NCBI GenBank assembly: GCA_948472945.1
Contig: CAOKVX010000012.1
Span: 18,400-82,399, forward strand
Length of the DNA: 64,000 nt
From: an uncultured Clostridia bacterium
GTDB lineage: Bacteria > Bacillota > Clostridia > Lachnospirales > Lachnospiraceae
Reading direction: 5' to 3'
Shown: positions 1 through 64,000 of the stretch, one piece after another
Layout of the letters: each line of letters begins with the position of its first letter
Position numbering within the stretch: position 1 is the stretch's first letter
Translations under genes and position numbers: made by a program
Notes under the pieces: generated by a model
The model's input: the letters and a program-made list of their open reading frames with translations, nothing else
The model's database searches: none
Told to the model about the DNA's origin: nothing

Positions 1-2
1 AA

Positions 3-998
3 ACCCCATTCAGCACACGTTTTTTTACGGTTTGGCTTGGAAGTGATAACAGTATCATAAATGTAAATGTAGACTCCGTTTTTTCTATTACCGAGGCACA
101 GGCACAGTCATATGTAGAAAATGCGCAGAAAAAAATGCGTGAAAGGGGATGGGTATATAATTACCGATTCCGCATTTTCCGGTCAGGGGATGGGACGACA
201 ATCGTTTTTGTAAATGGTGAAATGAACCGGATGATGTCAAACCGTTTTTTGCTTACCGCATTTCTTGTTTTAATGGGAAGCGGCATTGCCGTACTGGTTT
301 TGATTATTATTATCTCAAAGAGAGCCGTTCATCCCATTGCGGAAAGCTATGAAAAGCAGAAGCAGTTTATCACAGATGCAAACCATGAATTAAAAACGCC
401 CCTCACTCTTATATTGTCAGATTTGGAAATTGTGGAATCGGAAATCGGTAAGAATGAATGGCTTGACGATATGCGATGCGAAGGCGAGAGAATGAGAACG
501 CTAATCAATCAAATGGTCACCTTATCCAGAATGGATGAGGACCACGCAAATCTGTGCATGTGCCGATTCGACTTTAGCAACGCGGCGTTGGACACGGTTT
601 CCGAATTTCAGGCGCTGGCATCCGAACTGAATAAGGAACTGACAGCTAAAGTGGAACCGTCAATTGAGTATTATGGCGATGAGGGGCTTTGCCGCCGCCT
701 TATTGCCATTCTATTGGATAACGCCGTGAAATATTGTGACGACGTCGGCGAAATAAAGGTTACTGCCTACAGAAAGCGCCATCTGATAATTAAAGTTGAG
801 AATACATATAGCGGTGTGGACAACCTGGAGCTTGAGAAACTGTTTGACCGGTTTTATCGTGCGGATAAGTCACGGACTTACGATGGAAGCTTTGGTGTAG
901 GACTATCCATTGCCAAAGCAATTGCCAAAAACCATAATGGAGATATTTTTGTATATAAGAACGTACAGTTAATTGGATTCAGAGTGGAGCTAAAATAA
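3..998 (+). CDS. Sensor histidine kinase, 5' end outside window
   Basis: Membrane sensor kinase of a two-component system, cut by the window edge: the frame is open from base 3, so the methionine at 135 is internal. Numbered from that methionine, a membrane segment lies at about 37-60. It is followed by a HisKA domain with phosphoacceptor His84 in DANHELKTPL, then a HATPase_c domain with the N box (LLDNAVKY, Asn196), the LFDRFYRADKS F-box region and the G2 box GVGLS at 254-258. The usual DxGxG G1 box is degenerate (NTYSGVD). The response regulator is presumably upstream, outside the window. The gene converges on scpB with about 15 bases between stops. Signal unknown. Confidence 0.93.
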   Translation, partial: TPFSTRFFTVWLGSDNSIINVNVDSVFSITEAQAQSYVENAQKKMRERGWVYNYRFRIFRSGDGTTIVFVNGEMNRMMSNRFLLTAFLVLMGSGIAVLVLIIIISKRAVHPIAESYEKQKQFITDANHELKTPLTLILSDLEIVESEIGKNEWLDDMRCEGERMRTLINQMVTLSRMDEDHANLCMCRFDFSNAALDTVSEFQALASELNKELTAKVEPSIEYYGDEGLCRRLIAILLDNAVKYCDDVGEIKVTAYRKRHLIIKVENTYSGVDNLELEKLFDRFYRADKSRTYDGSFGVGLSIAKAIAKNHNGDIFVYKNVQLIGFRVELK

Positions 999-1013
999 AT
1001 TTAAACGCCGTTA

Positions 1014-1787
1014 TTATATATCAAGCTTCATCTGCATACTGTCGTCAATTTCCGTCTCCGCCTCTTGTTTTATTTCCTCAACTATGTCAGTGTCAAGCTC
1101 CGGGAGTTCCTCCGTAGACTCTATTCCAAAACTTCTAAGAAATTCCGCGGTTGTTGCAAACAAAATCGGCCGTCCGGGCGCGTCTTTCCTGCCCGCCTCG
1201 CACACAAGGTTGTATTCTACAAGTTTATTTACCGTATGGTCGGATTTGACGCCTCGTATTTTCTCTATCTCAAGCTTTGTTACAGGCTGCTTGTACGCAA
1301 TTATGGACAGAGTCTCTAACATTACGTCGGTAAGCTCTTTCGGCTTCGGAACATGCGCAATCTTTACAAGATAGTCGTAGAACTCTTTCTTTGTGCATAA
1401 TTGGTATGCGCCCTCAAGCTCTATAAGCTGTATGCCTCTGGCTTCATTATTGTAGGCTGCTGCAAGCTCGTCGAGCACTTCTTTCATATCTTCCCCTGAC
1501 AGCGACAGCGCCTGTGCGAGATGCGGAAGTTCAACCGCATCCCCCATAGAAAAAAGTACCGCCTCCGCCGCGGCATAAAGTTCTTCCCTGCTTCTTTCAT
1601 CCTTTTCTTCCGTAAAGCCGGCGCAGTTTTCACCATTGTCAATTTCACCAACGCTTTCTGCCGTTTCATCATCAGCAGATGCATCAGTATATTCTATTGA
1701 ATCAATCTCCGCCTCTTTATTCTCAAGCATCTCCTCAATCAGCTTGGATTCTTCGTCAGAGAAAGCTTTTTTTACATCGTTAGACAT
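1014..1787 (-). CDS. scpB: Segregation and condensation protein B
   Basis: ScpB, the winged-helix dimer that joins ScpA and Smc in the condensin-like chromosome segregation complex. The ScpB core begins near residue 68 (EELYAAAEAVLFSMG) and includes the conserved second winged helix (LETLSIIAYKQPVTKLEIEKIRG). The first 65 or so residues are an acidic extension rich in Glu, Asp and Ser, making the 257-residue protein longer than typical ScpB of about 190-200 residues. A GGAGG Shine-Dalgarno 8 bases upstream supports the start. It lies 39 bases downstream of scpA and is probably cotranscribed from the scpA promoter. Confidence 0.95.
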   Translation of the reverse strand: MSNDVKKAFSDEESKLIEEMLENKEAEIDSIEYTDASADDETAESVGEIDNGENCAGFTEEKDERSREELYAAAEAVLFSMGDAVELPHLAQALSLSGEDMKEVLDELAAAYNNEARGIQLIELEGAYQLCTKKEFYDYLVKIAHVPKPKELTDVMLETLSIIAYKQPVTKLEIEKIRGVKSDHTVNKLVEYNLVCEAGRKDAPGRPILFATTAEFLRSFGIESTEELPELDTDIVEEIKQEAETEIDDSMQMKLDI

Positions 1788-1826
1788 TATGTTTCCTCCG
1801 GTTACAAATCTATCAATTTTAATTTA

Positions 1827-2576
1827 TTATTCTTTATATGATATAATTATATCGTCAAACGGCTGTTCCTGCTCTATGCGCAAAACGCCTGTCTTCATCA
1901 ATTCCAACACTGCAAGAAATGATACTATGATATATGTCTTTGAATTCTGAGATTCAAGGAGACTGGCAAAACTGAATTTTCCCTGCGAGGCGGCAAAATC
2001 TCTTATAGAGACAATCCTGTCTTCAAGGCTTACTTCCTCTTTCTCAATTTTGCCAAATTTACTTCTTATAGGGTCAACCTTATCCTCCCGTCTCTTGATT
2101 ACCATCTCAAATATATCCTGAAGCTTCTTCATTGTAATTCCGTCGAGCAGCTCCCCCGTATCTACATCTTCCTCCCAATCGGCAACCTCGTCGGGCAGTT
2201 TCTGTTCCTTAAAAAGTATGCGCGATGCTTCCATATGCCTGTCCTTTAGCTCAAATGAGGCGTATTTATACATTTTATACTCTATAAGTCTTTCTACAAG
2301 TTCCTGACGCGGGTCCTCGGCCTCATTTTCCTCACTTTCCGACTCATCAGGCGGAAGAAGCATTTTTGATTTTATTTTTATGAGCGTCGCGGCCATTACC
2401 AAAAACTCACTAAGCGTATCGATATCCTCAGAGTGTATAGACTCAATGTACTCTAAGTACTGGTCGGTAATAGTAACTATCGGAATATCGTATATATCTA
2501 TTTTATTTTTTTCAATTAAATGAAGCAACAGGTCCAGCGGACCCTCAAAAACCTCAAGTTTAACGGGTATTCCCAT
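1827..2576 (-). CDS. scpA: Segregation and condensation protein A
   Basis: ScpA kleisin subunit bridging Smc heads in the chromosome condensation complex. The family N-terminus FEGPLDLLLHLIEKNKIDIYDI is present, partly covered here as LDLLLHLIEKNKIDIYDI at about residues 14-31, followed by IVTITDQYLEYI, an acidic middle, and a C-terminal winged helix (SFASLLESQNSKTYIIVSFL) that binds the Smc head. Length of 249 residues is normal. The start is preceded by GAGGAAG. A well-formed promoter lies about 55 bases upstream, so scpA starts a scpA-scpB unit. Confidence 0.97.
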   Translation of the reverse strand: MGIPVKLEVFEGPLDLLLHLIEKNKIDIYDIPIVTITDQYLEYIESIHSEDIDTLSEFLVMAATLIKIKSKMLLPPDESESEENEAEDPRQELVERLIEYKMYKYASFELKDRHMEASRILFKEQKLPDEVADWEEDVDTGELLDGITMKKLQDIFEMVIKRREDKVDPIRSKFGKIEKEEVSLEDRIVSIRDFAASQGKFSFASLLESQNSKTYIIVSFLAVLELMKTGVLRIEQEQPFDDIIISYKE

Positions 2577-2631
2577 AGGTTACTTCCTCACAGTCTATGT
2601 ACAAGCATTTACTTTTTACTCACGGATTAAC

Positions 2632-2660
2632 ATTATATAGCCTCGGCATATTTTTTGCAA
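2632..2660 (-). promoter_or_regulatory. Promoter of scpAB
   Basis: On the minus strand a -35 TTGCAA, a 17-base spacer and a consensus -10 TATAAT stand about 55 bases ahead of the scpA start. A GC-rich hairpin (CGACG/CGTCG, 2674-2689) lies just upstream, in the gap after the metallophosphoesterase gene. Confidence 0.75.
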
Positions 2661-2737
2661 GCGGGCTTTTGTGACGACGACTTTGCGTCGGCATTTTTTA
2701 ACTTTTGCAATAAACCGCCGCGCCTTACAGCGCATTA

Positions 2738-3571
2738 TTATTTAACGCTTTTTAATTCAACCACCATAATCTCGGGCTTATTGTTAATCCTTATTGGAAT
2801 TGTGTGTGCGCCAAGCCCCCTGCTGAGATACATTTTTGACACATGTCCGTCAGCTTTTCTTTTCATTCTGAACTCACCGAAATCATACTTAGGAAAAAGC
2901 TCCAGCGCCGGCGATATCACCCCTCCGATAAACGGAAGGACCATAATTCCGCCATGCACATGTCCCGAGAGCACAATATCAGCTCCCCATCCGGCATACT
3001 GCTCAAAATAAACAGGATTGTGAGCTATCAATATTGAAAGCCCGCCGCCGTCTGCGCCACATACCCCGTCAGAGCTTACAAGCCTTTGCAAATAACTGTC
3101 GGGCATATTCCTTTTTCCAAATTTTTTGTAATATTTTCTTTTTATATTAATGCCTGTAACAGAAATTTTACTTTCACCCCTGGATATATGGCATGATTTG
3201 TTATTGAGATAATGAACGCCTATTTTACGCAATGCCCTCCTGTACTGCCGGTATTCCTCCCTCGTCACGGGATTGAGCGCAAGCTTTAGCTCATGGTTTC
3301 CGCAGCCATAGTATATCTCATACGATTTTGACAGAGATTTGAGCAAATCATATGTAATATGCATATTTATTGCATTATCGCTTACCATATCCCCGGCAGT
3401 CATTACTGAATCCGGATTTATCTCTCGTATCTTTTGTAAAATCAAGCTGTTGCCCGTCCCGACCTCATTAGCATGAAGGTCGGAGAGGACAGCTATTTTA
3501 TATCCGTCGAAATCACCGTTAACTTTAGGCGAGCTATATATGTATTTTGATATTGAAATTCTATTTGACAT
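2738..3571 (-). CDS. Calcineurin-like metallophosphoesterase
   Basis: Binuclear metal phosphoesterase of the YkuE/YaeI-like class. The metal-ligand motifs appear in order: SDLHAN (Asp31, His33), GD at 60-61, GNHE at 91-94, IAHNP near 180 and SGHVHGG near 202. There is no N-terminal membrane anchor, unlike many YkuE homologues, so it is probably cytoplasmic. Length 277 residues. AAGGAG 9 bases upstream supports the start. It follows the TraX-like gene by 22 bases, suggesting cotranscription. The substrate cannot be told from sequence; family members act on phospholipid-related or nucleotide substrates. Confidence 0.88.
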   Translation of the reverse strand: MSNRISISKYIYSSPKVNGDFDGYKIAVLSDLHANEVGTGNSLILQKIREINPDSVMTAGDMVSDNAINMHITYDLLKSLSKSYEIYYGCGNHELKLALNPVTREEYRQYRRALRKIGVHYLNNKSCHISRGESKISVTGINIKRKYYKKFGKRNMPDSYLQRLVSSDGVCGADGGGLSILIAHNPVYFEQYAGWGADIVLSGHVHGGIMVLPFIGGVISPALELFPKYDFGEFRMKRKADGHVSKMYLSRGLGAHTIPIRINNKPEIMVVELKSVK

Positions 3572-3593
3572 GATTTATATCTCCTTTTTTACC

Positions 3594-4274
3594 CTAGCGG
3601 CGCATAATCTCGGCTGCAATTCCAATTATAAGCAGGTGGGCGGGATAAAACGCATACATTAAATATTTTAAATTAATCCCCCTCCTGCCATTGTAATTCT
3701 CGGTAAAAAAAAGCGACGCCGCGCCCGCAGGCTGACCCATAAACATATTTATTAGTATAATTCCCGCTATTCTGTAAAGCCTCACATTTCTGAAATAATA
3801 AAACATTATTATCTGTATAACTCCAAAACAGCTGTAATCTGTCTTCAACAGCATCGCTGCGACACAGCCAATCCAGATTGCAAGGCAATGCATAATCATA
3901 TTATTCTTATTATTGTCTATAAGCCACACAACCATAAGACCCAAAAGCAGTGTAAAAAATACGTTCTGATGCCCCATATAATCTCCGTCAAAGCTTCCAA
4001 CAGCAAGGTCAAAAGGTACCTCCGACATAATCCCGAAAACAGCAAGTCTGAACATATATTTTTTTATATCTTTCGTGTGAAAATATCCCTCCACTATCAA
4101 GAAGCAAAATATCGGAAAAGAAATTCTTCCAATATAGCGCATTGTGTAATAAACTGCAGGATATCTGTTAATATCAATCAAAAACGCCGCAATATGGTCT
4201 GTGAGCATTGTAAGGAGCGCAATTATTTTGAGCGCGCTTCCTGTTAATTTTCCAAAAACAATCCTATCCTCCAT
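3594..4274 (-). CDS. TraX family multipass membrane protein
   Basis: Integral membrane protein of the TraX family (named for the F-pilin acetylase; chromosomal members in Firmicutes have no established role). Family features are the N-terminal ALKIIALLTMLTDHIAAF segment, the MRYIGRISFPIFCFLIVEG motif and the LAVFGIMSEVPFDLA motif; about seven hydrophobic segments span the 226 residues. In-frame methionines exist upstream at 4286 and 4295, but AAGGA lies at the best distance from the 4274 start. It is divergent from the alcohol dehydrogenase and heads the small unit with the metallophosphoesterase. Confidence 0.85.
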   Translation of the reverse strand: MEDRIVFGKLTGSALKIIALLTMLTDHIAAFLIDINRYPAVYYTMRYIGRISFPIFCFLIVEGYFHTKDIKKYMFRLAVFGIMSEVPFDLAVGSFDGDYMGHQNVFFTLLLGLMVVWLIDNNKNNMIMHCLAIWIGCVAAMLLKTDYSCFGVIQIIMFYYFRNVRLYRIAGIILINMFMGQPAGAASLFFTENYNGRRGINLKYLMYAFYPAHLLIIGIAAEIMRR

Positions 4275-4337
4275 AATATAATACATCCTTTTCAAAATAT
4301 AAATATAATTAAGTTGAATAAGCGTAAATTAAAGGGC

Positions 4338-4366
4338 TTGACCTTTTGCCGCTTGTATCATATTAT
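4338..4366 (+). promoter_or_regulatory. Promoter of the iron alcohol dehydrogenase gene
   Basis: TTGACC, a 17-base spacer and TATTAT on the plus strand. The predicted 5' leader is about 100 bases and AT-rich, with no recognised riboswitch. Confidence 0.7.
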
Positions 4367-4473
4367 TTAAAAAGCAATTAAAATATATGATATATATACT
4401 TTGCATATACTTAACAATTATAACACTAAAACGTGGGATATCAAGTATGAAAGAAAAACAGGAGAAAGGAAAA

Positions 4474-5583
4474 ATGCATAATATGTTTTATAATATACCA
4501 ACAAAGTATTTCTGTGAGTCTTCATGCATTGCAAACCATGCCGCAGACATAGCCGGCTATGGAAAAAAAGCCTGTATTGTTACAGGAAAAAATTCTACTA
4601 AGCAGAACAATTCGCTTAACGACATGATTAATGCACTCGACGCAATAGGAACAGAGTATACATTGTACGACCAAATTGAGGAGAATCCATCCGTAGAGCT
4701 TATTATGGACGCCGTATCGTGCGTGCGCGATTTTGAACCTGATTTCGTCATCGGAATGGGCGGAGGTTCACCTCTTGACGCTTCAAAAAGTATTGCGCTG
4801 ATGCTTGCAAATCCGGGACGCGACAGAACGCTCTTATTTGATATTATGTCAGATTATAACGCAGCCCTTCCTGTTATCGCAGTTCCTACGACATGCGGTA
4901 CGGGCTCCGAGATTACACCGTATTCAATATTAACTCTTCACGATAAAAAAACAAAGTCAAGTATACCGCACAGCATATTTCCTGTTCTTGCTCTTGCAGA
5001 TCCCGCGTATCTGAAAAGCGCTTCAGACAATTTATTAAAGTATACCGCCGTCGACGCTTTGGGACATTTTATTGAGAGCTATATCAACAGCCGCGCAACT
5101 GTTATTAGCAGGATGTTTTGTGAAAAAGGTATGTCAATGTGGAAACAGGTTAAAAATATACTGCTGAAAACTGAGCGCACCGACGAGGACTACGAGACGC
5201 TCCTCATCGTATCATCATTTGCGGGCATGGCAATATCGCACACCGGTACGTCCCTTCCCCACGGAATGAGCTATTCTCTGACATATGACTGCAAAGTACC
5301 GCACGGCAAGGCGGTCGGAACATTTTTAGCCTCATATATCGCTAACTCCGATGCCGTAAACAGGCACGAGGTATTGATGTTACTCGGATATTCCGACGTA
5401 TTCGGACTCCAGAATGATTTAAGAACCCTTATAGGAACAGTCGAGGTTTCAAGAGAAGACTATGAATCTTATGTTAACGACATGTCGCAGAACAAAAGAA
5501 AACTCGCAAGCTGTCCGTTTGAAGCAGACAGCGAAAAGGTTGCGGCAATGTACAGGGAAAGCCTTATAGAGATAAAGCGCTAA
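4474..5583 (+). CDS. Iron-containing alcohol dehydrogenase
   Basis: Group III metal-dependent alcohol dehydrogenase (Fe-ADH), NAD(P)-linked oxidoreductase. Visible features are the nucleotide-binding GMGGGSPLDASKS, the PTTCGTGSE motif, and metal ligands in AVDALGHFIESY, LPHGMSY and PHGKAVG. The frame is open further upstream (ATGs at 4387 and 4447), but AGGAGAAAGG ends 4 bases before the 4474 ATG and sits correctly for it, and family homology starts there (MFYNIPTKYF). The resulting 369 residues match the family. The substrate alcohol or aldehyde is not predictable. It converges on the RNase G gene. Confidence 0.92.
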   Translation: MHNMFYNIPTKYFCESSCIANHAADIAGYGKKACIVTGKNSTKQNNSLNDMINALDAIGTEYTLYDQIEENPSVELIMDAVSCVRDFEPDFVIGMGGGSPLDASKSIALMLANPGRDRTLLFDIMSDYNAALPVIAVPTTCGTGSEITPYSILTLHDKKTKSSIPHSIFPVLALADPAYLKSASDNLLKYTAVDALGHFIESYINSRATVISRMFCEKGMSMWKQVKNILLKTERTDEDYETLLIVSSFAGMAISHTGTSLPHGMSYSLTYDCKVPHGKAVGTFLASYIANSDAVNRHEVLMLLGYSDVFGLQNDLRTLIGTVEVSREDYESYVNDMSQNKRKLASCPFEADSEKVAAMYRESLIEIKR

Positions 5584-5594
5584 CTATACTAATA

Positions 5595-6758
5595 TTATCC
5601 AAGCATTTCATACAACGGCTTATGCACTTTCTTGCGGGTGAGTTCAACAAGGCCCAGCCCCGTCATGTCCACGACAGTCGTCTTTACAGGGTCGTTCGAC
5701 GCCAGCTCCGCAAGAAGTTCAATAAGCCCTTTATTGTCCTTTTCAGACTTCATGTCTATAAAATCTATAATAATAATTCCTGAAAGGTTTCTAAGCCTTA
5801 TCTGGCACATCGCCTCCTCTGCCGCCTCACAGTTTATTTTATAAAAATGCTTTTCCATATCTTTTCCCTTTTTTACTGCTTTTCCGGTATTGACGTCAAT
5901 TACCGTACAAGCCTCCGTAGGCTCTATTACAAGATAAGCCCCCGAATTAAGCCATACCTTTTTTGCAAGCGCCTTTTCAATCTTTGGGACGAGCCCGTAC
6001 ATTGCGTTAAGCGGAAATGACTCGTCTTCGTAGAATGACAGCTTCTCCTTAAGCTGCGGACAAACGCAATCTATATATCCTCCTATTGTTTCATATATAT
6101 CCGCATCGTCTGTCACTATCCTGTCAATACGCTCGTCATAGCAGTCCCTTATCTCGCTCTCGGCAAATGAAGTTCTGAATAACAGCGAATGTGTAGCCGA
6201 ATACTCAGCCTTTCGCATTATGTCAATATACAGTCTTTCAAGATATTTATATTCTCTCTCAATTTCCGCTTTCGGGGCGTTGCCTGCATTGGTCCTTATA
6301 ATATAGCCGCAGTCCTTTCCATCCGCAATTTCCGCGAGCCATCCTGCCAGTTCCTTTTTTCTTGCGGCTCCCTTTATTTTCGATGAGACTGCAATCTCTC
6401 TCTTATGTGTTTTGATAAGATATCTGCCCTGAAAATTTATGTTCGCCGTGACGACGGCCTGCTTCGTCTTAACGGCCTCTCTTACGACCTGCACAACGAT
6501 ATCCGTCTCATTATGAATACTTTTTAGGTACGTCTCGTCGGAAAACTGCATGAAACAAATCTGTCCGTCAGCAATCTCCACAAATGCGGCCTTAATATTT
6601 TTAACTACGTTTTTTACCCTGCCAACATATATGTCTCCGACTTGTGCGCCTCCGTTTCCATCTCCGCATATTTTTACGTTTATTAGCCGGTTGTTTTTCT
6701 CTTTGTCAAAATAAGAGGCGGCAACCCTGCCGCCGTAATGTGAAAATACTAAATCCAT
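5595..6758 (-). CDS. rng: Ribonuclease E/G family protein, short form
   Basis: Endoribonuclease of the RNase E/G family, acting in RNA processing and decay. An S1 RNA-binding region lies at about 36-105 (GDIYVGRVKNVVKNIKAAFV). The catalytic metal-binding aspartates are in TVIDVNTGKA and IIIIDFIDM, and the conserved GLGLVELTRKK follows. The protein ends almost immediately afterwards (387 residues), so the C-terminal Zn-link and small domain of Escherichia coli RNase G are missing. It is the last gene of a unit with the two radical-SAM-linked genes, 31 bases apart. The ribosomal genes rplU-rpmA that often follow in Firmicutes are absent here. Confidence 0.92.
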   Translation of the reverse strand: MDLVFSHYGGRVAASYFDKEKNNRLINVKICGDGNGGAQVGDIYVGRVKNVVKNIKAAFVEIADGQICFMQFSDETYLKSIHNETDIVVQVVREAVKTKQAVVTANINFQGRYLIKTHKREIAVSSKIKGAARKKELAGWLAEIADGKDCGYIIRTNAGNAPKAEIEREYKYLERLYIDIMRKAEYSATHSLLFRTSFAESEIRDCYDERIDRIVTDDADIYETIGGYIDCVCPQLKEKLSFYEDESFPLNAMYGLVPKIEKALAKKVWLNSGAYLVIEPTEACTVIDVNTGKAVKKGKDMEKHFYKINCEAAEEAMCQIRLRNLSGIIIIDFIDMKSEKDNKGLIELLAELASNDPVKTTVVDMTGLGLVELTRKKVHKPLYEMLG

Positions 6759-6789
6759 AGATACTCCTCTAATTTTTTATATTAATCTA

Positions 6790-7572
6790 TCACATCGACA
6801 TAGATATAAGCTTTTCATCACCATAGAACATATCCGTCCTGACTATATCGTACTTATATCTGTTATACTCACAATCAGACCCCGTCTTCATACTATAACT
6901 TTCAAGAAACATGTCAGGTCTTATATTGACGTCGCTCCCTGATTTGCAGAGCACATAAAGGGCGTCCGCACTATACGCCATCTTTTTCTCATAATCATTG
7001 TCACGTACCGCAATACTTTCTGCAAGGGCGCAGTATTTTTCATATCCTGCTGCTACGGCGTATATACCTTGCTTTAAATCTAACTCTTTAACAGATTTCT
7101 TTGTCTGTTTTTCATATTTTATCTCATTCTCGCTATTAAAAAATTCTTCCACTAGCGCTGCCTGCTCCGGCTCCATTCCATATATTACATATGACGCCGC
7201 GCTAAGAAGCGACATTGACGGCTTCGCATTGTCAGGCTGTCTGTATATACCGGTTACAGTTACCATTTCGTTGGAAAATAAATTTATTCTTTCAATCCAC
7301 TCTTTTACGTCCAGAGTCCTGCCGATGTAATCGTCCCCTGCAAGCGACGTCACCTTATATGACTCAAGCGATACGTTCAGGTAATCCGCCACAGTAGTCA
7401 CGCCAAGACCCAGCGGGGATGCAAACGACATGATCTGGTGCGGATTAAATCCCTGAGAATAAGATACGTCAAACCCGCATCTTCTAAACAGCTTTTGAAA
7501 ATATCTCATCAAATCAAGGTGCCCTATATATTGCATCGAGCCCGTCTTAGTAAATCTGATTCTCACTTTCAT
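6790..7572 (-). CDS. TIGR03936/DUF2344 radical SAM-associated protein
   Basis: Member of the family that nearly always sits next to, or is fused with, the TIGR03960 radical SAM protein. Recognised by the N-terminal VRIRFTKTGSMQYIGHLDLM and by YSQGFNPHQIMSFA. The frame is open back to 7614, but a TAATG overlap with the stop of the radical SAM gene plus AAAGGAGG 12 bases upstream indicates the start at 7572, giving 260 residues and translational coupling. Its biochemical role is not established; the neighbourhood with RNase G suggests an RNA or ribosome-related function (inference). Confidence 0.93.
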   Translation of the reverse strand: MKVRIRFTKTGSMQYIGHLDLMRYFQKLFRRCGFDVSYSQGFNPHQIMSFASPLGLGVTTVADYLNVSLESYKVTSLAGDDYIGRTLDVKEWIERINLFSNEMVTVTGIYRQPDNAKPSMSLLSAASYVIYGMEPEQAALVEEFFNSENEIKYEKQTKKSVKELDLKQGIYAVAAGYEKYCALAESIAVRDNDYEKKMAYSADALYVLCKSGSDVNIRPDMFLESYSMKTGSDCEYNRYKYDIVRTDMFYGDEKLISMSM

Positions 7573-9428
7573 TAAAATTTGCAGCCTCCTTTCAGATACA
7601 CAGACGCCCCGCATCCGCAGCAGTTAACAAAACAATTATCTGTCGTCTCCGCCCTCATGGACTTCTCATATTCTGATATCAGATGACGCTTAGTAACGCC
7701 TATATCAATAAAATCCCACGGCAAAATTTCGTCTAAGCCACGTTTTCTATGCGTATAGAATAGTGGGTTGACACCGTTCTCCTCAAATGCCTCGTCCCAT
7801 TTGTCCGCATCAAAATACTCAGACCATGCGTCAAACATACATCCCTTTCTATATGCGCTTAGAAGAACCTGCGCACACTTTCTGTCGCCTCTTGCAAACA
7901 CGCCCTCAAGGACTGACAGCTCGGAATCGTGGCTGTTATACTTTATACTTTTCTGATTAAGCTGTTTTCGTATGCAGCTCATAAGATATCCTTTTTTAGA
8001 CGTAAAATCATCCGCCTCGTTCATGGCCTCCCACTGGAACGGCGTAAACGGCTTCGGCACAAATAGAGATGTGCTTACCACTACATTTACCTTACCGTTA
8101 CGTTTATCTTTCGGAATACTGTAATATTCCGCGGCAATCTTATTTGCAAGTTCTGCGATTGCCGCAATATCATCCTCCGTCTCTGACGGAAGCCCAAGCA
8201 TAAAATAAAGCTTGACCCGGTTCCATCCTCCGTCAAAGGCGTCCTTCGCCCCCTTTAAAATAATCTCCTCGGTTAAGCCCTTGTTGATTACATTTCTAAG
8301 CCTCTGCGAGCCTGCCTCCGGCGCAAACGTCAGACTGCTCTTTCTCACATCCTGCACCTTGCCCATAACGTCCAGCGAAAATGCATCTATCCTTAGCGAA
8401 GGCAGCGATATATTTACCCTTTTATCCTGAAACTCTTCTATAAGGAAATAGACAAGTTCCTGAAGATGTTTGTAATCGCTTGAGCTTAGCGAGCTTAGCG
8501 ATATTTCCTCATAACCGGTCGATTGTATCATTTTCCTTGCAAGCGCCTTTAGATATTCGACATCCCTGATTCTTAACGGCCTGTATATCATACCGGCCTG
8601 GCAGAAACGGCATCCCCTCACGCATCCGCGCATAATCTCAAGTACGGCCCTGTCCTGCGTCGCTTTTATATATGGTACAAGAGGCTTGTCCGGATAATAC
8701 TTTTCAAGGTCAGTCTCAGCCTGTTTTTTTATCTTATCGGGAATCTCTTTTATCTTTTTCTCAAACGAAGCAATAGTTCCGTCTTCATTATACGCCGCTT
8801 CGTACAGCGACGGAACATATAATCCCTCGATACACGCCGCCTTTTTTAGAAATTCTTTTCTGTCATAACCTGATTTTTTCATGATTTTATACAAGTCAAG
8901 AAGCTCGTCGTACACGGTTTCTCCTTCTCCTATATAAAATATATCAAAAAACTCATGCAGGGGTTCAGGGTTATATGAACACGGGCCTCCGCCGATTACT
9001 ATCGGGTCGTTGTCAGTCCTATCATGCGCCGAAAGCGGTATCTGCGACAAATCAAGTATCTGCAGCACGTTAGTATAGCACATCTCATACTGAAGCGTAA
9101 TACCTAAAAAATCAAATTCCTTTACCGCATCCTGTGATTCAAGCGCAAATAAAGGTATATTTTCCCTGCGCATTATTTTATCCAAATCATGCCACGGGGA
9201 ATATACCCTCTCACACCACGTATCGGACCTACGGTTAAACATATCGTACAGTATCTGTATTCCAAGATGCGACATTCCAATCTCATATACATCCGGAAAA
9301 CACATACAAAATCTTATATCCGTCTCATTTAGGTCTTTTACGACACTGTTAAGTTCGTCTCCTATATATCTGGCCGGCTTCTCAACCGACATAAGTATCT
9401 CTTTGCTTAGCGCTAGTTTCTTTGCCAA
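7572..9428 (-). CDS. TIGR03960 B12-binding-fold radical SAM protein
   Basis: Radical SAM enzyme with an N-terminal B12-binding-like domain (residues about 20-190) and a radical SAM domain with the 4Fe-4S motif CVRGCRFCQAG. The C-terminus is cysteine-rich (NCFVNCCGCGA), possibly another cluster site. Length 618 residues is normal for the family. It starts with TTG, supported by CGGAGG 7 bases upstream. It is the first gene of a unit with TIGR03936 and RNase G. The long leader upstream is the structured repeat element whose promoter is at 9760-9788, so that element probably drives this operon. Substrate unknown. Confidence 0.95.
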   Translation of the reverse strand: MAKKLALSKEILMSVEKPARYIGDELNSVVKDLNETDIRFCMCFPDVYEIGMSHLGIQILYDMFNRRSDTWCERVYSPWHDLDKIMRRENIPLFALESQDAVKEFDFLGITLQYEMCYTNVLQILDLSQIPLSAHDRTDNDPIVIGGGPCSYNPEPLHEFFDIFYIGEGETVYDELLDLYKIMKKSGYDRKEFLKKAACIEGLYVPSLYEAAYNEDGTIASFEKKIKEIPDKIKKQAETDLEKYYPDKPLVPYIKATQDRAVLEIMRGCVRGCRFCQAGMIYRPLRIRDVEYLKALARKMIQSTGYEEISLSSLSSSDYKHLQELVYFLIEEFQDKRVNISLPSLRIDAFSLDVMGKVQDVRKSSLTFAPEAGSQRLRNVINKGLTEEIILKGAKDAFDGGWNRVKLYFMLGLPSETEDDIAAIAELANKIAAEYYSIPKDKRNGKVNVVVSTSLFVPKPFTPFQWEAMNEADDFTSKKGYLMSCIRKQLNQKSIKYNSHDSELSVLEGVFARGDRKCAQVLLSAYRKGCMFDAWSEYFDADKWDEAFEENGVNPLFYTHRKRGLDEILPWDFIDIGVTKRHLISEYEKSMRAETTDNCFVNCCGCGASVYLKGGCKF

Positions 9429-9458
9429 AATTAACCTCCGATTTATAATTTTATTACA

Positions 9459-9649
9459 CTTTCTCGTTCACGGGCGGTCGCCCTATACTGCTCTTTCGCA
9501 GTGCTATCTCTAAGCCTCTGGCTTTCTCGTTCACGGGCATTCGCCCTATACTGCTCTTTCGCAGTGCTATCTCGAAAGCCAACGGCTTTCTCGTTCACGG
9601 GCATTCGCCCTATACTGCTCTTTCGCAGTGCTATCTCGAAAGCCAACGG
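9459..9649 (-). repeat. Tandem array of 64-bp structured repeat units
   Basis: Three head-to-tail units (9459-9521, 63 bp; 9522-9585 and 9586-9649, 64 bp each and identical), followed by a partial fourth at 9650-9677 that runs into the long hairpin. On the minus strand each unit contains GGGC-GNNN-GCCC, AAGCC-NNN-GGCTT and ACTGC-GAAAGA-GCAGT. The oldest-looking unit (9459-9521) changes the loops (GAAT to GACC, GTT to AGA) while keeping the stems. Spurious reading frames rich in Ala, Arg and Glu cross it. It sits in the leader of the radical SAM operon. Confidence 0.9.
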
Positions 9650-9742
9650 CTTTCTCGTTCACGGGCATTCGCCCTATCGGTAAATATAAAAGCGGATTAG
9701 GCTGTAAACAGCCAATCCGTCTTTTATATTTACCGGCACTGC
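9625..9742 (-). ncRNA. Candidate structured leader RNA, copy A
   Basis: Minus-strand fold seen directly: closing helix GCAGTGC (9736-9742) with GCACTGC (9625-9631). Inside it are a 27-base-arm hairpin (9678-9735, loop TAAA, 15 outer pairs perfect), a GGGC-GAAT-GCCC hairpin (9663-9674) and a GAAAGCC-GTT-GGCTTTC hairpin (9638-9654). The same four helices occur in copy B at 57467-57583, with paired changes in the long helix. It lies about 10 bases after the predicted transcription start and about 200 bases before the radical SAM start codon. Function unknown; I do not recognise a named RNA class. Confidence 0.7.
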
Positions 9743-9759
9743 TCATTGCTTTCGTGGAC

Positions 9760-9788
9760 ATTATATCATGTTGCGGCAGTTTTTGCTA
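9760..9788 (-). promoter_or_regulatory. Extended -10 promoter of structured element copy A
   Basis: TGATATAAT gives a consensus -10 with the TGn extension; the -35 TAGCAA at 17 bases is weak. The same arrangement occurs at copy B. Predicted start near 9753, giving a leader of about 325 bases to the radical SAM gene. Confidence 0.65.
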
Positions 9789-9819
9789 CTATCTGTATGA
9801 TGTGTCATCTTGGTTTTTC

Positions 9820-10215
9820 CTATCCAACAAGCATTTCCAGCATATCTGTAATTCTTTCCTTTTCGCCGCTGCCATTTGTTTTTAATCACAGTAATGATAT
9901 TTCGTACTATTCCAATATATGATTCTTCATCAAATCTCTTTAAGCCTGCCGGTCTTTGTGATATTTGTATCCGTCAACTTCGATTGCCATCACCGGCTTT
10001 TTACTAATTCTATTATATATCAAAAAATCCAAATGCATAGCGGGATTTTTTGCATATTGTGATTCTTTATAATTTATTAGTTCATAGTTTTTAATCAATT
10101 TATTTAATGGTATATGGGTATATGCCAAGTAACATCCAAACTTGAAAATCTATTATCAGCAATAATTTCCTCTATTAAGCGCATTTATATCATCACAGCC
10201 GTATTTCATTTTTCT
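9820..10215 (-). pseudogene. Decayed C-terminal fragment of a helicase with PD-(D/E)XK-like nuclease domain
   Basis: Remnant of the C-terminal domain found behind AAA/UvrD-like helicases: MHLDFLIYNRISKKPVMAIE followed by VDGYKYH, with the D...ExD spacing of a PD-(D/E)XK nuclease. Reading through, IEEIIADNRFSSLDV lies upstream and KNHILE, YEISLL and GSGEKERITDML downstream. It is broken by a one-base shift near 10178, an 8-bp tandem duplication of CATATACC (10109-10124), and in-frame stops at 9940-9942 (TAA), 9907-9909 (TAG) and 9886-9888 (TGA). The helicase part is missing. An open stretch of 62 codons survives at 9940-10128 and could be mistaken for a gene. Confidence 0.8.
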
Positions 10216-10634
10216 TTTAATAAATCATTTTTCGCCGTGATAAGCGTCTCCTCAAATTTATGTACTCCGCTGCTGTTCTGCAGAGCCCCGTATATTTTCT
10301 TTGCATCGTAAAAATTCTCAGGTTTTTTGGAAAACTCTAACGCCATGAACGTAAAGATTATACACAGGACAATCTGGGCGCACAGAAGCATCTTCATATT
10401 AAAAGTAATAATTTTGTCAGAATGGATGCAATGTTCTAATTTTAGTTTGTCTGTTATATTATCCGTACTCCCACTAATTCCCAAATTATCATACTCTTCT
10501 ATATTATCTGTATCCTGATCCATTTCTACGCTATCCCAGTCGGCTTTCTTTGACGTTTTATAGCTTACGGACGCATACCTGCTCGTATTTTTTATTTCAC
10601 CGATTCTAAAATCCTCACCATATAGATTACTCAA
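10206..10634 (-). CDS. Hypothetical single-pass membrane protein
   Basis: 142 residues, not recognised. A polar, acidic N-terminal half (about 1-80) is followed by one membrane segment (about 84-101, LLCAQIVLCIIFTFMALEF) and a short charged tail of about 40 residues, so a large cytoplasmic N-terminus is expected if the positive-inside rule holds. It starts with TTG, with GGGGGA 8 bases upstream. The end overlaps the start of the decayed helicase fragment. It may itself be the N-terminal remnant of a longer gene; nothing in the sequence settles that. Confidence 0.55.
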   Translation of the reverse strand: MSNLYGEDFRIGEIKNTSRYASVSYKTSKKADWDSVEMDQDTDNIEEYDNLGISGSTDNITDKLKLEHCIHSDKIITFNMKMLLCAQIVLCIIFTFMALEFSKKPENFYDAKKIYGALQNSSGVHKFEETLITAKNDLLKEK

Positions 10635-11019
10635 TATTAGTCCCCCTTAATTGAACAAATTGAACAAATAAAACTTTATATCACCCAAACTCGCACTTAC
10701 ATATATTATTCAGCCGCAAAGCTTTAGTATATGAAACATGCCATATTTACTTATATGCGGAAAATATTTAAATAGTACGGTTATGATGACAATTATCAAA
10801 AATAGCTATAATTTCACCGTCAATAAGTTGCCACGCCGGCAATCAATTTTACTGCGTGAAAATTAAGTTAAATTGTGATTAATAAATTGCTTAATGGCAA
10901 ATTATTGTCTGCATATGCTTGAACAAAACCTTTTTTTATGATACATTAAATATAATTTCTGCTTAAATCCGCATTCATTTTGAGGATTTAGGTTTTAAAA
11001 ATATAGGAGGTAAAAGAAC
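10635..11019. other. AT-rich intergenic region upstream of tyrS
   Basis: 385 bases between divergent genes. Seen: a tandem TTGTTCAA pair at the left edge (about 10650-10670), a possible weak plus-strand promoter (TTGAAC at 10919-10924, 17 bases, TACATT), and a 7-bp stem TAAATCC/GGATTTA (10964-10990) before the tyrS Shine-Dalgarno. No T-box sequence (AGGGTGGNACCGCG) is present, so tyrS control is not a T-box here. Confidence 0.5.
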
Positions 11020-12252
11020 ATGTCAACAAACGTATACGACATACTCATGGAACGCGGCTTCATTGAGCAGGCAACACACGAGGATGAAATCAGGGAAATG
11101 CTTGGAAAGGAGTCCGTAACATTTTATATAGGCTTTGACGCCACGGCAGACAGTCTTACAGCCGGACATTTTCTGACAATAATGGCTATGATGCATATGC
11201 AGCGGGCCGGACACCGTCCTATTGCCCTGCTCGGCGGCGGAACAACAATGATTGGCGATCCGTCAGGAAAATCTGATATGAGAAGCATCATGACAAAGGA
11301 AAAAATTGATTACAACGCAAAGAGGTTTGCAGAACAGCTTTCAAGATTTATAACATTTGACGACGACAAGGCGATAATTGCAAACAATGCTGACTGGCTG
11401 CTTGACATCAACTACGTTGAATTCCTTCGCGAAATCGGCGTACATTTTTCAGTAAACAGGATGCTGACCGCGGAATGTTACAAGCAAAGGATGGAGAAAG
11501 GCCTTACATTCTTTGAGTTCAACTACATGCTAATGCAGTCATATGATTTTCTAAAACTTAACCGGATGTACGGCTGTAATCTTGAGCTTGGCGGCAACGA
11601 CCAGTGGTCAAACATTCTAGGCGGCGTGGACCTTATAAGAAAAAAAGAAAACAAACCTGCATACGGACTAACATTCAAGCTTCTCACAACAAGCGAGGGC
11701 ATTAAGATGGGTAAGACTATGAACGGAGCGGTCTGGCTTGACCCTGAAAAGACAAGCCCATATGAATTTTTCCAGTACTGGAGAAATATTGAGGATTCAA
11801 AGGTTGAGGAATGTCTTGGACTTCTAACATTCCTTCCTATGGACGAGGTGAGAAAGCTCGGTTCGTTAAAAGACGCAGAAATTAACAAGGCAAAGGAAGT
11901 ACTCGCATACGAAGTTACCAAAATCGTACACGGAGAAGATGAAGCCCAAAAAGCGCTTGACGCCTCTAAGTCATTATTTGGAGGTTCAATGAGCACAAGC
12001 GATATTCCTACTACAACTTATCCTAAAGCCCGTTTTGATGAGGGAATTGATATTCTTACCCTGTTGTGCGACGGTAAGCTTGCAGGCAGCCGCGGAGACG
12101 CACGCCGCAACGTAACGCAGGGCGGAGTTACAGTCAATGATGAGAAATGTACCGATTTTGCCAAAATATTTAAAACAGACGATTTGAGCGAAGACGGAAC
12201 TCTTTTAATAAAAAGAGGAAAAAAAGCGTTCCATTTATTTAAATGTGAATAA
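11020..12252 (+). CDS. tyrS: Tyrosyl-tRNA synthetase
   Basis: Class I aminoacyl-tRNA synthetase charging tRNA-Tyr. Rossmann catalytic domain with [16 protein letters not shown] (the HIGH region, here AGHF) and [13 protein letters not shown] (the KMSKS loop, here KMGKT). The tyrosine-site [18 protein letters not shown] and NDQWSNI follow, and an S4-type RNA-binding domain occupies about 345-410. 410 residues is normal for the bacterial TyrS. AGGAGG 10 bases upstream sets the start. Monocistronic or followed by the zinc-ribbon gene 38 bases on. Confidence 0.98.
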
Positions 12253-12290
12253 AATATAATATAACAGGGCTTTAAGGAGGTATTTATACT

Positions 12291-13352
12291 ATGCCGTGGT
12301 GTCCAAAATGTAAAAATGAATACAGGGAAGGCATTACAATCTGTTCAGACTGTAACGTCGAGCTTGTAGACGATTTAAGTGAAGTCGTCTCCGACAGCAG
12401 AAGTCTCGTATTCACAACTGAACATAAAGAAAAGACTGACGACTTCATCAAATATCTTGCATACTCAGGTATACACTCATATTCGGTTGAACCGGACGAA
12501 AACGAATTTATTTGGAGTCTGTATGTTGCCGAGGAGGATTACAAGAAAGCGTCAAAGCTGTTTACGGGCTTTGCACTTACCGAAAGTGAACGCGCAATCG
12601 AAAAACAGCTCTCCGCTGAAAACGGAGACTCAAACGCTGCTAAAGAATCGAGTGATTTTTCTGAAGATGATATTATAGGTAAAACCGATATCGACTCTGT
12701 GGAAGTTCCCGACGATATCATAATGCCGGACAGTGTGATGGATTCTGAAGAGTACGCATTATCTGAATCATTGAACGACGATAACTCCGATGACAATTAT
12801 AACGCCGTCGATGATGAAGATAATCCATATACAGAAAAACAAAATGAAGAAATTGAAAAAATTAACGCAAAAAGAGAATTTGAAGAAATAAAAGAATCTC
12901 CGTCAACAACTTATGTAAGAAAATCAGAGAGGGCAAAGGAATACCGTTTCAGCTCTTACACATGCATTTTTTGCGGTATTGCGGGAATTATTTTTATAAT
13001 CCTGAATATGATTGGCATAATTAATATTGTGGCCGTCACATTTACTCAATATGTAATGCTTTTTGTATTTGCCGCGTTCTGCGTCGGAGGAATAGCGCTG
13101 TACATGAACTCTAAATCAATAGAGTCCGAAGCGGGCGACGAGGAAACTCTTGAGAAATCAGTTTTCGAATGGCTCAGACTTAATGTGACGGAAGCATATC
13201 TCGCAAGCATACACGACGACGACACGCCAGAGGAAGTTAATTATTTCAAATATTGCGAGACAATAAAAAATTCTTTGTCTAAAGAATTTCCTGAAGCCCC
13301 GACTTCAATGCTCGACGCATTAATTGATGAACACTTGTCAAAGATATGCTAA
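12291..13352 (+). CDS. Zinc-ribbon membrane protein of unknown function
   Basis: 353 residues, no family recognised beyond an N-terminal zinc ribbon with Cys4, Cys7, Cys18 and Cys21 (CPKCKNEY...CSDCN). Next comes a region resembling the DUF2007-type signal-transducing fold (about 35-90: DDFIKYLAYSGIHSYSVEPD). An acidic low-complexity linker (100-200), two membrane segments (about 228-250 and 255-277) and a cytoplasmic C-terminal domain rich in Asp and Glu follow. AAGGAGG 10 bases upstream supports the start. It follows tyrS closely, but a functional link is unproven. Confidence 0.75.
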   Translation: MPWCPKCKNEYREGITICSDCNVELVDDLSEVVSDSRSLVFTTEHKEKTDDFIKYLAYSGIHSYSVEPDENEFIWSLYVAEEDYKKASKLFTGFALTESERAIEKQLSAENGDSNAAKESSDFSEDDIIGKTDIDSVEVPDDIIMPDSVMDSEEYALSESLNDDNSDDNYNAVDDEDNPYTEKQNEEIEKINAKREFEEIKESPSTTYVRKSERAKEYRFSSYTCIFCGIAGIIFIILNMIGIINIVAVTFTQYVMLFVFAAFCVGGIALYMNSKSIESEAGDEETLEKSVFEWLRLNVTEAYLASIHDDDTPEEVNYFKYCETIKNSLSKEFPEAPTSMLDALIDEHLSKIC

Positions 13353-13395
13353 TATTTCACATGCAATGATATTTAAATATTTTGTCCAATAATAT

Positions 13396-13494
13396 AGGGA
13401 CTGCCGATAAAAACAGTTATCGCGCAATTGACGTTTAAAACTTCTGAATGTTTTAAACACGTATTGTGTAATAGCCGTTTTTACGACAGTCCCT
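13396..13494. repeat. 99-bp imperfect palindrome between convergent genes
   Basis: Left arm 13396-13441 and right arm 13450-13494 pair around an 8-base loop; the outer 8 bases (AGGGACTG/CAGTCCCT) and inner 9 bases (GTTTAAAAC) pair perfectly, with scattered mismatches between. It fills the gap between the zinc-ribbon gene and the flippase gene, both of which end here. It could serve as a bidirectional terminator or be a MITE-like element. Confidence 0.75.
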
Positions 13495-13521
13495 TACATA
13501 TTAAGTTTTTGCGTACTATTT

Positions 13522-15162
13522 TCAAATAAGGCGAAATTTTGCTGCAAGCCTTACAATTCTCACTCCCATCGGAAAGTTGTATATTTCCTCCTTTGTAGCC
13601 CCTCCCAACAAAAAATAAACTACAAAATACACTACTACCGAGACTGCAACCGACAATATTACTAATATTGTATTGTATGGCAAAACACTGCCTAATCCGT
13701 AATACGAAGCAAAACACGCCGCACTCATAACAGCGGCCGCTATTATCGGAACGCCAAACGTGCGTGTGTATTCCTGCCTGTACGTTGTATACTTGTAAAT
13801 TGACAACATATTTAGCAGTCCTGTCACCGCCGGAAATACGATGTTGCCAATAACTAAGGCAAGTATTCCCATATCGGTTGCGTAAAGCAGTATCACTACC
13901 ACTACAATATGTACGCCTAGAGCAATTGCGGAGTGAATGACAGGCAGCCGCATCTTATCTATACCTTGAAGTACCGCACCAGTTATGTTTGATATCGCAT
14001 AAAATACTACTGCGATACTACCTATTGTGAGCAAATAACCTCCGGTAACATAATCCTGCGAAGGGTATAGCATCTTTAAAACCGGCTGTGCAAGCACGGA
14101 CAGTCCCGCAAAGCATGGAAACGCTATCAAAAGGTTAAATTTCAATCCGAGGCTTATTTTTGAATTGAGACCCATTTCATCCCCAATCTCATATGATGCA
14201 ACTACACTCGGCAGTATTGACGACGACATCGCCGTTGTAATTGCAATTGGCACGCTGATTAAAAGACGGTACTTTGTGCTGTAAAGTCCTGTTGCGGTCT
14301 TTACGGCAACATCGCTTAACCCTCTAGACGACTGAAAGCTGCCGAATATTGAATAGTCTATTATACCGCTTATCTGGTATACTGTCTGACTGAGTATGAT
14401 TGGTACCGACGTATATAATATCATTTTGTAAATATAACCGTATGAATCCCTCTCTCCTGTGGCATCCTTTCTGGCCATCTTCGAAAGAACTGGTTTATAA
14501 CATATATATATGAATAAAAGGAAAGCAAGACCCGAAACAGCTCCAAAGAGCGTTCCCATAGTTCCTCCAGCTGCGCCCCATCCGGCTATCTCGGCAGACA
14601 GACTATGTGCCTGTATGAGCGAGTAAGCAGCATATATACTCACAAAGGCATTGACAACCTGTTCTATAATCTGTGATATTGCAGTCGGTATCATTGAGCC
14701 CTTTCCCTGATACACACCCCTTAGAACTCCCATAATTGCTACAATAAATACGGTAGGTGCAAGAACCCGCAGCGGTAGGTACAACCCGGTATACTTGCCG
14801 CCCGCAATATTTTTTTCAAAGAAGCCTGCGCCAAAAAAAAGAACAAGAGCCGCAATTCCGCCTGAAAAAAGTGCAAATACCATCGAACATCTGAATATGC
14901 GCAGTATATTTCTGTGCTCTCTGCGCACGCGTTTCGCGGAAATAAGTTTTGAAATTGCAAGCGGCAGACTGTATGACGATATAATCAGCATTACATCATA
15001 TATTTCAAACGCAACGGAATAAATACCGTTTCCTTCCTCGCCGATTATATTTGACATTGGGAAACGATACAGCATTCCTATTATGCGTACAAGCAGGGAC
15101 GCACCTGCCAGTATGCTTCCCTGCTTTATATAGTTGTCACCTTTTGATTTCTTTGCAGACAT
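13522..15162 (-). CDS. SpoVB/MurJ-like polysaccharide flippase
   Basis: Multipass membrane protein (about 14 segments, 546 residues) of the MOP exporter superfamily, oligosaccharide flippase/SpoVB branch. The N-terminus reads GDNYIKQGSILAGASLLVRI with MLYRFPMSNIIGEEGNGIY, a family signature. Members move lipid-linked peptidoglycan or polysaccharide precursors across the membrane; SpoVB acts in spore cortex synthesis in Bacillus. Which role applies here is not certain. It starts 44 bases after the DUF3048 gene on the same strand, in a region with other sporulation genes. Confidence 0.9.
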   Translation of the reverse strand: MSAKKSKGDNYIKQGSILAGASLLVRIIGMLYRFPMSNIIGEEGNGIYSVAFEIYDVMLIISSYSLPLAISKLISAKRVRREHRNILRIFRCSMVFALFSGGIAALVLFFGAGFFEKNIAGGKYTGLYLPLRVLAPTVFIVAIMGVLRGVYQGKGSMIPTAISQIIEQVVNAFVSIYAAYSLIQAHSLSAEIAGWGAAGGTMGTLFGAVSGLAFLLFIYICYKPVLSKMARKDATGERDSYGYIYKMILYTSVPIILSQTVYQISGIIDYSIFGSFQSSRGLSDVAVKTATGLYSTKYRLLISVPIAITTAMSSSILPSVVASYEIGDEMGLNSKISLGLKFNLLIAFPCFAGLSVLAQPVLKMLYPSQDYVTGGYLLTIGSIAVVFYAISNITGAVLQGIDKMRLPVIHSAIALGVHIVVVVILLYATDMGILALVIGNIVFPAVTGLLNMLSIYKYTTYRQEYTRTFGVPIIAAAVMSAACFASYYGLGSVLPYNTILVILSVAVSVVVYFVVYFLLGGATKEEIYNFPMGVRIVRLAAKFRLI

Positions 15163-15206
15163 ATAATATTTCCTTCATATTATGCCGGCTAAAACGGCAT
15201 TTAAGT

Positions 15207-16325
15207 TTACTTTGCTTTTTCAGATATTGTAAGTTTTGAATTTTCATCCGGGAATAGCGCTACATAAGTTTTACCCGGATTAATTACAAGCTCCGTGCCA
15301 TCTTCATAATAGTATTTCATGAATCCCTCGGATTCATTTTTCTTCCATGTAATCTTTATGGCTTTTCCGTTCGTAATATACCATCCCTTACCGGTAGCTT
15401 TCTCAAAATTTATCGTCCTGTAATCTTTTATGTGTCCGGGAACAATCGGTTCGTCGTCAACTCTCTGTACTATAAGATTCTTAAACGCAAGCTGTGTTTT
15501 GCTTGCCACATCCATGTGCTCTCTGCCATACTGATATCTGTAATACAGCTTATCATCCGCATTGTAAATAAAGTACGGTGATGTATATCCGGAGAATTTT
15601 AATGTCACCTTCTTTGCTTTTTTATCGCTCTGAAGATCTGTATCCGTCTCATAGAACTTAAAATGTCCCTCATATCCGTCTTTATAATTCTTTCTATATT
15701 TCAGGGCTTTTCTTCCCGCCGAAAGTCCCTCTTCACTAGTAAATGCATTATGCGGTGCAGATATGCTGTTATCCCTGTAAAATACCTTTCCGCCAATGCC
15801 GGAAAGTCCGCTTATATTGTCAACGTCAAGCTTGTCTATCTTTGCGGTTGCAAATTTCGTATGTCCGAAATGTACAAATATAGCATCATATTCATCGGCA
15901 ACGCTTACATAATAATGTCTGGCACTTCTCGCAGAGCCTATTTTTTTAAGCTTGCTTACATCCTCAAATAATGCCATAAGACGCGTAATTCCACCCTCAA
16001 CCTTCGCCTCATAAAGAATTGACGCCTGTGACACCCCGCTCTGGAAACGCGCGGCATATTCTACATTATTTATCATCATGGCGTACGGCCTTCTGTTTGC
16101 CTTTTTTTCCGGAATGTACTCTCCGGTAAGCTTGCTCAAAGCCTGTCCCTCGTGCGGGTCAACCGTCGGCTCCGGCACAGGGGTAGGCTCGGCTGTCGGC
16201 ACAGGAGTAGGCTCGGCTGTCGGCTGCGGTGTTGACGTAGGAGTCTCGTCTTCGTCCGAACCGCCACAGCCTGCCATAAAGACAATAACTAATGTCAGTG
16301 TAAGTAATAGTTTCAATTTTTTCAT
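15207..16325 (-). CDS. DUF3048 (YerB-like) lipoprotein
   Basis: Secreted lipoprotein of 372 residues. Signal peptide residues 1-19 ends in the lipobox FMAGC (lipidated Cys20). A Pro/Thr/Glu repeat linker (TPVPTAEPTPVPEP) spans about 28-55, followed by the DUF3048 domain (RRPYAMMINNVEYAARFQSG, GITRLMALFED, RSARHYYVSVADEYDAIFVH). Function of YerB-type proteins is unknown; they are extracellular. Its ATG overlaps the ybeY stop in an ATGA, and GGGGGA lies upstream, so it is translationally coupled to ybeY. Confidence 0.93.
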   Translation of the reverse strand: MKKLKLLLTLTLVIVFMAGCGGSDEDETPTSTPQPTAEPTPVPTAEPTPVPEPTVDPHEGQALSKLTGEYIPEKKANRRPYAMMINNVEYAARFQSGVSQASILYEAKVEGGITRLMALFEDVSKLKKIGSARSARHYYVSVADEYDAIFVHFGHTKFATAKIDKLDVDNISGLSGIGGKVFYRDNSISAPHNAFTSEEGLSAGRKALKYRKNYKDGYEGHFKFYETDTDLQSDKKAKKVTLKFSGYTSPYFIYNADDKLYYRYQYGREHMDVASKTQLAFKNLIVQRVDDEPIVPGHIKDYRTINFEKATGKGWYITNGKAIKITWKKNESEGFMKYYYEDGTELVINPGKTYVALFPDENSKLTISEKAK

Positions 16326-16840
16326 AAGTTCATCCCCCGCGGATTTTTTGATATATTTAACCTATTAAGAATAGTTCTCTGCATACCCTCCATATCTTGC
16401 CTCTGATTATCATCTATATGGTCGTAGCCAAACAAATGCAGTATACTATGTACGATCAAAAATGCAAGCTCTCTTTTTACAGTATGTCCATATTCCTCAG
16501 CCTGTCTGAATACCTTGTCACGGCATATGACAATATCACCGAGCATAAGCATACCCGTATCCGGATTGAACATTGTAAAATCATTTTCGTCGATGCATTC
16601 GTAATCGCATGGAGTTTTAAAATCAACAACCGGAAACGACAGGACATCCGTAGGCCTGTCCATACCCCTGGTTTCAAGATTCATTTTGTGTATAGCTTCA
16701 GTTGTAGTGATAAGCAAATTACACTCGCACTCGTAATCGCATCCCAGTATTTCAGCAGCAGCATTGAGAAGCTCCTGCGCAAGCTCCGCCGCATTTATAT
16801 CTTTGCCAAATTCTTTTTCACATTCATTATCATAGTAAAT
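16322..16840 (-). CDS. ybeY: Endoribonuclease YbeY with apparent non-canonical start
   Basis: Single-strand endoribonuclease of 16S rRNA maturation and ribosome quality control. The zinc site HSILHLFGYDH is present, as are RPTDVLSFPV and GDIVICRDKV. The only standard start in frame (TTG at 16717) would delete about 40 residues of the conserved N-terminus, yet homologous sequence (KDINAAELAQELLNAAAEIL, CDYECECNLLIT) continues upstream in the same frame to about 16840. Before that stop codon there is no ATG, GTG or TTG: options are ATT at 16840 (AAGG 13 bases upstream) or CTG at 16852. With ATT the protein has 172 residues, normal for YbeY. It follows phoH, the usual partner. Confidence 0.85.
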   Translation of the reverse strand: MYYDNECEKEFGKDINAAELAQELLNAAAEILGCDYECECNLLITTTEAIHKMNLETRGMDRPTDVLSFPVVDFKTPCDYECIDENDFTMFNPDTGMLMLGDIVICRDKVFRQAEEYGHTVKRELAFLIVHSILHLFGYDHIDDNQRQDMEGMQRTILNRLNISKNPRGMNL

Positions 16841-16965
16841 CGTTTCTATCAGCCCTTTTCTTAAAATCTATATTATATAATAATCAGAACACAAATTAGA
16901 ATATTACAAAATAACTTTATACACTGCTTGTAACATTTTTATATTGAATTTCTTTTATCCGCCGT

Positions 16966-17952
16966 TCAATTACGACCCCTGCGGTTCTTTGTCTGAGCCT
17001 TTTTCTCATATTCGTCATAAGCTTTTACAATTCTCTGCACAAGCGGATGCCTTACGACATCCTTTGACGTAAGATAGCTGAATCCAATACCTTCAACTTT
17101 TTTTAATATTTTCACACTCTGCTCAAGTCCCGAAACAGTATTGACAGGTAGGTCTTTCTGTGTGAGGTCTCCTGTTATAACAACCTTTGAGCCGTACCCG
17201 ATTCGCGTGAGAAACATCTTCATCTGCGCTGGAGTTGTATTCTGCGCCTCGTCGAGAATAATATATGCATTGTCGAGGGTCCTTCCCCTCATATATGCAA
17301 GCGGGGCGACCTCAATAGCGCCCTTCTCCATGTTGCGCATAAAGCTCTCGGCCCCCATTATCTGATAAAGAGCATCATAAAGAGGCCGAAGGTACGGGTC
17401 GACCTTGCTCTGGAGATCTCCCGGCAGGAAACCGAGCTTTTCCCCCGCCTCAATAGCCGGACGCGTCAGTATAATTTTATTAACCTCATTCTTTTTAAAT
17501 GCTTTAATTGCCATTGCCATTGCAAGATAAGTCTTGCCCGTTCCCGCCGGACCTATACCAAATACAATCATTTTATCTTTCATCTCGGCAATATACTTTT
17601 CCTGACCAAGTGTTTTAGGTTTGATTGGCGTTCCCGATATCGTCGTACAGATAACCTTTGAATCGAGCTCGGCTATTACGGTGTCGTCATTATCCATCTC
17701 AAGTGAAATGGCATATCCAACCGTCTGGTCTGTAATGGCACTTCCCCTTACCGCAATGTCGGTAAGCTGCTTCATCACCCTTGAAGCTTTCTCAACCCCT
17801 TTTCTGCTCCCAAGCATCTTACACTCGCCGTTTCTCGCTATAATTGTTATTCCAAAAGCTTTCTCAATCATTTTAATGTTTGAGTCATATTCCCCAAATA
17901 TATCGCTCTCATGATGAGTGGGTATCTCAACTATCATCTCCATCGTGCTCAT
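16966..17952 (-). CDS. phoH: PhoH family ATPase
   Basis: PhoH/YbeZ-type cytoplasmic ATPase, functionally tied to YbeY and RNA metabolism. KH-like N-terminal part (about 1-110), then a P-loop ATPase domain with Walker A GPAGTGKTYLA and Walker B IILDEAQN, plus LTRPAIEAGEKLGFLPGD. The frame opens at a GTG at 17967; the ATG at 17952 is preferred, though its Shine-Dalgarno (GGAG, 14 bases away) is weak. The start lies inside the 3' end of yqfD. The phoH-ybeY order is typical for Firmicutes. Confidence 0.95.
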   Translation of the reverse strand: MSTMEMIVEIPTHHESDIFGEYDSNIKMIEKAFGITIIARNGECKMLGSRKGVEKASRVMKQLTDIAVRGSAITDQTVGYAISLEMDNDDTVIAELDSKVICTTISGTPIKPKTLGQEKYIAEMKDKMIVFGIGPAGTGKTYLAMAMAIKAFKKNEVNKIILTRPAIEAGEKLGFLPGDLQSKVDPYLRPLYDALYQIMGAESFMRNMEKGAIEVAPLAYMRGRTLDNAYIILDEAQNTTPAQMKMFLTRIGYGSKVVITGDLTQKDLPVNTVSGLEQSVKILKKVEGIGFSYLTSKDVVRHPLVQRIVKAYDEYEKKAQTKNRRGRN

Positions 17953-19150
17953 TACTTTTGTCCACACTCCAGTCTCTCTCTGTTATTAAGCTTCTTTCTT
18001 TCTGAGGCACAAGCATATCAAGCCATCCGCTTGATGTACATTTCCCGTTTTCAACACCGGCCGTTACTTTTCTGTCTATAATTATAATATCATTTTCTGC
18101 CAGCGACGCTATATATTTTTTCAGGTTATAGGCAGCTATTTCGGCCGCCTTTTCATTAGTATATGTCTTACCTGTAATCTCATACTCATAAATTGTTTTT
18201 TTATGGAGCAATCCCCCGCATATATCTTCGGTTATTATATCATACTTTTCAAAAGTTTCCAATTTATTTAGTATATTTTCAACAAAAAACAAGTTGTTAT
18301 TACAACATATTGTGTAATCCGTCTGAGTTCTTCCCGTGTACTGCTTCTCCTCATGTATTAGGGGAAATGTATCTCCATAATTCTGCCTAACCTGAAGTAC
18401 TATGTCCGCATCGGCCATGACAGGCATCTTATGATACACCTCGCCTCCATCGTCATGCAGCTCCACTATACCGCTCACCAGCACCTGTCCTTTTTCCACG
18501 GTGTCCCCAGGCTTTACCTTAGGCGTTCCCGTCCTTGTAATAATTGATTCTACAATTCCGTCGTCCGACGCTATAATATTTGAGTTTATTTTTTCCTCAG
18601 ACTGTACGTCCGGCATATCTGATTCAAGTATTTTTACATATATATTAGTACCTACAAGCGATACGGAAACCCATCCAATATCTTTGTATTGATTTCTTAT
18701 TGTTTTTTCAACCATATCCGCGTCAAGCTTATTTTTTCTCATATATTTTTTGACGCCGATTGTCTCAAGATATTCTGTGAGCGCCTCTTTCGTATACCTG
18801 TGCTGTCCCGATACGTTAATATTCCAAACAAATCCCGACAGGTATATTAGAGTTGCCATAAATAGGACAAAGCACGGCAAAAGCGTCTTCATTGACAATA
18901 CCGCCTTAATCGTGAAAGGCAATCCCGTCCTATGTCTTATTTTAGGATACGTCCTGCACTTATGCGCAGTCTCATTTAAATTGAGATAATCTTTTAACAG
19001 AATACAGAACGTATACGTGCTGTCAGTCTTGACAATATTCCAGACATATACGCCCCTATGCCTGCACAGGTTGAAAAATCTTTCAGGAGAGCCTTTGTAA
19101 ACTTCCACAAGAAGATATCCCCTAAGCCATCTTATAATTCTGGTCAGCAA
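17927..19150 (-). CDS. yqfD: Sporulation protein YqfD
   Basis: Membrane-associated sporulation protein of 407 residues. N-terminal YqfD region (RGYLLVEVYKGSPERFFNLC), one membrane segment at about 88-108 (MKTLLPCFVLFMATLIYLSG), and a large extracytoplasmic part with DIGWVSVSLVGTNIYVKI and VKPGDTVEKGQVLVSG. In Bacillus subtilis yqfC-yqfD are sigma-E dependent. Start is TTG with GGGGGT 8 bases upstream. It follows yqfC by 19 bases and overlaps phoH, so the unit is yqfC-yqfD-phoH-ybeY-DUF3048. Confidence 0.93.
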   Translation of the reverse strand: MLTRIIRWLRGYLLVEVYKGSPERFFNLCRHRGVYVWNIVKTDSTYTFCILLKDYLNLNETAHKCRTYPKIRHRTGLPFTIKAVLSMKTLLPCFVLFMATLIYLSGFVWNINVSGQHRYTKEALTEYLETIGVKKYMRKNKLDADMVEKTIRNQYKDIGWVSVSLVGTNIYVKILESDMPDVQSEEKINSNIIASDDGIVESIITRTGTPKVKPGDTVEKGQVLVSGIVELHDDGGEVYHKMPVMADADIVLQVRQNYGDTFPLIHEEKQYTGRTQTDYTICCNNNLFFVENILNKLETFEKYDIITEDICGGLLHKKTIYEYEITGKTYTNEKAAEIAAYNLKKYIASLAENDIIIIDRKVTAGVENGKCTSSGWLDMLVPQKERSLITERDWSVDKSNEHDGDDS

Positions 19151-19169
19151 TAGTCATAACCCCCGATTA

Positions 19170-19439
19170 TTAATCATTAAGAATTACATCTGTAATATTG
19201 CCGTCAATGCGCATATCCGTTTCCGTGTAAAATGCTATGCACAGATTACTGCCTTTTACAGATATACGGCCTCTCTTTCCCTGAAGCCTTATCATATCCT
19301 TTGTGTACTCAATTATGCTTTTATAATTTTCAATGACAACATATTCCCTGCCATATATCTTTATTATGCTTCCGCCATCAATTATATCCGGTGAAATACC
19401 AAGCTTGTTTGTCACATATCCCGACATTTTATTAGCCAT
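19170..19439 (-). CDS. yqfC: Sporulation protein YqfC (YabP family)
   Basis: Small YabP/YqfC family protein, about 89 residues: ISPDIIDGGSIIKIYGREYV, ENYKSIIEYTKDMIRL and VKGSNLCIAFYTETDMRI match the family. The frame opens at 19466, but GAAGGT stands 7 bases before the 19439 ATG, which is the better start. It lies directly after the rpsU terminator and is first in the sporulation and phoH unit. Confidence 0.9.
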   Translation of the reverse strand: MANKMSGYVTNKLGISPDIIDGGSIIKIYGREYVVIENYKSIIEYTKDMIRLQGKRGRISVKGSNLCIAFYTETDMRIDGNITDVILND

Positions 19440-19524
19440 TTCACATACCTTCAAAAATAATATCATTTAAGTATATGTGCGCACACAATGAAAAAGAATA
19501 CCGCCTATAAAATCTTATAAATTG

Positions 19525-19556
19525 AAAAAAGACCCGATACATAAAGTATCAGGTCT
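19525..19556 (-). terminator. Rho-independent terminator of rpsU
   Basis: On the minus strand AGACCTGATAC/GTATCGGGTCT pairs over 11 positions with one C-A or G-C style internal irregularity, loop TTTAT, followed by TTTTTT. It directly follows the rpsU stop codon by about 17 bases. Confidence 0.92.
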
Positions 19557-19572
19557 AAACAGCACAATAAAA

Positions 19573-19749
19573 TTATTTATACTTACGTTTACGAGCTGCT
19601 TCAGATTTCTTCTTACGTCTAACGCTTGGCTTTTCGTAGTGCTCTCTCTTACGAATCTCCTGCTGGATTCCGGCCTTTGCACAATTTCTCTTGAAACGAC
19701 GTAAAGCGCTATCTAATGTCTCGTTTTCTTTTACTATTACATTTGACAT
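19573..19749 (-). CDS. rpsU: 30S ribosomal protein S21
   Basis: 58-residue basic ribosomal protein S21, small-subunit component near the anti-Shine-Dalgarno of 16S rRNA. The sequence has the family pattern [20 protein letters not shown] followed by [20 protein letters not shown]. The start is an ATG with AGGTG 9 bases upstream. It has its own promoter (19825-19852), a leader hairpin and a terminator, so it is monocistronic, unlike the rpsU-yqeY-type arrangements. It is easily missed because it is under 60 codons. Confidence 0.97.
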
Positions 19750-19771
19750 AGTCTCACACCTAACCTCCCTC

Positions 19772-19799
19772 CAGTTGTAGATTGTGCTAAATACAACTG
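19772..19799 (-). promoter_or_regulatory. Hairpin in the rpsU leader next to the ribosome binding site
   Basis: CAGTTGTA and TACAACTG pair perfectly over 8 bp around a 12-base loop, immediately 5' of the purine-rich GGAGGGAGG. Could stabilise the leader or modulate translation; no function is shown by the sequence. Confidence 0.5.
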
Positions 19800-19824
19800 T
19801 TTGGGTTTATTTTGCACAATTAAA

Positions 19825-19852
19825 ATTATAACATATAAAATATATACGTCAA
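19825..19852 (-). promoter_or_regulatory. Promoter of rpsU
   Basis: TTGACG, 16-base spacer, TATAAT with a TG-containing upstream base pair (TGTTATAAT). Predicted leader about 70 bases. Confidence 0.8.
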
Positions 19853-19930
19853 GGAAAATTTTTCTTAAATTAGTTGAAATTAGTTTTTTATTATTTATTT
19901 AATTATTTGCTTGCCGAAACTTTTCATATA

Positions 19931-22570
19931 TTATGAGAGCTGCCCAGCCAGCGCCTTTGCCGCCTCCTCAAGCGCCCGGTCAACGCCTGACGGGTCCTTT
20001 CCTCCGGCCTGAGCCATATTCGGGCGTCCGCCTCCGCCTCCGCCTACGATAGAAGCAATGGACTTAATCAGGTTTCCGGCATGCGCGCCTTTCTTCACAG
20101 CCCCGTCCGACGCCATTGTAAGCAGGTTGACTTTCCCATCAGAAACTGAGGCGATAACAATTACGCAGTCACCTGACTTTTCCTTTATTGAGTCTGCCGT
20201 ATTCCTTATCGAGTTCATATCGGCTCCCTCAAGTTTCACCGGTATAAATGACACTCCGTTTATATCCTGTGCATTTTCCATAGTATTGTCAAGCGAGCTG
20301 TTAATAAGCTTCATTTTGAGGGACTCATTTTCAGAGCGCAGGCTGCGAATCTCCTCATATAAAGCCTCCGCCTTTTTGACTGCGTTTGAGAAATCCGATT
20401 TTAACACAGCAGCCACGCTGTTAAGTTTGTCTTCAATCTCGCTGTAGTAATCAAATACTGCCTTATCGGTAAGCGCCTCTATTCTTCTTACTCCCGAAGC
20501 TATTCCGCTCTCCGATATTATCTTAAACGCACGTATACTGCCCGTCTCGGACACATGTGTTCCTCCGCACAACTCAATGCTGAAGTCACCCATGCTGACA
20601 ACCCTTACGGTGTCGCCGTATTTCTCGCCAAACAGTGCGGTCGCGCCTGTCTTTCTGGCCTCATCTATACCCATCTCTTTTATATCAACCGAAAGATTCT
20701 TTGATATCATTTCGTTTACAATATTCTCTATAAGAGTTATCTGCTCGGGCGTTAACGGAGAGAAATGTGTAAAATCAAATCTAAGCTTTGTAGAGTCAAC
20801 CATTGAGCCCGCCTGCTGTACATGATTTCCCAGCACTATCTTAAGGGCCTTCTGCAAAAGGTGCGTTGCGCTGTGATTCTTTGCGGTAAGAATACGATTG
20901 GCCTTGTCAATGCTAAGCCTTACTTTATCTCCTGTAGAGAGTTTTCCCTGTACAACCTTTCCATAGTGCCCAATTTTGTCACCGTTAATTTTAATAGTAT
21001 CTTCAACCCTGAACACCGCCGTATCCGTCTCAATAAGACCGATGTCGGCGCACTGTCCTCCCATAGTTGCGTAGAACGGTGATTCCCGGGTTATAACCGT
21101 TCCGTACATTCCCTCGGAAAGCGAATCCGTTATCTCTGTATTAGTCGTAAGAACCGTTACCACTGAGTCAAACGAATAATTGTCATAACCTACAAACTCT
21201 GATGAAATGCCCGCGTCAACCGACTGGTATACTGTCACATCCGCCCCCATAAAATTGCTCTCCTCACGCGCATTTCTGGCAGTCTCCCTCTGAACCTCCA
21301 TCGCAGATTTGAAGCCATCCTCATCTACACATAAGCCTTTCTCAAGAAGGATTTCTTTTGTAAGGTCAAGAGGAAAGCCGTATGTGTCATACAACCTGAA
21401 CGCATTATCCCCTGAAAGAATTTTCGTGCCCGACTTTTCAAGTTCGACCGTCATATCGGAAAGTATGCTGAGTCCCTGGTCGATTGTTTTATTAAAATTG
21501 TCTTCCTCAGTTTTTATAACTTTGAAGATATAATCCTTTTTCTCAGGCAGCTCTTGATATGCGCTCTCAGATTCACGTATCACAACCTCGCATATCTGCG
21601 TTAAGAAATTATCTTTAATCGAAAGCAGCCTGCCGTGTCTTGCCGCGCGCCTCAAAAGCCTTCTAAGCACATATCCTCTTCCCTCGTTTGACGGCATAAT
21701 TCCGTCCGATATCATAAATGTAACCGAGCGTATATGGTCTGTTATTAGCCTTATTGAAACATCAGTCTTTGGATTTTCCATGTATTTGACCCCGGCCATA
21801 TCGCATACCTTGTCGCGGATTGCCTTTATCGTGTCAACGTCAAATATCGACTCAACGTCCTGTACTACCGTCGCAAGACGTTCGAGCCCCATTCCCGTAT
21901 CTATATTTTTCTGGACAAGCTCAGTGTAATTGCCGTTTCCATCATTGTCAAACTGTGAAAATACGTTATTCCATACCTCGATGTACCTGTCGCACTCACA
22001 TCCGACCGTACATCCCGGCTTTCCGCAGCCGTACTTTTCCCCGCGGTCATAATATATCTCCGAGGACGGGCCGCATGGGCCTGAGCCGTGCTCCCAGAAG
22101 TTGTCCTCTTTTCCAAACTTAAATATCCTGTCTTTTGCGATTCCTATTTTTTTATTCCATATATCAAACGCCTCGTCATCCTCCAGATAAACGGACGGGT
22201 ACAGCCTGTCAGCCGGCAGCCCCACAACCTCAGTAAGAAACTCCCACGACCATTCTATAGCCTCGTTTTTAAAATAATCGCCAAACGAGAAATTGCCGAG
22301 CATCTCAAAAAATGTTCCGTGTCTAGCCGTTTTTCCGACATTCTCAATATCACCTGTACGTATACACTTCTGGCAGGTAGTCACCCTTTTTTTCGGCGGA
22401 ATCTCCTGTCCGGTAAAGTAAGGCTTTAAAGGAGCCATACCTGAATTGATAAGCAAAAGACTCTTATCATTATTGGGAATGAGCGAAAAACTGTTCATTC
22501 TCAGATGACCTTTCTTTTCAAAAAAGTCCAAAAACATTTCTCTTAATTCATTAAGCCCATACTGCTGCAT
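19931..22570 (-). CDS. alaS: Alanyl-tRNA synthetase
   Basis: Class II synthetase charging tRNA-Ala, 879 residues. Catalytic domain (LREMFLDFFEKKGHLR, GMAPLKPYFTG, FFEMLGNFSFGDYFK), editing domain with zinc ligands HSATHLLQKAL and ELCGGTHVSETG, and a C-terminal DHHA1-type domain with GGGGGRPNMAQAGG. The frame opens 6 codons earlier, but AGGAGG 7 bases before the 22570 ATG fixes the start. It has its own consensus promoter; no T-box is present. Confidence 0.99.
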   Translation of the reverse strand: MQQYGLNELREMFLDFFEKKGHLRMNSFSLIPNNDKSLLLINSGMAPLKPYFTGQEIPPKKRVTTCQKCIRTGDIENVGKTARHGTFFEMLGNFSFGDYFKNEAIEWSWEFLTEVVGLPADRLYPSVYLEDDEAFDIWNKKIGIAKDRIFKFGKEDNFWEHGSGPCGPSSEIYYDRGEKYGCGKPGCTVGCECDRYIEVWNNVFSQFDNDGNGNYTELVQKNIDTGMGLERLATVVQDVESIFDVDTIKAIRDKVCDMAGVKYMENPKTDVSIRLITDHIRSVTFMISDGIMPSNEGRGYVLRRLLRRAARHGRLLSIKDNFLTQICEVVIRESESAYQELPEKKDYIFKVIKTEEDNFNKTIDQGLSILSDMTVELEKSGTKILSGDNAFRLYDTYGFPLDLTKEILLEKGLCVDEDGFKSAMEVQRETARNAREESNFMGADVTVYQSVDAGISSEFVGYDNYSFDSVVTVLTTNTEITDSLSEGMYGTVITRESPFYATMGGQCADIGLIETDTAVFRVEDTIKINGDKIGHYGKVVQGKLSTGDKVRLSIDKANRILTAKNHSATHLLQKALKIVLGNHVQQAGSMVDSTKLRFDFTHFSPLTPEQITLIENIVNEMISKNLSVDIKEMGIDEARKTGATALFGEKYGDTVRVVSMGDFSIELCGGTHVSETGSIRAFKIISESGIASGVRRIEALTDKAVFDYYSEIEDKLNSVAAVLKSDFSNAVKKAEALYEEIRSLRSENESLKMKLINSSLDNTMENAQDINGVSFIPVKLEGADMNSIRNTADSIKEKSGDCVIVIASVSDGKVNLLTMASDGAVKKGAHAGNLIKSIASIVGGGGGGRPNMAQAGGKDPSGVDRALEEAAKALAGQLS

Positions 22571-22613
22571 GACTTTTCCTCCTCGCAAAAAACTAATTCA
22601 TACATATCGTATT

Positions 22614-22642
22614 ATTATAAATAGTAAATAGATTTTTGTCAA
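22614..22642 (-). promoter_or_regulatory. Consensus promoter of alaS
   Basis: Perfect TTGACA and TATAAT with a 17-base spacer; predicted leader of about 37 bases, too short for a T-box. Confidence 0.9.
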
Positions 22643-22780
22643 ATATATAACAGGGTGCAGACACATCCATTCTTGTATGCTCCATACTTGTATATGTATC
22701 TGGCGGCACGAAACATCGCGGTATGTTTTTGCGCTGAAATAAACATAGTGCAGACGCCGCTAGGGTGGGTCTTATAAAGT

Positions 22781-23572
22781 CTATATATTCGTGAGCGTCT
22801 CAAACAGCAGCTCAAGATGCCTTATGACATCATACGAATATAATGAGTCTATGGGAAAGTCAACATTATCAGGCAGCGTCTCTATTGTTAATGCAGGAAT
22901 ACCGTATGTCTCAGACACATAATGGACCGTATTTCCTCCGCTGTCTTCCTCCGCAATCTCATCTTCAGGCGGGACAAGTTCATAGCCTGTGACTTTTGAG
23001 AGCCTTTCAGCTATTACAAGCTGCCTTTCATTGTACTGTTCAGACATTGCCGCCCTGTAATAATATATTACTTCACCCCTTGAATGGATATCTATATATA
23101 TCTGTGACGGGTGGCTGCCAAGCGCAGACATAAGCGCCCTTGTCTCCGGCTCGCTGCCCGCATATTCACCCCCGGTACCGCCGCTTTTATAGTGAACCGA
23201 CGGAAAATTTCTATTGATATCTACTCTTTCAGCGTTAAGCTTGTAGCCGCTAAATTTACTGTCGGTCAAAGCCATAACATACCCGTCGGGATTGAGAAGC
23301 GGAACAACATAAAATGAATAGTCGTTGAGAATTGAATCATCCCCAAAAGAATACGCATATTTTTCAATCATTCTCATAAGCGCAGGCGTGTTGACGCTCT
23401 CCCTGCCATGCACCCCCGCGCTTATGAAAAATGACGTCTGCCCGCATCCGAGCTTTAAAAGAATAATCTTCCTGCCGCACACGGAGTACCCAATCGTCTC
23501 ACATTTTATAACGTCGCAATACTCTTTCTTAATCCTTACGGCATCCTCGATAAATTTTTCATAGCTATACAT
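22781..23572 (-). CDS. M14 family zinc carboxypeptidase
   Basis: Zinc peptidase of the carboxypeptidase A/T-like M14 family, 263 residues. Zinc ligands are in GVHGRES (HxxE, residues about 74-77) and YIDIHSRGE (His), the substrate-binding NPDGY and NRNFPS are present, and the catalytic Glu is in ALTIETLP. No signal peptide, so it is probably cytoplasmic; family relatives cleave gamma-D-Glu-diaminopimelate bonds of peptidoglycan peptides, which fits a wall-recycling role (inference). It lies 73 bases downstream of proA. Confidence 0.93.
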   Translation of the reverse strand: MYSYEKFIEDAVRIKKEYCDVIKCETIGYSVCGRKIILLKLGCGQTSFFISAGVHGRESVNTPALMRMIEKYAYSFGDDSILNDYSFYVVPLLNPDGYVMALTDSKFSGYKLNAERVDINRNFPSVHYKSGGTGGEYAGSEPETRALMSALGSHPSQIYIDIHSRGEVIYYYRAAMSEQYNERQLVIAERLSKVTGYELVPPEDEIAEEDSGGNTVHYVSETYGIPALTIETLPDNVDFPIDSLYSYDVIRHLELLFETLTNI

Positions 23573-23645
23573 ATATCACCCTCCAATGGTAATATATATT
23601 TAGCGCAAAAACATTATATTCATGATTAAATGTAAGCCGTTTAAT

Positions 23646-24893
23646 TTACCTTACCTGTCCGCCGCCATATATGACATACTTGGTCGTAGTCAGCGCGTCA
23701 AGCCCCATAGGCCCCCTCGCATGGAGCTTCTGTGTGCTTATCCCTATCTCCGCTCCAAAGCCAAATTCAAAACCGTCGGTAAATCTTGTCGATGCGTTTA
23801 CATATACCGCCGCCGCGTCCACGGCTGACAGAAAACGCTGCGAATTATTGTAGTCATTCGTTATTATACTTTCCGAATGTCCGGTATTGTAGCGGTTGAT
23901 ATGCTCTATCGCCTCGTCTATACTGTCAACAGTTTTTACTGAAATAATAGCGTCAAGATATTCCGTACCCCAGTCTTCGCTGCTCGCAGGAACAGTGTCC
24001 GGACATACTGTCATTGCCCGCTCGTCGCTTCTAACCTCGACTCCCTTAGACTTCAGTCTCTCAACTACGGCAGGCAGAATTCTTTCGAGCGCCGCGCTGT
24101 GTATTACAAGAGACTCGCAGGCGTTGCACACGCCGAGCCTCTGCGTCTTGGCATTTTCAATTATATTGACAGCCATATCCCTGTCAGCACTCTCGTCAAC
24201 ATATATATGGCAGTTTCCCGTGCCTGTCTCTATAACAGGTATGGTCGCGTTTAAGATGACGGACTTAATAAGCCCGGCGCCTCCCCTTGGTATGAGTACA
24301 TCTATGTAATCGTTTAATTTCATAAACCTCGCCGCCGTCTCCCTGCTCGTATCCTCCAGCAATTGTATGGAGTCCTCAGGCAGTCCGCATTGTGCGAGAG
24401 CGCCTCTTATAATACGTACAATCTCAATGTTTGAGTTAACCGCGTCGCTCCCTCCCCTGAGTATTACTGCATTGCCGGTCTTGAAACAGAGCCCGAACGC
24501 ATCCGCAGTCACATTAGGCCTTGACTCATATATTATTCCTATTACGCCGAGAGGCACAACCCTCCTGCCAACCTGAAGACCGTTAGGCCGTATTTTCATT
24601 TCCTCTATCTTTCCGACAGGGTCGTCAAGCGAGACAATCTGCATTATTCCCTCGGCCATACCCTCGATTCGCTCTCTTGTAAGGCGCAGCCTGTCAATTA
24701 AAGATTCCTTCATATTATTCTTAACCGCATTATCAATATCCCTGTTATTGGCCTCTAGCATAGAGTCAATATTATCTTTTTTTAAAAGCTCCCCGCAGAC
24801 CTTAGCGAGGCCTTCATTCTTTTTTGAAACGCCGAGGCATCCTAAAATATACGACGCCTCCTTAGCCCTTTTCCCAATCAATTCAAGCTCCAT
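23646..24893 (-). CDS. proA: Glutamate-5-semialdehyde dehydrogenase
   Basis: Gamma-glutamyl phosphate reductase, second step of proline synthesis (NADPH-dependent). 415 residues, with the aldehyde dehydrogenase fold, [20 protein letters not shown], catalytic cysteine in [12 protein letters not shown], and C-terminal [22 protein letters not shown] just upstream supports the start. It is in one unit with proB but separated from it by fthC and a DUF896 gene. Confidence 0.98.
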
Positions 24894-24966
24894 ATAATAT
24901 CCTCCTCTTTTATAACAATCTTATAGTATAACAGGTCTATGCATCTATAAAAGCGAAATCTTTGAA

Positions 24967-25599
24967 TCATTTTATTAATAATGCGTCCCTGTCGGTAAAT
25001 ATATAATCCATTTTAACATCATGCGCGCTGCTGCTTATGGCATCTTTACTCAACTGGAAGTCGTAACAAACCGCAGCCTTAATAATATTTTCATTCTCCC
25101 CGTAAGGCTGTAAGTATCTGTCATAAAATCCGCCGCCGTAGCCCGTCCTGTTTCCATATATGTCAAACGCAAGTCCGGGAACTATTATCAGCGCCCTTTT
25201 ACCATTTGATAAAAACAATGATAAATCAACCTTTTTTACATTTCCGGCCGCACTGTCCGCATTTGGTTCCATTATATTCATATAACCGGGCTCAAGCTCA
25301 CTTTTATAATCTTCAACAATAAAAAAATCCATGCTTTTTTCGGCATTTTCATTAATAAATACTTTCGGATACGCCGCCGATACATGGGAATACTCCCCTT
25401 TTATCATATCATGTGCAAGGAACATATCGGGTTCATTTCTCACCGGAGCAAATAAAAGAACAAGCCCTGCATTATTTAAAATGCCTGACTCAAACAAATT
25501 ATTTATTATCGCAAGTGATTTTTCACGCACCTGTCCCGCTGTCATTGCATTTCTTATATCAAGCATTTTTTTTCTTATATTTTTTTTGCAATAATCCAT
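24967..25599 (-). CDS. fthC: 5-formyltetrahydrofolate cyclo-ligase
   Basis: Converts 5-formyl-THF to 5,10-methenyl-THF with ATP. 210 residues with KNIRKKMLDIRNAMTAGQ at the N-terminus, the phosphate-binding RTGYGGGFYDRYL and a C-terminal HDVKMDYIFTD. It sits between proA and the DUF896 gene, about 73 and 18 bases away; there is no direct metabolic link to proline synthesis, so this is probably just shared transcription. Confidence 0.95.
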   Translation of the reverse strand: MDYCKKNIRKKMLDIRNAMTAGQVREKSLAIINNLFESGILNNAGLVLLFAPVRNEPDMFLAHDMIKGEYSHVSAAYPKVFINENAEKSMDFFIVEDYKSELEPGYMNIMEPNADSAAGNVKKVDLSLFLSNGKRALIIVPGLAFDIYGNRTGYGGGFYDRYLQPYGENENIIKAAVCYDFQLSKDAISSSAHDVKMDYIFTDRDALLIK

Positions 25600-25617
25600 A
25601 TAAAACCACCCGTACAG

Positions 25618-25839
25618 CTATTTCCCATTTTTTTTATTCTTAATGTCTTTCAATTCGGTAACGGTGCCGTCGGGTTCCACTATTGATACATTGTCAAGCG
25701 ATGCGCGTATATTACTCTTTATGCTTTCTACATACTGTTTTCTGAGCGATGCCTGCTCTTTTTTTTCCTCTTCAGTGAGCCCTTCCTTTTTCGACTTATG
25801 GTACAGCTCATTTATCCTTTTAATATCATTTTCATTCAT
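25618..25839 (-). CDS. DUF896 (YnzC-like) small protein
   Basis: 73-residue cytoplasmic protein of the DUF896/YnzC family: RINELYHKSKKEGLTEEEKK then EQASLRKQYVESIKSNIR, a compact helical hairpin, and a family tail ending KNKKNGK. Function unknown; B. subtilis YnzC is linked to the SOS operon yneA region, but no such neighbours exist here. It lies between fthC and proB. Confidence 0.92.
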   Translation of the reverse strand: MNENDIKRINELYHKSKKEGLTEEEKKEQASLRKQYVESIKSNIRASLDNVSIVEPDGTVTELKDIKNKKNGK

Positions 25840-25901
25840 TACTTTTTACTCCCGGTTAAAATTCATATATAACAGTGGGTCCGGCCTGCAAAACTATTGC
25901 G

Positions 25902-26717
25902 TCAGAGCGGTCCCCTGCCGTCAAGATTAAAGTATGTTCCTACATTTCTTCCCGACATGATATCCTCAAGTATATATATATCTTTGCCGTTTGCGATTAT
26001 CATGTCGGCCCCGGCGTCCGAACAGATACCGGCCGCAGACAGTTTACTCTCCATTCCTCCCGTACCAGAAATAGTACTTGGCCCTTTCGCCATGCCAAAA
26101 AGCTTATCGTCGAGCCTGTCCACATAGCTTATAAATCCCGCGTCAGGGTTGCTGTGAGGGTCGTCGGTGTAAAGGCCGTCAATGTCCGAAAGCAGAATGA
26201 GCAGGTCTCCCTCTATAAGCTGAAGCACAAGCGCCGACAATGTATCGTTATCGCCAAAGTCGAGCTCATCTGTCGCAACCGTGTCATTTTCATTGACTAT
26301 CGGTATTACGCCCATATTGAGCAGCTCCATAAATGTAGCATGCGCATTGTTCCTGCTGTCCTCATTTTCAATTGTATACTTTGTCATAAGAACCTGTGCG
26401 GTCATCTGATTGTATTCAGAAAATATTTTCTGGTAAACCATCATCAGCCTCGACTGCCCAATCGCCGCGCAAGCCTGCTTAACCGACCTGATTTTAGGTT
26501 TGTAGCCAAGCCCTATGGCCTGTCGGCCGACTGCGATGGCTCCGGATGATACAAGTACAACCTCCCTGCCCTGATTCCTTATATTTGTAAGGACCCTGAC
26601 GAGTTTCTCCATTTTGAGCAGGTCCAACTCTCCCGTATCTCTATGTGTAATTGTCGTGGTTCCAATCTTTACCACAACTCTTTTTTTATCTTTAATGCGT
26701 CCTCGAATGTCGTCCAT
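25902..26717 (-). CDS. proB: Glutamate 5-kinase, short form without PUA domain
   Basis: First step of proline synthesis: ATP-dependent phosphorylation of glutamate. 271 residues of the amino acid kinase fold, with VVVKIGTTTITH, VSSGAIAVGR, NENDTVATDEL, LLSDIDGLYTDDP and GTGGMESKLSAA. The C-terminal PUA domain of E. coli ProB (367 residues) is absent. Probably first gene of proB-DUF896-fthC-proA. No strong Shine-Dalgarno is visible. Confidence 0.97.
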   Translation of the reverse strand: MDDIRGRIKDKKRVVVKIGTTTITHRDTGELDLLKMEKLVRVLTNIRNQGREVVLVSSGAIAVGRQAIGLGYKPKIRSVKQACAAIGQSRLMMVYQKIFSEYNQMTAQVLMTKYTIENEDSRNNAHATFMELLNMGVIPIVNENDTVATDELDFGDNDTLSALVLQLIEGDLLILLSDIDGLYTDDPHSNPDAGFISYVDRLDDKLFGMAKGPSTISGTGGMESKLSAAGICSDAGADMIIANGKDIYILEDIMSGRNVGTYFNLDGRGPL

Positions 26718-26810
26718 CGTAAGTGTACCAAGTCCTTCCCGTCATTATGATATGTATATTATCCTAACGGCCGCCGTACGTCAACATATTTTATATTATG
26801 ATAAATCCGT

Positions 26811-28421
26811 TCACCGCTTTAATATAGCATGAGCAACTTTTATACCGTCAACGGCCGCCGACATTATTCCACCCGCATAGCCGGCTCCCTCGCCGCAGGG
26901 GTATACCCCCCTGATATTAGACTGGTACGTTTCATCCCGCAAAATCCTAACAGGCGAGGAAGTTCTGGTCTCGACGCCGCAAAGTACTACGTCATCATCC
27001 GAATAGCCCTCAATGACCCCGTCAAAATAATCCATCGCCTCAATGATGGCTTTGTTTACAAACTCCGGCAGCGTATTTCTAAGATTCGCAAATGAATACC
27101 CGCCTTTCACTACAATTCCGATTTTGTCCAAATGCGTAGAATTAACATTTTTCTTATAATCACCGAGAAGCTGAACCGGAATATTGCCGCCCGCCTCGTC
27201 GTACGCTTTTTTCTCCCATTTTCGCTGGAAATTCACTCCGGCCAGCACGTCGTCACCGTCAAAATCATCCTTAGTGACATTCACAACGATTGCGCTGTTG
27301 GCGTTTTCACTGTCACGCCTATGGTTGCTCATACCGTTTACAACTGTGAATCCATCCTCGGATGACGAATTAACCACATACCCGCCCGGACACATACAAA
27401 ACGAATATACCGCCCTGTTATTTTTTGTATGATACCTAAGCTTATAATCCGCCGGAGGCAGAACCGAAGCCGCATCTCCATACTGGGTGCGGTCAATGAA
27501 CTTCTGCGGATGCTGTACCCTAAGCCCTACCGCAAAATCTTTTGCCTGCATCTCAACAATATCTTTTAAATACTCATATGTCTCTCTAGCGCTGTGTCCG
27601 GTCGCAAGCACAAGGCTTTCGCATCCAAATTCACGTTCATCCGAATTGCATGTGCTAACCGCCTTGACTGAGACCACCCTGTCGTTTTCTATGACGATGT
27701 CTTTCATAAATGTATCAAAGTAAACTTGACCTCCAAGTCTCTCAATCTCTCTTCTTATGTTTAAAATCACATGCCTGAGTTCATCAGTTCCGATATGAGG
27801 CTTGTCAAGATATATTATCTCCTCAGGCGCTCCGTGCTCAACAAAAACTTTTTTTACGTACGCTATTACACCAGACTTATCTTTAACCGCCGTATTAAGC
27901 TTTCCGTCAGAAAATGTTCCGGCTCCCCCCTCACCGAAAACTACGTTTGAATAATGATTAAGTTTTGTGCAGTCGCTAAAAAAACTTTCGGTCTGAAGTA
28001 CTCTTTTTTCCATACACGAACCCTGTTCAATAAGAACAGGCCTCATACCGTTTAACGCAAGAATGTATGTACAAAAAAGCCCTGCCGGACCGGCGCCTGC
28101 GACGACTACCCTCTTTAAACCGACATTGTCCGCAATGACAGGCTCAAATTCTTTCTTGACAAGAGCATTGTCAGAATCTCCAATAAATTCTGAAAAGCCC
28201 TTAACCCTGACATCCAAATTATAAATCAGGCAAAGATTATGTTTTTTTCGAGCATCTATCGACTTCTTGAGAACAATGACACTCTCGATGTCATCATCCC
28301 TAACTTTCAGTTTACTGCAAAGTTTCCGGCGTATCAGTTTCATCTCACTGTCTGATACTTTCCCACTCCTGTCAGAAGTCTCCAATCTGTCAGCCGCAAT
28401 TCTCAGCTGGTTAATTATCAT
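26811..28421 (-). CDS. FAD-dependent oxidoreductase (COG2509-like)
   Basis: 536-residue flavoprotein of the uncharacterised FAD-dependent dehydrogenase group. N-terminal about 95-residue extension (RKLCSKLKVRDDDIESVIVL), then the FAD-binding GAGPAGLFCTYILALNG with FGEGGAGTFSDGKLNT, ATGHSARETYEYL and C-terminal CGEGAGYAGGIMSAA. Substrate unknown. Its start overlaps the stop of the upstream flavoprotein gene in an ATGA, indicating translational coupling. Confidence 0.92.
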   Translation of the reverse strand: MIINQLRIAADRLETSDRSGKVSDSEMKLIRRKLCSKLKVRDDDIESVIVLKKSIDARKKHNLCLIYNLDVRVKGFSEFIGDSDNALVKKEFEPVIADNVGLKRVVVAGAGPAGLFCTYILALNGMRPVLIEQGSCMEKRVLQTESFFSDCTKLNHYSNVVFGEGGAGTFSDGKLNTAVKDKSGVIAYVKKVFVEHGAPEEIIYLDKPHIGTDELRHVILNIRREIERLGGQVYFDTFMKDIVIENDRVVSVKAVSTCNSDEREFGCESLVLATGHSARETYEYLKDIVEMQAKDFAVGLRVQHPQKFIDRTQYGDAASVLPPADYKLRYHTKNNRAVYSFCMCPGGYVVNSSSEDGFTVVNGMSNHRRDSENANSAIVVNVTKDDFDGDDVLAGVNFQRKWEKKAYDEAGGNIPVQLLGDYKKNVNSTHLDKIGIVVKGGYSFANLRNTLPEFVNKAIIEAMDYFDGVIEGYSDDDVVLCGVETRTSSPVRILRDETYQSNIRGVYPCGEGAGYAGGIMSAAVDGIKVAHAILKR

Positions 28422-29671
28422 ATGTCCAAACCCTCTATCCTCTCCGCGATGGCTTTTCCGGCTGCGGCGCCGCTCGCAAACGCAAAATGAAGGTTATATC
28501 CCCCGCAGTTTCCGTCTATGTCAACGACTTCTCCCGCAAAATATAAACCTTTCATCAGCTTTGATTCCATTGTACTGTTCTTAATCTCCTCGGTACTTAC
28601 CCCTCCGGCTGTCACCTGCGCCTTGTCAAATCCGCAGTCTCCTGTAATATTAATCTTTAACTGCTTGAGTTCAGAAGCAAGCGCAATGATTATTCCATTA
28701 TCAATCTGTTTAAAACCGCTGTTTTCATCAACTCTCTGCCTTTTTAAAATTGCCCTTGCAAGCTTAAGGGGAATAAATGCATTCAGCGCTCCGAGTATCG
28801 TCTGTCTGCTGTTTGATTTCAAAATATCGGCAATTATCTCTTTTATATCAATCACGTCATATTCTGTGGCAAGGTCTATAATAGCAGTCACTTTATTTCC
28901 CTTTGCAATATTTTGCGACGCATATCTGCTAATCTGGAACACGGGTATGCCTGATACTCCGTAATCCGCAAACTGCAGCTCGCCCTCCGCATGACATACA
29001 GTGCCATCCTTTACTATAAGGTCAATTTTTCCTTTGGCCCTGACTCCGCTGCACATTTTAAAGTCAAGCCCTTCGGCCCTAAGTCCTATAAGCGAAGGAT
29101 GCAGCCGCGTCACAGTATGTCCGAGCGCTTTTGCAAGCTTAAAGCCGCTGCCGTCAGAGCCGAGGCTTTTATAACTTTTACCTCCCGACGCGATAACTAC
29201 GTATCCTGCGCATATATCCAACTTGTCAGCGCCGACGATATACATATCTTTTTTCTTTTCTATTCTTGTAACATTTACTCCGCATTTTATGCTGACTCCA
29301 AGATAATCGAGCTTTTTATTCAATGCGTCGAGAACAGATGCGGCCTGAAGCGACCTCGGGTAATAATACCCGTTTATAGATGTATGTAAAACACCCATCC
29401 GGCGCATATATCCAATCAATGTTCCTTTATTAAACCTATCTATTATTTTGTAGGCAAAGGACGGATTATTTCCGCGGTAGCTCATATCATCCAAAATGTC
29501 ATTTGTAAAATTGCACCTTCCATTGCCGGTTGCAAGTAGCTTCTTCCCAACCTTGTCTTTTCGTTCCAATACAGTTATGTCTATATTCTTTTCTGTATTT
29601 TCAGCAATAACGGCCGCAGCCGTTAACCCGGCAGGCCCTCCGCCCACTATGAGTACATCTGTCTTTTTCAA
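28418..29671 (-). CDS. HI0933/YhiN-like FAD-binding oxidoreductase
   Basis: 417-residue NAD(P)/FAD-dependent oxidoreductase of the HI0933 (aminoacetone oxidase-like) family. GGGPAGLTAAAVIAE (FAD-binding), LLATGNGRCNFTND, VIASGGKSYKSLGSDGSGF, PSLIGLRAEG and the C-terminal GEVVDIDGNCGGYNLHFAFA are conserved. Reaction unproven. Coupled by a 4-base overlap with the second flavoprotein gene; the two may act together (inference). Confidence 0.94.
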   Translation of the reverse strand: MKKTDVLIVGGGPAGLTAAAVIAENTEKNIDITVLERKDKVGKKLLATGNGRCNFTNDILDDMSYRGNNPSFAYKIIDRFNKGTLIGYMRRMGVLHTSINGYYYPRSLQAASVLDALNKKLDYLGVSIKCGVNVTRIEKKKDMYIVGADKLDICAGYVVIASGGKSYKSLGSDGSGFKLAKALGHTVTRLHPSLIGLRAEGLDFKMCSGVRAKGKIDLIVKDGTVCHAEGELQFADYGVSGIPVFQISRYASQNIAKGNKVTAIIDLATEYDVIDIKEIIADILKSNSRQTILGALNAFIPLKLARAILKRQRVDENSGFKQIDNGIIIALASELKQLKINITGDCGFDKAQVTAGGVSTEEIKNSTMESKLMKGLYFAGEVVDIDGNCGGYNLHFAFASGAAAGKAIAERIEGLDI

Positions 29672-29810
29672 ATAAAAGCCCCCTTATGACAGGTAAATCA
29701 GACATTTAAGGCCAAATAAACCTGCGGCAGCCGCAAAGCATCCATTACGTCACGGCTGTTCGTACCTTTGCCGCCAGGGATATATCGGCAGTCCAAACAT
29801 ATCAAATATG

Positions 29811-30476
29811 TCAGCTTGAATAACTCTCTAGCAAAGCATATAATTCTTCCTCGTCAGCTACAAAATATCCTATTTTTAATCTTATCTGTTCCTCATGCCC
29901 AAGGTTAGCAGTCTTTATACCTGTGTATTCAAATACGGTATCTTTGTCACTGTAATACACAACAACCTCGCCCTCAACATCACAAAGATAAAATTCGTGC
30001 TCATTCCAGTCCGAGGCATACGTCTTTCTTAAAATAACCTTGTCGCCTGAAAAATCTATAAGCTCATATGAAAGCAGACCGTTGAGATATTCGTTAAGCG
30101 GAATCTCCTCCATATATTTTTTCAGGTAATCTTCAAGTTCCTCACGCGTCATCGCAATAATATCAGACGGAACATTTTCATTCTTCTCTTCCAGCTCGTC
30201 ATGATTCCTGGCGTCAATATAATGCGTCTGCAAAACAAATTTTGTATTGCTTGTAATAACCTGCGGCTTTGGCTCGTCAGTTGCCTCCAAAACAGCTGCC
30301 GGCGTCTGGGTTGGCTCAATTTTCATTCTGACATTCTCGGGATTGATATTATTGTTATTGTTGTTATTACCCGCTGAGCCGTCGTATCTTTTTAAAAATA
30401 CTACAGCCATAGCTATCAGTATAATACATACAGCTATTCCGACAGCACAAATAATCTTAATTCGCCTGTTATTCAT
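29811..30476 (-). CDS. Hypothetical membrane-anchored extracellular protein
   Basis: 221 residues, not recognised. A membrane anchor or uncleaved signal at residues 6-28 (IIC...IILIAMAVVFL) is followed by an Asn-rich spacer with eight consecutive Asn-containing positions, a Pro/Thr linker (IEPTQTPAAVLEATDEPKPQ) and a 140-residue acidic extracellular domain (MTREELEDYLKKYMEE, with EFYLCDVEGEVVVYYSDKD). It may resemble the BofC-type C-terminal domain (YFVADEEELYALL), which occurs in intercompartmental sporulation proteins; this is a weak match. It lies downstream of the MutS-like gene. Confidence 0.6.
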   Translation of the reverse strand: MNNRRIKIICAVGIAVCIILIAMAVVFLKRYDGSAGNNNNNNNINPENVRMKIEPTQTPAAVLEATDEPKPQVITSNTKFVLQTHYIDARNHDELEEKNENVPSDIIAMTREELEDYLKKYMEEIPLNEYLNGLLSYELIDFSGDKVILRKTYASDWNEHEFYLCDVEGEVVVYYSDKDTVFEYTGIKTANLGHEEQIRLKIGYFVADEEELYALLESYSS

Positions 30477-30554
30477 ATAAGCACCTCATTTCATTACATG
30501 GGATGCTTATAATTATTTACAGTTTTTCAAATATTATACATTTTGTATGATATT

Positions 30555-32237
30555 TTAAATACCACTTAGCAGGCTGCTCCAGCTGTTTTCCCTCTCAAAT
30601 GTCTCCGCCATCTCTGTGGCCTCAGCGACAATTTTCTTGTCATAACCAAGCATATTAAGCAATTTAATTGCATTTTTTGTTTTTGAGAATCCCTCATAAA
30701 TCTTATAATCAAATATAACATCCTCATTCTCAATTTTTTCCCTGAAATGGTAATTAGAAAAGGATTTTTTCAAAATATGCGCGAGCTCTATGTCATGTGT
30801 AGCAGCAAAACAAATCGTATTGCCCTCGGCAAGAGTCTTTAATATCCTGCTGGACGCAGCTATCCTCTCAATAGTATTAGTTCCACGCAGCACCTCGTCT
30901 ATACAACATAGTACCGACCCATCCCCACTGTTGTCAATAATTCTTTTTAGGGACATTATCTCAACAATAAAATAACTCTCGCTTCCAAATATATTATCAT
31001 TTAACGCCATTGAAGTCATAATTTTATAAAATGACGTTTTGTAGCTCTTTGCAGCGGCTGTTGCAATAGTCTGCGCCAAAATTGCGTTAATCGCAACCAT
31101 CTTGAGGAATGTTGATTTTCCGGATGCGTTCGAGCCGGTCAAAAGAACCGAATTCTCTGCCAAAAAGCTGTTATACACAGGGGTTTCAAGAAATGGGTGG
31201 TATGAGTCCTCAAATTCCAGATATTTCTTCTCTGCGACAAACTCCGGCCTGCACCATCCCCTGTCTCCAATCAACTCCCTGAAAGAAGCAATAGCAATCA
31301 TTGAATCCATATATCCGATATTTTTGTGGATTACAAGAAGATTGTCTCTGTTTTCCATAACAATCTTGTACATATTGTTAAATTTAATAAGATCTATATG
31401 TGTAATCATTCTTACATAGTCTAATATTATATCGGACAGATTTCCTCCGTTTTGTTTGAGTACCACGCCCGAGCCCCGTTTAAATCTTCTAAAACTTTTA
31501 ATAGACTCCCTTATTTCCCCAAGCTGTTTTTCAAATACAGGTATATTATGCTGCGCTATATCCGAAGTGTTATAAATCATTTTTAACACGCTGCCAAATA
31601 TATAGTAGTATGCTTCAATTTCAGATTTTCGCTTATAATAACTTGCAATGGCTAATATAATTGACGGAATCAGAATAAAAACAAACACTTTATAGTTAAG
31701 CAGTATGCCTATTATACTGCCTATTGTCGCAACATTTAATATATAATGCAATAAGTTGCTCTGTGTCTTAATGTCCTCAAGCCTTATAAAATATTCATAA
31801 AATGAGTATTTTTTATCAATTCCTATTTTTGAAAAACTTCTCTGAAGCTCCAGCCTGTGTGATTTATTTTCGAGCAGATAGTCGATAGCCCTGTTTCTGT
31901 CTTCAATTTCTTCTTTTCCTTTAAGCGGTTTTCTGAGAATATTATACAATATCTCCTCTCCCATTGAAGATTTCGTATAATTGAGCATTTTATACAGCTC
32001 GTCCATATCAAGGTCATTCCATGTTATATCGTCAACATCCCCGTCTTCGGCGTTTTTCTCGTAAAACAGCTTTATAGAATCAAGTTTACCCGGAACATAT
32101 TCCTTTTTGGGATATCTTCCAAATCCATTAATTAACAAAAACTCTAAAATCCTCTCATCATTACTGTGGTCGAGTATACTTTTTACAATCAAAAAGACAA
32201 TACACGCCACAACAGCAATTAATACTCCTATGTTCAT
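30555..32237 (-). CDS. Membrane-anchored MutS-like ATPase
   Basis: 560 residues with membrane segments at 3-20, 163-181 and 183-200, then a MutS-type core/lever region and a MutS domain V ATPase: Walker A LLTGSNASGKST at 366-375, SLKRIIDNS, Walker B SVLCCIDEVLRGTN and AATHDIELAHIL. The mismatch-recognition and connector domains of MutS are absent, so it is not a mismatch repair protein as such. Related membrane MutS-family proteins are widespread in Firmicutes with unknown function. A promoter 130 bases upstream and a possible 10-codon leader ORF precede it. Confidence 0.88.
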   Translation of the reverse strand: MNIGVLIAVVACIVFLIVKSILDHSNDERILEFLLINGFGRYPKKEYVPGKLDSIKLFYEKNAEDGDVDDITWNDLDMDELYKMLNYTKSSMGEEILYNILRKPLKGKEEIEDRNRAIDYLLENKSHRLELQRSFSKIGIDKKYSFYEYFIRLEDIKTQSNLLHYILNVATIGSIIGILLNYKVFVFILIPSIILAIASYYKRKSEIEAYYYIFGSVLKMIYNTSDIAQHNIPVFEKQLGEIRESIKSFRRFKRGSGVVLKQNGGNLSDIILDYVRMITHIDLIKFNNMYKIVMENRDNLLVIHKNIGYMDSMIAIASFRELIGDRGWCRPEFVAEKKYLEFEDSYHPFLETPVYNSFLAENSVLLTGSNASGKSTFLKMVAINAILAQTIATAAAKSYKTSFYKIMTSMALNDNIFGSESYFIVEIMSLKRIIDNSGDGSVLCCIDEVLRGTNTIERIAASSRILKTLAEGNTICFAATHDIELAHILKKSFSNYHFREKIENEDVIFDYKIYEGFSKTKNAIKLLNMLGYDKKIVAEATEMAETFERENSWSSLLSGI

Positions 32238-32256
32238 TTAAAATACTTCCTCCATA

Positions 32257-32289
32257 TTATTTTATTTCCGCAAGTAACGCTCCCATCAT
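32257..32289 (-). CDS. Possible 10-residue leader ORF upstream of the MutS-like gene
   Basis: MMGALLAEIK, preceded by GGAGG 7 bases upstream and ending 20 bases before the MutS-like start codon, whose own GGAGG follows the leader stop. The signal is a clean ribosome binding site plus short frame; no amino acid bias suggesting attenuation. Could equally be chance. Confidence 0.35.
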   Translation of the reverse strand: MMGALLAEIK

Positions 32290-32367
32290 ATGAATACCTC
32301 CATACGACGCTTATATCAGACGCCTGACGTACTCTTATTAAGCGCTGGGTAAAGCAGTTTTCCACCT

Positions 32368-32396
32368 ATTATACACTAATATAATTTTTATAGCAA
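32368..32396 (-). promoter_or_regulatory. Promoter of the MutS-like gene
   Basis: TTGCTA, 17-base spacer, TATAAT on the minus strand; leader about 125 bases containing the possible 10-codon ORF. Confidence 0.7.
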
Positions 32397-32450
32397 TTTT
32401 CTATTAAAATATTTTACCATATTTTTTCACAAAAAGCACCTATAATTAGC

Positions 32451-32497
32451 AAAAAATACATGTAATATCCAATATGGGACATACATGTATTTTTTTA
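32451..32497 (-). terminator. Hairpin terminator after the NlpC/P60 gene
   Basis: AATACATGTA and TACATGTATT pair around an inner ATCC/GGGA-type loop, flanked by A and T runs on both sides so it can work in either direction. About 105 bases downstream of the NlpC/P60 stop. Confidence 0.7.
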
Positions 32498-32599
32498 TGA
32501 TAATAACTGTATTAAATTCAAATAAAAACCGATACTAAAGTTAGCATTTTTAATCTAAATATTAGATATCGTCATTACACTGCCATTCAAGATATATCT

Positions 32600-33904
32600 T
32601 TAGTCGTTAATTACCCTTGCAATCTTCACAGGTGAACGGTAGTAGGCGTTGGAAATCTTAATGCCTGTCGTAGGGTTACTTGCGTGGATAATCATTCCCC
32701 CGCCGATATACATAGCAACATGGTTTACTCTTCCGCCGTTTGCATAGAAGAACAAATCTCCTGGCCTTGCCTCAGAGCTCTTAATTCCGGTAAATGCCGC
32801 CGCCTGACTTCCTGACGTCCTTGGAAGTCCGTAGCCGAAATGCTGGTAAACCCTCATAGTGAAACCTGAACAGTCGGTTCCGTTCGTAAGGCTTGTCCCA
32901 CCGTATACGTAGCGGTTTCCAAGAAACTGCTTCGCATACTCTACAATTGACGCCCTTGTGGATGATACCCCGCTTGAGCCGTCGGTTGCAAGCTCACCGG
33001 CTGCAACAGCCCTGTTGAGCTTGTACGAAATCTCAACATACTCTTTTGATACGAAAGCATACTCATTATCTATGGCAATGCATACCCAGTTGTCAAGGTC
33101 ATTTATCATCGCATCATAGTCAACTCTTTTAATCTGTTTCTTCTTTATATGTTTCTGTATAAATTTGTCAAGCCAGTCTTTCTTAATATGCTCGCGGTGA
33201 ACCTCAAAATCCTCATCCTGTCCAAGCACGTCATAAATTGCCGCGTCAGTAGATGGAAGCGCGCGTACCCTAAGACCGCTTGTAAGAATCGTTGCCATCT
33301 TTTTTCCGACTTTCATTGCCATATCTTCAGCCTTTTCGTCCATAACAAGATATTCAGACTTAACATAACCGGTAACTTTACCCGAAACAATCTTTGCCCA
33401 TCCTTTTTTTTCTTTGTAAATATGGCATCCCGCATGCTTTATCAGTTTACCTACAATCTTACTGTCAGTTGACGGTTTTTTTCTGACGTTAAGATATGTA
33501 TCAACCTTAGCAATTCCAAGTCTGTCATAGTTCAGATTGAGTTTTACATGTTCGTCAATCTCCTCCGCTGCGTCAACGTCATCAACAACAGGCGCTGATG
33601 CGTCTGCCGGCAAAGCTGAATCCGCCGGCGCTCCCTCGGTTCCGGAAACTGCTGCCATACCGTCCGCACCCGGCATTTCTGCTACAGGCTGTACGTCTGC
33701 CTGAGTCTGCGAACCGGAAAGCGGCAGGATGGCTCCCGTCTGAACCTCGGCCACTACAAGTTTATCTAATGAAAGGTTAATTCCCGCCAGCGGTTTTTCA
33801 GTGGCAATCATTCCTGCCCTTACAGAAGTGATACACCATGAAATCGCAAGGGCACCCGTTATACTCACAACTGTTATCTTTTTAATTTTGGATATATTAC
33901 GCAT
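32600..33904 (-). CDS. Secreted NlpC/P60 peptidoglycan endopeptidase with SH3 domains
   Basis: 434-residue wall hydrolase. Signal peptide or anchor at about 9-30, a low-complexity Ala/Asp/Pro linker (about 60-115), two bacterial SH3 domains (near 130-195, KVDTYLNVRKKPSTDSKIVG, and 200-300, TSGLRVRALPSTDAAIYDVL) and a C-terminal NlpC/P60 domain (about 315-434). Catalytic Cys is in NGTDCSGFTMRVYQHFG and His in RVNHVAMYIGGG, with the IIHASNP third-residue region. It cleaves peptide stems of peptidoglycan. A consensus promoter lies upstream. Confidence 0.95.
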   Translation of the reverse strand: MRNISKIKKITVVSITGALAISWCITSVRAGMIATEKPLAGINLSLDKLVVAEVQTGAILPLSGSQTQADVQPVAEMPGADGMAAVSGTEGAPADSALPADASAPVVDDVDAAEEIDEHVKLNLNYDRLGIAKVDTYLNVRKKPSTDSKIVGKLIKHAGCHIYKEKKGWAKIVSGKVTGYVKSEYLVMDEKAEDMAMKVGKKMATILTSGLRVRALPSTDAAIYDVLGQDEDFEVHREHIKKDWLDKFIQKHIKKKQIKRVDYDAMINDLDNWVCIAIDNEYAFVSKEYVEISYKLNRAVAAGELATDGSSGVSSTRASIVEYAKQFLGNRYVYGGTSLTNGTDCSGFTMRVYQHFGYGLPRTSGSQAAAFTGIKSSEARPGDLFFYANGGRVNHVAMYIGGGMIIHASNPTTGIKISNAYYRSPVKIARVIND

Positions 33905-33969
33905 ATATTCCTCCCTAAAATTACTGTATATTAAGTCAATTGTTACAAAACTATTACGTTATGTAGTTC

Positions 33970-33998
33970 AGTATAACAACTTGTTTATGCTTTGTCAA
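33970..33998 (-). promoter_or_regulatory. Promoter of the NlpC/P60 gene
   Basis: TTGACA, 17-base spacer, TATACT on the minus strand. Leader about 60 bases. Confidence 0.85.
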
Positions 33999-34126
33999 CA
34001 CAATAATTACGAAATTGTTAACTAACGGAAAGCTTTGATTTATCATGTTTTAGAGAGAAAAAGTATATCTTTTGTTAATTTTTTCTTTATCTTTTGTCTA
34101 CTAAAGTAGTATTTGACATCCGATTA

Positions 34127-35602
34127 TCAGATTATTATGCATACAATGCCGCCATTGCTGTCATTTATAACTTTCTGAAGCGTCTCCTGAAGCTTGAGCT
34201 GGCTCTCGTCCGTAAGCTTGTTAATCTTTCCGTCAACGCCTTCCTCGACAAGCTGTTTAATTGTCTTTCCAAATATATTTGTCTCCCAGATTCCCTCAGG
34301 GTTATCTTCCTCATTTGAATTCATATACTCTATCAAGTTCCTTGCAAGTTCCTCGTTGCCGACTATTGGAGCTATTTCCGTCTCAATGTTGGCCTTTATC
34401 ATATGGATAGACGGTGCAACCGCTTTTATCTTTACTCCAAATTTGTTGCCATGCCTTATAACTTCCGGCTGCTCTATGCTTATATCTTTCATCGACGGTG
34501 CAACGACGCCGTAGCCTGTCGCATTTACCCTCTCAAAAGCATTACCAAGCGCTTCGAGCTCTTTTTTCTTTGACGCAAGCTCTTTTAGTGTTGATATGAG
34601 CTGGTATTCATCTTTTATTGTCATGCCTACAAGCTCGCTGATTATCTGATAGTAGTATCCCTCGTCAAACGATATATTAATCTTAGCCTTTCCGTCTTTA
34701 GGGCTGTAGCCGTCAATCTGAAATGATTTTATGTAATCGCTTTCACATTCAAAATCGTTTTCCTCAAAATCCCGCAGTACGTTTATCCTGTCTATGTAGT
34801 TTCGCACATTTAAAATGAGGTTCTTTTTTACATCATGCTCAACCGACAGCATTTCCACCCACTTAGGTATGCAAAAATCAATGCGCGTAACGCCAAATTC
34901 CATGAGCACGCTCTTCATAATTTTCGTTATATCGTCTTTTCTGAGCTGCTCGCAATTTACCGTTATAACTTTCACTCCGTGTTTCCTGCGTATTTCATCG
35001 GCGATGGCCAAAGTGTCCTCAGAAAATGGTTTTGTGCTGTTTACCAGCACGACGAACGGCTTATTTATCGCCTTTAACTCCTGTATCGCCTTATCTTCCG
35101 CCTCAACGTAGTTGCCGCGCTCAATATCTCCAAAGCTTCCGTCGGCCGTTATTACTATTCCTATTGTCGAGTGGTCGTTTATTACCTTTCTCGTTCCCTT
35201 TTCAGCAGCCTTGGAAAACGGTATGCTCTCCTCCGACCAGGGCGTTTTTACCATGCGCTCCTGTTCATTTTCTATATGCCCCGTAGCGCCGTTTACCATA
35301 AATCCCACGCAGTCTATAAGCCTTACTTTCATCTCACAGTCGTCGTTGAGTTTCACAACAGCCGCTTCTTTCGGTATGAACTTAGGCTCCGTAGTCATTA
35401 TCGTAGTGCCCGAAGACGACTGCGGCAGTTCGTCGATTGCCCGCTCCTTACTATGTACATCTTCCATTCCGGGTATAACCAGAGTGTCCATGAATCTCTT
35501 AATAAATGTCGATTTACCTGTCCTCACCGGGCCGACAACCCCTATGTATATCTCACCTCCGGTTCTCGCCTTTATGTCATTATACACATCATAGCTATCC
35601 AT
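34127..35602 (-). CDS. spoIVA: Stage IV sporulation protein A
   Basis: Spore coat morphogenetic ATPase that polymerises on the forespore surface. 491 residues with Walker A GPVRTGKSTFIKRF, the GTTIMTTEPKFIPKEAA switch, DCVGFMVNGATGH and a C-terminal region ending GGIVCIII. It is conserved across spore formers and is normally sigma-E controlled; upstream at about 35640-35670 a GAATTATT...CATATACA arrangement resembles a sigma-E promoter, weakly. AAAGGGGAGC precedes the start. Its presence argues the organism, or its ancestor, can sporulate. Confidence 0.97.
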   Translation of the reverse strand: MDSYDVYNDIKARTGGEIYIGVVGPVRTGKSTFIKRFMDTLVIPGMEDVHSKERAIDELPQSSSGTTIMTTEPKFIPKEAAVVKLNDDCEMKVRLIDCVGFMVNGATGHIENEQERMVKTPWSEESIPFSKAAEKGTRKVINDHSTIGIVITADGSFGDIERGNYVEAEDKAIQELKAINKPFVVLVNSTKPFSEDTLAIADEIRRKHGVKVITVNCEQLRKDDITKIMKSVLMEFGVTRIDFCIPKWVEMLSVEHDVKKNLILNVRNYIDRINVLRDFEENDFECESDYIKSFQIDGYSPKDGKAKINISFDEGYYYQIISELVGMTIKDEYQLISTLKELASKKKELEALGNAFERVNATGYGVVAPSMKDISIEQPEVIRHGNKFGVKIKAVAPSIHMIKANIETEIAPIVGNEELARNLIEYMNSNEEDNPEGIWETNIFGKTIKQLVEEGVDGKINKLTDESQLKLQETLQKVINDSNGGIVCIII

Positions 35603-35697
35603 ATCTGCTCCCCTTTCCAGACGTTACATGTCTGATATATGTATATGAACGATTCCTGAAATAATTCATATATTATTATGAGAAAGGGGATAACTAT

Positions 35698-35745
35698 ATG
35701 AAAAAAGTTTTATGTACAACAACAAGTGCTATCAGAACAAAATAA
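35698..35745 (+). CDS. Possible 15-residue ORF with strong ribosome binding site
   Basis: A plus-strand frame starting MKKVLCTTTSAIRTK, preceded by AGAAAGGGGATAACT. It ends after 15 codons and no longer frame follows, so it may be a leftover of a signal-peptide gene or chance. It overlaps nothing else and lies between spoIVA and the LytTR locus. Confidence 0.25.
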   Translation: MKKVLCTTTSAIRTK

Positions 35746-35764
35746 ACAGATATGGAATATAAAA

Positions 35765-35887
35765 TTAACTGTCTAAATATTTTTTTAGCGCTTTATACAA
35801 TAATATTAATACATAAAATCCGAAACCAAAAAATATTATTCCAAAAACATATAATATAATTGTCAATATTCCGGTTAGTAACAACAT
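35765..35887 (-). CDS. 40-residue hydrophobic membrane peptide
   Basis: Starts MLLLTGILTIILYVFGIIFF and continues with a second hydrophobic half ending in KALKKYLDS, so one long or two short membrane segments with a basic C-terminal tail. The ribosome binding site GTGAGGAATAATT overlaps the LytTR stop codon, giving translational coupling. No family recognised. Its placement directly after a LytTR regulator fits a membrane sensor, inhibitor or signal peptide, as in other LytTR loci (inference). Too short for many gene finders. Confidence 0.65.
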   Translation of the reverse strand: MLLLTGILTIILYVFGIIFFGFGFYVLILLYKALKKYLDS

Positions 35888-35889
35888 AA

Positions 35890-36243
35890 TTATTCCTCAC
35901 TTTCAATTTTATTTATTAAATCATCCTTATAACGGTCACTAACAAAAATAGTATTCTTTATGTCATTAAATTCTATTTCATCTTTATTTATCAATAAAAT
36001 CTTTTTACAATTAACTATATATGATTGATGACATTTAAAAAACGAATTTCGTTTTAAAATATATTCTAATTGATATAATGAGCCATAATATTCAATTATT
36101 TTATTATATAACATAATATAAACCTTTTTACCTTTTTTTTCTATAAAATAAATATCATTAAAATTAATAGAATAAAACAAATATTTATTTTTTATAATTA
36201 AAAAATATGCATCATTATTTTTTCTTAATACTAAATTAGTCAT
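35890..36243 (-). CDS. LytTR-domain DNA-binding regulator
   Basis: 117-residue stand-alone LytTR DNA-binding domain, without a receiver domain. LytTR landmarks: DIYFIEKKGKKVYIML (strand region), YQLEYILKRNSFFKCHQSYI (the FxRxHxSYIVN motif, here FFKCHQSYIVNCKKI). The frame opens at 36309, but AAGGT 9 bases before the 36243 ATG marks the start. The gene is very AT-rich, as are its flanks, unlike the neighbouring spoIVA. It has a consensus promoter and faces a divergent secreted protein gene, its most likely target (inference). Confidence 0.88.
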   Translation of the reverse strand: MTNLVLRKNNDAYFLIIKNKYLFYSINFNDIYFIEKKGKKVYIMLYNKIIEYYGSLYQLEYILKRNSFFKCHQSYIVNCKKILLINKDEIEFNDIKNTIFVSDRYKDDLINKIESEE

Positions 36244-36280
36244 TATAATTACCTTCCCATTAAACTCTTTTTTCAGATTA

Positions 36281-36309
36281 ATTATAAATAATATAGTTAT
36301 TTTTGTCAA
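36281..36309 (-). promoter_or_regulatory. Consensus promoter of the LytTR gene
   Basis: Perfect TTGACA and TATAAT, 17-base spacer. Leader about 30 bases. Confidence 0.9.
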
Positions 36310-36385
36310 TAAATCTTATATTTCATTCCAATTATTTATCTATATATTACAATTTCAACCTTATATTGTTTTAGATATATATAAT

Positions 36386-36399
36386 AATTTCTAGAAATT
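36386..36399. promoter_or_regulatory. 14-bp palindrome flanked by direct repeats, possible operator
   Basis: AATTTCTAGAAATT is a perfect 14-bp palindrome midway between the divergent LytTR and secreted-protein genes. It is flanked by two copies of TATTGTTTT at 36364-36372 and 36406-36414, 42 bp apart (about four helical turns). Candidate binding site for the LytTR protein or another regulator. Confidence 0.4.
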
Positions 36400-36524
36400 T
36401 ATTTCTATTGTTTTTGTCAAATATATCATATGTAGAACATTGAAAAAAGAATATTTTTGCGGGATTAGTCAAGTGATTTGATATAAGGTAGACATGATTT
36501 TTTAATAAAATAAATACTGAAATC

Positions 36525-36554
36525 TTGAGCTTTAAGATTCTGAAAGATTATAAA
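36525..36554 (+). promoter_or_regulatory. Possible promoter of the secreted 126-residue protein
   Basis: TTGAGC, 18-base spacer, TATAAA, about 20 bases before the GGGGG ribosome binding site of the downstream gene. Weak -35. Confidence 0.4.
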
Positions 36555-36578
36555 ATTAATATACAAGGGGGAATGTAA

Positions 36579-36959
36579 ATGAAATCATTTAAGAAAACAA
36601 TATGTTTGATAATGTGTATAGCCATATTAGGCTCATTATCATCAAAAACTGCATTTGCAGCTCAAGTAACACTTACAGGAAGTGCAGGTTATCCATTTTG
36701 TACAGTTAATGTAAATGTACCAATTACATATGATGATGGTACTAAAACAATAACAAAAGTTGGAAAGCCCAAAGTCTTTTTAAATGGATTAAATTTAATC
36801 TATAGTGTTAAATATATTTCTAAAGATGTAAATTATTCTAAAGATAAAAAAACCGTATATATAAATGTTTATTATCAATTGTCTTCTCCTATGTGGAATA
36901 CAACAAATACTATATCATTAAAATATGGTAATCATGGTGGAGGTGGCGGAAAATTTTAA
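36579..36959 (+). CDS. Secreted small protein of unknown family
   Basis: 126 residues. Signal peptide 1-27 with basic MKSFKK, a hydrophobic core and AFA-AQ cleavage. The mature part is about 98 residues, rich in Val, Thr, Lys and Tyr with alternating beta-type sequence (NVNVPITYDDGTKTITKVGK) and ends in a glycine run (HGGGGGKF). No recognised domain. It is divergent from a LytTR regulator, separated by 335 bases holding possible operators. Could be a surface or antimicrobial-type factor, but nothing proves it. Confidence 0.7.
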   Translation: MKSFKKTICLIMCIAILGSLSSKTAFAAQVTLTGSAGYPFCTVNVNVPITYDDGTKTITKVGKPKVFLNGLNLIYSVKYISKDVNYSKDKKTVYINVYYQLSSPMWNTTNTISLKYGNHGGGGGKF

Positions 36960-37285
36960 AATTAACAGAAAATATGTACGTATTTATATGTGTTCTTAAA
37001 ACTATTACCACTCTACCGTGAGTCATTATACCATACATGTAATGTCAAGGTCAGGAAATATTCTATCTCAGAATCTTTCTCCTTTTTCTTGACAATAGTA
37101 TGGAGGTAGTGTATAACAAATCCTTGACATCCTTACAAAATAGTGCCCATACAATTGGTACTTGCATTCCATTATGTATGGGCTAATTATTTATAGGTTT
37201 TTGCTTCTAAAATGAGTGCATCTAATTATTCTTTATACTCAAATTAAACATTCAAGATTTACCGTTTTGTTTATTGGCTCTGCGT
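36960..37285. other. Intergenic region with an orphan promoter and hairpin
   Basis: 326 bases between convergent genes. It holds a plus-strand promoter (TTGACA at 37089-37094, 17 bases, TATAAC at 37112-37117) and 30 bases further on a 9-bp perfect hairpin GCCCATACA/TGTATGGGC (37145-37183, 21-base loop). No coding frame of note lies downstream in the plus sense before the flavodoxin gene, which it would read antisense. Confidence 0.5.
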
Positions 37286-38005
37286 CTATTTCCACGGTCT
37301 GGTTTTGCCAAGCCAGCCTTGCTCTGCCCAATACTTCCCATCGAGATATTCAGGGTCATTTTTATGTAGTGTTTGCTGCATCAAACGGCAAACGGAAAAC
37401 TTAGTCTTTGTAATCAAATTTGTGTATGCAGGTTTTGTATAGTCTATCTGCGCGAACTTATGAGATAGCTTTTTCATTTTTCCGGTCAGTTTCGCCCGCT
37501 TCTTTTCGGAAAGTCTTTCCCAAACAATATCGCACATCAATGCACCGGTGAATATTCCCATTTTAGAAATTCCCCACCAAGATAAGCTGTGCTTTATATC
37601 CTTTGCCGCAGATTTTGCCCCTGCGCCTAAACACTGTGTGATGATAACCGCCCGTTTTCCAAACATTTCGGGGGCGGGACGGTGGTTCAGCCATCGGTAA
37701 GCAAAATGGTCAAGAAACGCTTTCATCGCTCCCGTAGCGTGAAACACATATGCAGGAGAAGTCATTACAATTAAATCTGCTTCCAAGAGCGATTTGTCAA
37801 TTTTTCCGATGTATTCTGCGTCTTTGCAGATGTTTTCGCCTTTTATCATACAGTTTACACAGCCATTGCAGAAACTGGGACAATCTTTTGGAAGATAATA
37901 TTCCGTAATGTTTGCATTTTCCCTAAAATCGGTTAAAAACATTTCTTTTAACCGATAGGTTACACCGTGCTTTTCTGTTCCGTTTATAACCGTTATGTTC
38001 ATCAT
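37286..38005 (-). CDS. Flavodoxin family protein / NADPH-dependent FMN reductase
   Basis: About 239-residue flavoprotein of the multimeric flavodoxin type: N-terminal NITVINGTEKHGVTYRLK (FMN phosphate loop), a cysteine-rich CNGCVNCMIKGENIC, and SPAYVFHATGAMKAFLDHFA. Typical of NAD(P)H-dependent flavin or iron-sulfur flavoproteins that reduce small electrophiles. The ATG at 38005 overlaps the TetR stop in TAATG, and GGGGGA precedes it, so the two are coupled and the flavoprotein is the likely regulated target. Confidence 0.9.
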   Translation of the reverse strand: MMNITVINGTEKHGVTYRLKEMFLTDFRENANITEYYLPKDCPSFCNGCVNCMIKGENICKDAEYIGKIDKSLLEADLIVMTSPAYVFHATGAMKAFLDHFAYRWLNHRPAPEMFGKRAVIITQCLGAGAKSAAKDIKHSLSWWGISKMGIFTGALMCDIVWERLSEKKRAKLTGKMKKLSHKFAQIDYTKPAYTNLITKTKFSVCRLMQQTLHKNDPEYLDGKYWAEQGWLGKTRPWK

Positions 38006-38577
38006 TATTCCCCCAAAATATCGTGTAAAATTTGTGTGTGCCACGCCCGGCGTTTTTCTTTTTGAATCAAATCAACATCAAGTATTTCTGATGCCGTTTC
38101 ATACCGAAGAAAAGTCTGCTGCATAACCGAAATCAGGCAAAAAGTCTTTCTTTTTACGGTATGTTCATCCCAATCCGGACGGCAGGCGGCGACAAGAGGA
38201 AGATATGCAGCGTAAGTTCTGTGAGTGTTGTCGTCTGGCTTCGGATTTTTCATATCGGTAAGCGCCGAAATTCTGGAAACTGCATAATGCTCGAACAGAA
38301 AATCAAAAGTCATGCTGCCGAGATATTCTAATTTTTCAAAAGGCGTAAAGCCCTCTGTTTTCTCTTGAATACTCTGAAATTGCTCAACAATCCTATTTAT
38401 GATACGCTCAACGCATATTTCAATAAGTTTATCTTTGTTCCCAAAATGATAATTCACAAGACCCAACCCGACGCCTGCCTTTTTGGATATTTCACGGACG
38501 GTAATTGTATCTAAATCTTCGCCTTTTTCCTCGATGAGTGCAATCGTTGTCTGTATTATTATTTCTTTATTATCCAT
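38005..38577 (-). CDS. TetR family transcriptional regulator
   Basis: 190-residue repressor: N-terminal helix-turn-helix (VREISKKAGVGLGLVNYHFG with NKDKLIEIC) and a C-terminal ligand-binding domain. AGGAGG 9 bases before the 38577 ATG fixes the start although the frame opens 7 codons earlier. Its promoter carries two TGAAC-N3-GTTCA palindromes, so it should repress itself and the coupled flavodoxin gene until a ligand binds. Ligand unknown. Confidence 0.95.
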   Translation of the reverse strand: MDNKEIIIQTTIALIEEKGEDLDTITVREISKKAGVGLGLVNYHFGNKDKLIEICVERIINRIVEQFQSIQEKTEGFTPFEKLEYLGSMTFDFLFEHYAVSRISALTDMKNPKPDDNTHRTYAAYLPLVAACRPDWDEHTVKRKTFCLISVMQQTFLRYETASEILDVDLIQKEKRRAWHTQILHDILGE

Positions 38578-38591
38578 ATGCACACGCCTCC

Positions 38592-38604
38592 TGAACATCG
38601 TTCA
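38592..38604. promoter_or_regulatory. TetR operator 1
   Basis: Palindrome TGAACATCGTTCA, just downstream of the -10 and overlapping the start of the leader, about 25 bp from operator 2. Same half-site TGAAC as operator 2. Confidence 0.85.
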
Positions 38605-38609
38605 ACACA

Positions 38610-38638
38610 ATTATACTGAACAATGTTCAAAAAGTCAA
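38610..38638 (-). promoter_or_regulatory. Promoter of the tetR-flavodoxin unit
   Basis: TTGACT, 17-base spacer, TATAAT. Operator 2 fills the spacer and operator 1 lies over the transcription start, so binding would block initiation. Confidence 0.9.
38617..38629. promoter_or_regulatory. TetR operator 2
   Basis: Palindrome TGAACAATGTTCA, wholly inside the promoter spacer between -35 and -10. Confidence 0.85.
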
Positions 38639-38732
38639 TGGGCAATGCAAATGTATGAAAGGTGTTAAAAATTTATTTAATACTATCAGCGTAAAAAATG
38701 AAGCTGATGTTTCAAAATCAGGGGCTGTAGTC

Positions 38733-38772
38733 AAAATGAGCGAAAAGCGTAATTTCGCCTTTCGCCCATTTT
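38733..38772 (-). terminator. Hairpin terminator of the 228-residue secreted protein gene
   Basis: AAAATG, GCGAAA and GCG pair with CGC, TTTCGC and CATTTT with single bulges, loop of 6; A and T runs flank both sides. It lies 16 bases after the stop of the minus-strand gene and could work in both directions. Confidence 0.65.
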
Positions 38773-38787
38773 CCTAATGTAAATTAT

Positions 38788-39474
38788 TTAATTTACTTTT
38801 TTAATACTCCTCATTATATCCGGTCCCGTTATTCTGCAAACTTCTCCGTTTTTCTCAAGGGTGTCGTAATTGAAGTTTATATATGTGCTTACTCTATCTC
38901 CTACAAAAAATCCCTCAAGTTTTATATTGTAAACTTCCGTTTCAATGTATTTTATATTTTCACCAAGAACAGACTGCGGCTCATTTACTTTTAATCTGAC
39001 AATTGAAGTATCATCCGTTTTTAATGTTATGCTTTCTATTGAAAGTTTATTTATCATTATTATACCGCCTGGTGTAACTTTATTAGCATAATTTGGCGGA
39101 TTGTTATCCGGTGTGTTAGTTGGCTGTGTATCAATCGGCTGCGGTGTGTCAGTAGGTTGTGGTAAACTTTCACTATCTTTGTTGTCTGGCTGCTTCTTAT
39201 TCATAACAACAAATTTATACTTAACTGTCTTTTTTCCTCTCTTAATTTTTACAACACATTTACCTTTTTTAACAGCTGTTATTTTACCTTTTTTTCCGAC
39301 TTTAATTATCTTTGACTTGCACCTTATGATTTTACTGTTTGAATTTAATTTGATATGGTATGATTCCCCCTTTTCAAGTTTTATCGTCTTCGCATTACTT
39401 TTTTCAGAAAAAAACATAACAAGCAGACATATACAACATATCACCAAAACATTACATATCAACCTTTTCTTCAC
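38788..39474 (-). CDS. Secreted protein with Ig-like (Big2-type) N-terminal domain
   Basis: 228 residues. Signal peptide about 1-28 (cysteine-rich hydrophobic core, SNA-KT). A Big2-like domain spans about 30-92: IIKVGKKGKITAVKKGKC, VVKIKRGKKTVKYKFVV. Then comes a repetitive Pro/Thr/Gln linker (QPTDTPQPIDTQPTNTPD) and a C-terminal beta-type domain of about 90 residues with no recognised family. Expected outside the cell. Basic N-terminal domain and acid/neutral C-terminal part. Separate transcription unit with its own terminator. Confidence 0.75.
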   Translation of the reverse strand: MKKRLICNVLVICCICLLVMFFSEKSNAKTIKLEKGESYHIKLNSNSKIIRCKSKIIKVGKKGKITAVKKGKCVVKIKRGKKTVKYKFVVMNKKQPDNKDSESLPQPTDTPQPIDTQPTNTPDNNPPNYANKVTPGGIIMINKLSIESITLKTDDTSIVRLKVNEPQSVLGENIKYIETEVYNIKLEGFFVGDRVSTYINFNYDTLEKNGEVCRITGPDIMRSIKKVN

Positions 39475-39703
39475 AATAACATACCTCCCTGATTTTTAGG
39501 ATTTTATTGCTTTAAGTATCTTAAATATATTGTAACATAACAATATATTATCTTTCAACATACATCTATTTTTTTATACAACAAATTATACGGGTATAAT
39601 TTCACACATAATAAAATCCGGTTTGCGCTAATAATAGTAATATTTATCCCCGCTATGTACTAAAATGATAGTAAGTACCTAAAATATAATAGAAAGGAAA
39701 TAT

Positions 39704-40924
39704 ATGAATCAAAAACATATACTAATCAGAAAAATATCCGCAATATTAATTATCTTTGCCATCGTTATTACATCCGTGCTAAGCAGTCCAATAACTGCAA
39801 GCTGCGAGGAGACGGGCCTAAATGTAACGTCTGACGCCGCTGTTGTAATAGAAGGCTCGACCGGTGCCATCTTGTATGAAAAGAATAAAGATAAGGAGCT
39901 GATTCCCGCAAGCATAACGAAAATCATGACTCTGATTCTTATATTTGAGGCTATTGATTCAGGCAAAATCAGCCTTACAGATAATGTGACGGTCAGCGAA
40001 TACGCCGCTTCGATGGGCGGTTCGCAGGTTTTTTTGGAGCCGGGCGAGACACAGACGGTAGATACAATGATAAAATGTATATCAATAGCAAGCGCAAACG
40101 ACGCATGTGTTGCAATGTCAGAGCTGATTGCCGGGAGCGAGCCCGCGTTTGTCGAGATGATGAACAACAAGGCGGCAGAACTTGGAATGGAACACACGCA
40201 CTTTATGAACTGCAACGGACTTGACGATACGATTGAGTCGGGCCATTACACAAGCGCATACGACGTCGCCCTTATGTCAAGGGAGTTAATAATGAAACAT
40301 CCGCAGATTTCCAATTATTCTACTGTATGGATGGACACGATAACTCATGTAAACAGAAAAGGTGAGAGCAAGGAATTCGGCCTGACCAATACCAACAAGC
40401 TTGTAAGGACTTACGATGGAATTACCGGACTTAAAACCGGCTCGACAGCCAAGGCAAAATACTGTCTCTCTGCGTCGGCAAGGAGAAATAATATGGACAT
40501 AATAGCCGTTGTCATGGCTGCGCCTGACCATAAAACGAGGTTCAGCCTCGCCGCCTCCCTGTTAGATTTCGGTTTTGGAAATTGTAACCTGTACACTGAC
40601 AAACATGAAGATTTTGTCTGTACTCCCGTAAAGCTAAAACAAAGCCTTGTAAAAGAATTGGAATACGAGCCCGAGGGCAGCTACTCGCACGTGTTTGTAA
40701 ACGGCGAGGACGAGAGCCAGATTACAAAGGAGATAAAAATACCAGAAGTATTGGATGCTCCGATAGCGGCAGGCGAAAAAATAGGTTCGATAGAATATTA
40801 TTATTCAGGAACAAGTATAGGCTCGGTAGGACTTGTTGCAAAAAATGATGCTCCGGAGGCGTCATTTACAGACTACTTCGGAGCACTGATAAAATCCTAC
40901 ATATCGCTCAGATATTTTTCATAA
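39704..40924 (+). CDS. dacF: D-alanyl-D-alanine carboxypeptidase (PBP5/6 family)
   Basis: Secreted serine carboxypeptidase trimming peptidoglycan stem peptides. Signal peptide about 1-33, the S11 domain with Ser70-Ile-Thr-Lys73 (ASITKIMT), SxN motif (ASAND), and KTG motif (LKTGSTAKA), then a C-terminal beta-domain ending in a membrane-binding tail ([17 protein letters not shown]). 406 residues, as in DacF/DacB. AGAAAGGAAATAT precedes the start. Which of dacA, dacB or dacF it corresponds to is not certain. The 3' end overlaps purE by 28 bases in opposite orientation. Confidence 0.94.
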
Positions 40925-41409
40925 CCGCAGCTTTCAAGCTTTTCACATTTGGACGCAACGCTGTCTTTCATGGATTCCGAGTAATTCTTTAACTTTTCAA
41001 GAAGTCCGGAATCTGTGATTGCCAGCATTTTGAGCGCGAGAAGCGCAGCATTTTTCGCACCGTTTATTGCAACCGTTGCAACCGGAATACCGGACGGCAT
41101 CTGCACAATCGAATAAAGCGAATCTACTCCGCCAAGAGACTTCGTGTGAATCGGAACTCCGATTACCGGCAGCGGGAACAGCGCCGCACACATTCCCGGC
41201 AAGTGGGCCGCTCCGCCAGCGCCCGCTATTATTACCGATACGCCCCTGTCTTTAGCCGACTTCGCATAATCAACAAATATATCCGGCATACGGTGAGCCG
41301 ATATTATTTTCATCTCATAATCAACGCCAAACTCCTCAAGCATCTTTGCAGCCTGGCTCATTATCTGCAGGTCGGAATCGCTGCCCATAACTATACTTAC
41401 TTTAGACAT
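40897..41409 (-). CDS. purE: N5-carboxyaminoimidazole ribonucleotide mutase
   Basis: Class I PurE of de novo purine synthesis, moving CO2 from N5-CAIR to CAIR. 170 residues with [18 protein letters not shown] at the N-terminus and the substrate-binding [20 protein letters not shown] and [10 protein letters not shown]. It is not in a larger pur cluster here; downstream of the HD-M29 fusion gene by 18 bases. Tail-to-tail overlap with dacF is unusual. Confidence 0.97.
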
Positions 41410-41427
41410 ATTTTCTCTCTCCTTTGT

Positions 41428-44070
41428 TCACATCATATTATTAAGCTCTGTAGTCCCCTCAAGGACAAAAAGCCCGTTTTCTATTATCACGGTTTCCCCT
41501 CCGTCATACCCTACGGCCGAAATGGAGCCAAGCTCATCGTACGGAATCGTAATATCCGTATGACATCCGTTGTATGCTTTATTCATGTCAACATTCCTTT
41601 TAATTGACACGCTGTTGTCTTTCGCAATCATCTCCCTGCCGTCAGGGTTGTATACTTTAAGCTCCTCGCTCATACTAAAACATGTATCGCCTATTGCAAT
41701 GTGAGGCCCGGTTTTTTCCGCAATCAATATCGGAAGCCTGTCGGCTATGTCATAATCCCTGCCGAGCTTATAAGCGGCTGTATTAGTCCCAATTGCAAAT
41801 TCACCCATCGGCAGCGTTTCAAACTGATTCATAAGGTTATCCCTGATGTAATCAGTATTATCTTTATCATCGTCATAGTTGGCGCACGAATACGCGCATG
41901 TCATGCCGTCCTTGAATTCAATTTTCAGGTTCCTGTATTCAAGGCCGTTAATAAATACTTTGTTTACATTCAGTATTCCGTCCGTCCCCTCAAGCACAGG
42001 GGTTGTGTACACTTCTCCCACCGGTATGTTGCAGTCCGCAAGACAGTTGTGGAAAGTTGTCTGCGTACTGTAATCGTTTATAGCCGCCATCTTAATATAC
42101 AAATCAGTGCAGTTGCCGTCTCTTCCCTTAATATGGACTCTGTCAGCCCTGTCAAGAACTTCAATCAAGGCCTGCTGTATGCGCTCGAACATATCGGTGT
42201 CAAGCGTGTTTATTTTAACGCACTCCCTAAATATATCCATGTACGCATCTCCAATTGACGGAACAGGAAACGCTATAATTGTAAAGCTATATGAATCTTT
42301 CTTTATATAATTGTTCACAAGGGCTGCCAGCTCTATTCTCTGCGACACATAGAGTTTTTGCTGTTCATCATTTAACGCACAGGCCGAAGCCTTAACAGCC
42401 GGCTCAAATTTTTCCTCGCCAAAGTACTCAAACACGGCAGGTCCGGCGTAGACGTCCGCCTCTTTCACATACTTATCGTACGCTTTCTTTGTCACGAGAA
42501 TTTTACGCTCTTTCACCGCCTTATTATAATACAGGGCTTCGTCATATCTGTGGTCATATGCAAACTGAGGGTTAATATCTATGCTGCCGGTCTGCGAAGA
42601 ACCGCGAAGTATGAGCGGCTTTAGGTTGTTCTCTTCAAAAAGCCTTAACGCCCTCCTTATTATCCTCTCAAATCCTACCGGAAACCTAATCTGTACAGTC
42701 TGCTTCTTTGACAAGTCAATTCCCGCAAGCTCAAAGCTCTTTATATATCCGTTTACATATGCATTTGCAATCCTGTCTATATCCTCCTCGGACAGCGAGC
42801 CGATATACTCGAAAGACTTTATCTCATTATAATCTACATTCTCACCGTAGAGATACAGGCTTCTCGCATCATCCAAATCAGCGCCGCTTACTATGTCTGT
42901 AAAAAATGTGTAAGAGACATCAAGGCTGTCTCGTATTTTGAACTCAGTCAAATCCTCCATGTAATCATATACATGGTAGTATAGCGCGGATTTTATGCAG
43001 CCCTCATACGAGTTCTCCGGCTCGTTTTTATATATGTTATATATCTCCAATACCAACTCGGCATATATAGTCAGTTCAAAGAATCTTCCCTCAAAGCAAA
43101 GCGGGCCGAGCGAACACACCGACGCTGCGATTGACGAGAGAATCCGTCCGAGGCCGTCCCCGAAATCCTGTACCGCGTTGTCAGGATTTGCGTATGACGT
43201 CCTATAATATTCCCTGTCATACCGGAATCTGTTTACAGCCCCATTCCGTTTAGACCACTCCGAGAGCGGCACATCTTTATACCATTTAACGGATTTTCCG
43301 CAATGGATACGGCACATTTCGTTCATCCACGTAAAACATTCCTTATACGCACAGAGAACTTCGGACATTTCCCGGAAGAACCGCCCGTAAGCGCCCTCTA
43401 TATGGGAGCTTTCATCCCGCAGGGACTCTATGCCCGTATATGCGAGCGAGAGTCTCGACATGTCAATATTTTCTATATCATTGTAAATGATTCCGCTGTC
43501 CACATTCGGAGCGATATAGTTGTACAGAGCATAGTCCCAAAGCTTCTCGGCGCCCTCCGCGCTTATACCGTTTCTTTTTTTAATCTGGGAAACTGACACT
43601 CCATGTTCGCTCCATGATTTTCCCCCGGACGCATCGTTTAACATAATAGGCTGAATGCGGTCTACAGCTGCCGCAAACTTTGCTTCCGGCGTCTGCCTAT
43701 CCTCAAACTCTGTCCACAGCTTCATAAGCATGTCGGCCTGATCTCCCGGCAGTATATTAAACAGCCTGTCCGCCGCTGCCCTCTCCCTCTCGGCCTTAGT
43801 CTCGTTTGCCTCGCTGTCGTACGCGTACGTATCTCCCGCGTCTATCTCTATGATATCATGTATAATAACCATAGACATTGCACGAAAGGCGTCTATATCT
43901 TCATTGGCGTATTCTGACAGAAGCAGACACATCATGGCAAGATGCCACGAATGTTCGGCGTCATTTTCTTTACCTGCTCCGTCTGACAGATATGTCTGCC
44001 TTTTTATTCTTTTAAGCTTATCTATCTCAAGCATGAAATCCATCTGCTTTTTTAAGCGTTCATCCACCAA
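41428..44070 (-). CDS. HD-domain phosphohydrolase fused to M29-like aminopeptidase
   Basis: 880 residues in one frame, combining two families. Residues about 1-205 are a YfbR/HDDC2-type HD hydrolase: DAEHSWHLAM (His40), HDIIEIDAGD (His71-Asp72), FAAAVDRIQPI. Residues about 215-880 resemble the thermophilic M29 aminopeptidase: GEVYTTPVLEGTDG, INGLEYRNLKI, GEFAIGTNTAAYKLG and TGPHIAIGDTCFSM, which hold the usual Glu and His metal ligands. Separate proteins are the norm, so this could be a genuine fusion; no stop or frameshift separates them. It precedes purE by 18 bases. Confidence 0.85.
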   Translation of the reverse strand: MVDERLKKQMDFMLEIDKLKRIKRQTYLSDGAGKENDAEHSWHLAMMCLLLSEYANEDIDAFRAMSMVIIHDIIEIDAGDTYAYDSEANETKAERERAAADRLFNILPGDQADMLMKLWTEFEDRQTPEAKFAAAVDRIQPIMLNDASGGKSWSEHGVSVSQIKKRNGISAEGAEKLWDYALYNYIAPNVDSGIIYNDIENIDMSRLSLAYTGIESLRDESSHIEGAYGRFFREMSEVLCAYKECFTWMNEMCRIHCGKSVKWYKDVPLSEWSKRNGAVNRFRYDREYYRTSYANPDNAVQDFGDGLGRILSSIAASVCSLGPLCFEGRFFELTIYAELVLEIYNIYKNEPENSYEGCIKSALYYHVYDYMEDLTEFKIRDSLDVSYTFFTDIVSGADLDDARSLYLYGENVDYNEIKSFEYIGSLSEEDIDRIANAYVNGYIKSFELAGIDLSKKQTVQIRFPVGFERIIRRALRLFEENNLKPLILRGSSQTGSIDINPQFAYDHRYDEALYYNKAVKERKILVTKKAYDKYVKEADVYAGPAVFEYFGEEKFEPAVKASACALNDEQQKLYVSQRIELAALVNNYIKKDSYSFTIIAFPVPSIGDAYMDIFRECVKINTLDTDMFERIQQALIEVLDRADRVHIKGRDGNCTDLYIKMAAINDYSTQTTFHNCLADCNIPVGEVYTTPVLEGTDGILNVNKVFINGLEYRNLKIEFKDGMTCAYSCANYDDDKDNTDYIRDNLMNQFETLPMGEFAIGTNTAAYKLGRDYDIADRLPILIAEKTGPHIAIGDTCFSMSEELKVYNPDGREMIAKDNSVSIKRNVDMNKAYNGCHTDITIPYDELGSISAVGYDGGETVIIENGLFVLEGTTELNNMM

Positions 44071-44111
44071 GATATCTCTCCTTAAAAATTATCATTTTTT
44101 AAATAATACTT

Positions 44112-44480
44112 CTATTCTTCGTCGACAAAAATCTCCAAATATGATTGAATTCTTGCTTTTTGATTTAATTCTTCCATCACTCCAAATTCCGGGTCATAAT
44201 ATTTCCCATCATAGTATAAAATCCAATGACCGTATTTGGGCAAGAGAACTTTAAGAATACACACTTTTGGTAAAACAGAAGTGTTATCTGCTTTGGTCAT
44301 CGTCTTTGCCTGACTTATTCCATAATAGTCCAGCGCTTTCTCAATATCTTTTTTCCCCGTACCCGTTTCATTTTTCATAACAGAAACTACTTCTTCTACC
44401 GTTACATCTGCGAGCATAGCAACACAAGCCTGTCCACATAAATAATCTGTAGGTTGCTTAATATAATTAATTTTTTTCAC
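44112..44480 (-). CDS. C39-like cysteine peptidase domain protein
   Basis: 122 residues, resembling the papain-like C39 fold: catalytic Cys in DYLCGQACVAMLADV and the His/Asp pair in GHWILYYDGKYYDPEFG. No signal peptide, no ABC transporter or bacteriocin gene nearby, so it is not a maturation protease of a visible locus. Start is GTG with AAAGGA 9 bases upstream. It lies between rnpB and the HD-M29 fusion. Function uncertain. Confidence 0.7.
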   Translation of the reverse strand: MKKINYIKQPTDYLCGQACVAMLADVTVEEVVSVMKNETGTGKKDIEKALDYYGISQAKTMTKADNTSVLPKVCILKVLLPKYGHWILYYDGKYYDPEFGVMEELNQKARIQSYLEIFVDEE

Positions 44481-44643
44481 TGTATATTATTCCTTTGTTT
44501 TATCTGATACCCATTCTATAAAAATTTATTGTTTATCTTAATCATTCGTCAAATATTCATGAAAGCACGGATGTTTTCCTCATTGATTTGCATGAATAGA
44601 AAATTAAATTTTCATTTTATTTTTTTCAGTTAAAATATATAAT

Positions 44644-44987
44644 GAGCAGCGCTGTAAGCCGGGTTCTGTCTTGGGTAATCATCTATCTAATCCTGCTGTT
44701 GCCAACAGGCTTAAGCGACCTACCCGAAAGCACGACGGGCCGCCGTATAGCTTTCTGTTCGGTCTTGCTTCGGATGGGGTTTACATGTGCCTTTGCCGTT
44801 ACCGACAAAGCGGTGGGCTCTTACCCCGCCTTTCCACCCTTACCCGCCGTAGGCGGGCGGTTTATTTCTGTTGCACTGGCCTGAGAGTCACCTCCACCGG
44901 ACGTTATCCGGCATCCTGCCCTGCGAAGCCCGGACTTTCCTCACCTGCTGTCTTTCGACATTGCAGCCGCGATTACCCGCGCTGCTC
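44644..44987 (-). ncRNA. rnpB: RNase P RNA, bacterial type A
   Basis: Catalytic RNA of RNase P, maturing tRNA 5' ends. On the minus strand P1 is closed by GAGCAGCGC (44979-44987) with GCGCTGCTC (44644-44652); universally conserved GAGGAAAGTCCGGGCT, GGGTGGAAAGG with GGTAAGAGCCCACCG, and AGACAGAACCCGGCTTA are all present. About 344 nt. Type A folding, seen in Clostridia, rather than Bacillus type B. Short plus-strand frames across it are shadows. Confidence 0.97.
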
Positions 44988-45073
44988 AGTATAATCCACT
45001 ATATAACAAAAAACAAAACTTTTACTCTCACAGATTGTATGATACTTAACTCAAGAAATATCTTTCGCACATA

Positions 45074-46735
45074 TCATACCGGAAATACGCTCTTTCCCAC
45101 AAACTCCCTTAGAATTGAATTGTAGGCTATATTCTCACTGCTGACCCCTAAGAAATAATCGAGGAATTTGAGAAGTCTCTTTGCCTCCACATATTCCGGG
45201 GAATTCCTGTCAACCTTGAACAACAGCGGCTCCGCATACTGTTTGAGAACGGAGAGCTCATATATTAGGACCGAGTTGAACATTGCGTCGGCCTCCTCCT
45301 GAAACGGAAAAATATATTTGTCCTCCCCGTTTCTTACCGACTGCCACATACCAATTGTCTTTGTCGCGTCTGCTCCCCTTGTTCTGGCGTCTCTCACTAT
45401 TCTTCTCAACAGCCTTCCGTCCGTCGTGGGAATTCTGTTGTGCTCGTCTATGTTAAGCTGGGTAAGCGCGCTTATATATATTTTAAATTTGCTGTCCCTC
45501 GGCAGCGAGTATGATAGTTTATCATTCAGGCCGTGTATTCCCTCAATAACAAGTATATCGTCCTTGCCAAGCCTTTTTCTGCGGCCCTTGTACTCGCGCT
45601 CTCCTGTGATAAAGTTAAATGACGGCAGCTCTACCTCCTCGCCGTTTAACAGCGCTGTCATATCCCTGTTAAAAAGCTCTACGTCAATCGCCTCAAGACA
45701 CTCGAAATTATAACTTCCATCTTCATTAAGCGGGGTATCGCATCTGTTCATAAAATAATCGTCGACCGGAATCGGGTGAGGCGTAAGTCCGAGTGTGGAA
45801 AGCTGAACTGAAAGCCTGTGCGAAAACGTAGTCTTTCCCGAGGACGATGGTCCGGCTATCATTACAAACTTCATTCCGTCTTTCCTCGCAATACTTGCCG
45901 CTATATCTCCTATTCTCTTTTCGTGCAAAGCCTCCTGAATCATAATTACATCCTGTATCCTGCCGTCCGCTATAGCCTCGTTGAGCGCTCCTACCGTCTC
46001 GATATTCAGCGACTTTGCCCACTCGTTCGACTCTTTTAACACCGAATAAAACTTCGGACTTCCGACAAAAGGCTTGATTACAGAAGCCTCTTTTCTGTCA
46101 GGCACGATAAATACGAATCCGTCGCCGTACATTTTCAGCTCAAAGTATTTTAGTATGCCCGTACTGGCAGGCATAGCTCCGTAGTAATAATCATAAAATC
46201 CGTTGAGTTCATATACGTTGACACGGGAAGCCCTTCTGAATGTAAACAGCTTTTCTTTGTCCCTCATGCCAATCTCCGCAAACATTTTTACGGCATCGTC
46301 GGTTGACATAGACATCTTTTTAAACTTAATGTCACTACTTACATATTCGTGCATCTTTTCGGAAACCTTTTCGAGCAGCTCGTCGTTAAGCTCCGCTTTT
46401 CCCTCAAATTCACAATAATATGCGTTGCCTATAGTTGCCTCTATCGCCACCTTATCTACATTATCATGGCCGGCAACATTGTACATCGCTTTTAACATAA
46501 GCATGGAGAGACCCCTTATGTATATGCTGTTTCCAATTACAGTGTCTGTCGTTATAAATGACAATTTGCAGTCCGTCTCAATCCTCTTGTTAAGTTCGGT
46601 AACTTTACCATTTCTTATAGCCGCAATTATATCATATTTATACAAATGCGAATATTCCTCCGCAATGTCCTTAATTCTCGTACCGGCATTATATTTTTTT
46701 GTCTTTCCCTCTATAGAAACCCTTACATCGCCCAT
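45074..46735 (-). CDS. Nucleoside (uridine-like) kinase with TGS/ThrRS-like N-terminus
   Basis: 553 residues. N-terminal TGS-like domain (about 1-65) and a ThrRS second-additional-domain-like part, followed by a uridine kinase/phosphoribulokinase domain with Walker A IAGPSSSGKTTFSHRL and VDDYFMNRCDTPLNEDG. Such proteins are annotated as nucleoside kinase in Clostridia. The frame starts at 46753, but AGGAGG 8 bases before the 46735 ATG gives the start. Last gene of the dgt-dnaG-rpoD-trmK unit, 14 bases after trmK. Confidence 0.92.
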   Translation of the reverse strand: MGDVRVSIEGKTKKYNAGTRIKDIAEEYSHLYKYDIIAAIRNGKVTELNKRIETDCKLSFITTDTVIGNSIYIRGLSMLMLKAMYNVAGHDNVDKVAIEATIGNAYYCEFEGKAELNDELLEKVSEKMHEYVSSDIKFKKMSMSTDDAVKMFAEIGMRDKEKLFTFRRASRVNVYELNGFYDYYYGAMPASTGILKYFELKMYGDGFVFIVPDRKEASVIKPFVGSPKFYSVLKESNEWAKSLNIETVGALNEAIADGRIQDVIMIQEALHEKRIGDIAASIARKDGMKFVMIAGPSSSGKTTFSHRLSVQLSTLGLTPHPIPVDDYFMNRCDTPLNEDGSYNFECLEAIDVELFNRDMTALLNGEEVELPSFNFITGEREYKGRRKRLGKDDILVIEGIHGLNDKLSYSLPRDSKFKIYISALTQLNIDEHNRIPTTDGRLLRRIVRDARTRGADATKTIGMWQSVRNGEDKYIFPFQEEADAMFNSVLIYELSVLKQYAEPLLFKVDRNSPEYVEAKRLLKFLDYFLGVSSENIAYNSILREFVGKSVFPV

Positions 46736-46749
46736 ATGTTTTTGCCTCC

Positions 46750-47457
46750 TCATTCATGTGCAGCAAGATTCAATACATGTTCAATTATCCTATTCTTCTT
46801 TTTTATTGATTCTATGCATTCAATCTGTGTCTGTGTCTTATTTTCAGCTTTCTCAAGGTCATTTATAATGTTGTCGTTCTTAATGAGACTGTCAGCCAAA
46901 TATTTCATAAAAACTTCGTTTTTATATTCCACAAGCTTCCTGCCATATAAGTATTCCCATTCTTCCCCGTAATGTTCAATTCCGTGGACAGCTTTTATTA
47001 TTACGTAATATTTTGAATCTTCATATAACATGTCCTCATGAGAAATTGCATAGCCGTTATCATGAAGCCACCGTCTCACTTTCCAAACGTCAGACTGAGG
47101 CTGAAGAATCAGCTCCCCGCAGCCGTCATGTGCCCAAGGTGAATTTCCAAGGATTTCCGTAATAAGATTTCCGCCCATACCGCTTATTATAATCGACTTT
47201 ATTCCATACTCCGGTTTTACCATCTTAAGTCCGTCAGACTTAATTACAGTAATCTGATTTTCACAGTTATACAGCCTGATATTCTTCTCCGCCCTTGACA
47301 CCGGGCCGTCATTTACGTCGAGCGCATAAACATGGGGCGAAATATCGTTTTTTATAAGATAAATGGACGCGTACGCATGGTCGCACCCTACATCGGCTGC
47401 AATATTTCCGGGACTTACACAGTCTGCAATGCATTTTAACCTCCCTGAAAGCTGCAT
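46750..47457 (-). CDS. trmK: tRNA (adenine(22)-N1)-methyltransferase
   Basis: SAM-dependent methylase making m1A22 in tRNA. 235 residues with RLKCIADCVSPGNIAADVGC, the DVGCDHAYASIYLI SAM-binding motif, SGMGGNLITEIL, ILQPQSDVWKVRRWL and a C-terminal coiled-coil-like tail. Conserved downstream of rpoD in Firmicutes, and here it is 45 bases after rpoD. Confidence 0.95.
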   Translation of the reverse strand: MQLSGRLKCIADCVSPGNIAADVGCDHAYASIYLIKNDISPHVYALDVNDGPVSRAEKNIRLYNCENQITVIKSDGLKMVKPEYGIKSIIISGMGGNLITEILGNSPWAHDGCGELILQPQSDVWKVRRWLHDNGYAISHEDMLYEDSKYYVIIKAVHGIEHYGEEWEYLYGRKLVEYKNEVFMKYLADSLIKNDNIINDLEKAENKTQTQIECIESIKKKNRIIEHVLNLAAHE

Positions 47458-47502
47458 TGTTTTCTCCTCCGGTCAAGAAAATTAATACGTATTGTTTTCT
47501 AT

Positions 47503-48618
47503 TTAATCAAGATAATCCCTCAGTTTGCGGCTCCTGCTCGGATGTCTGAGCTTTCTGAGCGCTTTCGCCTCAATCTGCCTGATTCGTTCCCTGGTGACGT
47601 CAAATTCTTCTCCAACCTCCTCAAGAGTCCTGCCTTTTCCGTCGTCGAGCCCGAACCTCAGGCGCAGAACTTTCTGTTCCCTCTCTGTCAAGGTGTCGAG
47701 AACCTCGGCAAGCTGTTCTTTCAAAAGCGTGAAAGCCGCAGCCTCCGCAGGAACAGGAACATTTTCATCCTGTATGAAGTCTCCAAGATGGCTGTCCTCC
47801 TCCTCTCCGATAGGTGTCTCAAGCGATACCGGCTCCTGAGATATCTTCTGTATTTCCCTGACTCTGTCGACAGGAAGCTTCATTTCCTCCGCAATCTCCT
47901 CCGGATAAGGTTCCCTTCCGAGTTCCTGCAGAAGCTGTCTCTGAACCCTGATAAGTTTGTTAATCGTCTCTACCATATGGACAGGAATACGTATAGTCCT
48001 TGCCTGGTCCGCAATGGCCCTGGTTATGGCCTGACGAATCCACCATGTAGCATAAGTACTGAACTTGAATCCCTTGTTATAGTCAAATTTTTCAACGGCT
48101 TTGATTAGGCCGAGGTTGCCCTCCTGTATAAGGTCGAGGAACAGCATGCCGCGTCCTACATACCTCTTTGCGATACTTACAACAAGCCTTAGGTTTGCCT
48201 CCGCAAGCCTCTTTTTTGCATCTTCGTCTCCGGACTCCATCCTCTTTGCAAGGTCGACTTCCTCCTCAGCCGTAAGAAGGGGTACTTTTCCAATTTCCTT
48301 GAGATACATTCTTACAGGGTCCTCGACACTTATTCCCTCAGGCACCGACAAATCTATGCTCTCAAGGTCCTCCTCTTCCTCGTCGCGCTCCATCTCAAGG
48401 ATAAGCTCGTCCGTTACGTCGGCGTCCTCCGTAATACGAAGGACATCAACGCCGTTTTTCTCGAGATATGCATATATACTCTCGATTTTTTCAGGCGAAA
48501 GCGACATATCCTTAAAATAATTATTGATTTCCTCCTGCATCAGGACATTCTTTTCCTTTTTTGCAAGCTCAACCAATTCTTTCATTTTTTCTGTAAATTT
48601 AACCATACTTTCGTCCAT
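47503..48618 (-). CDS. rpoD: RNA polymerase primary sigma factor
   Basis: Sigma-70 (SigA) of 371 residues. Region 1.2 ([18 protein letters not shown]), region 2 with [20 protein letters not shown], region 3 and region 4.2 with [20 protein letters not shown]. The acidic region 1.1 is short, as in Gram-positives. AGGAGG lies 7 bases upstream of the ATG. It follows dnaG by 35 bases, the classical dnaG-rpoD order. The many TTGACA-17-TATAAT promoters in this window fit this sigma factor. Confidence 0.98.
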
Positions 48619-48653
48619 TACAGTACCTCCTGTCTTATAATAACTTAACCAAC

Positions 48654-50408
48654 CTACAAAGAAATATGCAGTTTCTCTAATTGTGACATCATAACCATCA
48701 GCCTCTGCAGTTCCTCCGGCTTTGACGCAGTCCTCGCCAAACGGTCTATATTCTGTTTCCTGATTCTCTTTACAATCTCGTTTAGAACTTTCTCTTTTTC
48801 AGTCTTGTCAAAATTCTCTTCCGGCAGATGGCGGTCAAACAATCCTGCAACTATCGTCTGTTCGCCAACATCCTCAAACCTGTTAATTATCCTCGCCGGA
48901 CTGACCGTCCTGCTCTCCTCATATTCGTCAAACACATACTTTGCAACGGTATTATACGGCTCATCAAAGAAATCCTCAGCGTCAATCCACCCCGAAAGCC
49001 TGCTTATCAGTTCAGGTTCGTTTGAGAGCCAGGTCAGCAGTAACCCCTGCGCCTGTCCGAGACCGTCCTCTTTAACCCGTTCCTTTTTCTTAGTGTAATT
49101 AATACTCTCCTTAATACCGGCCATTCCTGCGCTCTGTTTTGCCACAAGTTTTTTAAGGTCGTCAATTCTTATGTTATATTTTATGGCAAGAGCTTCTATA
49201 TAATTATTTCTCTCAAGCTCGTCCTCAAACGAAAGAATCTTTTTTGCCATTGCATTGTAAAACCATGTTTTCTGCTCGGGGTCGGAAAACTCATAATCCC
49301 TCTCAAGAATCATTATCTCAAACTCAAAGCTGCCGCATGCTTCTTCTATTCTTTTGCGGTATTCATCACTTCCAAGGTTTTTAATAAACTCATCAGGGTC
49401 TTTGTACGGCTGCATACTTAGCACTTTAACCGACAGCCCCGCCCCCTTCAGAATAGGAATGGCTCGAAGCGCCGCCTTTACGCCGGCTCCATCACTGTCA
49501 TACGTTATTATTACCCTGTCAGTGTATCTTTTAATCAAACGGGCCTGAAATCCGGTCAGAGCAGTTCCAAGAGAAGCACACGCAGACGTAAATCCGGCCT
49601 GATACAGCGCTATGACATCCATATACCCCTCGCACAGAAGAAAATACTTCTCATTAGTACGCCTCGCGTAGTTTAGGCCGTACAAATTGCGGCTCTTATC
49701 AAATATTGTAGTTTCCGGCGAGTTCATGTACTTGGGCAGCGCATCTCCCAAAACCCTTCCTCCAAATGCAATCACACGGTTATTTACATCCATAATCGGA
49801 AACATTACCCTGTTCCAAAATTTTTCCTTAGCGCCATATTTCTCGTCAAAGCTTATGAGTCCCGACGCTTTCAGCTCGTCGTCGCTATAACCCTTGTCCT
49901 TTAAAAATCTATATAATCCGTTTCCCTTACCTGTGAAACCAAGGCCAAACTTCCTGATTGTCTCCGGTGTAAGCCCCCTGCCTGAAAAATATGAATACCC
50001 GATTCCACCGGCCTCGGAAATAAGTACGGAATAGTAGTATGTGGCAGCCTGCGTATGTATGTCAAGCAGTCTCTTTTTCCTGTCGGCCGCCTTTCTTGAT
50101 TCCTCGCTCTCTCCCGCATCTGGAAGAACTATTCCGGCCCTTTCCGCAAGAGCTGATATCGCCTCCCTGAACGAAACACTGTCATATTCCATAATAAATG
50201 TATATGCGTTTCCGCCGGCGCCACAGCCAAAGCAGTGGTATATCTGTTTTTCGCGGTTTACGGAAAATGAAGGTGTCTTTTCGTTGTGGAACGGACATAA
50301 TCCGACATAACTGCCGCCCTGTTTTTTCAGATTAACGTATTGTGATATCAAATCAACTATGTCTGTTCGTTCTCTGATTTCCTCTACCAATTCATCAGGA
50401 TAGTACAT
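48654..50408 (-). CDS. dnaG: DNA primase
   Basis: Primase making RNA primers at the replication fork. 584 residues: CHC2 zinc finger ([13 protein letters not shown] then [10 protein letters not shown]), catalytic TOPRIM domain ([26 protein letters not shown]) and a helicase-binding C-terminal part. The frame opens at 50414, but AGGAGG abuts that ATG and fits the 50408 ATG at a spacing of 6. Lies between dgt and rpoD. Confidence 0.98.
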
Positions 50409-50501
50409 CAACATCCTCCTGTTACAAATCTTAATGTCGCTTACATTTTTAAAATGACGCTTTAATTAATCAACAGTTTATCTAACGCTCACAGTGCGCT
50501 T

Positions 50502-51509
50502 TCACATAATATTCCATGTCCTTGGTATCGTCAGCTTTTTAAACATATTTGTTGCATAGCGGTCAGACATACACGCTATGTAATCACACACAGCCCTCTG
50601 CGCCGAATCACCTTTATCAATAAGCCTGATAAATTCTTCAGGCATCTTTTCAATATTTTTCATATAATATTCAAATAATTGGTTAATTACATATGTGGCC
50701 TTTTGCTCCTCACCCTTGGCTGTAGGGTTTGTATATACATTTTCAAACATATATGTCCTAAGCCCCATAAAAGCCTTATATAGATCATCCGACATACATA
50801 TGTCATTTCTTCCGTCGCTCGTCAAAATAATATCGTGGATTATCGTATTAAGGCGTTGTCTGGTATCATTTCCCAAAAGGTTTGCATACTCTTTTGGAAT
50901 GTCGTCCTCGGACAAAAGATGAGCTCTTATGGCATCGTCAATGTCTGAGGCAATATATGCAATTTTATCCGACAGCCTTACTATCTTTCCCTCAAGGGTA
51001 GCCGGCGTACACGATGTCTGGTGGTTTCTTATACCGTCCCTCACCTCATATGTAAGATTCATGCCATTTCCGTTATTCTCAAGAATTTCAACAAGCCTAA
51101 CTCCCTGCTCGTTATGCGAAAAACCTTCCGGGCACAACTTGTCAAGCGCTCTCTCTCCGCAGTGACCGTAAGGCGTATGTCCAAGGTCATGTCCGAGCGC
51201 AATCGCCTCGGTGAGCTCCTCGTTGAGCCTTAACGCCTTTGCGATTGTCCTCGCATTCTGCGAGACCTCAAGAGTATGTATAAGTCTTGTCCTGTAATGA
51301 TCGCCCTGCGGCGCCAGAAACACCTGAGTCTTTTGTTTCAGCCTCCTGAAAGCTTTACAGTGAAGGATTCTGTCGCGGTCCCTTTGATATACAGGCCTTA
51401 TGTCACAAGGCTCCTCATATTTATCGCGTCCCTTTGACTCGTCGCTGAACGACGCATGCCGGCACAAAATCTCATGCTCTCTCTGCTCAAGCCTCTGCCG
51501 TATATTCAA
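50502..51509 (-). CDS. dgt: Deoxyguanosinetriphosphate triphosphohydrolase-like protein
   Basis: HD-domain dNTP triphosphohydrolase, 335 residues: RDRDRILHCKAFRRLKQKTQ, RTRLIHTLEVSQNARTI (His), GHDLGHTPYGHCGERAL (His-Asp) and DIDDAIRAHLL. Start is TTG; AGGAGGGG lies too far upstream, with an ATA in frame closer to it, so initiation here is not clear-cut. In Firmicutes dgt often precedes dnaG, as here. Confidence 0.95.
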   Translation of the reverse strand: MNIRQRLEQREHEILCRHASFSDESKGRDKYEEPCDIRPVYQRDRDRILHCKAFRRLKQKTQVFLAPQGDHYRTRLIHTLEVSQNARTIAKALRLNEELTEAIALGHDLGHTPYGHCGERALDKLCPEGFSHNEQGVRLVEILENNGNGMNLTYEVRDGIRNHQTSCTPATLEGKIVRLSDKIAYIASDIDDAIRAHLLSEDDIPKEYANLLGNDTRQRLNTIIHDIILTSDGRNDICMSDDLYKAFMGLRTYMFENVYTNPTAKGEEQKATYVINQLFEYYMKNIEKMPEEFIRLIDKGDSAQRAVCDYIACMSDRYATNMFKKLTIPRTWNIM

Positions 51510-51601
51510 CGTGTTATCTATCGTACGAACCCCTCCTGTCGAAATTTCTGAAAACGCTGATTAAAGCATTATAAAGTACTCCACATATATATAATTACAA
51601 C

Positions 51602-51626
51602 AAAAAAAAGGGGAATCCTTTTTTTT
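51602..51626 (-). terminator. Small A/T-rich hairpin, likely terminator after queH
   Basis: AAAAAAAAGG pairs with CCTTTTTTTT around a 5-base loop; works in either direction. About 55 bases downstream of the queH stop. Confidence 0.65.
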
Positions 51627-51680
51627 GCGGTTAATTAACTGTTTTTTTATTATTACCAGACAAATTCAGCGCTTAAAATC

Positions 51681-52316
51681 CTAGCTCATCGAAAACACGC
51701 ATCCGCAATAATTCTGCCTGTACAAATTATACTTTTCAGATAATTCTACACTTGTCTTGAATCCGTTTTTTTTCTTAAAATCTGACGGCAGCCATTTTAC
51801 ACCGTACTTTTCCGACAGCATATTTCCAATCTCGTTTATTTTTGCGGCATTTTTCAACGGGCTGATTGACAGCGTCGTGCAGAAATAGTCATAATTCCCA
51901 GCGCTTGCGCGCTCCGCTGTCCTCTCAAGACGCAGACAGTAACATTTAAAGCACCTCTCGCGGCCTTCCTCACATTCCTCAAGTCCTTTCACCTCACTGT
52001 AAAATTCGCCCGGGTCATAATCAAGGTCGACATAATCGACTTTTTTCCGAAACTCCATCTCCGATATCAGCCTTTTCAGCTCTTTTGACCTTTTTATATA
52101 TTCATTTTCAGTATTAATGTTAGGGTTGTAAAACAATACGGTAATGTCAAAAAATTCAGACAGATATACAAGACAATAACTGCTGCACGGTGCACAGCAC
52201 GCATGCAGCATTAACTTTGGCGTTATGTTTTCCCTACTTATATAATCTATAAGTTTATCAAGCTCTTTCTGATAATTTATATTACTCAATACATTTCTCC
52301 CGGTGCAGCTTGACAT
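51681..52316 (-). CDS. queH: Epoxyqueuosine reductase QueH
   Basis: Final step of queuosine tRNA modification, the iron-sulfur QueH family (former DUF208). 211 residues with LHACCAPCSSYCLVYL, NPNINTENEYIKRSKEL, CFKCYCLRLERTA and YCGCVFS; the paired cysteines bind the 4Fe-4S cluster and zinc or iron. ATG at 52316, with a TTG 11 codons in (GGGAGA 8 bases upstream) as an alternative start. It follows the aminotransferase gene by 18 bases. Confidence 0.95.
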   Translation of the reverse strand: MSSCTGRNVLSNINYQKELDKLIDYISRENITPKLMLHACCAPCSSYCLVYLSEFFDITVLFYNPNINTENEYIKRSKELKRLISEMEFRKKVDYVDLDYDPGEFYSEVKGLEECEEGRERCFKCYCLRLERTAERASAGNYDYFCTTLSISPLKNAAKINEIGNMLSEKYGVKWLPSDFKKKNGFKTSVELSEKYNLYRQNYCGCVFSMS

Positions 52317-52334
52317 CGCTAATACATTGTAGAT

Positions 52335-53618
52335 TTACTTCTCCGCAATAAGTTTTCTAAGCGTTACAAGCTTAACACATATAGTAAATAATTCGGTGGC
52401 CTTTTCAAGCTCGTCAAGCGATGGGTATGAAGGCGCAATCCTTATATTTGAATCCTCAGGGTCCTTTCCATAAGGGAATGTGGCTCCGGCTCCGGTAAGG
52501 ACAACCCCCGCTTCCATTGCAGTCTCCACTATGTCTTTCGCACAGCCTTCCAAGGAATTAAAGGAAATAAAGTAGCCGCCCTTAGGATTGGTCCAATTTC
52601 CTATCCCGAGTCCGCCAAGCTCCCTTTCAAATATATCGTGTACAAGCTTAAATTTCGGCCTCAACAGTTCGGCATGCTTTTTCATATGCTCAAGTATTCC
52701 GTTATAATCCTTAAAAAATCTTACATGTCTCAGCTGGTTAATCTTATCAGGACCTATTGTCTGCCATTTCAGCTGTGACAATATATCATTGACATTAGCC
52801 TTTGATGCCGCAAGCGCTGCAATTCCCGCTCCTGCAAACGATACCTTTGAGGTTGAACAGAACATATATACCATGTCCTCAGAACCATTTTTCTTACATT
52901 CTGCAAAGATATCAAGAAGCTTATCCTTGTCATCCGGAAACAAATCATGAACGCAGTATGCGTTATCCCAATAGATTCTAAAGTCTTTTGCCGCAGGTTT
53001 TAGCGCAGCCATCCTCTTTACAACCTCGTCCGAATATGTTATTCCGTCCGGATTAGAGTATTTCGGAACGCACCAGATTCCCTTAACGTCGGAATCATTG
53101 TTTACGTACTCCTCAACAACATCCATGTCCGGGCCATCGGCCGTCATAGGTACATTTACCAATTTAATTCCGTGATATTCAGTCACCGAAAAATGTCTGT
53201 CATATCCGGGTACAGGGCAGAGGAACTTTACATTTTCATTTTTAACCCAAGGCTCGCTGCCCATAATTCCCTTTATCACTGCCTTTGTGACAACGTCAAA
53301 CATTATATTTAAACTCGAATTGCCAAATATAATAACCTCGTCCGTGCTGACTCCGAGAATTCCTGCAACCAGCTCTTTCGCCTCAGGTATACCGTCAACT
53401 ACTCCATAGTTACGGCAGTCTACCGAACTTGTAAAGTCTGATTTGCTGTTAACAACGTCCATCATCGGAAGAGAAAGGTCAAGCTGTTCCGGCGACGGCT
53501 TTCCCCTAGACATATCAAGTTTAAGTCCGTGAGCTTTGAACTCATTATATTTATCTTCAACAAACTTTAGTTCTTCTTCTAACTCATTTTTGCCCATACT
53601 GCAATATTCCATGCTCAT
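52335..53618 (-). CDS. Aminotransferase class I/II, type Ic (MocR-like) aspartate aminotransferase
   Basis: 427-residue PLP enzyme of the aminotran_MocR/type Ic aspartate aminotransferase group. Conserved LDMSRGKPSPEQLDLS, YGVVDGIPEAKEL, SLNIMFDVVT, PGYDRHFSVTEYHGI, PKYSNPDGITYS, DNAYCVHDLF, and the PLP lysine in CSTSKVSFAGAGIAAL. GGAGG 7 bases before the ATG. Probably makes aspartate or a related amino acid. Confidence 0.94.
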   Translation of the reverse strand: MSMEYCSMGKNELEEELKFVEDKYNEFKAHGLKLDMSRGKPSPEQLDLSLPMMDVVNSKSDFTSSVDCRNYGVVDGIPEAKELVAGILGVSTDEVIIFGNSSLNIMFDVVTKAVIKGIMGSEPWVKNENVKFLCPVPGYDRHFSVTEYHGIKLVNVPMTADGPDMDVVEEYVNNDSDVKGIWCVPKYSNPDGITYSDEVVKRMAALKPAAKDFRIYWDNAYCVHDLFPDDKDKLLDIFAECKKNGSEDMVYMFCSTSKVSFAGAGIAALAASKANVNDILSQLKWQTIGPDKINQLRHVRFFKDYNGILEHMKKHAELLRPKFKLVHDIFERELGGLGIGNWTNPKGGYFISFNSLEGCAKDIVETAMEAGVVLTGAGATFPYGKDPEDSNIRIAPSYPSLDELEKATELFTICVKLVTLRKLIAEK

Positions 53619-53697
53619 TAGTTAGCCTCCTTAAGTCACTTACGTATTACACTTATTTGCATTTTCCAATGTATTATACAACTTTGACAAAAAAATA

Positions 53698-54315
53698 TCA
53701 AGAAAAATTTTTCATTTCCATCAAAAATCTGCAAACAGGAAAACCAACTATATTATAAAAATCACCGGAAATTCCTTTAATATATTTGGCGAACAGCCCC
53801 TGTACCGCATATCCCCCGGCTTTGTCGTACGGCTCCTCACACGATATATATTCATTTACCTCATCTTCATCCATCGGCACAACGCTGACTGTGCTCCCCT
53901 CGACAAATGTTTTTACAGCGTTGATTTTATATTCTCCATCGCCTCCATATATAAGTTTCGCGATGCTGACCCCCGTATTGACGGCGTGGTCCCTGCCCTG
54001 AATTTTTTTTATCATTTCATAAGCATGGCCCTTATCCCGAGGTTTGCCCATAATTATACCGTCGACTGATACCATTGTGTCTGCGCCAATGACAAATATG
54101 TCATCTCCACCTGCGATGACGTCAATTTGTCCAGCTATAATTTTATCTGCAACATCCAGACATTTCTGCCTTGAAAGCTCGCCAACAATGTTTTCCGGCT
54201 CACTGTATGACGATACTTCCTCGCAGTCCGACTTAATCACTTTAAAAGAAATCCCGACTTGCGTCAGGATTTCCTTTCTTCTCGGAGAACCGGAAGCTAA
54301 TATATATTCAGCCAT
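53698..54315 (-). CDS. maf: Maf family nucleotide pyrophosphatase
   Basis: House-cleaning pyrophosphatase, 205 residues: EYILASGSPRRKEILTQVGI, DVIAGGDDIFVIGADTMVS, GKPRDKGHAYEMI and PYDKAGGYAVQG. Its start overlaps the DUF4867 stop in TAATG, so the two are coupled. Confidence 0.97.
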   Translation of the reverse strand: MAEYILASGSPRRKEILTQVGISFKVIKSDCEEVSSYSEPENIVGELSRQKCLDVADKIIAGQIDVIAGGDDIFVIGADTMVSVDGIIMGKPRDKGHAYEMIKKIQGRDHAVNTGVSIAKLIYGGDGEYKINAVKTFVEGSTVSVVPMDEDEVNEYISCEEPYDKAGGYAVQGLFAKYIKGISGDFYNIVGFPVCRFLMEMKNFS

Positions 54316-54938
54316 TATAATACCGAAATATTTTCTCCCTTAAGTCCGTTGAATGCACCGCTTATTTTAGCGTCCGGATGTGCAATAAGCCACTTATTCT
54401 TTGCAACAAGCAATGAATCCTCGCCGCGCTTATCTATATTAGCCTCAAGGTCAAGATTTGTGTCCCTAGGCAGAACGATTACACACCTGAATCCGCCTCC
54501 ATCAACACCGCAAGGCGCATAGTGCAGAGTCGTGGCATAACATTCAATCATTGTACCTGCCGGCAGCTTGAAAGCTTCAATTTTAGAAGTGTCGTACGTA
54601 AAATCGTCGTTTACGTCCTGCTGCTGTCCCAGAAGCAGAATTAAATCATCGCACGCTATATTAATCTCCGACGAACGGTGGTACTCAACTGCGTTGAGCA
54701 GGCTGTTGTGCCCGTTGCAATATCCAATCTGAATAGGAAGTTCACCGTACACGCTGTCGGTAAGTACTTTGTATACCGGGAGCGCCTCAAGCTCAGAATC
54801 TGACGGAATATATATCACATCGTCAGGTAATGGGGTTTTACCCATTTTTTCGATAAGCTCGGAACAGTCGATTCCGGTTATAACCCTTCCATACTTTCTA
54901 AATGCGGCGTCTTTAACGCTCTTAATTTCAATTGCCAT
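54315..54938 (-). CDS. DUF4867 family protein
   Basis: 207-residue cytoplasmic protein of a family mostly in Clostridia, cupin-like in pattern: PIQIGYCNGHNSLLNAVEYH, EINIACDDLILLLGQ, LPAGTMIECYATTLHYAPCG. Role unknown; the LHYAPC and EVNHSSE-type histidines suggest metal binding, as in ureidoglycolate-type enzymes (inference). Translationally coupled to maf. Confidence 0.88.
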   Translation of the reverse strand: MAIEIKSVKDAAFRKYGRVITGIDCSELIEKMGKTPLPDDVIYIPSDSELEALPVYKVLTDSVYGELPIQIGYCNGHNSLLNAVEYHRSSEINIACDDLILLLGQQQDVNDDFTYDTSKIEAFKLPAGTMIECYATTLHYAPCGVDGGGFRCVIVLPRDTNLDLEANIDKRGEDSLLVAKNKWLIAHPDAKISGAFNGLKGENISVL

Positions 54939-54993
54939 AATAAAATCCCCCTTATAATAAATGTTATTTAAACAATATTTTTATACATCATAT

Positions 54994-57366
54994 TTATAAA
55001 TCATATACAATTTTTTCAAACTCTGAGACGTTTACAGGTTTTGAGAAGAAAAATCCCTGAGCTATATTACAGCCGGATTCTATTAGTACGTCAACCTGCT
55101 CCTCAGTCTCAACTCCCTCCACAACTACATCCATGCTCTGCATGTCAATCATTGATATTGTGCTTGCTACCAGCATTCTGTCACGCTTGCTTTCTGTGAC
55201 AGCGCTTATAAACTCCTTGTCAAGCTTTACGATGTCGAACGGAGCTGATTTAAGAGTGTTAAGCGACGAATAGCCAGAGGCAAAATCATCCATCAAAAGC
55301 ACAAAGTTCTTTTCCTTGAGCTTATACATAAGGTCGTAAAGTTCGCTCGAATCCTCAAGCAGGGCGCTCTCCGTAAATTCAAGCTGCAAAAGTTCCACGG
55401 GAATATCATATTTTTTGACAAGCATACACAATTTTTCCACAAGATGCTTGTTATATACATGTACTCTTGAAATGTTTACCGAGACCGGAATTTTGCTGTA
55501 TCCCATTTTGTTCCATCTGCTCAGGCACTTACATGTTTCCTCCCAGACATATTCGTCAAGCTTTAGGATATTGCCGTTTTTCTCAAATACCGGAATAAAT
55601 GAATCAGGCCTTATAATTCCTTTTACCGGATGTTTCCATCTCACTAGCGCCTCCGCCCCGACTATTTCATTAGTGTGCATATTGTATTTTGGCTGAAGCT
55701 GTATAAAAAACTGATGCTCATCGAACGCGGCCTGCGTACTTGTCTCAATAAATTTAATATCCATATTTATTCTGTTTACAACAGTATCGTAATACGAAAA
55801 TGTGCTAAGCATGTTTCCTTTAATTAAGCTGAGTGCAATTCCAGCCCTGTCACACATAAGATAAACGGGCAGTTCTTTTTCGGCGTCAAGGTATATTCCA
55901 AAATGCGGTATTATGTTAACGGCAATATCATATTCAATTATATCTTTCTTTATTCTGTTAAGCATTTCCTCTATATCCATTACAGACGAATACTTTACGC
56001 ACATTACGAATACGTCTCCGGATATCCTGCCGCATATGCTGTCCTCGTTAATATTCCTTTCAAGCGAATTTGCAATGTATCTTAGCACATTGTCCCCGAC
56101 CTGCCAGCTGTATATATCATTAACAACCCGGAAATGGTCTATGTCAAGACGTATAATTGCATATCTTCCGCTTGCAGGGTCATTATTTTTAATAAGTTCC
56201 TGCGCCTTAATATAAAATGTCGTTATATTATAAATATTTGTTACTCCGTCATGTTCTGCGGTGCGTTTAAGGAAATCAATAGTATTGTTGAAAGCTACTG
56301 CGAGCTCACCAAATTCGTCGTCACTGTCAACTTTCATCTTGTCGTCATAATTGCCCTCGGCAATACCTATTGTATTTTTCCTGACGCTGTTAATCTTGTG
56401 TACAAACCTTATAATATATGTTATCAATATTATACTGATAACTATACACGCCACGATAACCGTAATAATAAGCGGGAATGTTATAGCTGCTATATTATCA
56501 TTTATCTCATCTTTGTTAACCAGATATATAACCCTCCATCCGGTCATCGAAAAAGTGGTGTCGACGGCATAATATTTTCTTCCATTGTATGAGATATTTT
56601 CGGATTCATCAAACACAACACTTTTGGCGGCCTTTGTAAGCTCATTGTATTTGTTCAGCAATACCGCATTTTTACAGTAGCTGAGTCCGCCTTCAGGGTC
56701 TACTATAAGCGCTATTGCGTCCTTATATCCGCTAATAGTCATAATTGAATTCAGGTAATTCATAGTTACTTCTATTCCGTAAGCGCCGATAAGCTCATTG
56801 GTCCTCCAGTCAAGTACCGGACATACTACACTCACAACCTTGTTATTGCTGTATTTGTCCGATATTTCAGTCTCGTATATCTCAGAAAAATATACGTCTC
56901 CCTTTGAAAGCGCCGACTCCTCATACCAAGGTATGGAGTTAAAATCACTGACATTTATAATTCCCTTTTTATTTATTTCATCCGTCACAAGAATTCCTTT
57001 ATCAAACACGGCAAGCCACGATGATACAATATTATCGGGATTGTACATAACATATTCGTTTAAAAGCCCTAAGGTATTATTGTAAAAAGTCTGCTCCTTA
57101 TCCGGTTCAATATTGTTAATATAACTGTATATTACGCTGTAGCCTTTATCAAAATCAAGAATATCTTTAAATGAATTCAGATTTTCAAAAACATTTGTAT
57201 CGTTTCTGTATGACTGCTCAACTATTTCCTGCCTGATAGAGCCGATTTTATTTTGCGATACCACAACAAAGCACACTGCTCCTACCATTATCAAAACAAA
57301 TAATGCAGGAATCAGTGTACTTACAATAAACTTTAAGCCTAATTTACTTATTTTAGCTTTTTTCAT
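54994..57366 (-). CDS. Membrane c-di-GMP phosphodiesterase with degenerate GGDEF
   Basis: 790 residues. Membrane segments near 14-34 and 290-315 enclose an extracellular dCache-type sensor (about 35-285), followed by HAMP (about 300-350), a GGDEF domain (about 375-530) whose motif is SGDVF in place of GGDEF, and an EAL domain (about 545-785) with GAEALVRW, LEFTESALL, MDDFASGYSSL, VKLDKEFI and VEGVETEEQ. The EAL catalytic residues are intact, the cyclase signature is not, so it should break down c-di-GMP. It follows structured repeat copy B, which carries its promoter. Confidence 0.94.
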   Translation of the reverse strand: MKKAKISKLGLKFIVSTLIPALFVLIMVGAVCFVVVSQNKIGSIRQEIVEQSYRNDTNVFENLNSFKDILDFDKGYSVIYSYINNIEPDKEQTFYNNTLGLLNEYVMYNPDNIVSSWLAVFDKGILVTDEINKKGIINVSDFNSIPWYEESALSKGDVYFSEIYETEISDKYSNNKVVSVVCPVLDWRTNELIGAYGIEVTMNYLNSIMTISGYKDAIALIVDPEGGLSYCKNAVLLNKYNELTKAAKSVVFDESENISYNGRKYYAVDTTFSMTGWRVIYLVNKDEINDNIAAITFPLIITVIVACIVISIILITYIIRFVHKINSVRKNTIGIAEGNYDDKMKVDSDDEFGELAVAFNNTIDFLKRTAEHDGVTNIYNITTFYIKAQELIKNNDPASGRYAIIRLDIDHFRVVNDIYSWQVGDNVLRYIANSLERNINEDSICGRISGDVFVMCVKYSSVMDIEEMLNRIKKDIIEYDIAVNIIPHFGIYLDAEKELPVYLMCDRAGIALSLIKGNMLSTFSYYDTVVNRINMDIKFIETSTQAAFDEHQFFIQLQPKYNMHTNEIVGAEALVRWKHPVKGIIRPDSFIPVFEKNGNILKLDEYVWEETCKCLSRWNKMGYSKIPVSVNISRVHVYNKHLVEKLCMLVKKYDIPVELLQLEFTESALLEDSSELYDLMYKLKEKNFVLLMDDFASGYSSLNTLKSAPFDIVKLDKEFISAVTESKRDRMLVASTISMIDMQSMDVVVEGVETEEQVDVLIESGCNIAQGFFFSKPVNVSEFEKIVYDL

Positions 57367-57412
57367 ATAAGCGACCTACCATATAACAGAGTATTAATAT
57401 AAGGTGCGAAAT

Positions 57413-57519
57413 CGAAAGCCGATGGCTTCCTCGTTCACGGGCTTTCGAACATTGCTGCTCTTTCTCGCAGTGCACACTCGAAAGCCGATGGCTTCCTCGT
57501 TCACGGGCTTTCGCCCTAT
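57413..57519 (-). repeat. Structured repeat units, copy B
   Basis: Two related units (57413-57478, 66 bp, and 57479-57519, partial, running into the long hairpin), related to the 64-bp units at 9459-9649. Shared pieces include TCGTTCACGGGC, CCCTAT and GCAGTGC; hairpin loops differ. Fewer units than copy A. Confidence 0.85.
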
Positions 57520-57583
57520 CGGTACATTCATAGGCAGATTAGACTGTAAACAGCCAATCTGCCTATGAATGTACCGGCACTGC
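57467..57583 (-). ncRNA. Candidate structured leader RNA, copy B
   Basis: Same architecture as copy A: closing helix GCAGTGC (57577-57583) with GCACTGC (57467-57473); a long hairpin at 57520-57576 (21 consecutive pairs next to the closing helix, loop TAAA); GGGC-GAAA-GCCC at 57505-57516; GGAAGCC-ATC-GGCTTTC at 57480-57496. Six pairs in the long helix differ from copy A on both sides. It lies in the leader of the EAL gene. Confidence 0.7.
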
Positions 57584-57600
57584 TCAATGCTTTCGTGGAT

Positions 57601-57629
57601 ATTATACCATTTGATTCCAGTTCGGTCAA
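57601..57629 (-). promoter_or_regulatory. Promoter of structured element copy B
   Basis: TTGACC, 17-base spacer with TGG immediately before TATAAT, so a strong extended -10 promoter. Start near 57594; leader of about 228 bases to the EAL gene. Confidence 0.8.
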
Positions 57630-57663
57630 TAATGCAAAAGCAGCGCCGGCCGGACCGAAATTC

Positions 57664-57691
57664 AGGGAAACGCCGAATAAAGCGTTTCCCT
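57664..57691 (-). terminator. Perfect hairpin directly after serS
   Basis: AGGGAAACGC/GCGTTTCCCT pairs over 10 bp around an 8-base loop, 6 bases after the serS stop. No clear T-run follows on the minus strand, so terminator strength is uncertain; it separates serS from the copy B promoter. Confidence 0.55.
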
Positions 57692-57697
57692 AGATTT

Positions 57698-58975
57698 TTA
57701 CCTTATTACATCTTTCCCCCCCATATATGGCCTTAACGCCTCCGGTATATTGACCGAGCCGTCCTCATTAAGATTGTTTTCAAGGAACGCAATCAGCATC
57801 CTTGGCGGCGCTACAACCGTATTGTTGAGCGTATGTGCAAAGTTCTTGCCGTCAGTGCCCTTGTACCTGATTCTAAGCCTCCTCGCCTGCGCATCCCCAA
57901 GGTTTGAACAGCTTCCGACCTCAAAATATTTTTTCTGTCTCGGTGACCAAGCCTCCACATCAATTGACTTTACTTTGAGGTCCGCAAGGTCTCCGGAACA
58001 GCACTCAAGCGTGCGTACAGGTATATCAAGGCTTCTAAACAGGTCTACAGTGTTCTGCCAAAGCTTTTCAAACCACATCCTGCTCTCGTCCGGCCTGCAC
58101 ACTACAATCATTTCCTGTTTTTCAAACTGGTGTATTCTGTAAACACCCCTCTCCTCAATTCCGTGCGCACCTTTTTCTTTTCTAAAACACGGCGAGTAGC
58201 TTGTAAGTGTTTTTGGAAGTTCCGACTCAGGTATCATTGTATCAATAAATTTGCCAATCATGGAGTGTTCGCTTGTACCGATAAGGTATAAATCTTCCCC
58301 CTCAATCTTATACATCATTGCGTCCATCTCGGCAAAACTCATAACGCCGGTCACCACATCGCTCCTAATCATAAACGGAGGTACGCAGTACGTAAATCCC
58401 CTGTCAATCATAAAGTCCCGCGCATATGAAATCACAGCAGAGTGAAGCCTTGCGATATCACCCATAAGATAATAGAATCCATTTCCCGCAACCCTCCTCG
58501 CAGAGTCAAGGTCTATTCCGTTTAGCTTTTCCATAATTTCGGTATGATAAGGAATTTCAAAATCAGGAACCACCGGCTCGCCATACTTTTCCACCTCGAC
58601 ATTTTCGCTGTCATCCTTTCCGATTGGAACGTCAGCGTCGATAATATTAGGTATAACCATCATTATCTCAGTGACCTTTGCCTGAAGCTCCTTTTCGTTC
58701 TCCTCAAGCTTTGCGAGATAATCCGATTTCTCGTTAACCTTTTTCTTTACTTCCTCAGCCTCTTCCTTTTTGCCCTGTCCCATCAGCGCGCCAATCTGCT
58801 TTGACAGCGTATTTCTCTCAGCGCGCAGATTGTCCGCCTCCTGCTTGACCGCACGCGACTTTTTGTCAAGCTCTATAACCTCGTCGACAAGCGGCAGCTT
58901 GTCATCCTGAAACTTATTCTTTATATTCTGCTTTACTATGTCGGGATTCTCCCTGACTAATTTCATATCCAACAT
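57698..58975 (-). CDS. serS: Seryl-tRNA synthetase
   Basis: Class II synthetase charging tRNA-Ser. Long N-terminal coiled-coil arm (LDKKSRAVKQEADNLRAERN... to EKELQAKVTEI) that clasps the tRNA extra arm, then the catalytic domain with TSEHSMIGKF, FRKEKGAHGIEERGVYRIHQ and RMLIAFLENN. 425 residues. AGGAGG 11 bases before the 58975 ATG is the start; a frame is open to 59005. No T-box present. Confidence 0.98.
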   Translation of the reverse strand: MLDMKLVRENPDIVKQNIKNKFQDDKLPLVDEVIELDKKSRAVKQEADNLRAERNTLSKQIGALMGQGKKEEAEEVKKKVNEKSDYLAKLEENEKELQAKVTEIMMVIPNIIDADVPIGKDDSENVEVEKYGEPVVPDFEIPYHTEIMEKLNGIDLDSARRVAGNGFYYLMGDIARLHSAVISYARDFMIDRGFTYCVPPFMIRSDVVTGVMSFAEMDAMMYKIEGEDLYLIGTSEHSMIGKFIDTMIPESELPKTLTSYSPCFRKEKGAHGIEERGVYRIHQFEKQEMIVVCRPDESRMWFEKLWQNTVDLFRSLDIPVRTLECCSGDLADLKVKSIDVEAWSPRQKKYFEVGSCSNLGDAQARRLRIRYKGTDGKNFAHTLNNTVVAPPRMLIAFLENNLNEDGSVNIPEALRPYMGGKDVIR

Positions 58976-59051
58976 ATATTTATTCCTCCTAATATATTTA
59001 AACATTATCGCGTGCAGGCACGCAATGCCTGACCTTTTGCCCTTGTAGTAT

Positions 59052-59969
59052 TTATTTAAGAAATCCGCTTATAATCTGTTCTTCTGCTTCACTTTCCGTG
59101 AGTCCAAGCGTCATCAGTTTAATAAGCTGTTCCCCGGCTATCTTTCCGATGGCCGCCTCGTGGATAAGGCTTGCATCTATATGGTTGGCGGTTATCTCCG
59201 GTATTGCGCTGACACTCGCCCCATCCATAATTATTGCGTCACATTCCGTATGTCCCGCACATTTGTTGTTTCCGTTAATCTTTGAATAAAATATCTGATG
59301 TGATTCATCCCTTGCAACTGACCTTGATATTACATCCGTACTGCAGTTCTCACCGTCCATGTCGACCTCAAAATTAGTCTCCGCAGTCTGCTTTCCGTGA
59401 GTCATAATCTTTTCTTTTATTATCAGCTTTGCCCCGTCGTCAAGCTTGGCGCTAGTCATTCTCTTAGTGGAATCCACTCCTTTTATCTGGACTGTATCCA
59501 TTTCCATGTAGCTGTCGCGCCCAAGTTCTACAATAGTAGTTGGATTCATTATGTTCTCGCCGTTTCCATCACCCTGTCCGTAATGCTTCTCGACATATTT
59601 TACCCTTGAATTCTCTCCAACAAAAAATGAATGAATTCCGTCATGTCTTGATGTCCCGTCGCCGCTGTTGTGTATACCGCACCCGGCCACTATTGTCACA
59701 TCGCAGTTGCTGCCGATATGGAAATCGTTATACACCATCTCCTCAAGCCCTGACTGGCTGAGCAGTACGGGTATGTGCATGCTCTCATTGCGCGTGCCGT
59801 CTTTCACATATATATCTATTCCCTGCTTGTCCGTCTTCGTAACTATATCAATATTATCCGTTGTCGAGCGCCCTGCAAGCTCGCCGTTGGAGCGTATATT
59901 GTAGGCGCCGACAGGTATTTCATGAAGGTCTGCGACCGCCTCCAAAAGGTTTTTCTGTATCTCATCCAT
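59052..59969 (-). CDS. sufB: SufB/SufD-like iron-sulfur cluster scaffold, short form
   Basis: 305-residue SufB/D family protein, the only one in this window. C-terminal SufBD core features GHTECDAIIMDGASVSAIPE and HEAAIGKIAGEQLIKLMTLG, with Cys and Glu of the SufB-type scaffold present in GHTECD. The long N-terminal part of E. coli SufB (495 residues) is missing. Pairs with sufC 43 bases upstream, the minimal SufBC (SMS-type) arrangement known in anaerobes and archaea. Labelled sufB by position and motif, not certain versus sufD. Confidence 0.85.
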   Translation of the reverse strand: MDEIQKNLLEAVADLHEIPVGAYNIRSNGELAGRSTTDNIDIVTKTDKQGIDIYVKDGTRNESMHIPVLLSQSGLEEMVYNDFHIGSNCDVTIVAGCGIHNSGDGTSRHDGIHSFFVGENSRVKYVEKHYGQGDGNGENIMNPTTIVELGRDSYMEMDTVQIKGVDSTKRMTSAKLDDGAKLIIKEKIMTHGKQTAETNFEVDMDGENCSTDVISRSVARDESHQIFYSKINGNNKCAGHTECDAIIMDGASVSAIPEITANHIDASLIHEAAIGKIAGEQLIKLMTLGLTESEAEEQIISGFLK

Positions 59970-60012
59970 ATATCAGCTCTCCTTTACTTTTATCTATCTT
60001 ATATCTATTTCT

Positions 60013-60735
60013 TTATTTCCTCTTTTCAAAAAATTTACAGCTGGCTCCTCCGCTTAAAACCTCCGGGAGTATGTCCGCCTTTCTTCCCTCGGCCGCCACC
60101 CTGCCGTCCGATATTACTACTATTTTATCCGCAATATCCAAAATTCTCTCCTGATGCGATATTATCATAATTGAACCTTTTATCTTCTCATGCATTTTCT
60201 CAAATACTTCAATCAGATTATGAAAACTCCACAAATCAATTCCCGCCTCGGGTTCGTCAAACACAGTAAGTTTTGTGCTTCTGGCAAGCGCCATCGCAAT
60301 CTCAATCCTCTTAAGCTCGCCTCCGGAGAGGCTTGCGTTTACCTCCCTTGTAATGTAATCTCTTGCACACAGACCGACCTCCGAAAGATACTCGCACGCC
60401 CCGGCAACCGATATGTCCTTGCCGGCCGCAAGCTTTATCAAATCCATCACAGTAATTCCCTTAAATCTCACGGGCTGCTGAAACGCGTAGCTTATTCCCA
60501 TATTAGCCCTGTCCGTAATCGACGCGTGCGTTATGTCCTGCCCGTCAAAAAGAATTGTTCCCTCCTCCGGCTCAATAATACCTGCAATCAGTTTTGCCAG
60601 CGTCGATTTGCCGCCTCCGTTAGGTCCTGTTATCGCAACGAACCTGTCATCTATTTTAAGATTGATATCTTTTAAAATATCGATTTCCTTATCACCGTCT
60701 TTGACCGTGTAGGATACATTTTTTAATTCTATCAT
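60013..60735 (-). CDS. sufC: SufC, Fe-S assembly ATPase
   Basis: ABC-type ATPase of SUF cluster assembly, 240 residues: Walker A GPNGGGKSTLAKLIAG, Q-loop FQQPVRFKGI, signature LSGGELKRIEIAMAL, Walker B LTVFDEPEAGIDLW and H-loop MIISHQERIL. Cytoplasmic partner of the SufB-type scaffold. First gene of the unit with sufB, 43 bases apart, with a promoter 150 bases upstream and a small leader ORF. Confidence 0.96.
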   Translation of the reverse strand: MIELKNVSYTVKDGDKEIDILKDINLKIDDRFVAITGPNGGGKSTLAKLIAGIIEPEEGTILFDGQDITHASITDRANMGISYAFQQPVRFKGITVMDLIKLAAGKDISVAGACEYLSEVGLCARDYITREVNASLSGGELKRIEIAMALARSTKLTVFDEPEAGIDLWSFHNLIEVFEKMHEKIKGSIMIISHQERILDIADKIVVISDGRVAAEGRKADILPEVLSGGASCKFFEKRK

Positions 60736-60754
60736 AACTTACACCCGCCTCAAA

Positions 60755-60829
60755 TTAACATACATACGTTATCTTCTGAGGTACAAACACATTATAAGTA
60801 ATCAGTGTCTGCATTATCCTTTCTTTCAT
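60755..60829 (-). CDS. Possible 24-residue leader ORF upstream of sufC
   Basis: Starts MKERIMQTLI and ends ...KITYVC with a C-terminal cysteine; a GGAGAAAGGAAA sequence precedes the ATG and the frame ends 20 bases before the sufC start. It lies in the leader transcribed from the promoter at 60885-60913. Could link cysteine or iron supply to sufC expression, or be chance. Confidence 0.4.
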   Translation of the reverse strand: MKERIMQTLITYNVFVPQKITYVC

Positions 60830-60884
60830 TTTCCTTTCTCCAGTCGGCACAGGCCACAGAGAATGTATCGTTGGAATAAAGTAT

Positions 60885-60913
60885 AGTATATATTAATCTT
60901 TATTGTTATTCAA
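60885..60913 (-). promoter_or_regulatory. Promoter of sufCB
   Basis: TTGAAT, 17-base spacer, TATACT. Leader of about 140 bases containing the 24-codon ORF. The 416-base region to the divergent ClC gene also holds the ClC promoter. Confidence 0.8.
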
Positions 60914-61090
60914 GTTTTTTATGTATGCGCCAACAATTCACCAACAATTTATAACCGGCTAAAATAACCGAATTTAGTGTACCACATGTCTTTTTTTAAG
61001 ACAACAAAACTTCAGAACATGTTCTATGTACCGGTATTTATACGGTATTTATTCCGGATTTTTTCGTATTGAATCCATTTTGAATTCGTA

Positions 61091-61119
61091 TTGAAATAAT
61101 ACATTCAAAATGTTATACT
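61091..61119 (+). promoter_or_regulatory. Promoter of the ClC channel gene
   Basis: TTGAAA, 17-base spacer, TATACT. A copy of TTCGTATTGAA overlaps the -35 and a second copy lies 22 bp upstream (61063-61073), together a possible activator or repressor site. Confidence 0.75.
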
Positions 61120-61152
61120 TTTTATATTAACTAAGTAACAGGACGATTTGCT

Positions 61153-62481
61153 ATGAAAAATATTTTGGTTAAATTATTTTCACAGGTATATGGAAAGAAT
61201 CAACATGCGCGGCAGGATGCGCTTAAAGATGAGCTAATACACGATTTTTCATCCGGCACTGAGTATACTCTTCAGTTTTTAAAGTGGCTTGCACTTGCCT
61301 CCCTTTCAGGTACCGTGTGCGGCCTGCTCGGAACTTTTTTCTACAGCTCAATCGAGGAAGTCACCTCATTCAGGCTCACGCACCCTTACATAACTTTGTT
61401 TCTTCCTATATCCGGACTTATTATTGTATTCATATATAAAAGGCTTGGAGTTTACAACGACAAGGGAACTAATCTTGTTCTGGATTCAATTCATTCACAT
61501 GAACAGATACCTGACGTAATGGCGCCGCTTATTTATGCGGGCACGGTTCTTACCCATCTGTTCGGAGGTTCGTCGGGACGCGAGGGCGCCGCGCTTCAGA
61601 TGGGGGGATGCATTGGTGTATTTCTGGGAAAAAAACTTAAGATGGACGAGAAAGATATAAATGTTCTCACAATGTGCGGAATGAGCGCCGTTTTCACAGC
61701 CATGTTCGGCACTCCAATAACCGCAACAGTTTTCAGCATGGAAGTAATAAGCGTAGGTATGTTTCACTACAGCGCATTTGTCCCGTGCATAATTGCTTCG
61801 ACTATTTCGCTTGGAATATCAGGTTTTTTTGGTATTGGCAGGGAAACTTTCACAATATTAAGAATTCCCGAACTATCTATAGTCAACAACTGTAGAATAA
61901 TAGTGCTGTCAATAACATGCGGACTTATCGCAATAATATTCTGCAAATGCATTCATTCAGCCCACAAAATATATTCAAGAATATTCAGCAATAATTATTT
62001 AAAAATATTCATCGGAGGAACAATAGTAAGCGCATTTACGTTTATAGAGGGTTCCCAATACTACTCTGGTTCGGGTTTTAACATCGTACGCGACGCATTT
62101 AACGGCCATACCGGTATAGAAATATTCATAGTTAAATTGCTTCTTACGGCGCTCACGCTCGGCGCCGGATTTAAGGGCGGAGAGATTGTTCCGGCCTTGT
62201 GTATCGGCGCCTCGTTTGGCAGCGCTATAGCTCCGATTCTAGGGCTTGAGCCCGCTTTCGGCGCCGGAATAGGTTTGGTCTGCCTGTTCTGCGGTGTCGT
62301 AAACTGCCCCATAGCCGCCATTCTTCTGGCAATGGAACTGTTCGGACAGCATCATCTTGTCCCGTTCGCTATCGCAAGCGGGGTAAGCTATGTGTTTTCA
62401 GGATGCTTCGGGCTGTATGACAGCCAAAAAATATTGTACTCAAAACTTCACGCCCAATATATTAATACGCATTCGCACTAG
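61153..62481 (+). CDS. ClC family chloride channel or H+/Cl- antiporter
   Basis: 442-residue multipass membrane protein of the voltage-gated chloride channel family. Selectivity motif GSSGREGAALQMGG (GSGIP and GREGP region variant), GGEIVPALCIGASFGSAI (the GxFxP region) and CGVVNCPIAAILLAMELFG. No C-terminal CBS domains, as in the short prokaryotic form. Anion transport across the membrane. Divergent from sufCB; it converges on hisS with 13 bases between stops. Confidence 0.94.
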   Translation: MKNILVKLFSQVYGKNQHARQDALKDELIHDFSSGTEYTLQFLKWLALASLSGTVCGLLGTFFYSSIEEVTSFRLTHPYITLFLPISGLIIVFIYKRLGVYNDKGTNLVLDSIHSHEQIPDVMAPLIYAGTVLTHLFGGSSGREGAALQMGGCIGVFLGKKLKMDEKDINVLTMCGMSAVFTAMFGTPITATVFSMEVISVGMFHYSAFVPCIIASTISLGISGFFGIGRETFTILRIPELSIVNNCRIIVLSITCGLIAIIFCKCIHSAHKIYSRIFSNNYLKIFIGGTIVSAFTFIEGSQYYSGSGFNIVRDAFNGHTGIEIFIVKLLLTALTLGAGFKGGEIVPALCIGASFGSAIAPILGLEPAFGAGIGLVCLFCGVVNCPIAAILLAMELFGQHHLVPFAIASGVSYVFSGCFGLYDSQKILYSKLHAQYINTHSH

Positions 62482-62494
62482 AATAACCAAAAAA

Positions 62495-63739
62495 CTATTT
62501 TGCAAATTCCTTAACCGTTTCAGACTCTCCGTATACAACATATCCGCAAAAGCTCTGTTTTTCAAGCTTATCAAGAAATTTACCGAGCTTTTTCGGTCTC
62601 TCTATCATTGACACGTTATATGATGCCCTCAATTTTTCAGCAAGGGCAAGGGCGTCCGTATACTCTTCGGCATTATAAAATACCGCAACCCTGTCGGCCG
62701 TATCTTCCGGCAAGTATTCCTGCTCGCTCAGTATTGAAAATATTCTTTCAAAGCCTATTGAAAAGCCTACCGCAGGAATATTCTCATTCGTGAACTTGCC
62801 TATGAGGTTATCATACCTTCCTCCCCCGGCTACGGCTCCCCTGAACTTCGTGCTCTCCACCTCAAATATTGTACCGGTGTAATATCCCTGTCCCCGCACA
62901 AGAGAAATGTCAAACTCAACCTCGTATTTTCCATCCGCAGCCTGTGAAGATTTGTCAATAATATTTTTAAGCCTCTCAATATATTCCATGCTGTCTTCGC
63001 TTACGACAGACTCAATGTCATCAAATGTTATGCTGTCCCTGCTAATAAGCTCGGCAAACTTACTTATAGCCCCGCCTTCAAATCCTTTTTCCTTTAATTC
63101 AGCGCATACGCCGTCACTGCCTATCTTATCAAGCTTGTCAAACACTATGCATACGCTGTCAAGCTCATCATTGTCAAATCCGACGCTCTTAAGGACGGCC
63201 TTTAAAACCCTCCTGTCATTTACCCTTATCTTAAAACTGCCTATATTGATTGCGAGAAGCGCCTTTGCCGTAGTATATATAAGCTCAATTTCACAGTTAG
63301 GGGACTCGGAGCCAATTATATCTATGTCACACTGTACAAATTCTCTTAGACGTCCTTTCTGAGGCCTCTCAGCCCTGTAAACCCTGTCAATCTGTATAGT
63401 TTTAAACGGCAGAAGCAGCTCCGACTTGTTATTCGCATAATATCTTGACAGAGGAAGCGTGAGGTCATATCTCAGTCCCATATCTGAAAGGCTGTCGCAG
63501 TCCCCGCTGTCAAACGCTTTCGCAAGCTTCTCACCGCGCTTTAATATTTTAAATATAAGATTGAGGTTTTCTCCGCCCTCGCTCTTATCAAGGTTATCTA
63601 TATCTTCAATTGCAGGGGTGACAATATGCTCAAAGCCGCTGTTAGTATAAATTTCCGTTATTTTTGACTGAAGATAATCACGGAGCCTTACCTCTTTGGG
63701 CTTGTAATCGTTAGTTCCCTTTACTGTCGTTATTTTCAT
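62495..63739 (-). CDS. hisS: Histidyl-tRNA synthetase
   Basis: Class II synthetase charging tRNA-His, 414 residues. Motif 2 (VYRAERPQKGRLREFVQCDI), histidine-site variant VRGQGYYTGTIFEVE (Gln-Gly where RGLDYYTG is usual), motif 3 region GGRYDNLIGKF, and a C-terminal anticodon-binding domain (RASYNVSMIERPKKLGKFLD). AAGGAGATG 9 bases upstream. The Q-for-L change in the HisA motif is worth noting, but the rest reads as HisRS rather than the HisZ regulatory paralogue. Monocistronic. Confidence 0.93.
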   Translation of the reverse strand: MKITTVKGTNDYKPKEVRLRDYLQSKITEIYTNSGFEHIVTPAIEDIDNLDKSEGGENLNLIFKILKRGEKLAKAFDSGDCDSLSDMGLRYDLTLPLSRYYANNKSELLLPFKTIQIDRVYRAERPQKGRLREFVQCDIDIIGSESPNCEIELIYTTAKALLAINIGSFKIRVNDRRVLKAVLKSVGFDNDELDSVCIVFDKLDKIGSDGVCAELKEKGFEGGAISKFAELISRDSITFDDIESVVSEDSMEYIERLKNIIDKSSQAADGKYEVEFDISLVRGQGYYTGTIFEVESTKFRGAVAGGGRYDNLIGKFTNENIPAVGFSIGFERIFSILSEQEYLPEDTADRVAVFYNAEEYTDALALAEKLRASYNVSMIERPKKLGKFLDKLEKQSFCGYVVYGESETVKEFAK

Positions 63740-64000
63740 TGTATTACATCTCCTTGGAATTTGATAACAAAGAATAAGATAACATATTTATAGTGAATAA
63801 TCAATTATATGTTTAACCGGATATATACTTTTATGAATACCGATATAGCTAAACTAAAAATTAGGTTCATCATTTATATTACAATTGTCATTGTTGATTG
63901 ATATTAGATAAGGTAAAATTTTAGATTGCCAAAAGTATATTGAAAAAAGTTTTTGCATATGCTATAATGCCGATAGGCAAAAAGATATGACAGTTCCATG
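63740..64000 (+). promoter_or_regulatory. Upstream region of hisS and start of the next transcript
   Basis: 261 bases with no gene. On the plus strand a strong promoter at 63940-63968 (TTGAAA, 17 bases, TATAAT) drives a transcript leaving the window. On the minus strand a weaker TTGATT-17-TATCTT precedes hisS by about 70 bases. A short GCC-GATA-GGC hairpin follows the plus promoter start. Confidence 0.6.

Follow-up and report, generated by a model that had tools for sequence, protein, structure and literature searches.

A dispersed four-way-junction element with a covarying 5' leader, a candidate leader RNA upstream of unrelated genes in the Lachnospiraceae

A structured element is repeated in many genomes of the Lachnospiraceae, and two of its copies, A and B, lie on the minus strand of the window – the whole stretch of 64,000 nucleotides, from an uncultured Clostridia bacterium of this family, that was analyzed here. 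The paired structure of the element is conserved while the sequence drifts, with strong and strand-specific covariation, and a short leader on its 5' side covaries with bases inside the junction; the formation of this leader pairing in RNA is suggested by the sequences. Most copies follow a promoter-like box and point toward the next gene, the genes downstream are of mixed kinds, and at three sites the element is absent from other genomes of the genus. That the element exists, folds in this way and is widespread is held with high confidence, its mechanism with modest confidence: tentatively, it is read as a mobile, cis-acting leader whose pseudoknotted four-way junction may lock the 5' end of the message and so protect it.

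In copy A, the box TGATATAAT is followed by 17 nt and then by GCAGTGC, which pairs with GCACTGC and encloses a long hairpin (P1; loop TTTA on the minus strand), a short hairpin (P2), and a third hairpin (P3) that contains GAAAGCC-GTT-GGCTTTC at 9654-9638 (Table 1). A first-pass annotation of the window had reported the extended -10 box, a position of copy A upstream of a radical SAM operon, and the same helices in both copies; the sequence, the downstream genes (for copy A, TIGR03960 – TIGR03936 – RNase E/G) and RNA folding of the two copies agree with it. Missing from that annotation were the pairing role of the 5' leader and the tandem of P2-P3 modules behind copy A, which has four units including the copy's own, with a period of 63-64 nt. 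Elsewhere in the window, the minus strand encodes a class A RNase P RNA at 44639-44988 (RF00010, 317.9 bits).

Table 1. Positions in the window of the two copies of the element, their parts and the genes downstream
Feature	Position	Strand	Basis
Extended -10 promoter-like box TGATATAAT, copy A	9760-9768	-	read from sequence
5' pseudoknot strand CAC, copy A	9754-9756	-	covariation with 9660-9662 in relatives
Closing stem 5' strand GCAGTGC, copy A	9736-9742	-	fold and pair counts
Long hairpin P1, copy A	9678-9735	-	fold and covariation
Hairpin P2 GGGC-GAAT-GCCC, copy A	9663-9674	-	fold; nearly invariant in relatives
3' pseudoknot strand GTG, copy A	9660-9662	-	covariation with 9754-9756 in relatives
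Third hairpin P3 with GAG/CGA internal loop, copy A	9635-9657	-	fold; tandem G-A columns in relatives
Closing stem 3' strand GCACTGC, copy A	9625-9631	-	fold and pair counts
P2-P3 module tandem repeats 3' of copy A, last truncated	9458-9624	-	
Gene downstream of copy A, TIGR03960 family B12-binding radical SAM protein	7572-9428	-	
-10 box TATAAT, copy B	57601-57606	-	
Copy B, whole	57467-57597	-	
CAC leader, copy B	57595-57597	-	
Closing stem 5' strand, copy B	57577-57583	-	
Long hairpin, copy B	57520-57576	-	
P2, copy B	57505-57516	-	
GTG, copy B	57502-57504	-	
P3, copy B (after GTG)		-	
Closing stem 3' strand, copy B	57467-57473	-	
Single further partial P2-P3 module 3' of copy B	57404-57466	-	
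Gene downstream of copy B, GGDEF-EAL protein	54994-57366	-	

The minimum-energy RNA fold of both copies is the four-way junction, with -63.8 kcal/mol (z = -11.25) for copy A and -72.8 kcal/mol (z = -11.83) for copy B (57583-57467); in neither case did any of 200 dinucleotide shuffles fold as well. The opposite strands score almost equally (z = -12.14 for copy A and -10.55 for copy B), so folding energy by itself carries no strand information. A scan of the unpaired alignment columns showed that P3 contains a conserved internal loop of tandem G-A (columns 224-225 opposite 291-292), which is replaced by Watson-Crick pairs in some copies.

Six paired positions differ on both sides between copies A and B, all of them in the long hairpin as the first-pass annotation had counted, and three differ on one side. 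The 14 full copies in the window's own genome were aligned without reference to structure: 18 of the 44 pairs had at least one copy in which both partners had changed and the pair was kept, and 97.2% of cells paired, values reached by none of 500 shuffles, with the count of further pair types matched by 20 of 500. Two larger alignments were fitted to the model. Among 31 diverse rows, 40 of the 44 pairs were doubly changed and 95.7% of cells paired, with no shuffle reaching these figures. Among 95 distinct rows, 34 of the 44 pairs were doubly changed, a bare count that 25 of 500 shuffles also reached; 1140 cells were doubly changed (347 in shuffles) and 90.3% of cells paired (62.5% in shuffles), both reached by none of 500. 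The same was true of the covariation scores in the 14-row and 95-row alignments, and when the partner was shifted by 1-3 columns, 31 to 46% of cells still paired in each of the three alignments. The claim, made from copies A and B, that structure is kept while sequence drifts is supported by all three sets, and the covariation test proposed with it was significant. The GGGC hairpin (P2) is nearly invariant in relatives and therefore gives little covariation evidence of its own.

These data also identify the constrained strand. When the arms of 149 long hairpins were aligned symmetrically without the model, there were 95 G.U against 38 A.C cells (p 8e-7), and 281 G.A against 6 C.T cells, part of the latter excess coming from a few conserved G-A positions, with cells that are not independent. 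The excess of G.U and G.A indicates that the constrained strand is the one reading with the downstream gene.

A three-base sequence in the 5' leader, CRC at -9 to -7 before the conserved AATGAGC, is complementary to a GYG directly 3' of the GCCC of P2. The closing stem encloses the GYG but not the leader, so this pairing crosses the stem. Both sets of bases are outside the search pattern by which the contig copies were found. The middle pair was A-T in 65, G-C in 44, G-T in 15 and A-C in none of 152 copies, with 28 other combinations (6 of which also pair); in the window's genome it was A with T in 13 of 14 copies and G with C in the remaining one (L007). By corrected mutual information in a 96-row alignment, the leader-junction pair was 4th of 820 pairs of unpaired columns, behind three that are local helix extensions or loop closure, and its neighbour was 24th of 820. 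Where the exact spacing is occupied by TATAAT with at most one mismatch, which is the case in 88 copies, the three pairs are intact in 87, 87 and 85, the middle one as 77 Watson-Crick and 10 G.U pairs; the corresponding figures for the other 65 copies are 48, 44 and 50. On a tree of 145 copies, both partners changed on the same branch 19 times (7.3 expected), and 15 of the 19 branches went from one pair to another – Fitch counts that come from a weak tree of short sequences. A hairpin inside the -10 region was considered by eye and dropped.

The transcript start bears directly on what this pairing could do. Transcription usually starts about 7 nt past the -10 box. In the promoter copies, where the box ends at -13, this spacing would presumably place the start at a G, -6 from AATGAGC, and the CRC strand would therefore be untranscribed in the very copies where the pairing is tightest. 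If that is where transcripts start, the contact must act in DNA or while the element moves. Were transcription to begin instead at -8, a conserved purine, two of the three pairs would remain.

BLAST of the whole genome of the window gave 25 matches, 14 of them full copies, and a later model gave 14 places above 120 bits and nine with lower scores, most of which are partial modules. Five contigs of this genome (C3, C7, C13, C14 and C27) have a copy, or part of one, at an end; because the assembly breaks at the repeat, copy number may be underestimated. One partial copy (L012, G000:C12:7746-7841) retains its -10 box and is missing the long hairpin, as if recombined between two GAAAGC motifs.

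Across genomes, two models were used: R1, built from the 14 copies of the window's genome, and R2, from 31 diverse copies. R1 matched 21 of 61 genomes, the window's own included. R2, with eight candidates scored per genome, matched 260 of 397 Lachnospiraceae genomes, in 228 of 334 genera. When 291 genomes sampled from the class were searched, 19 matched, 8 of them Lachnospiraceae and 11 in six other families. A search of public contigs gave at least 118 copies, and among the 80 matches listed the record titles were mostly Lachnospiraceae or its genera; one contig titled Lachnospiraceae, JAAVYC010000248.1, matches at 3082-3209, the same position as in a contig of genome G010. The columns of AATGAGC, GTGC and ATAGGGCGA are not evidence, because the pattern of this search fixes them. 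From these contig loci, 90 of the first 91 were carried into a further set and 27 others were left out of it; the locus omitted from the 91, titled beta proteobacterium (L066), looks like a chance match. At another locus (L018), seven tandem repeats of about 31 nt with GCAATGCTCATGTG and CATGAG lie 3' of the copy. No plasmid matched the element, and no viral contig matched one pattern. A phage origin was rejected: the one match in a phage collection, MT835504.1 (L056, labelled Bacteriophage sp.), reads as bacterial DNA because translations place the copy between genes resembling a Spo0A-like response regulator and glycogen synthase.

A TATAAT-like box with at most one mismatch is present 8-14 nt before AATGAGC in 72 of 118 contig copies (at least 118 are known), and ends exactly 12 nt before it in 61, 49 of them with a perfect TATAAT. 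A coarse sort of the remaining 46 placed 18 after a stop codon and 7 after a T-run, with 21 in neither group. Orientation and upstream sorting covered all 118 loci, with short upstream stretches at contig ends for L057 and L129. Non-promoter copies are often flush with the end of a gene: in 25 of 38 (the stop and other classes, L066 left out), an open frame of at least 100 codons ends between 25 nt upstream of AATGAGC and 5 nt into it, compared to 86 of 2320 random positions and 0 or 1 of 33 at each of four shifted positions; 11 of the 72 promoter-class copies and none of the 7 T-run copies are also placed in this way. In seven cases (L079, L117, L137, L148, L153, L162, L172), the TGA within AATGAGC is itself the stop codon of the upstream frame. 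Copies follow EF-Tu genes (L133, L045) and ketol-acid reductoisomerase genes (L037, L070) in different genomes, sites that are either recurrent or long kept, and one copy (L038) starts on the final base of a match to a tRNA.

Most copies share the orientation of the next gene. By ORFs from a simple script rather than gene calls, 86 of the 118 copies (at least 118 known) are on the strand of the next ORF and 14 on the opposite strand, and the upstream ORF is on the same strand for 71 and on the opposite for 35. A terminator-like site before the next ORF was found in 1 of 53 promoter-class copies. The downstream genes are unrelated, and the element is not gene-specific: in 74 downstream proteins (76 references, limited to ORFs that start no more than 400 nt away, less a duplicate and L066), 92 Pfam families were found, the commonest in 6. 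A leader peptide was rejected, as no frame from AATGAGC is kept: the distance from AATGAGC to ATAGGGCGA modulo 3 is 0, 1 and 2 in 60, 28 and 30 of the 118 copies (at least 118 known), and the ATG frame is open over 38 codons in 25.

The first-pass annotation knew of no named RNA family with this plan. That stands for the window copies themselves, neither of which matches any Rfam family at E up to 1, the outcome of the cmscan check that it proposed, and no paper on the element was found in the open PMC literature. The plan itself, however, is that of a named family, the Clostridiales-1 RNA (RF01699). Both have a seven-bp closing stem, a long first hairpin and two further hairpins around a four-way junction; the CUUG-type apex of the long hairpin in Clostridiales-1 also occurs in many relatives of the element, and the GAG/CGA internal loop with its tandem G-A can be read in printed Clostridiales-1 copies. 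Both are found in many copies in some genomes of the same bacterial family. They differ in the closing stem, which is TGATACC/GGTATCA in many Clostridiales-1 copies, and in the second hairpin, which is much longer in Clostridiales-1, with CATGAG...CGAATG, compared to the 4-bp GGGC-GCCC of the element. No TATAAT at a fixed distance was seen by eye in 16 printed Clostridiales-1 copies.

Model searches gave partial overlap between the two. RF01699 did not match copy A at E up to 10, and matched the element in 3 of 20 relatives' loci at 24.7 to 40.8 bits (cut-off 48), the best of them over its full length. In reverse, R2 matched 3 of 24 Clostridiales-1 sources at E up to 1, with a best score of 36 bits; three of the 24 repeat others, and the best match is a member below the cut-off. 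Of 18 chosen genomes, 11 contained Clostridiales-1 itself, one of them with as many as 31 matches. The window's genome has seven (L204-L210, on C10, C18, C2, C4, C5 and C9), four of them over the cut-off, and their sites never coincide with those of the present element. A known Rfam family was rejected for the window copies, Clostridiales-1 was retained as a sister only, and the element is filed, by this comparison, as a probable sister family without a name so far. Clostridiales-1 is listed as RNA 'y' and cis-regulatory 'n' in Weinberg 2010 (PMC2864571). The Rfam entry type is sRNA gene, and no published function was found in the open-access literature.

The element is present at the radical SAM, lepA and polA sites of the window's genome and absent from the same sites in the other genomes of the genus, where 0 of 9, 0 of 9 and 0 of 8 carry it (polA was not found in G008) – presence and absence at the same site in relatives, as in a mobile repeat, at 3 of 3 sites. 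For this comparison the orthologues of the downstream genes were located, their contigs were set against the places of R1 matches, and flanks were read where possible; at the radical SAM site they were readable in 8 of 9 genomes, the contig of the ninth (G005) ending there in a genome with no match at all. Copy number within the genus ranges from no match in 3 of 10 genomes to the 14 full copies here. These differences suggest that the element moves or turns over, and since it is absent from the same sites, it appears dispensable in the relatives. No clean empty site that would reveal a target-site duplication was found among the compared genomes. A Y1 transposase was rejected as the mobiliser: none was found in the window's genome, and over 397 genomes there was no association (one is present in 143 of the 260 genomes that carry the element and in 75 of the 137 that lack it; odds ratio 1.01).

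The first-pass annotation had called the promoter and fold together portable, a label that now looks doubtful. The radical SAM protein of G008 is 94% identical, and similar sequence upstream of its gene continues through TATAATG, followed by different sequence. Because G008 keeps this promoter without the element, the promoter, at copy A at least, looks resident, and the element seems to have been put in behind it. Elsewhere, 46 of 118 copies (at least 118 known) have no TATAAT-like box 8-14 nt before AATGAGC. In G006, part of the polA promoter region is likewise kept with the element absent. The 280 nt or so that follow the shared promoter in G008 (L225), in the place that copy A occupies in the window's genome, contain GGTATAAT/ATTATACC repeats and fold strongly (282 nt at -104.8 kcal/mol, a value with no shuffle control), perhaps as a second family of leader elements.

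A generic, gene-independent device at the start of the message, with a pinned leader, fits 5'-end protection, the function tentatively preferred here. The element would be transcribed as the first nucleotides of the message, and its 5' leader would be pinned by the pseudoknot into a rigid four-way junction; the locked end may then hinder RppH and the 5'-to-3' exonuclease RNase J, and inside operons the fold may stop RNase J upstream of the next gene. B. subtilis RppH is described as needing at least 2 unpaired 5' nucleotides (PMC3997798), and pseudoknotted flavivirus xrRNAs as stopping bacterial RNase J1 in vitro (PMC5760640). The element resembles the latter in having a junction and a pseudoknot that engages the 5' end, a likeness of topology only; it differs in being four-way rather than three-way, and bacterial. 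By this analogy it might be a bacterial counterpart of the viral exonuclease-resistant RNAs, setting message lifetime gene by gene by blocking RppH and RNase J, a proposal that is more doubtful than protection as such. The main objection to a protective lock is that the usual start, at -6, excludes the CRC strand. Also counted against it are the poorer pairing of the copies without a box at the exact spacing, the seven T-run copies with no TATAAT-like box, the apparent dispensability of the element at the same sites in relatives, and the shuffles that reach the bare count of doubly changed pairs.

The closest rival is that the element is a BOX- or REP-like non-autonomous mobile repeat, whose fold serves movement or is tolerated, with incidental effects on genes. 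Its variable copy number and its absence from relatives at all three compared sites favor this, as do the flush fit behind open frames, with the stop supplied in seven, and the re-use of the 3' module within 400 nt behind 33 of 103 copies. Pneumococcal BOX repeats are described as similarly modular and mobile (PMC3049150), and BOX of Streptococcus pneumoniae is like the element in being dispersed, with tandem internal modules, structured if transcribed, and near many genes. Compared by description, the element differs in its four-way junction, covarying pseudoknot and typical promoter spacing, and the hosts are unrelated. The strand-specific G.U and G.A excess, the orientation with the next gene and the tight upkeep of leader pairing at promoter copies point instead to a working RNA, and the one mobiliser considered, Y1, has no link to the element; a mobile repeat and nothing else is possible, and rather less probable than a protective leader. 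A narrower proposal concerns movement through the CRC/GYG contact itself, by which the RNA or single-stranded DNA of the element would pick insertion sites by pairing GYG with a CRC in the target. EBS-IBS and IS200/IS605 guides choose their target sites by pairing, the CRC marks the 5' limit of the conserved element and, given a canonical start, falls outside the transcript, and copies are flush behind T-runs, stop codons and promoters. A one-time contact, however, needs no compensatory change, by which the pairing is best kept in promoter copies, and Y1 is again unlinked; this proposal is quite improbable.

The remaining alternatives accept a working RNA. In one, a putative RNA-binding protein or RNA polymerase reads the junction and thereby alters elongation, termination or translation. 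The predicted position at the very start of the transcript, the conserved unpaired leader, the tandem G-A loop and the many unrelated target genes would suit such a reader, and the put and EAR antitermination RNAs are also structured leaders close behind a promoter; those act on terminators, whereas terminators are nearly absent before the gene downstream of the element. With no terminator-like site in 52 of 53 promoter-class copies there is little nearby to antiterminate, and a protein-bound leader seems unlikely. The complex conserved junction and the filing of the sister family as an sRNA gene might suggest a riboswitch that senses a ligand, or a small RNA that acts independently in trans; against the riboswitch, the 92 Pfam families in 74 downstream proteins have no common pathway, and against the small RNA, 52 of 53 promoter-class copies have no terminator-like site before the next ORF. 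Both are disfavored and have the least chance of all the readings.

Whatever its mechanism, a covariation-rich element in about two-thirds of the genomes sampled from a major gut family is worth naming. If it is protective, as is tentatively preferred here, it would be a general cis-acting device for tuning expression in organisms that are hard to manipulate.
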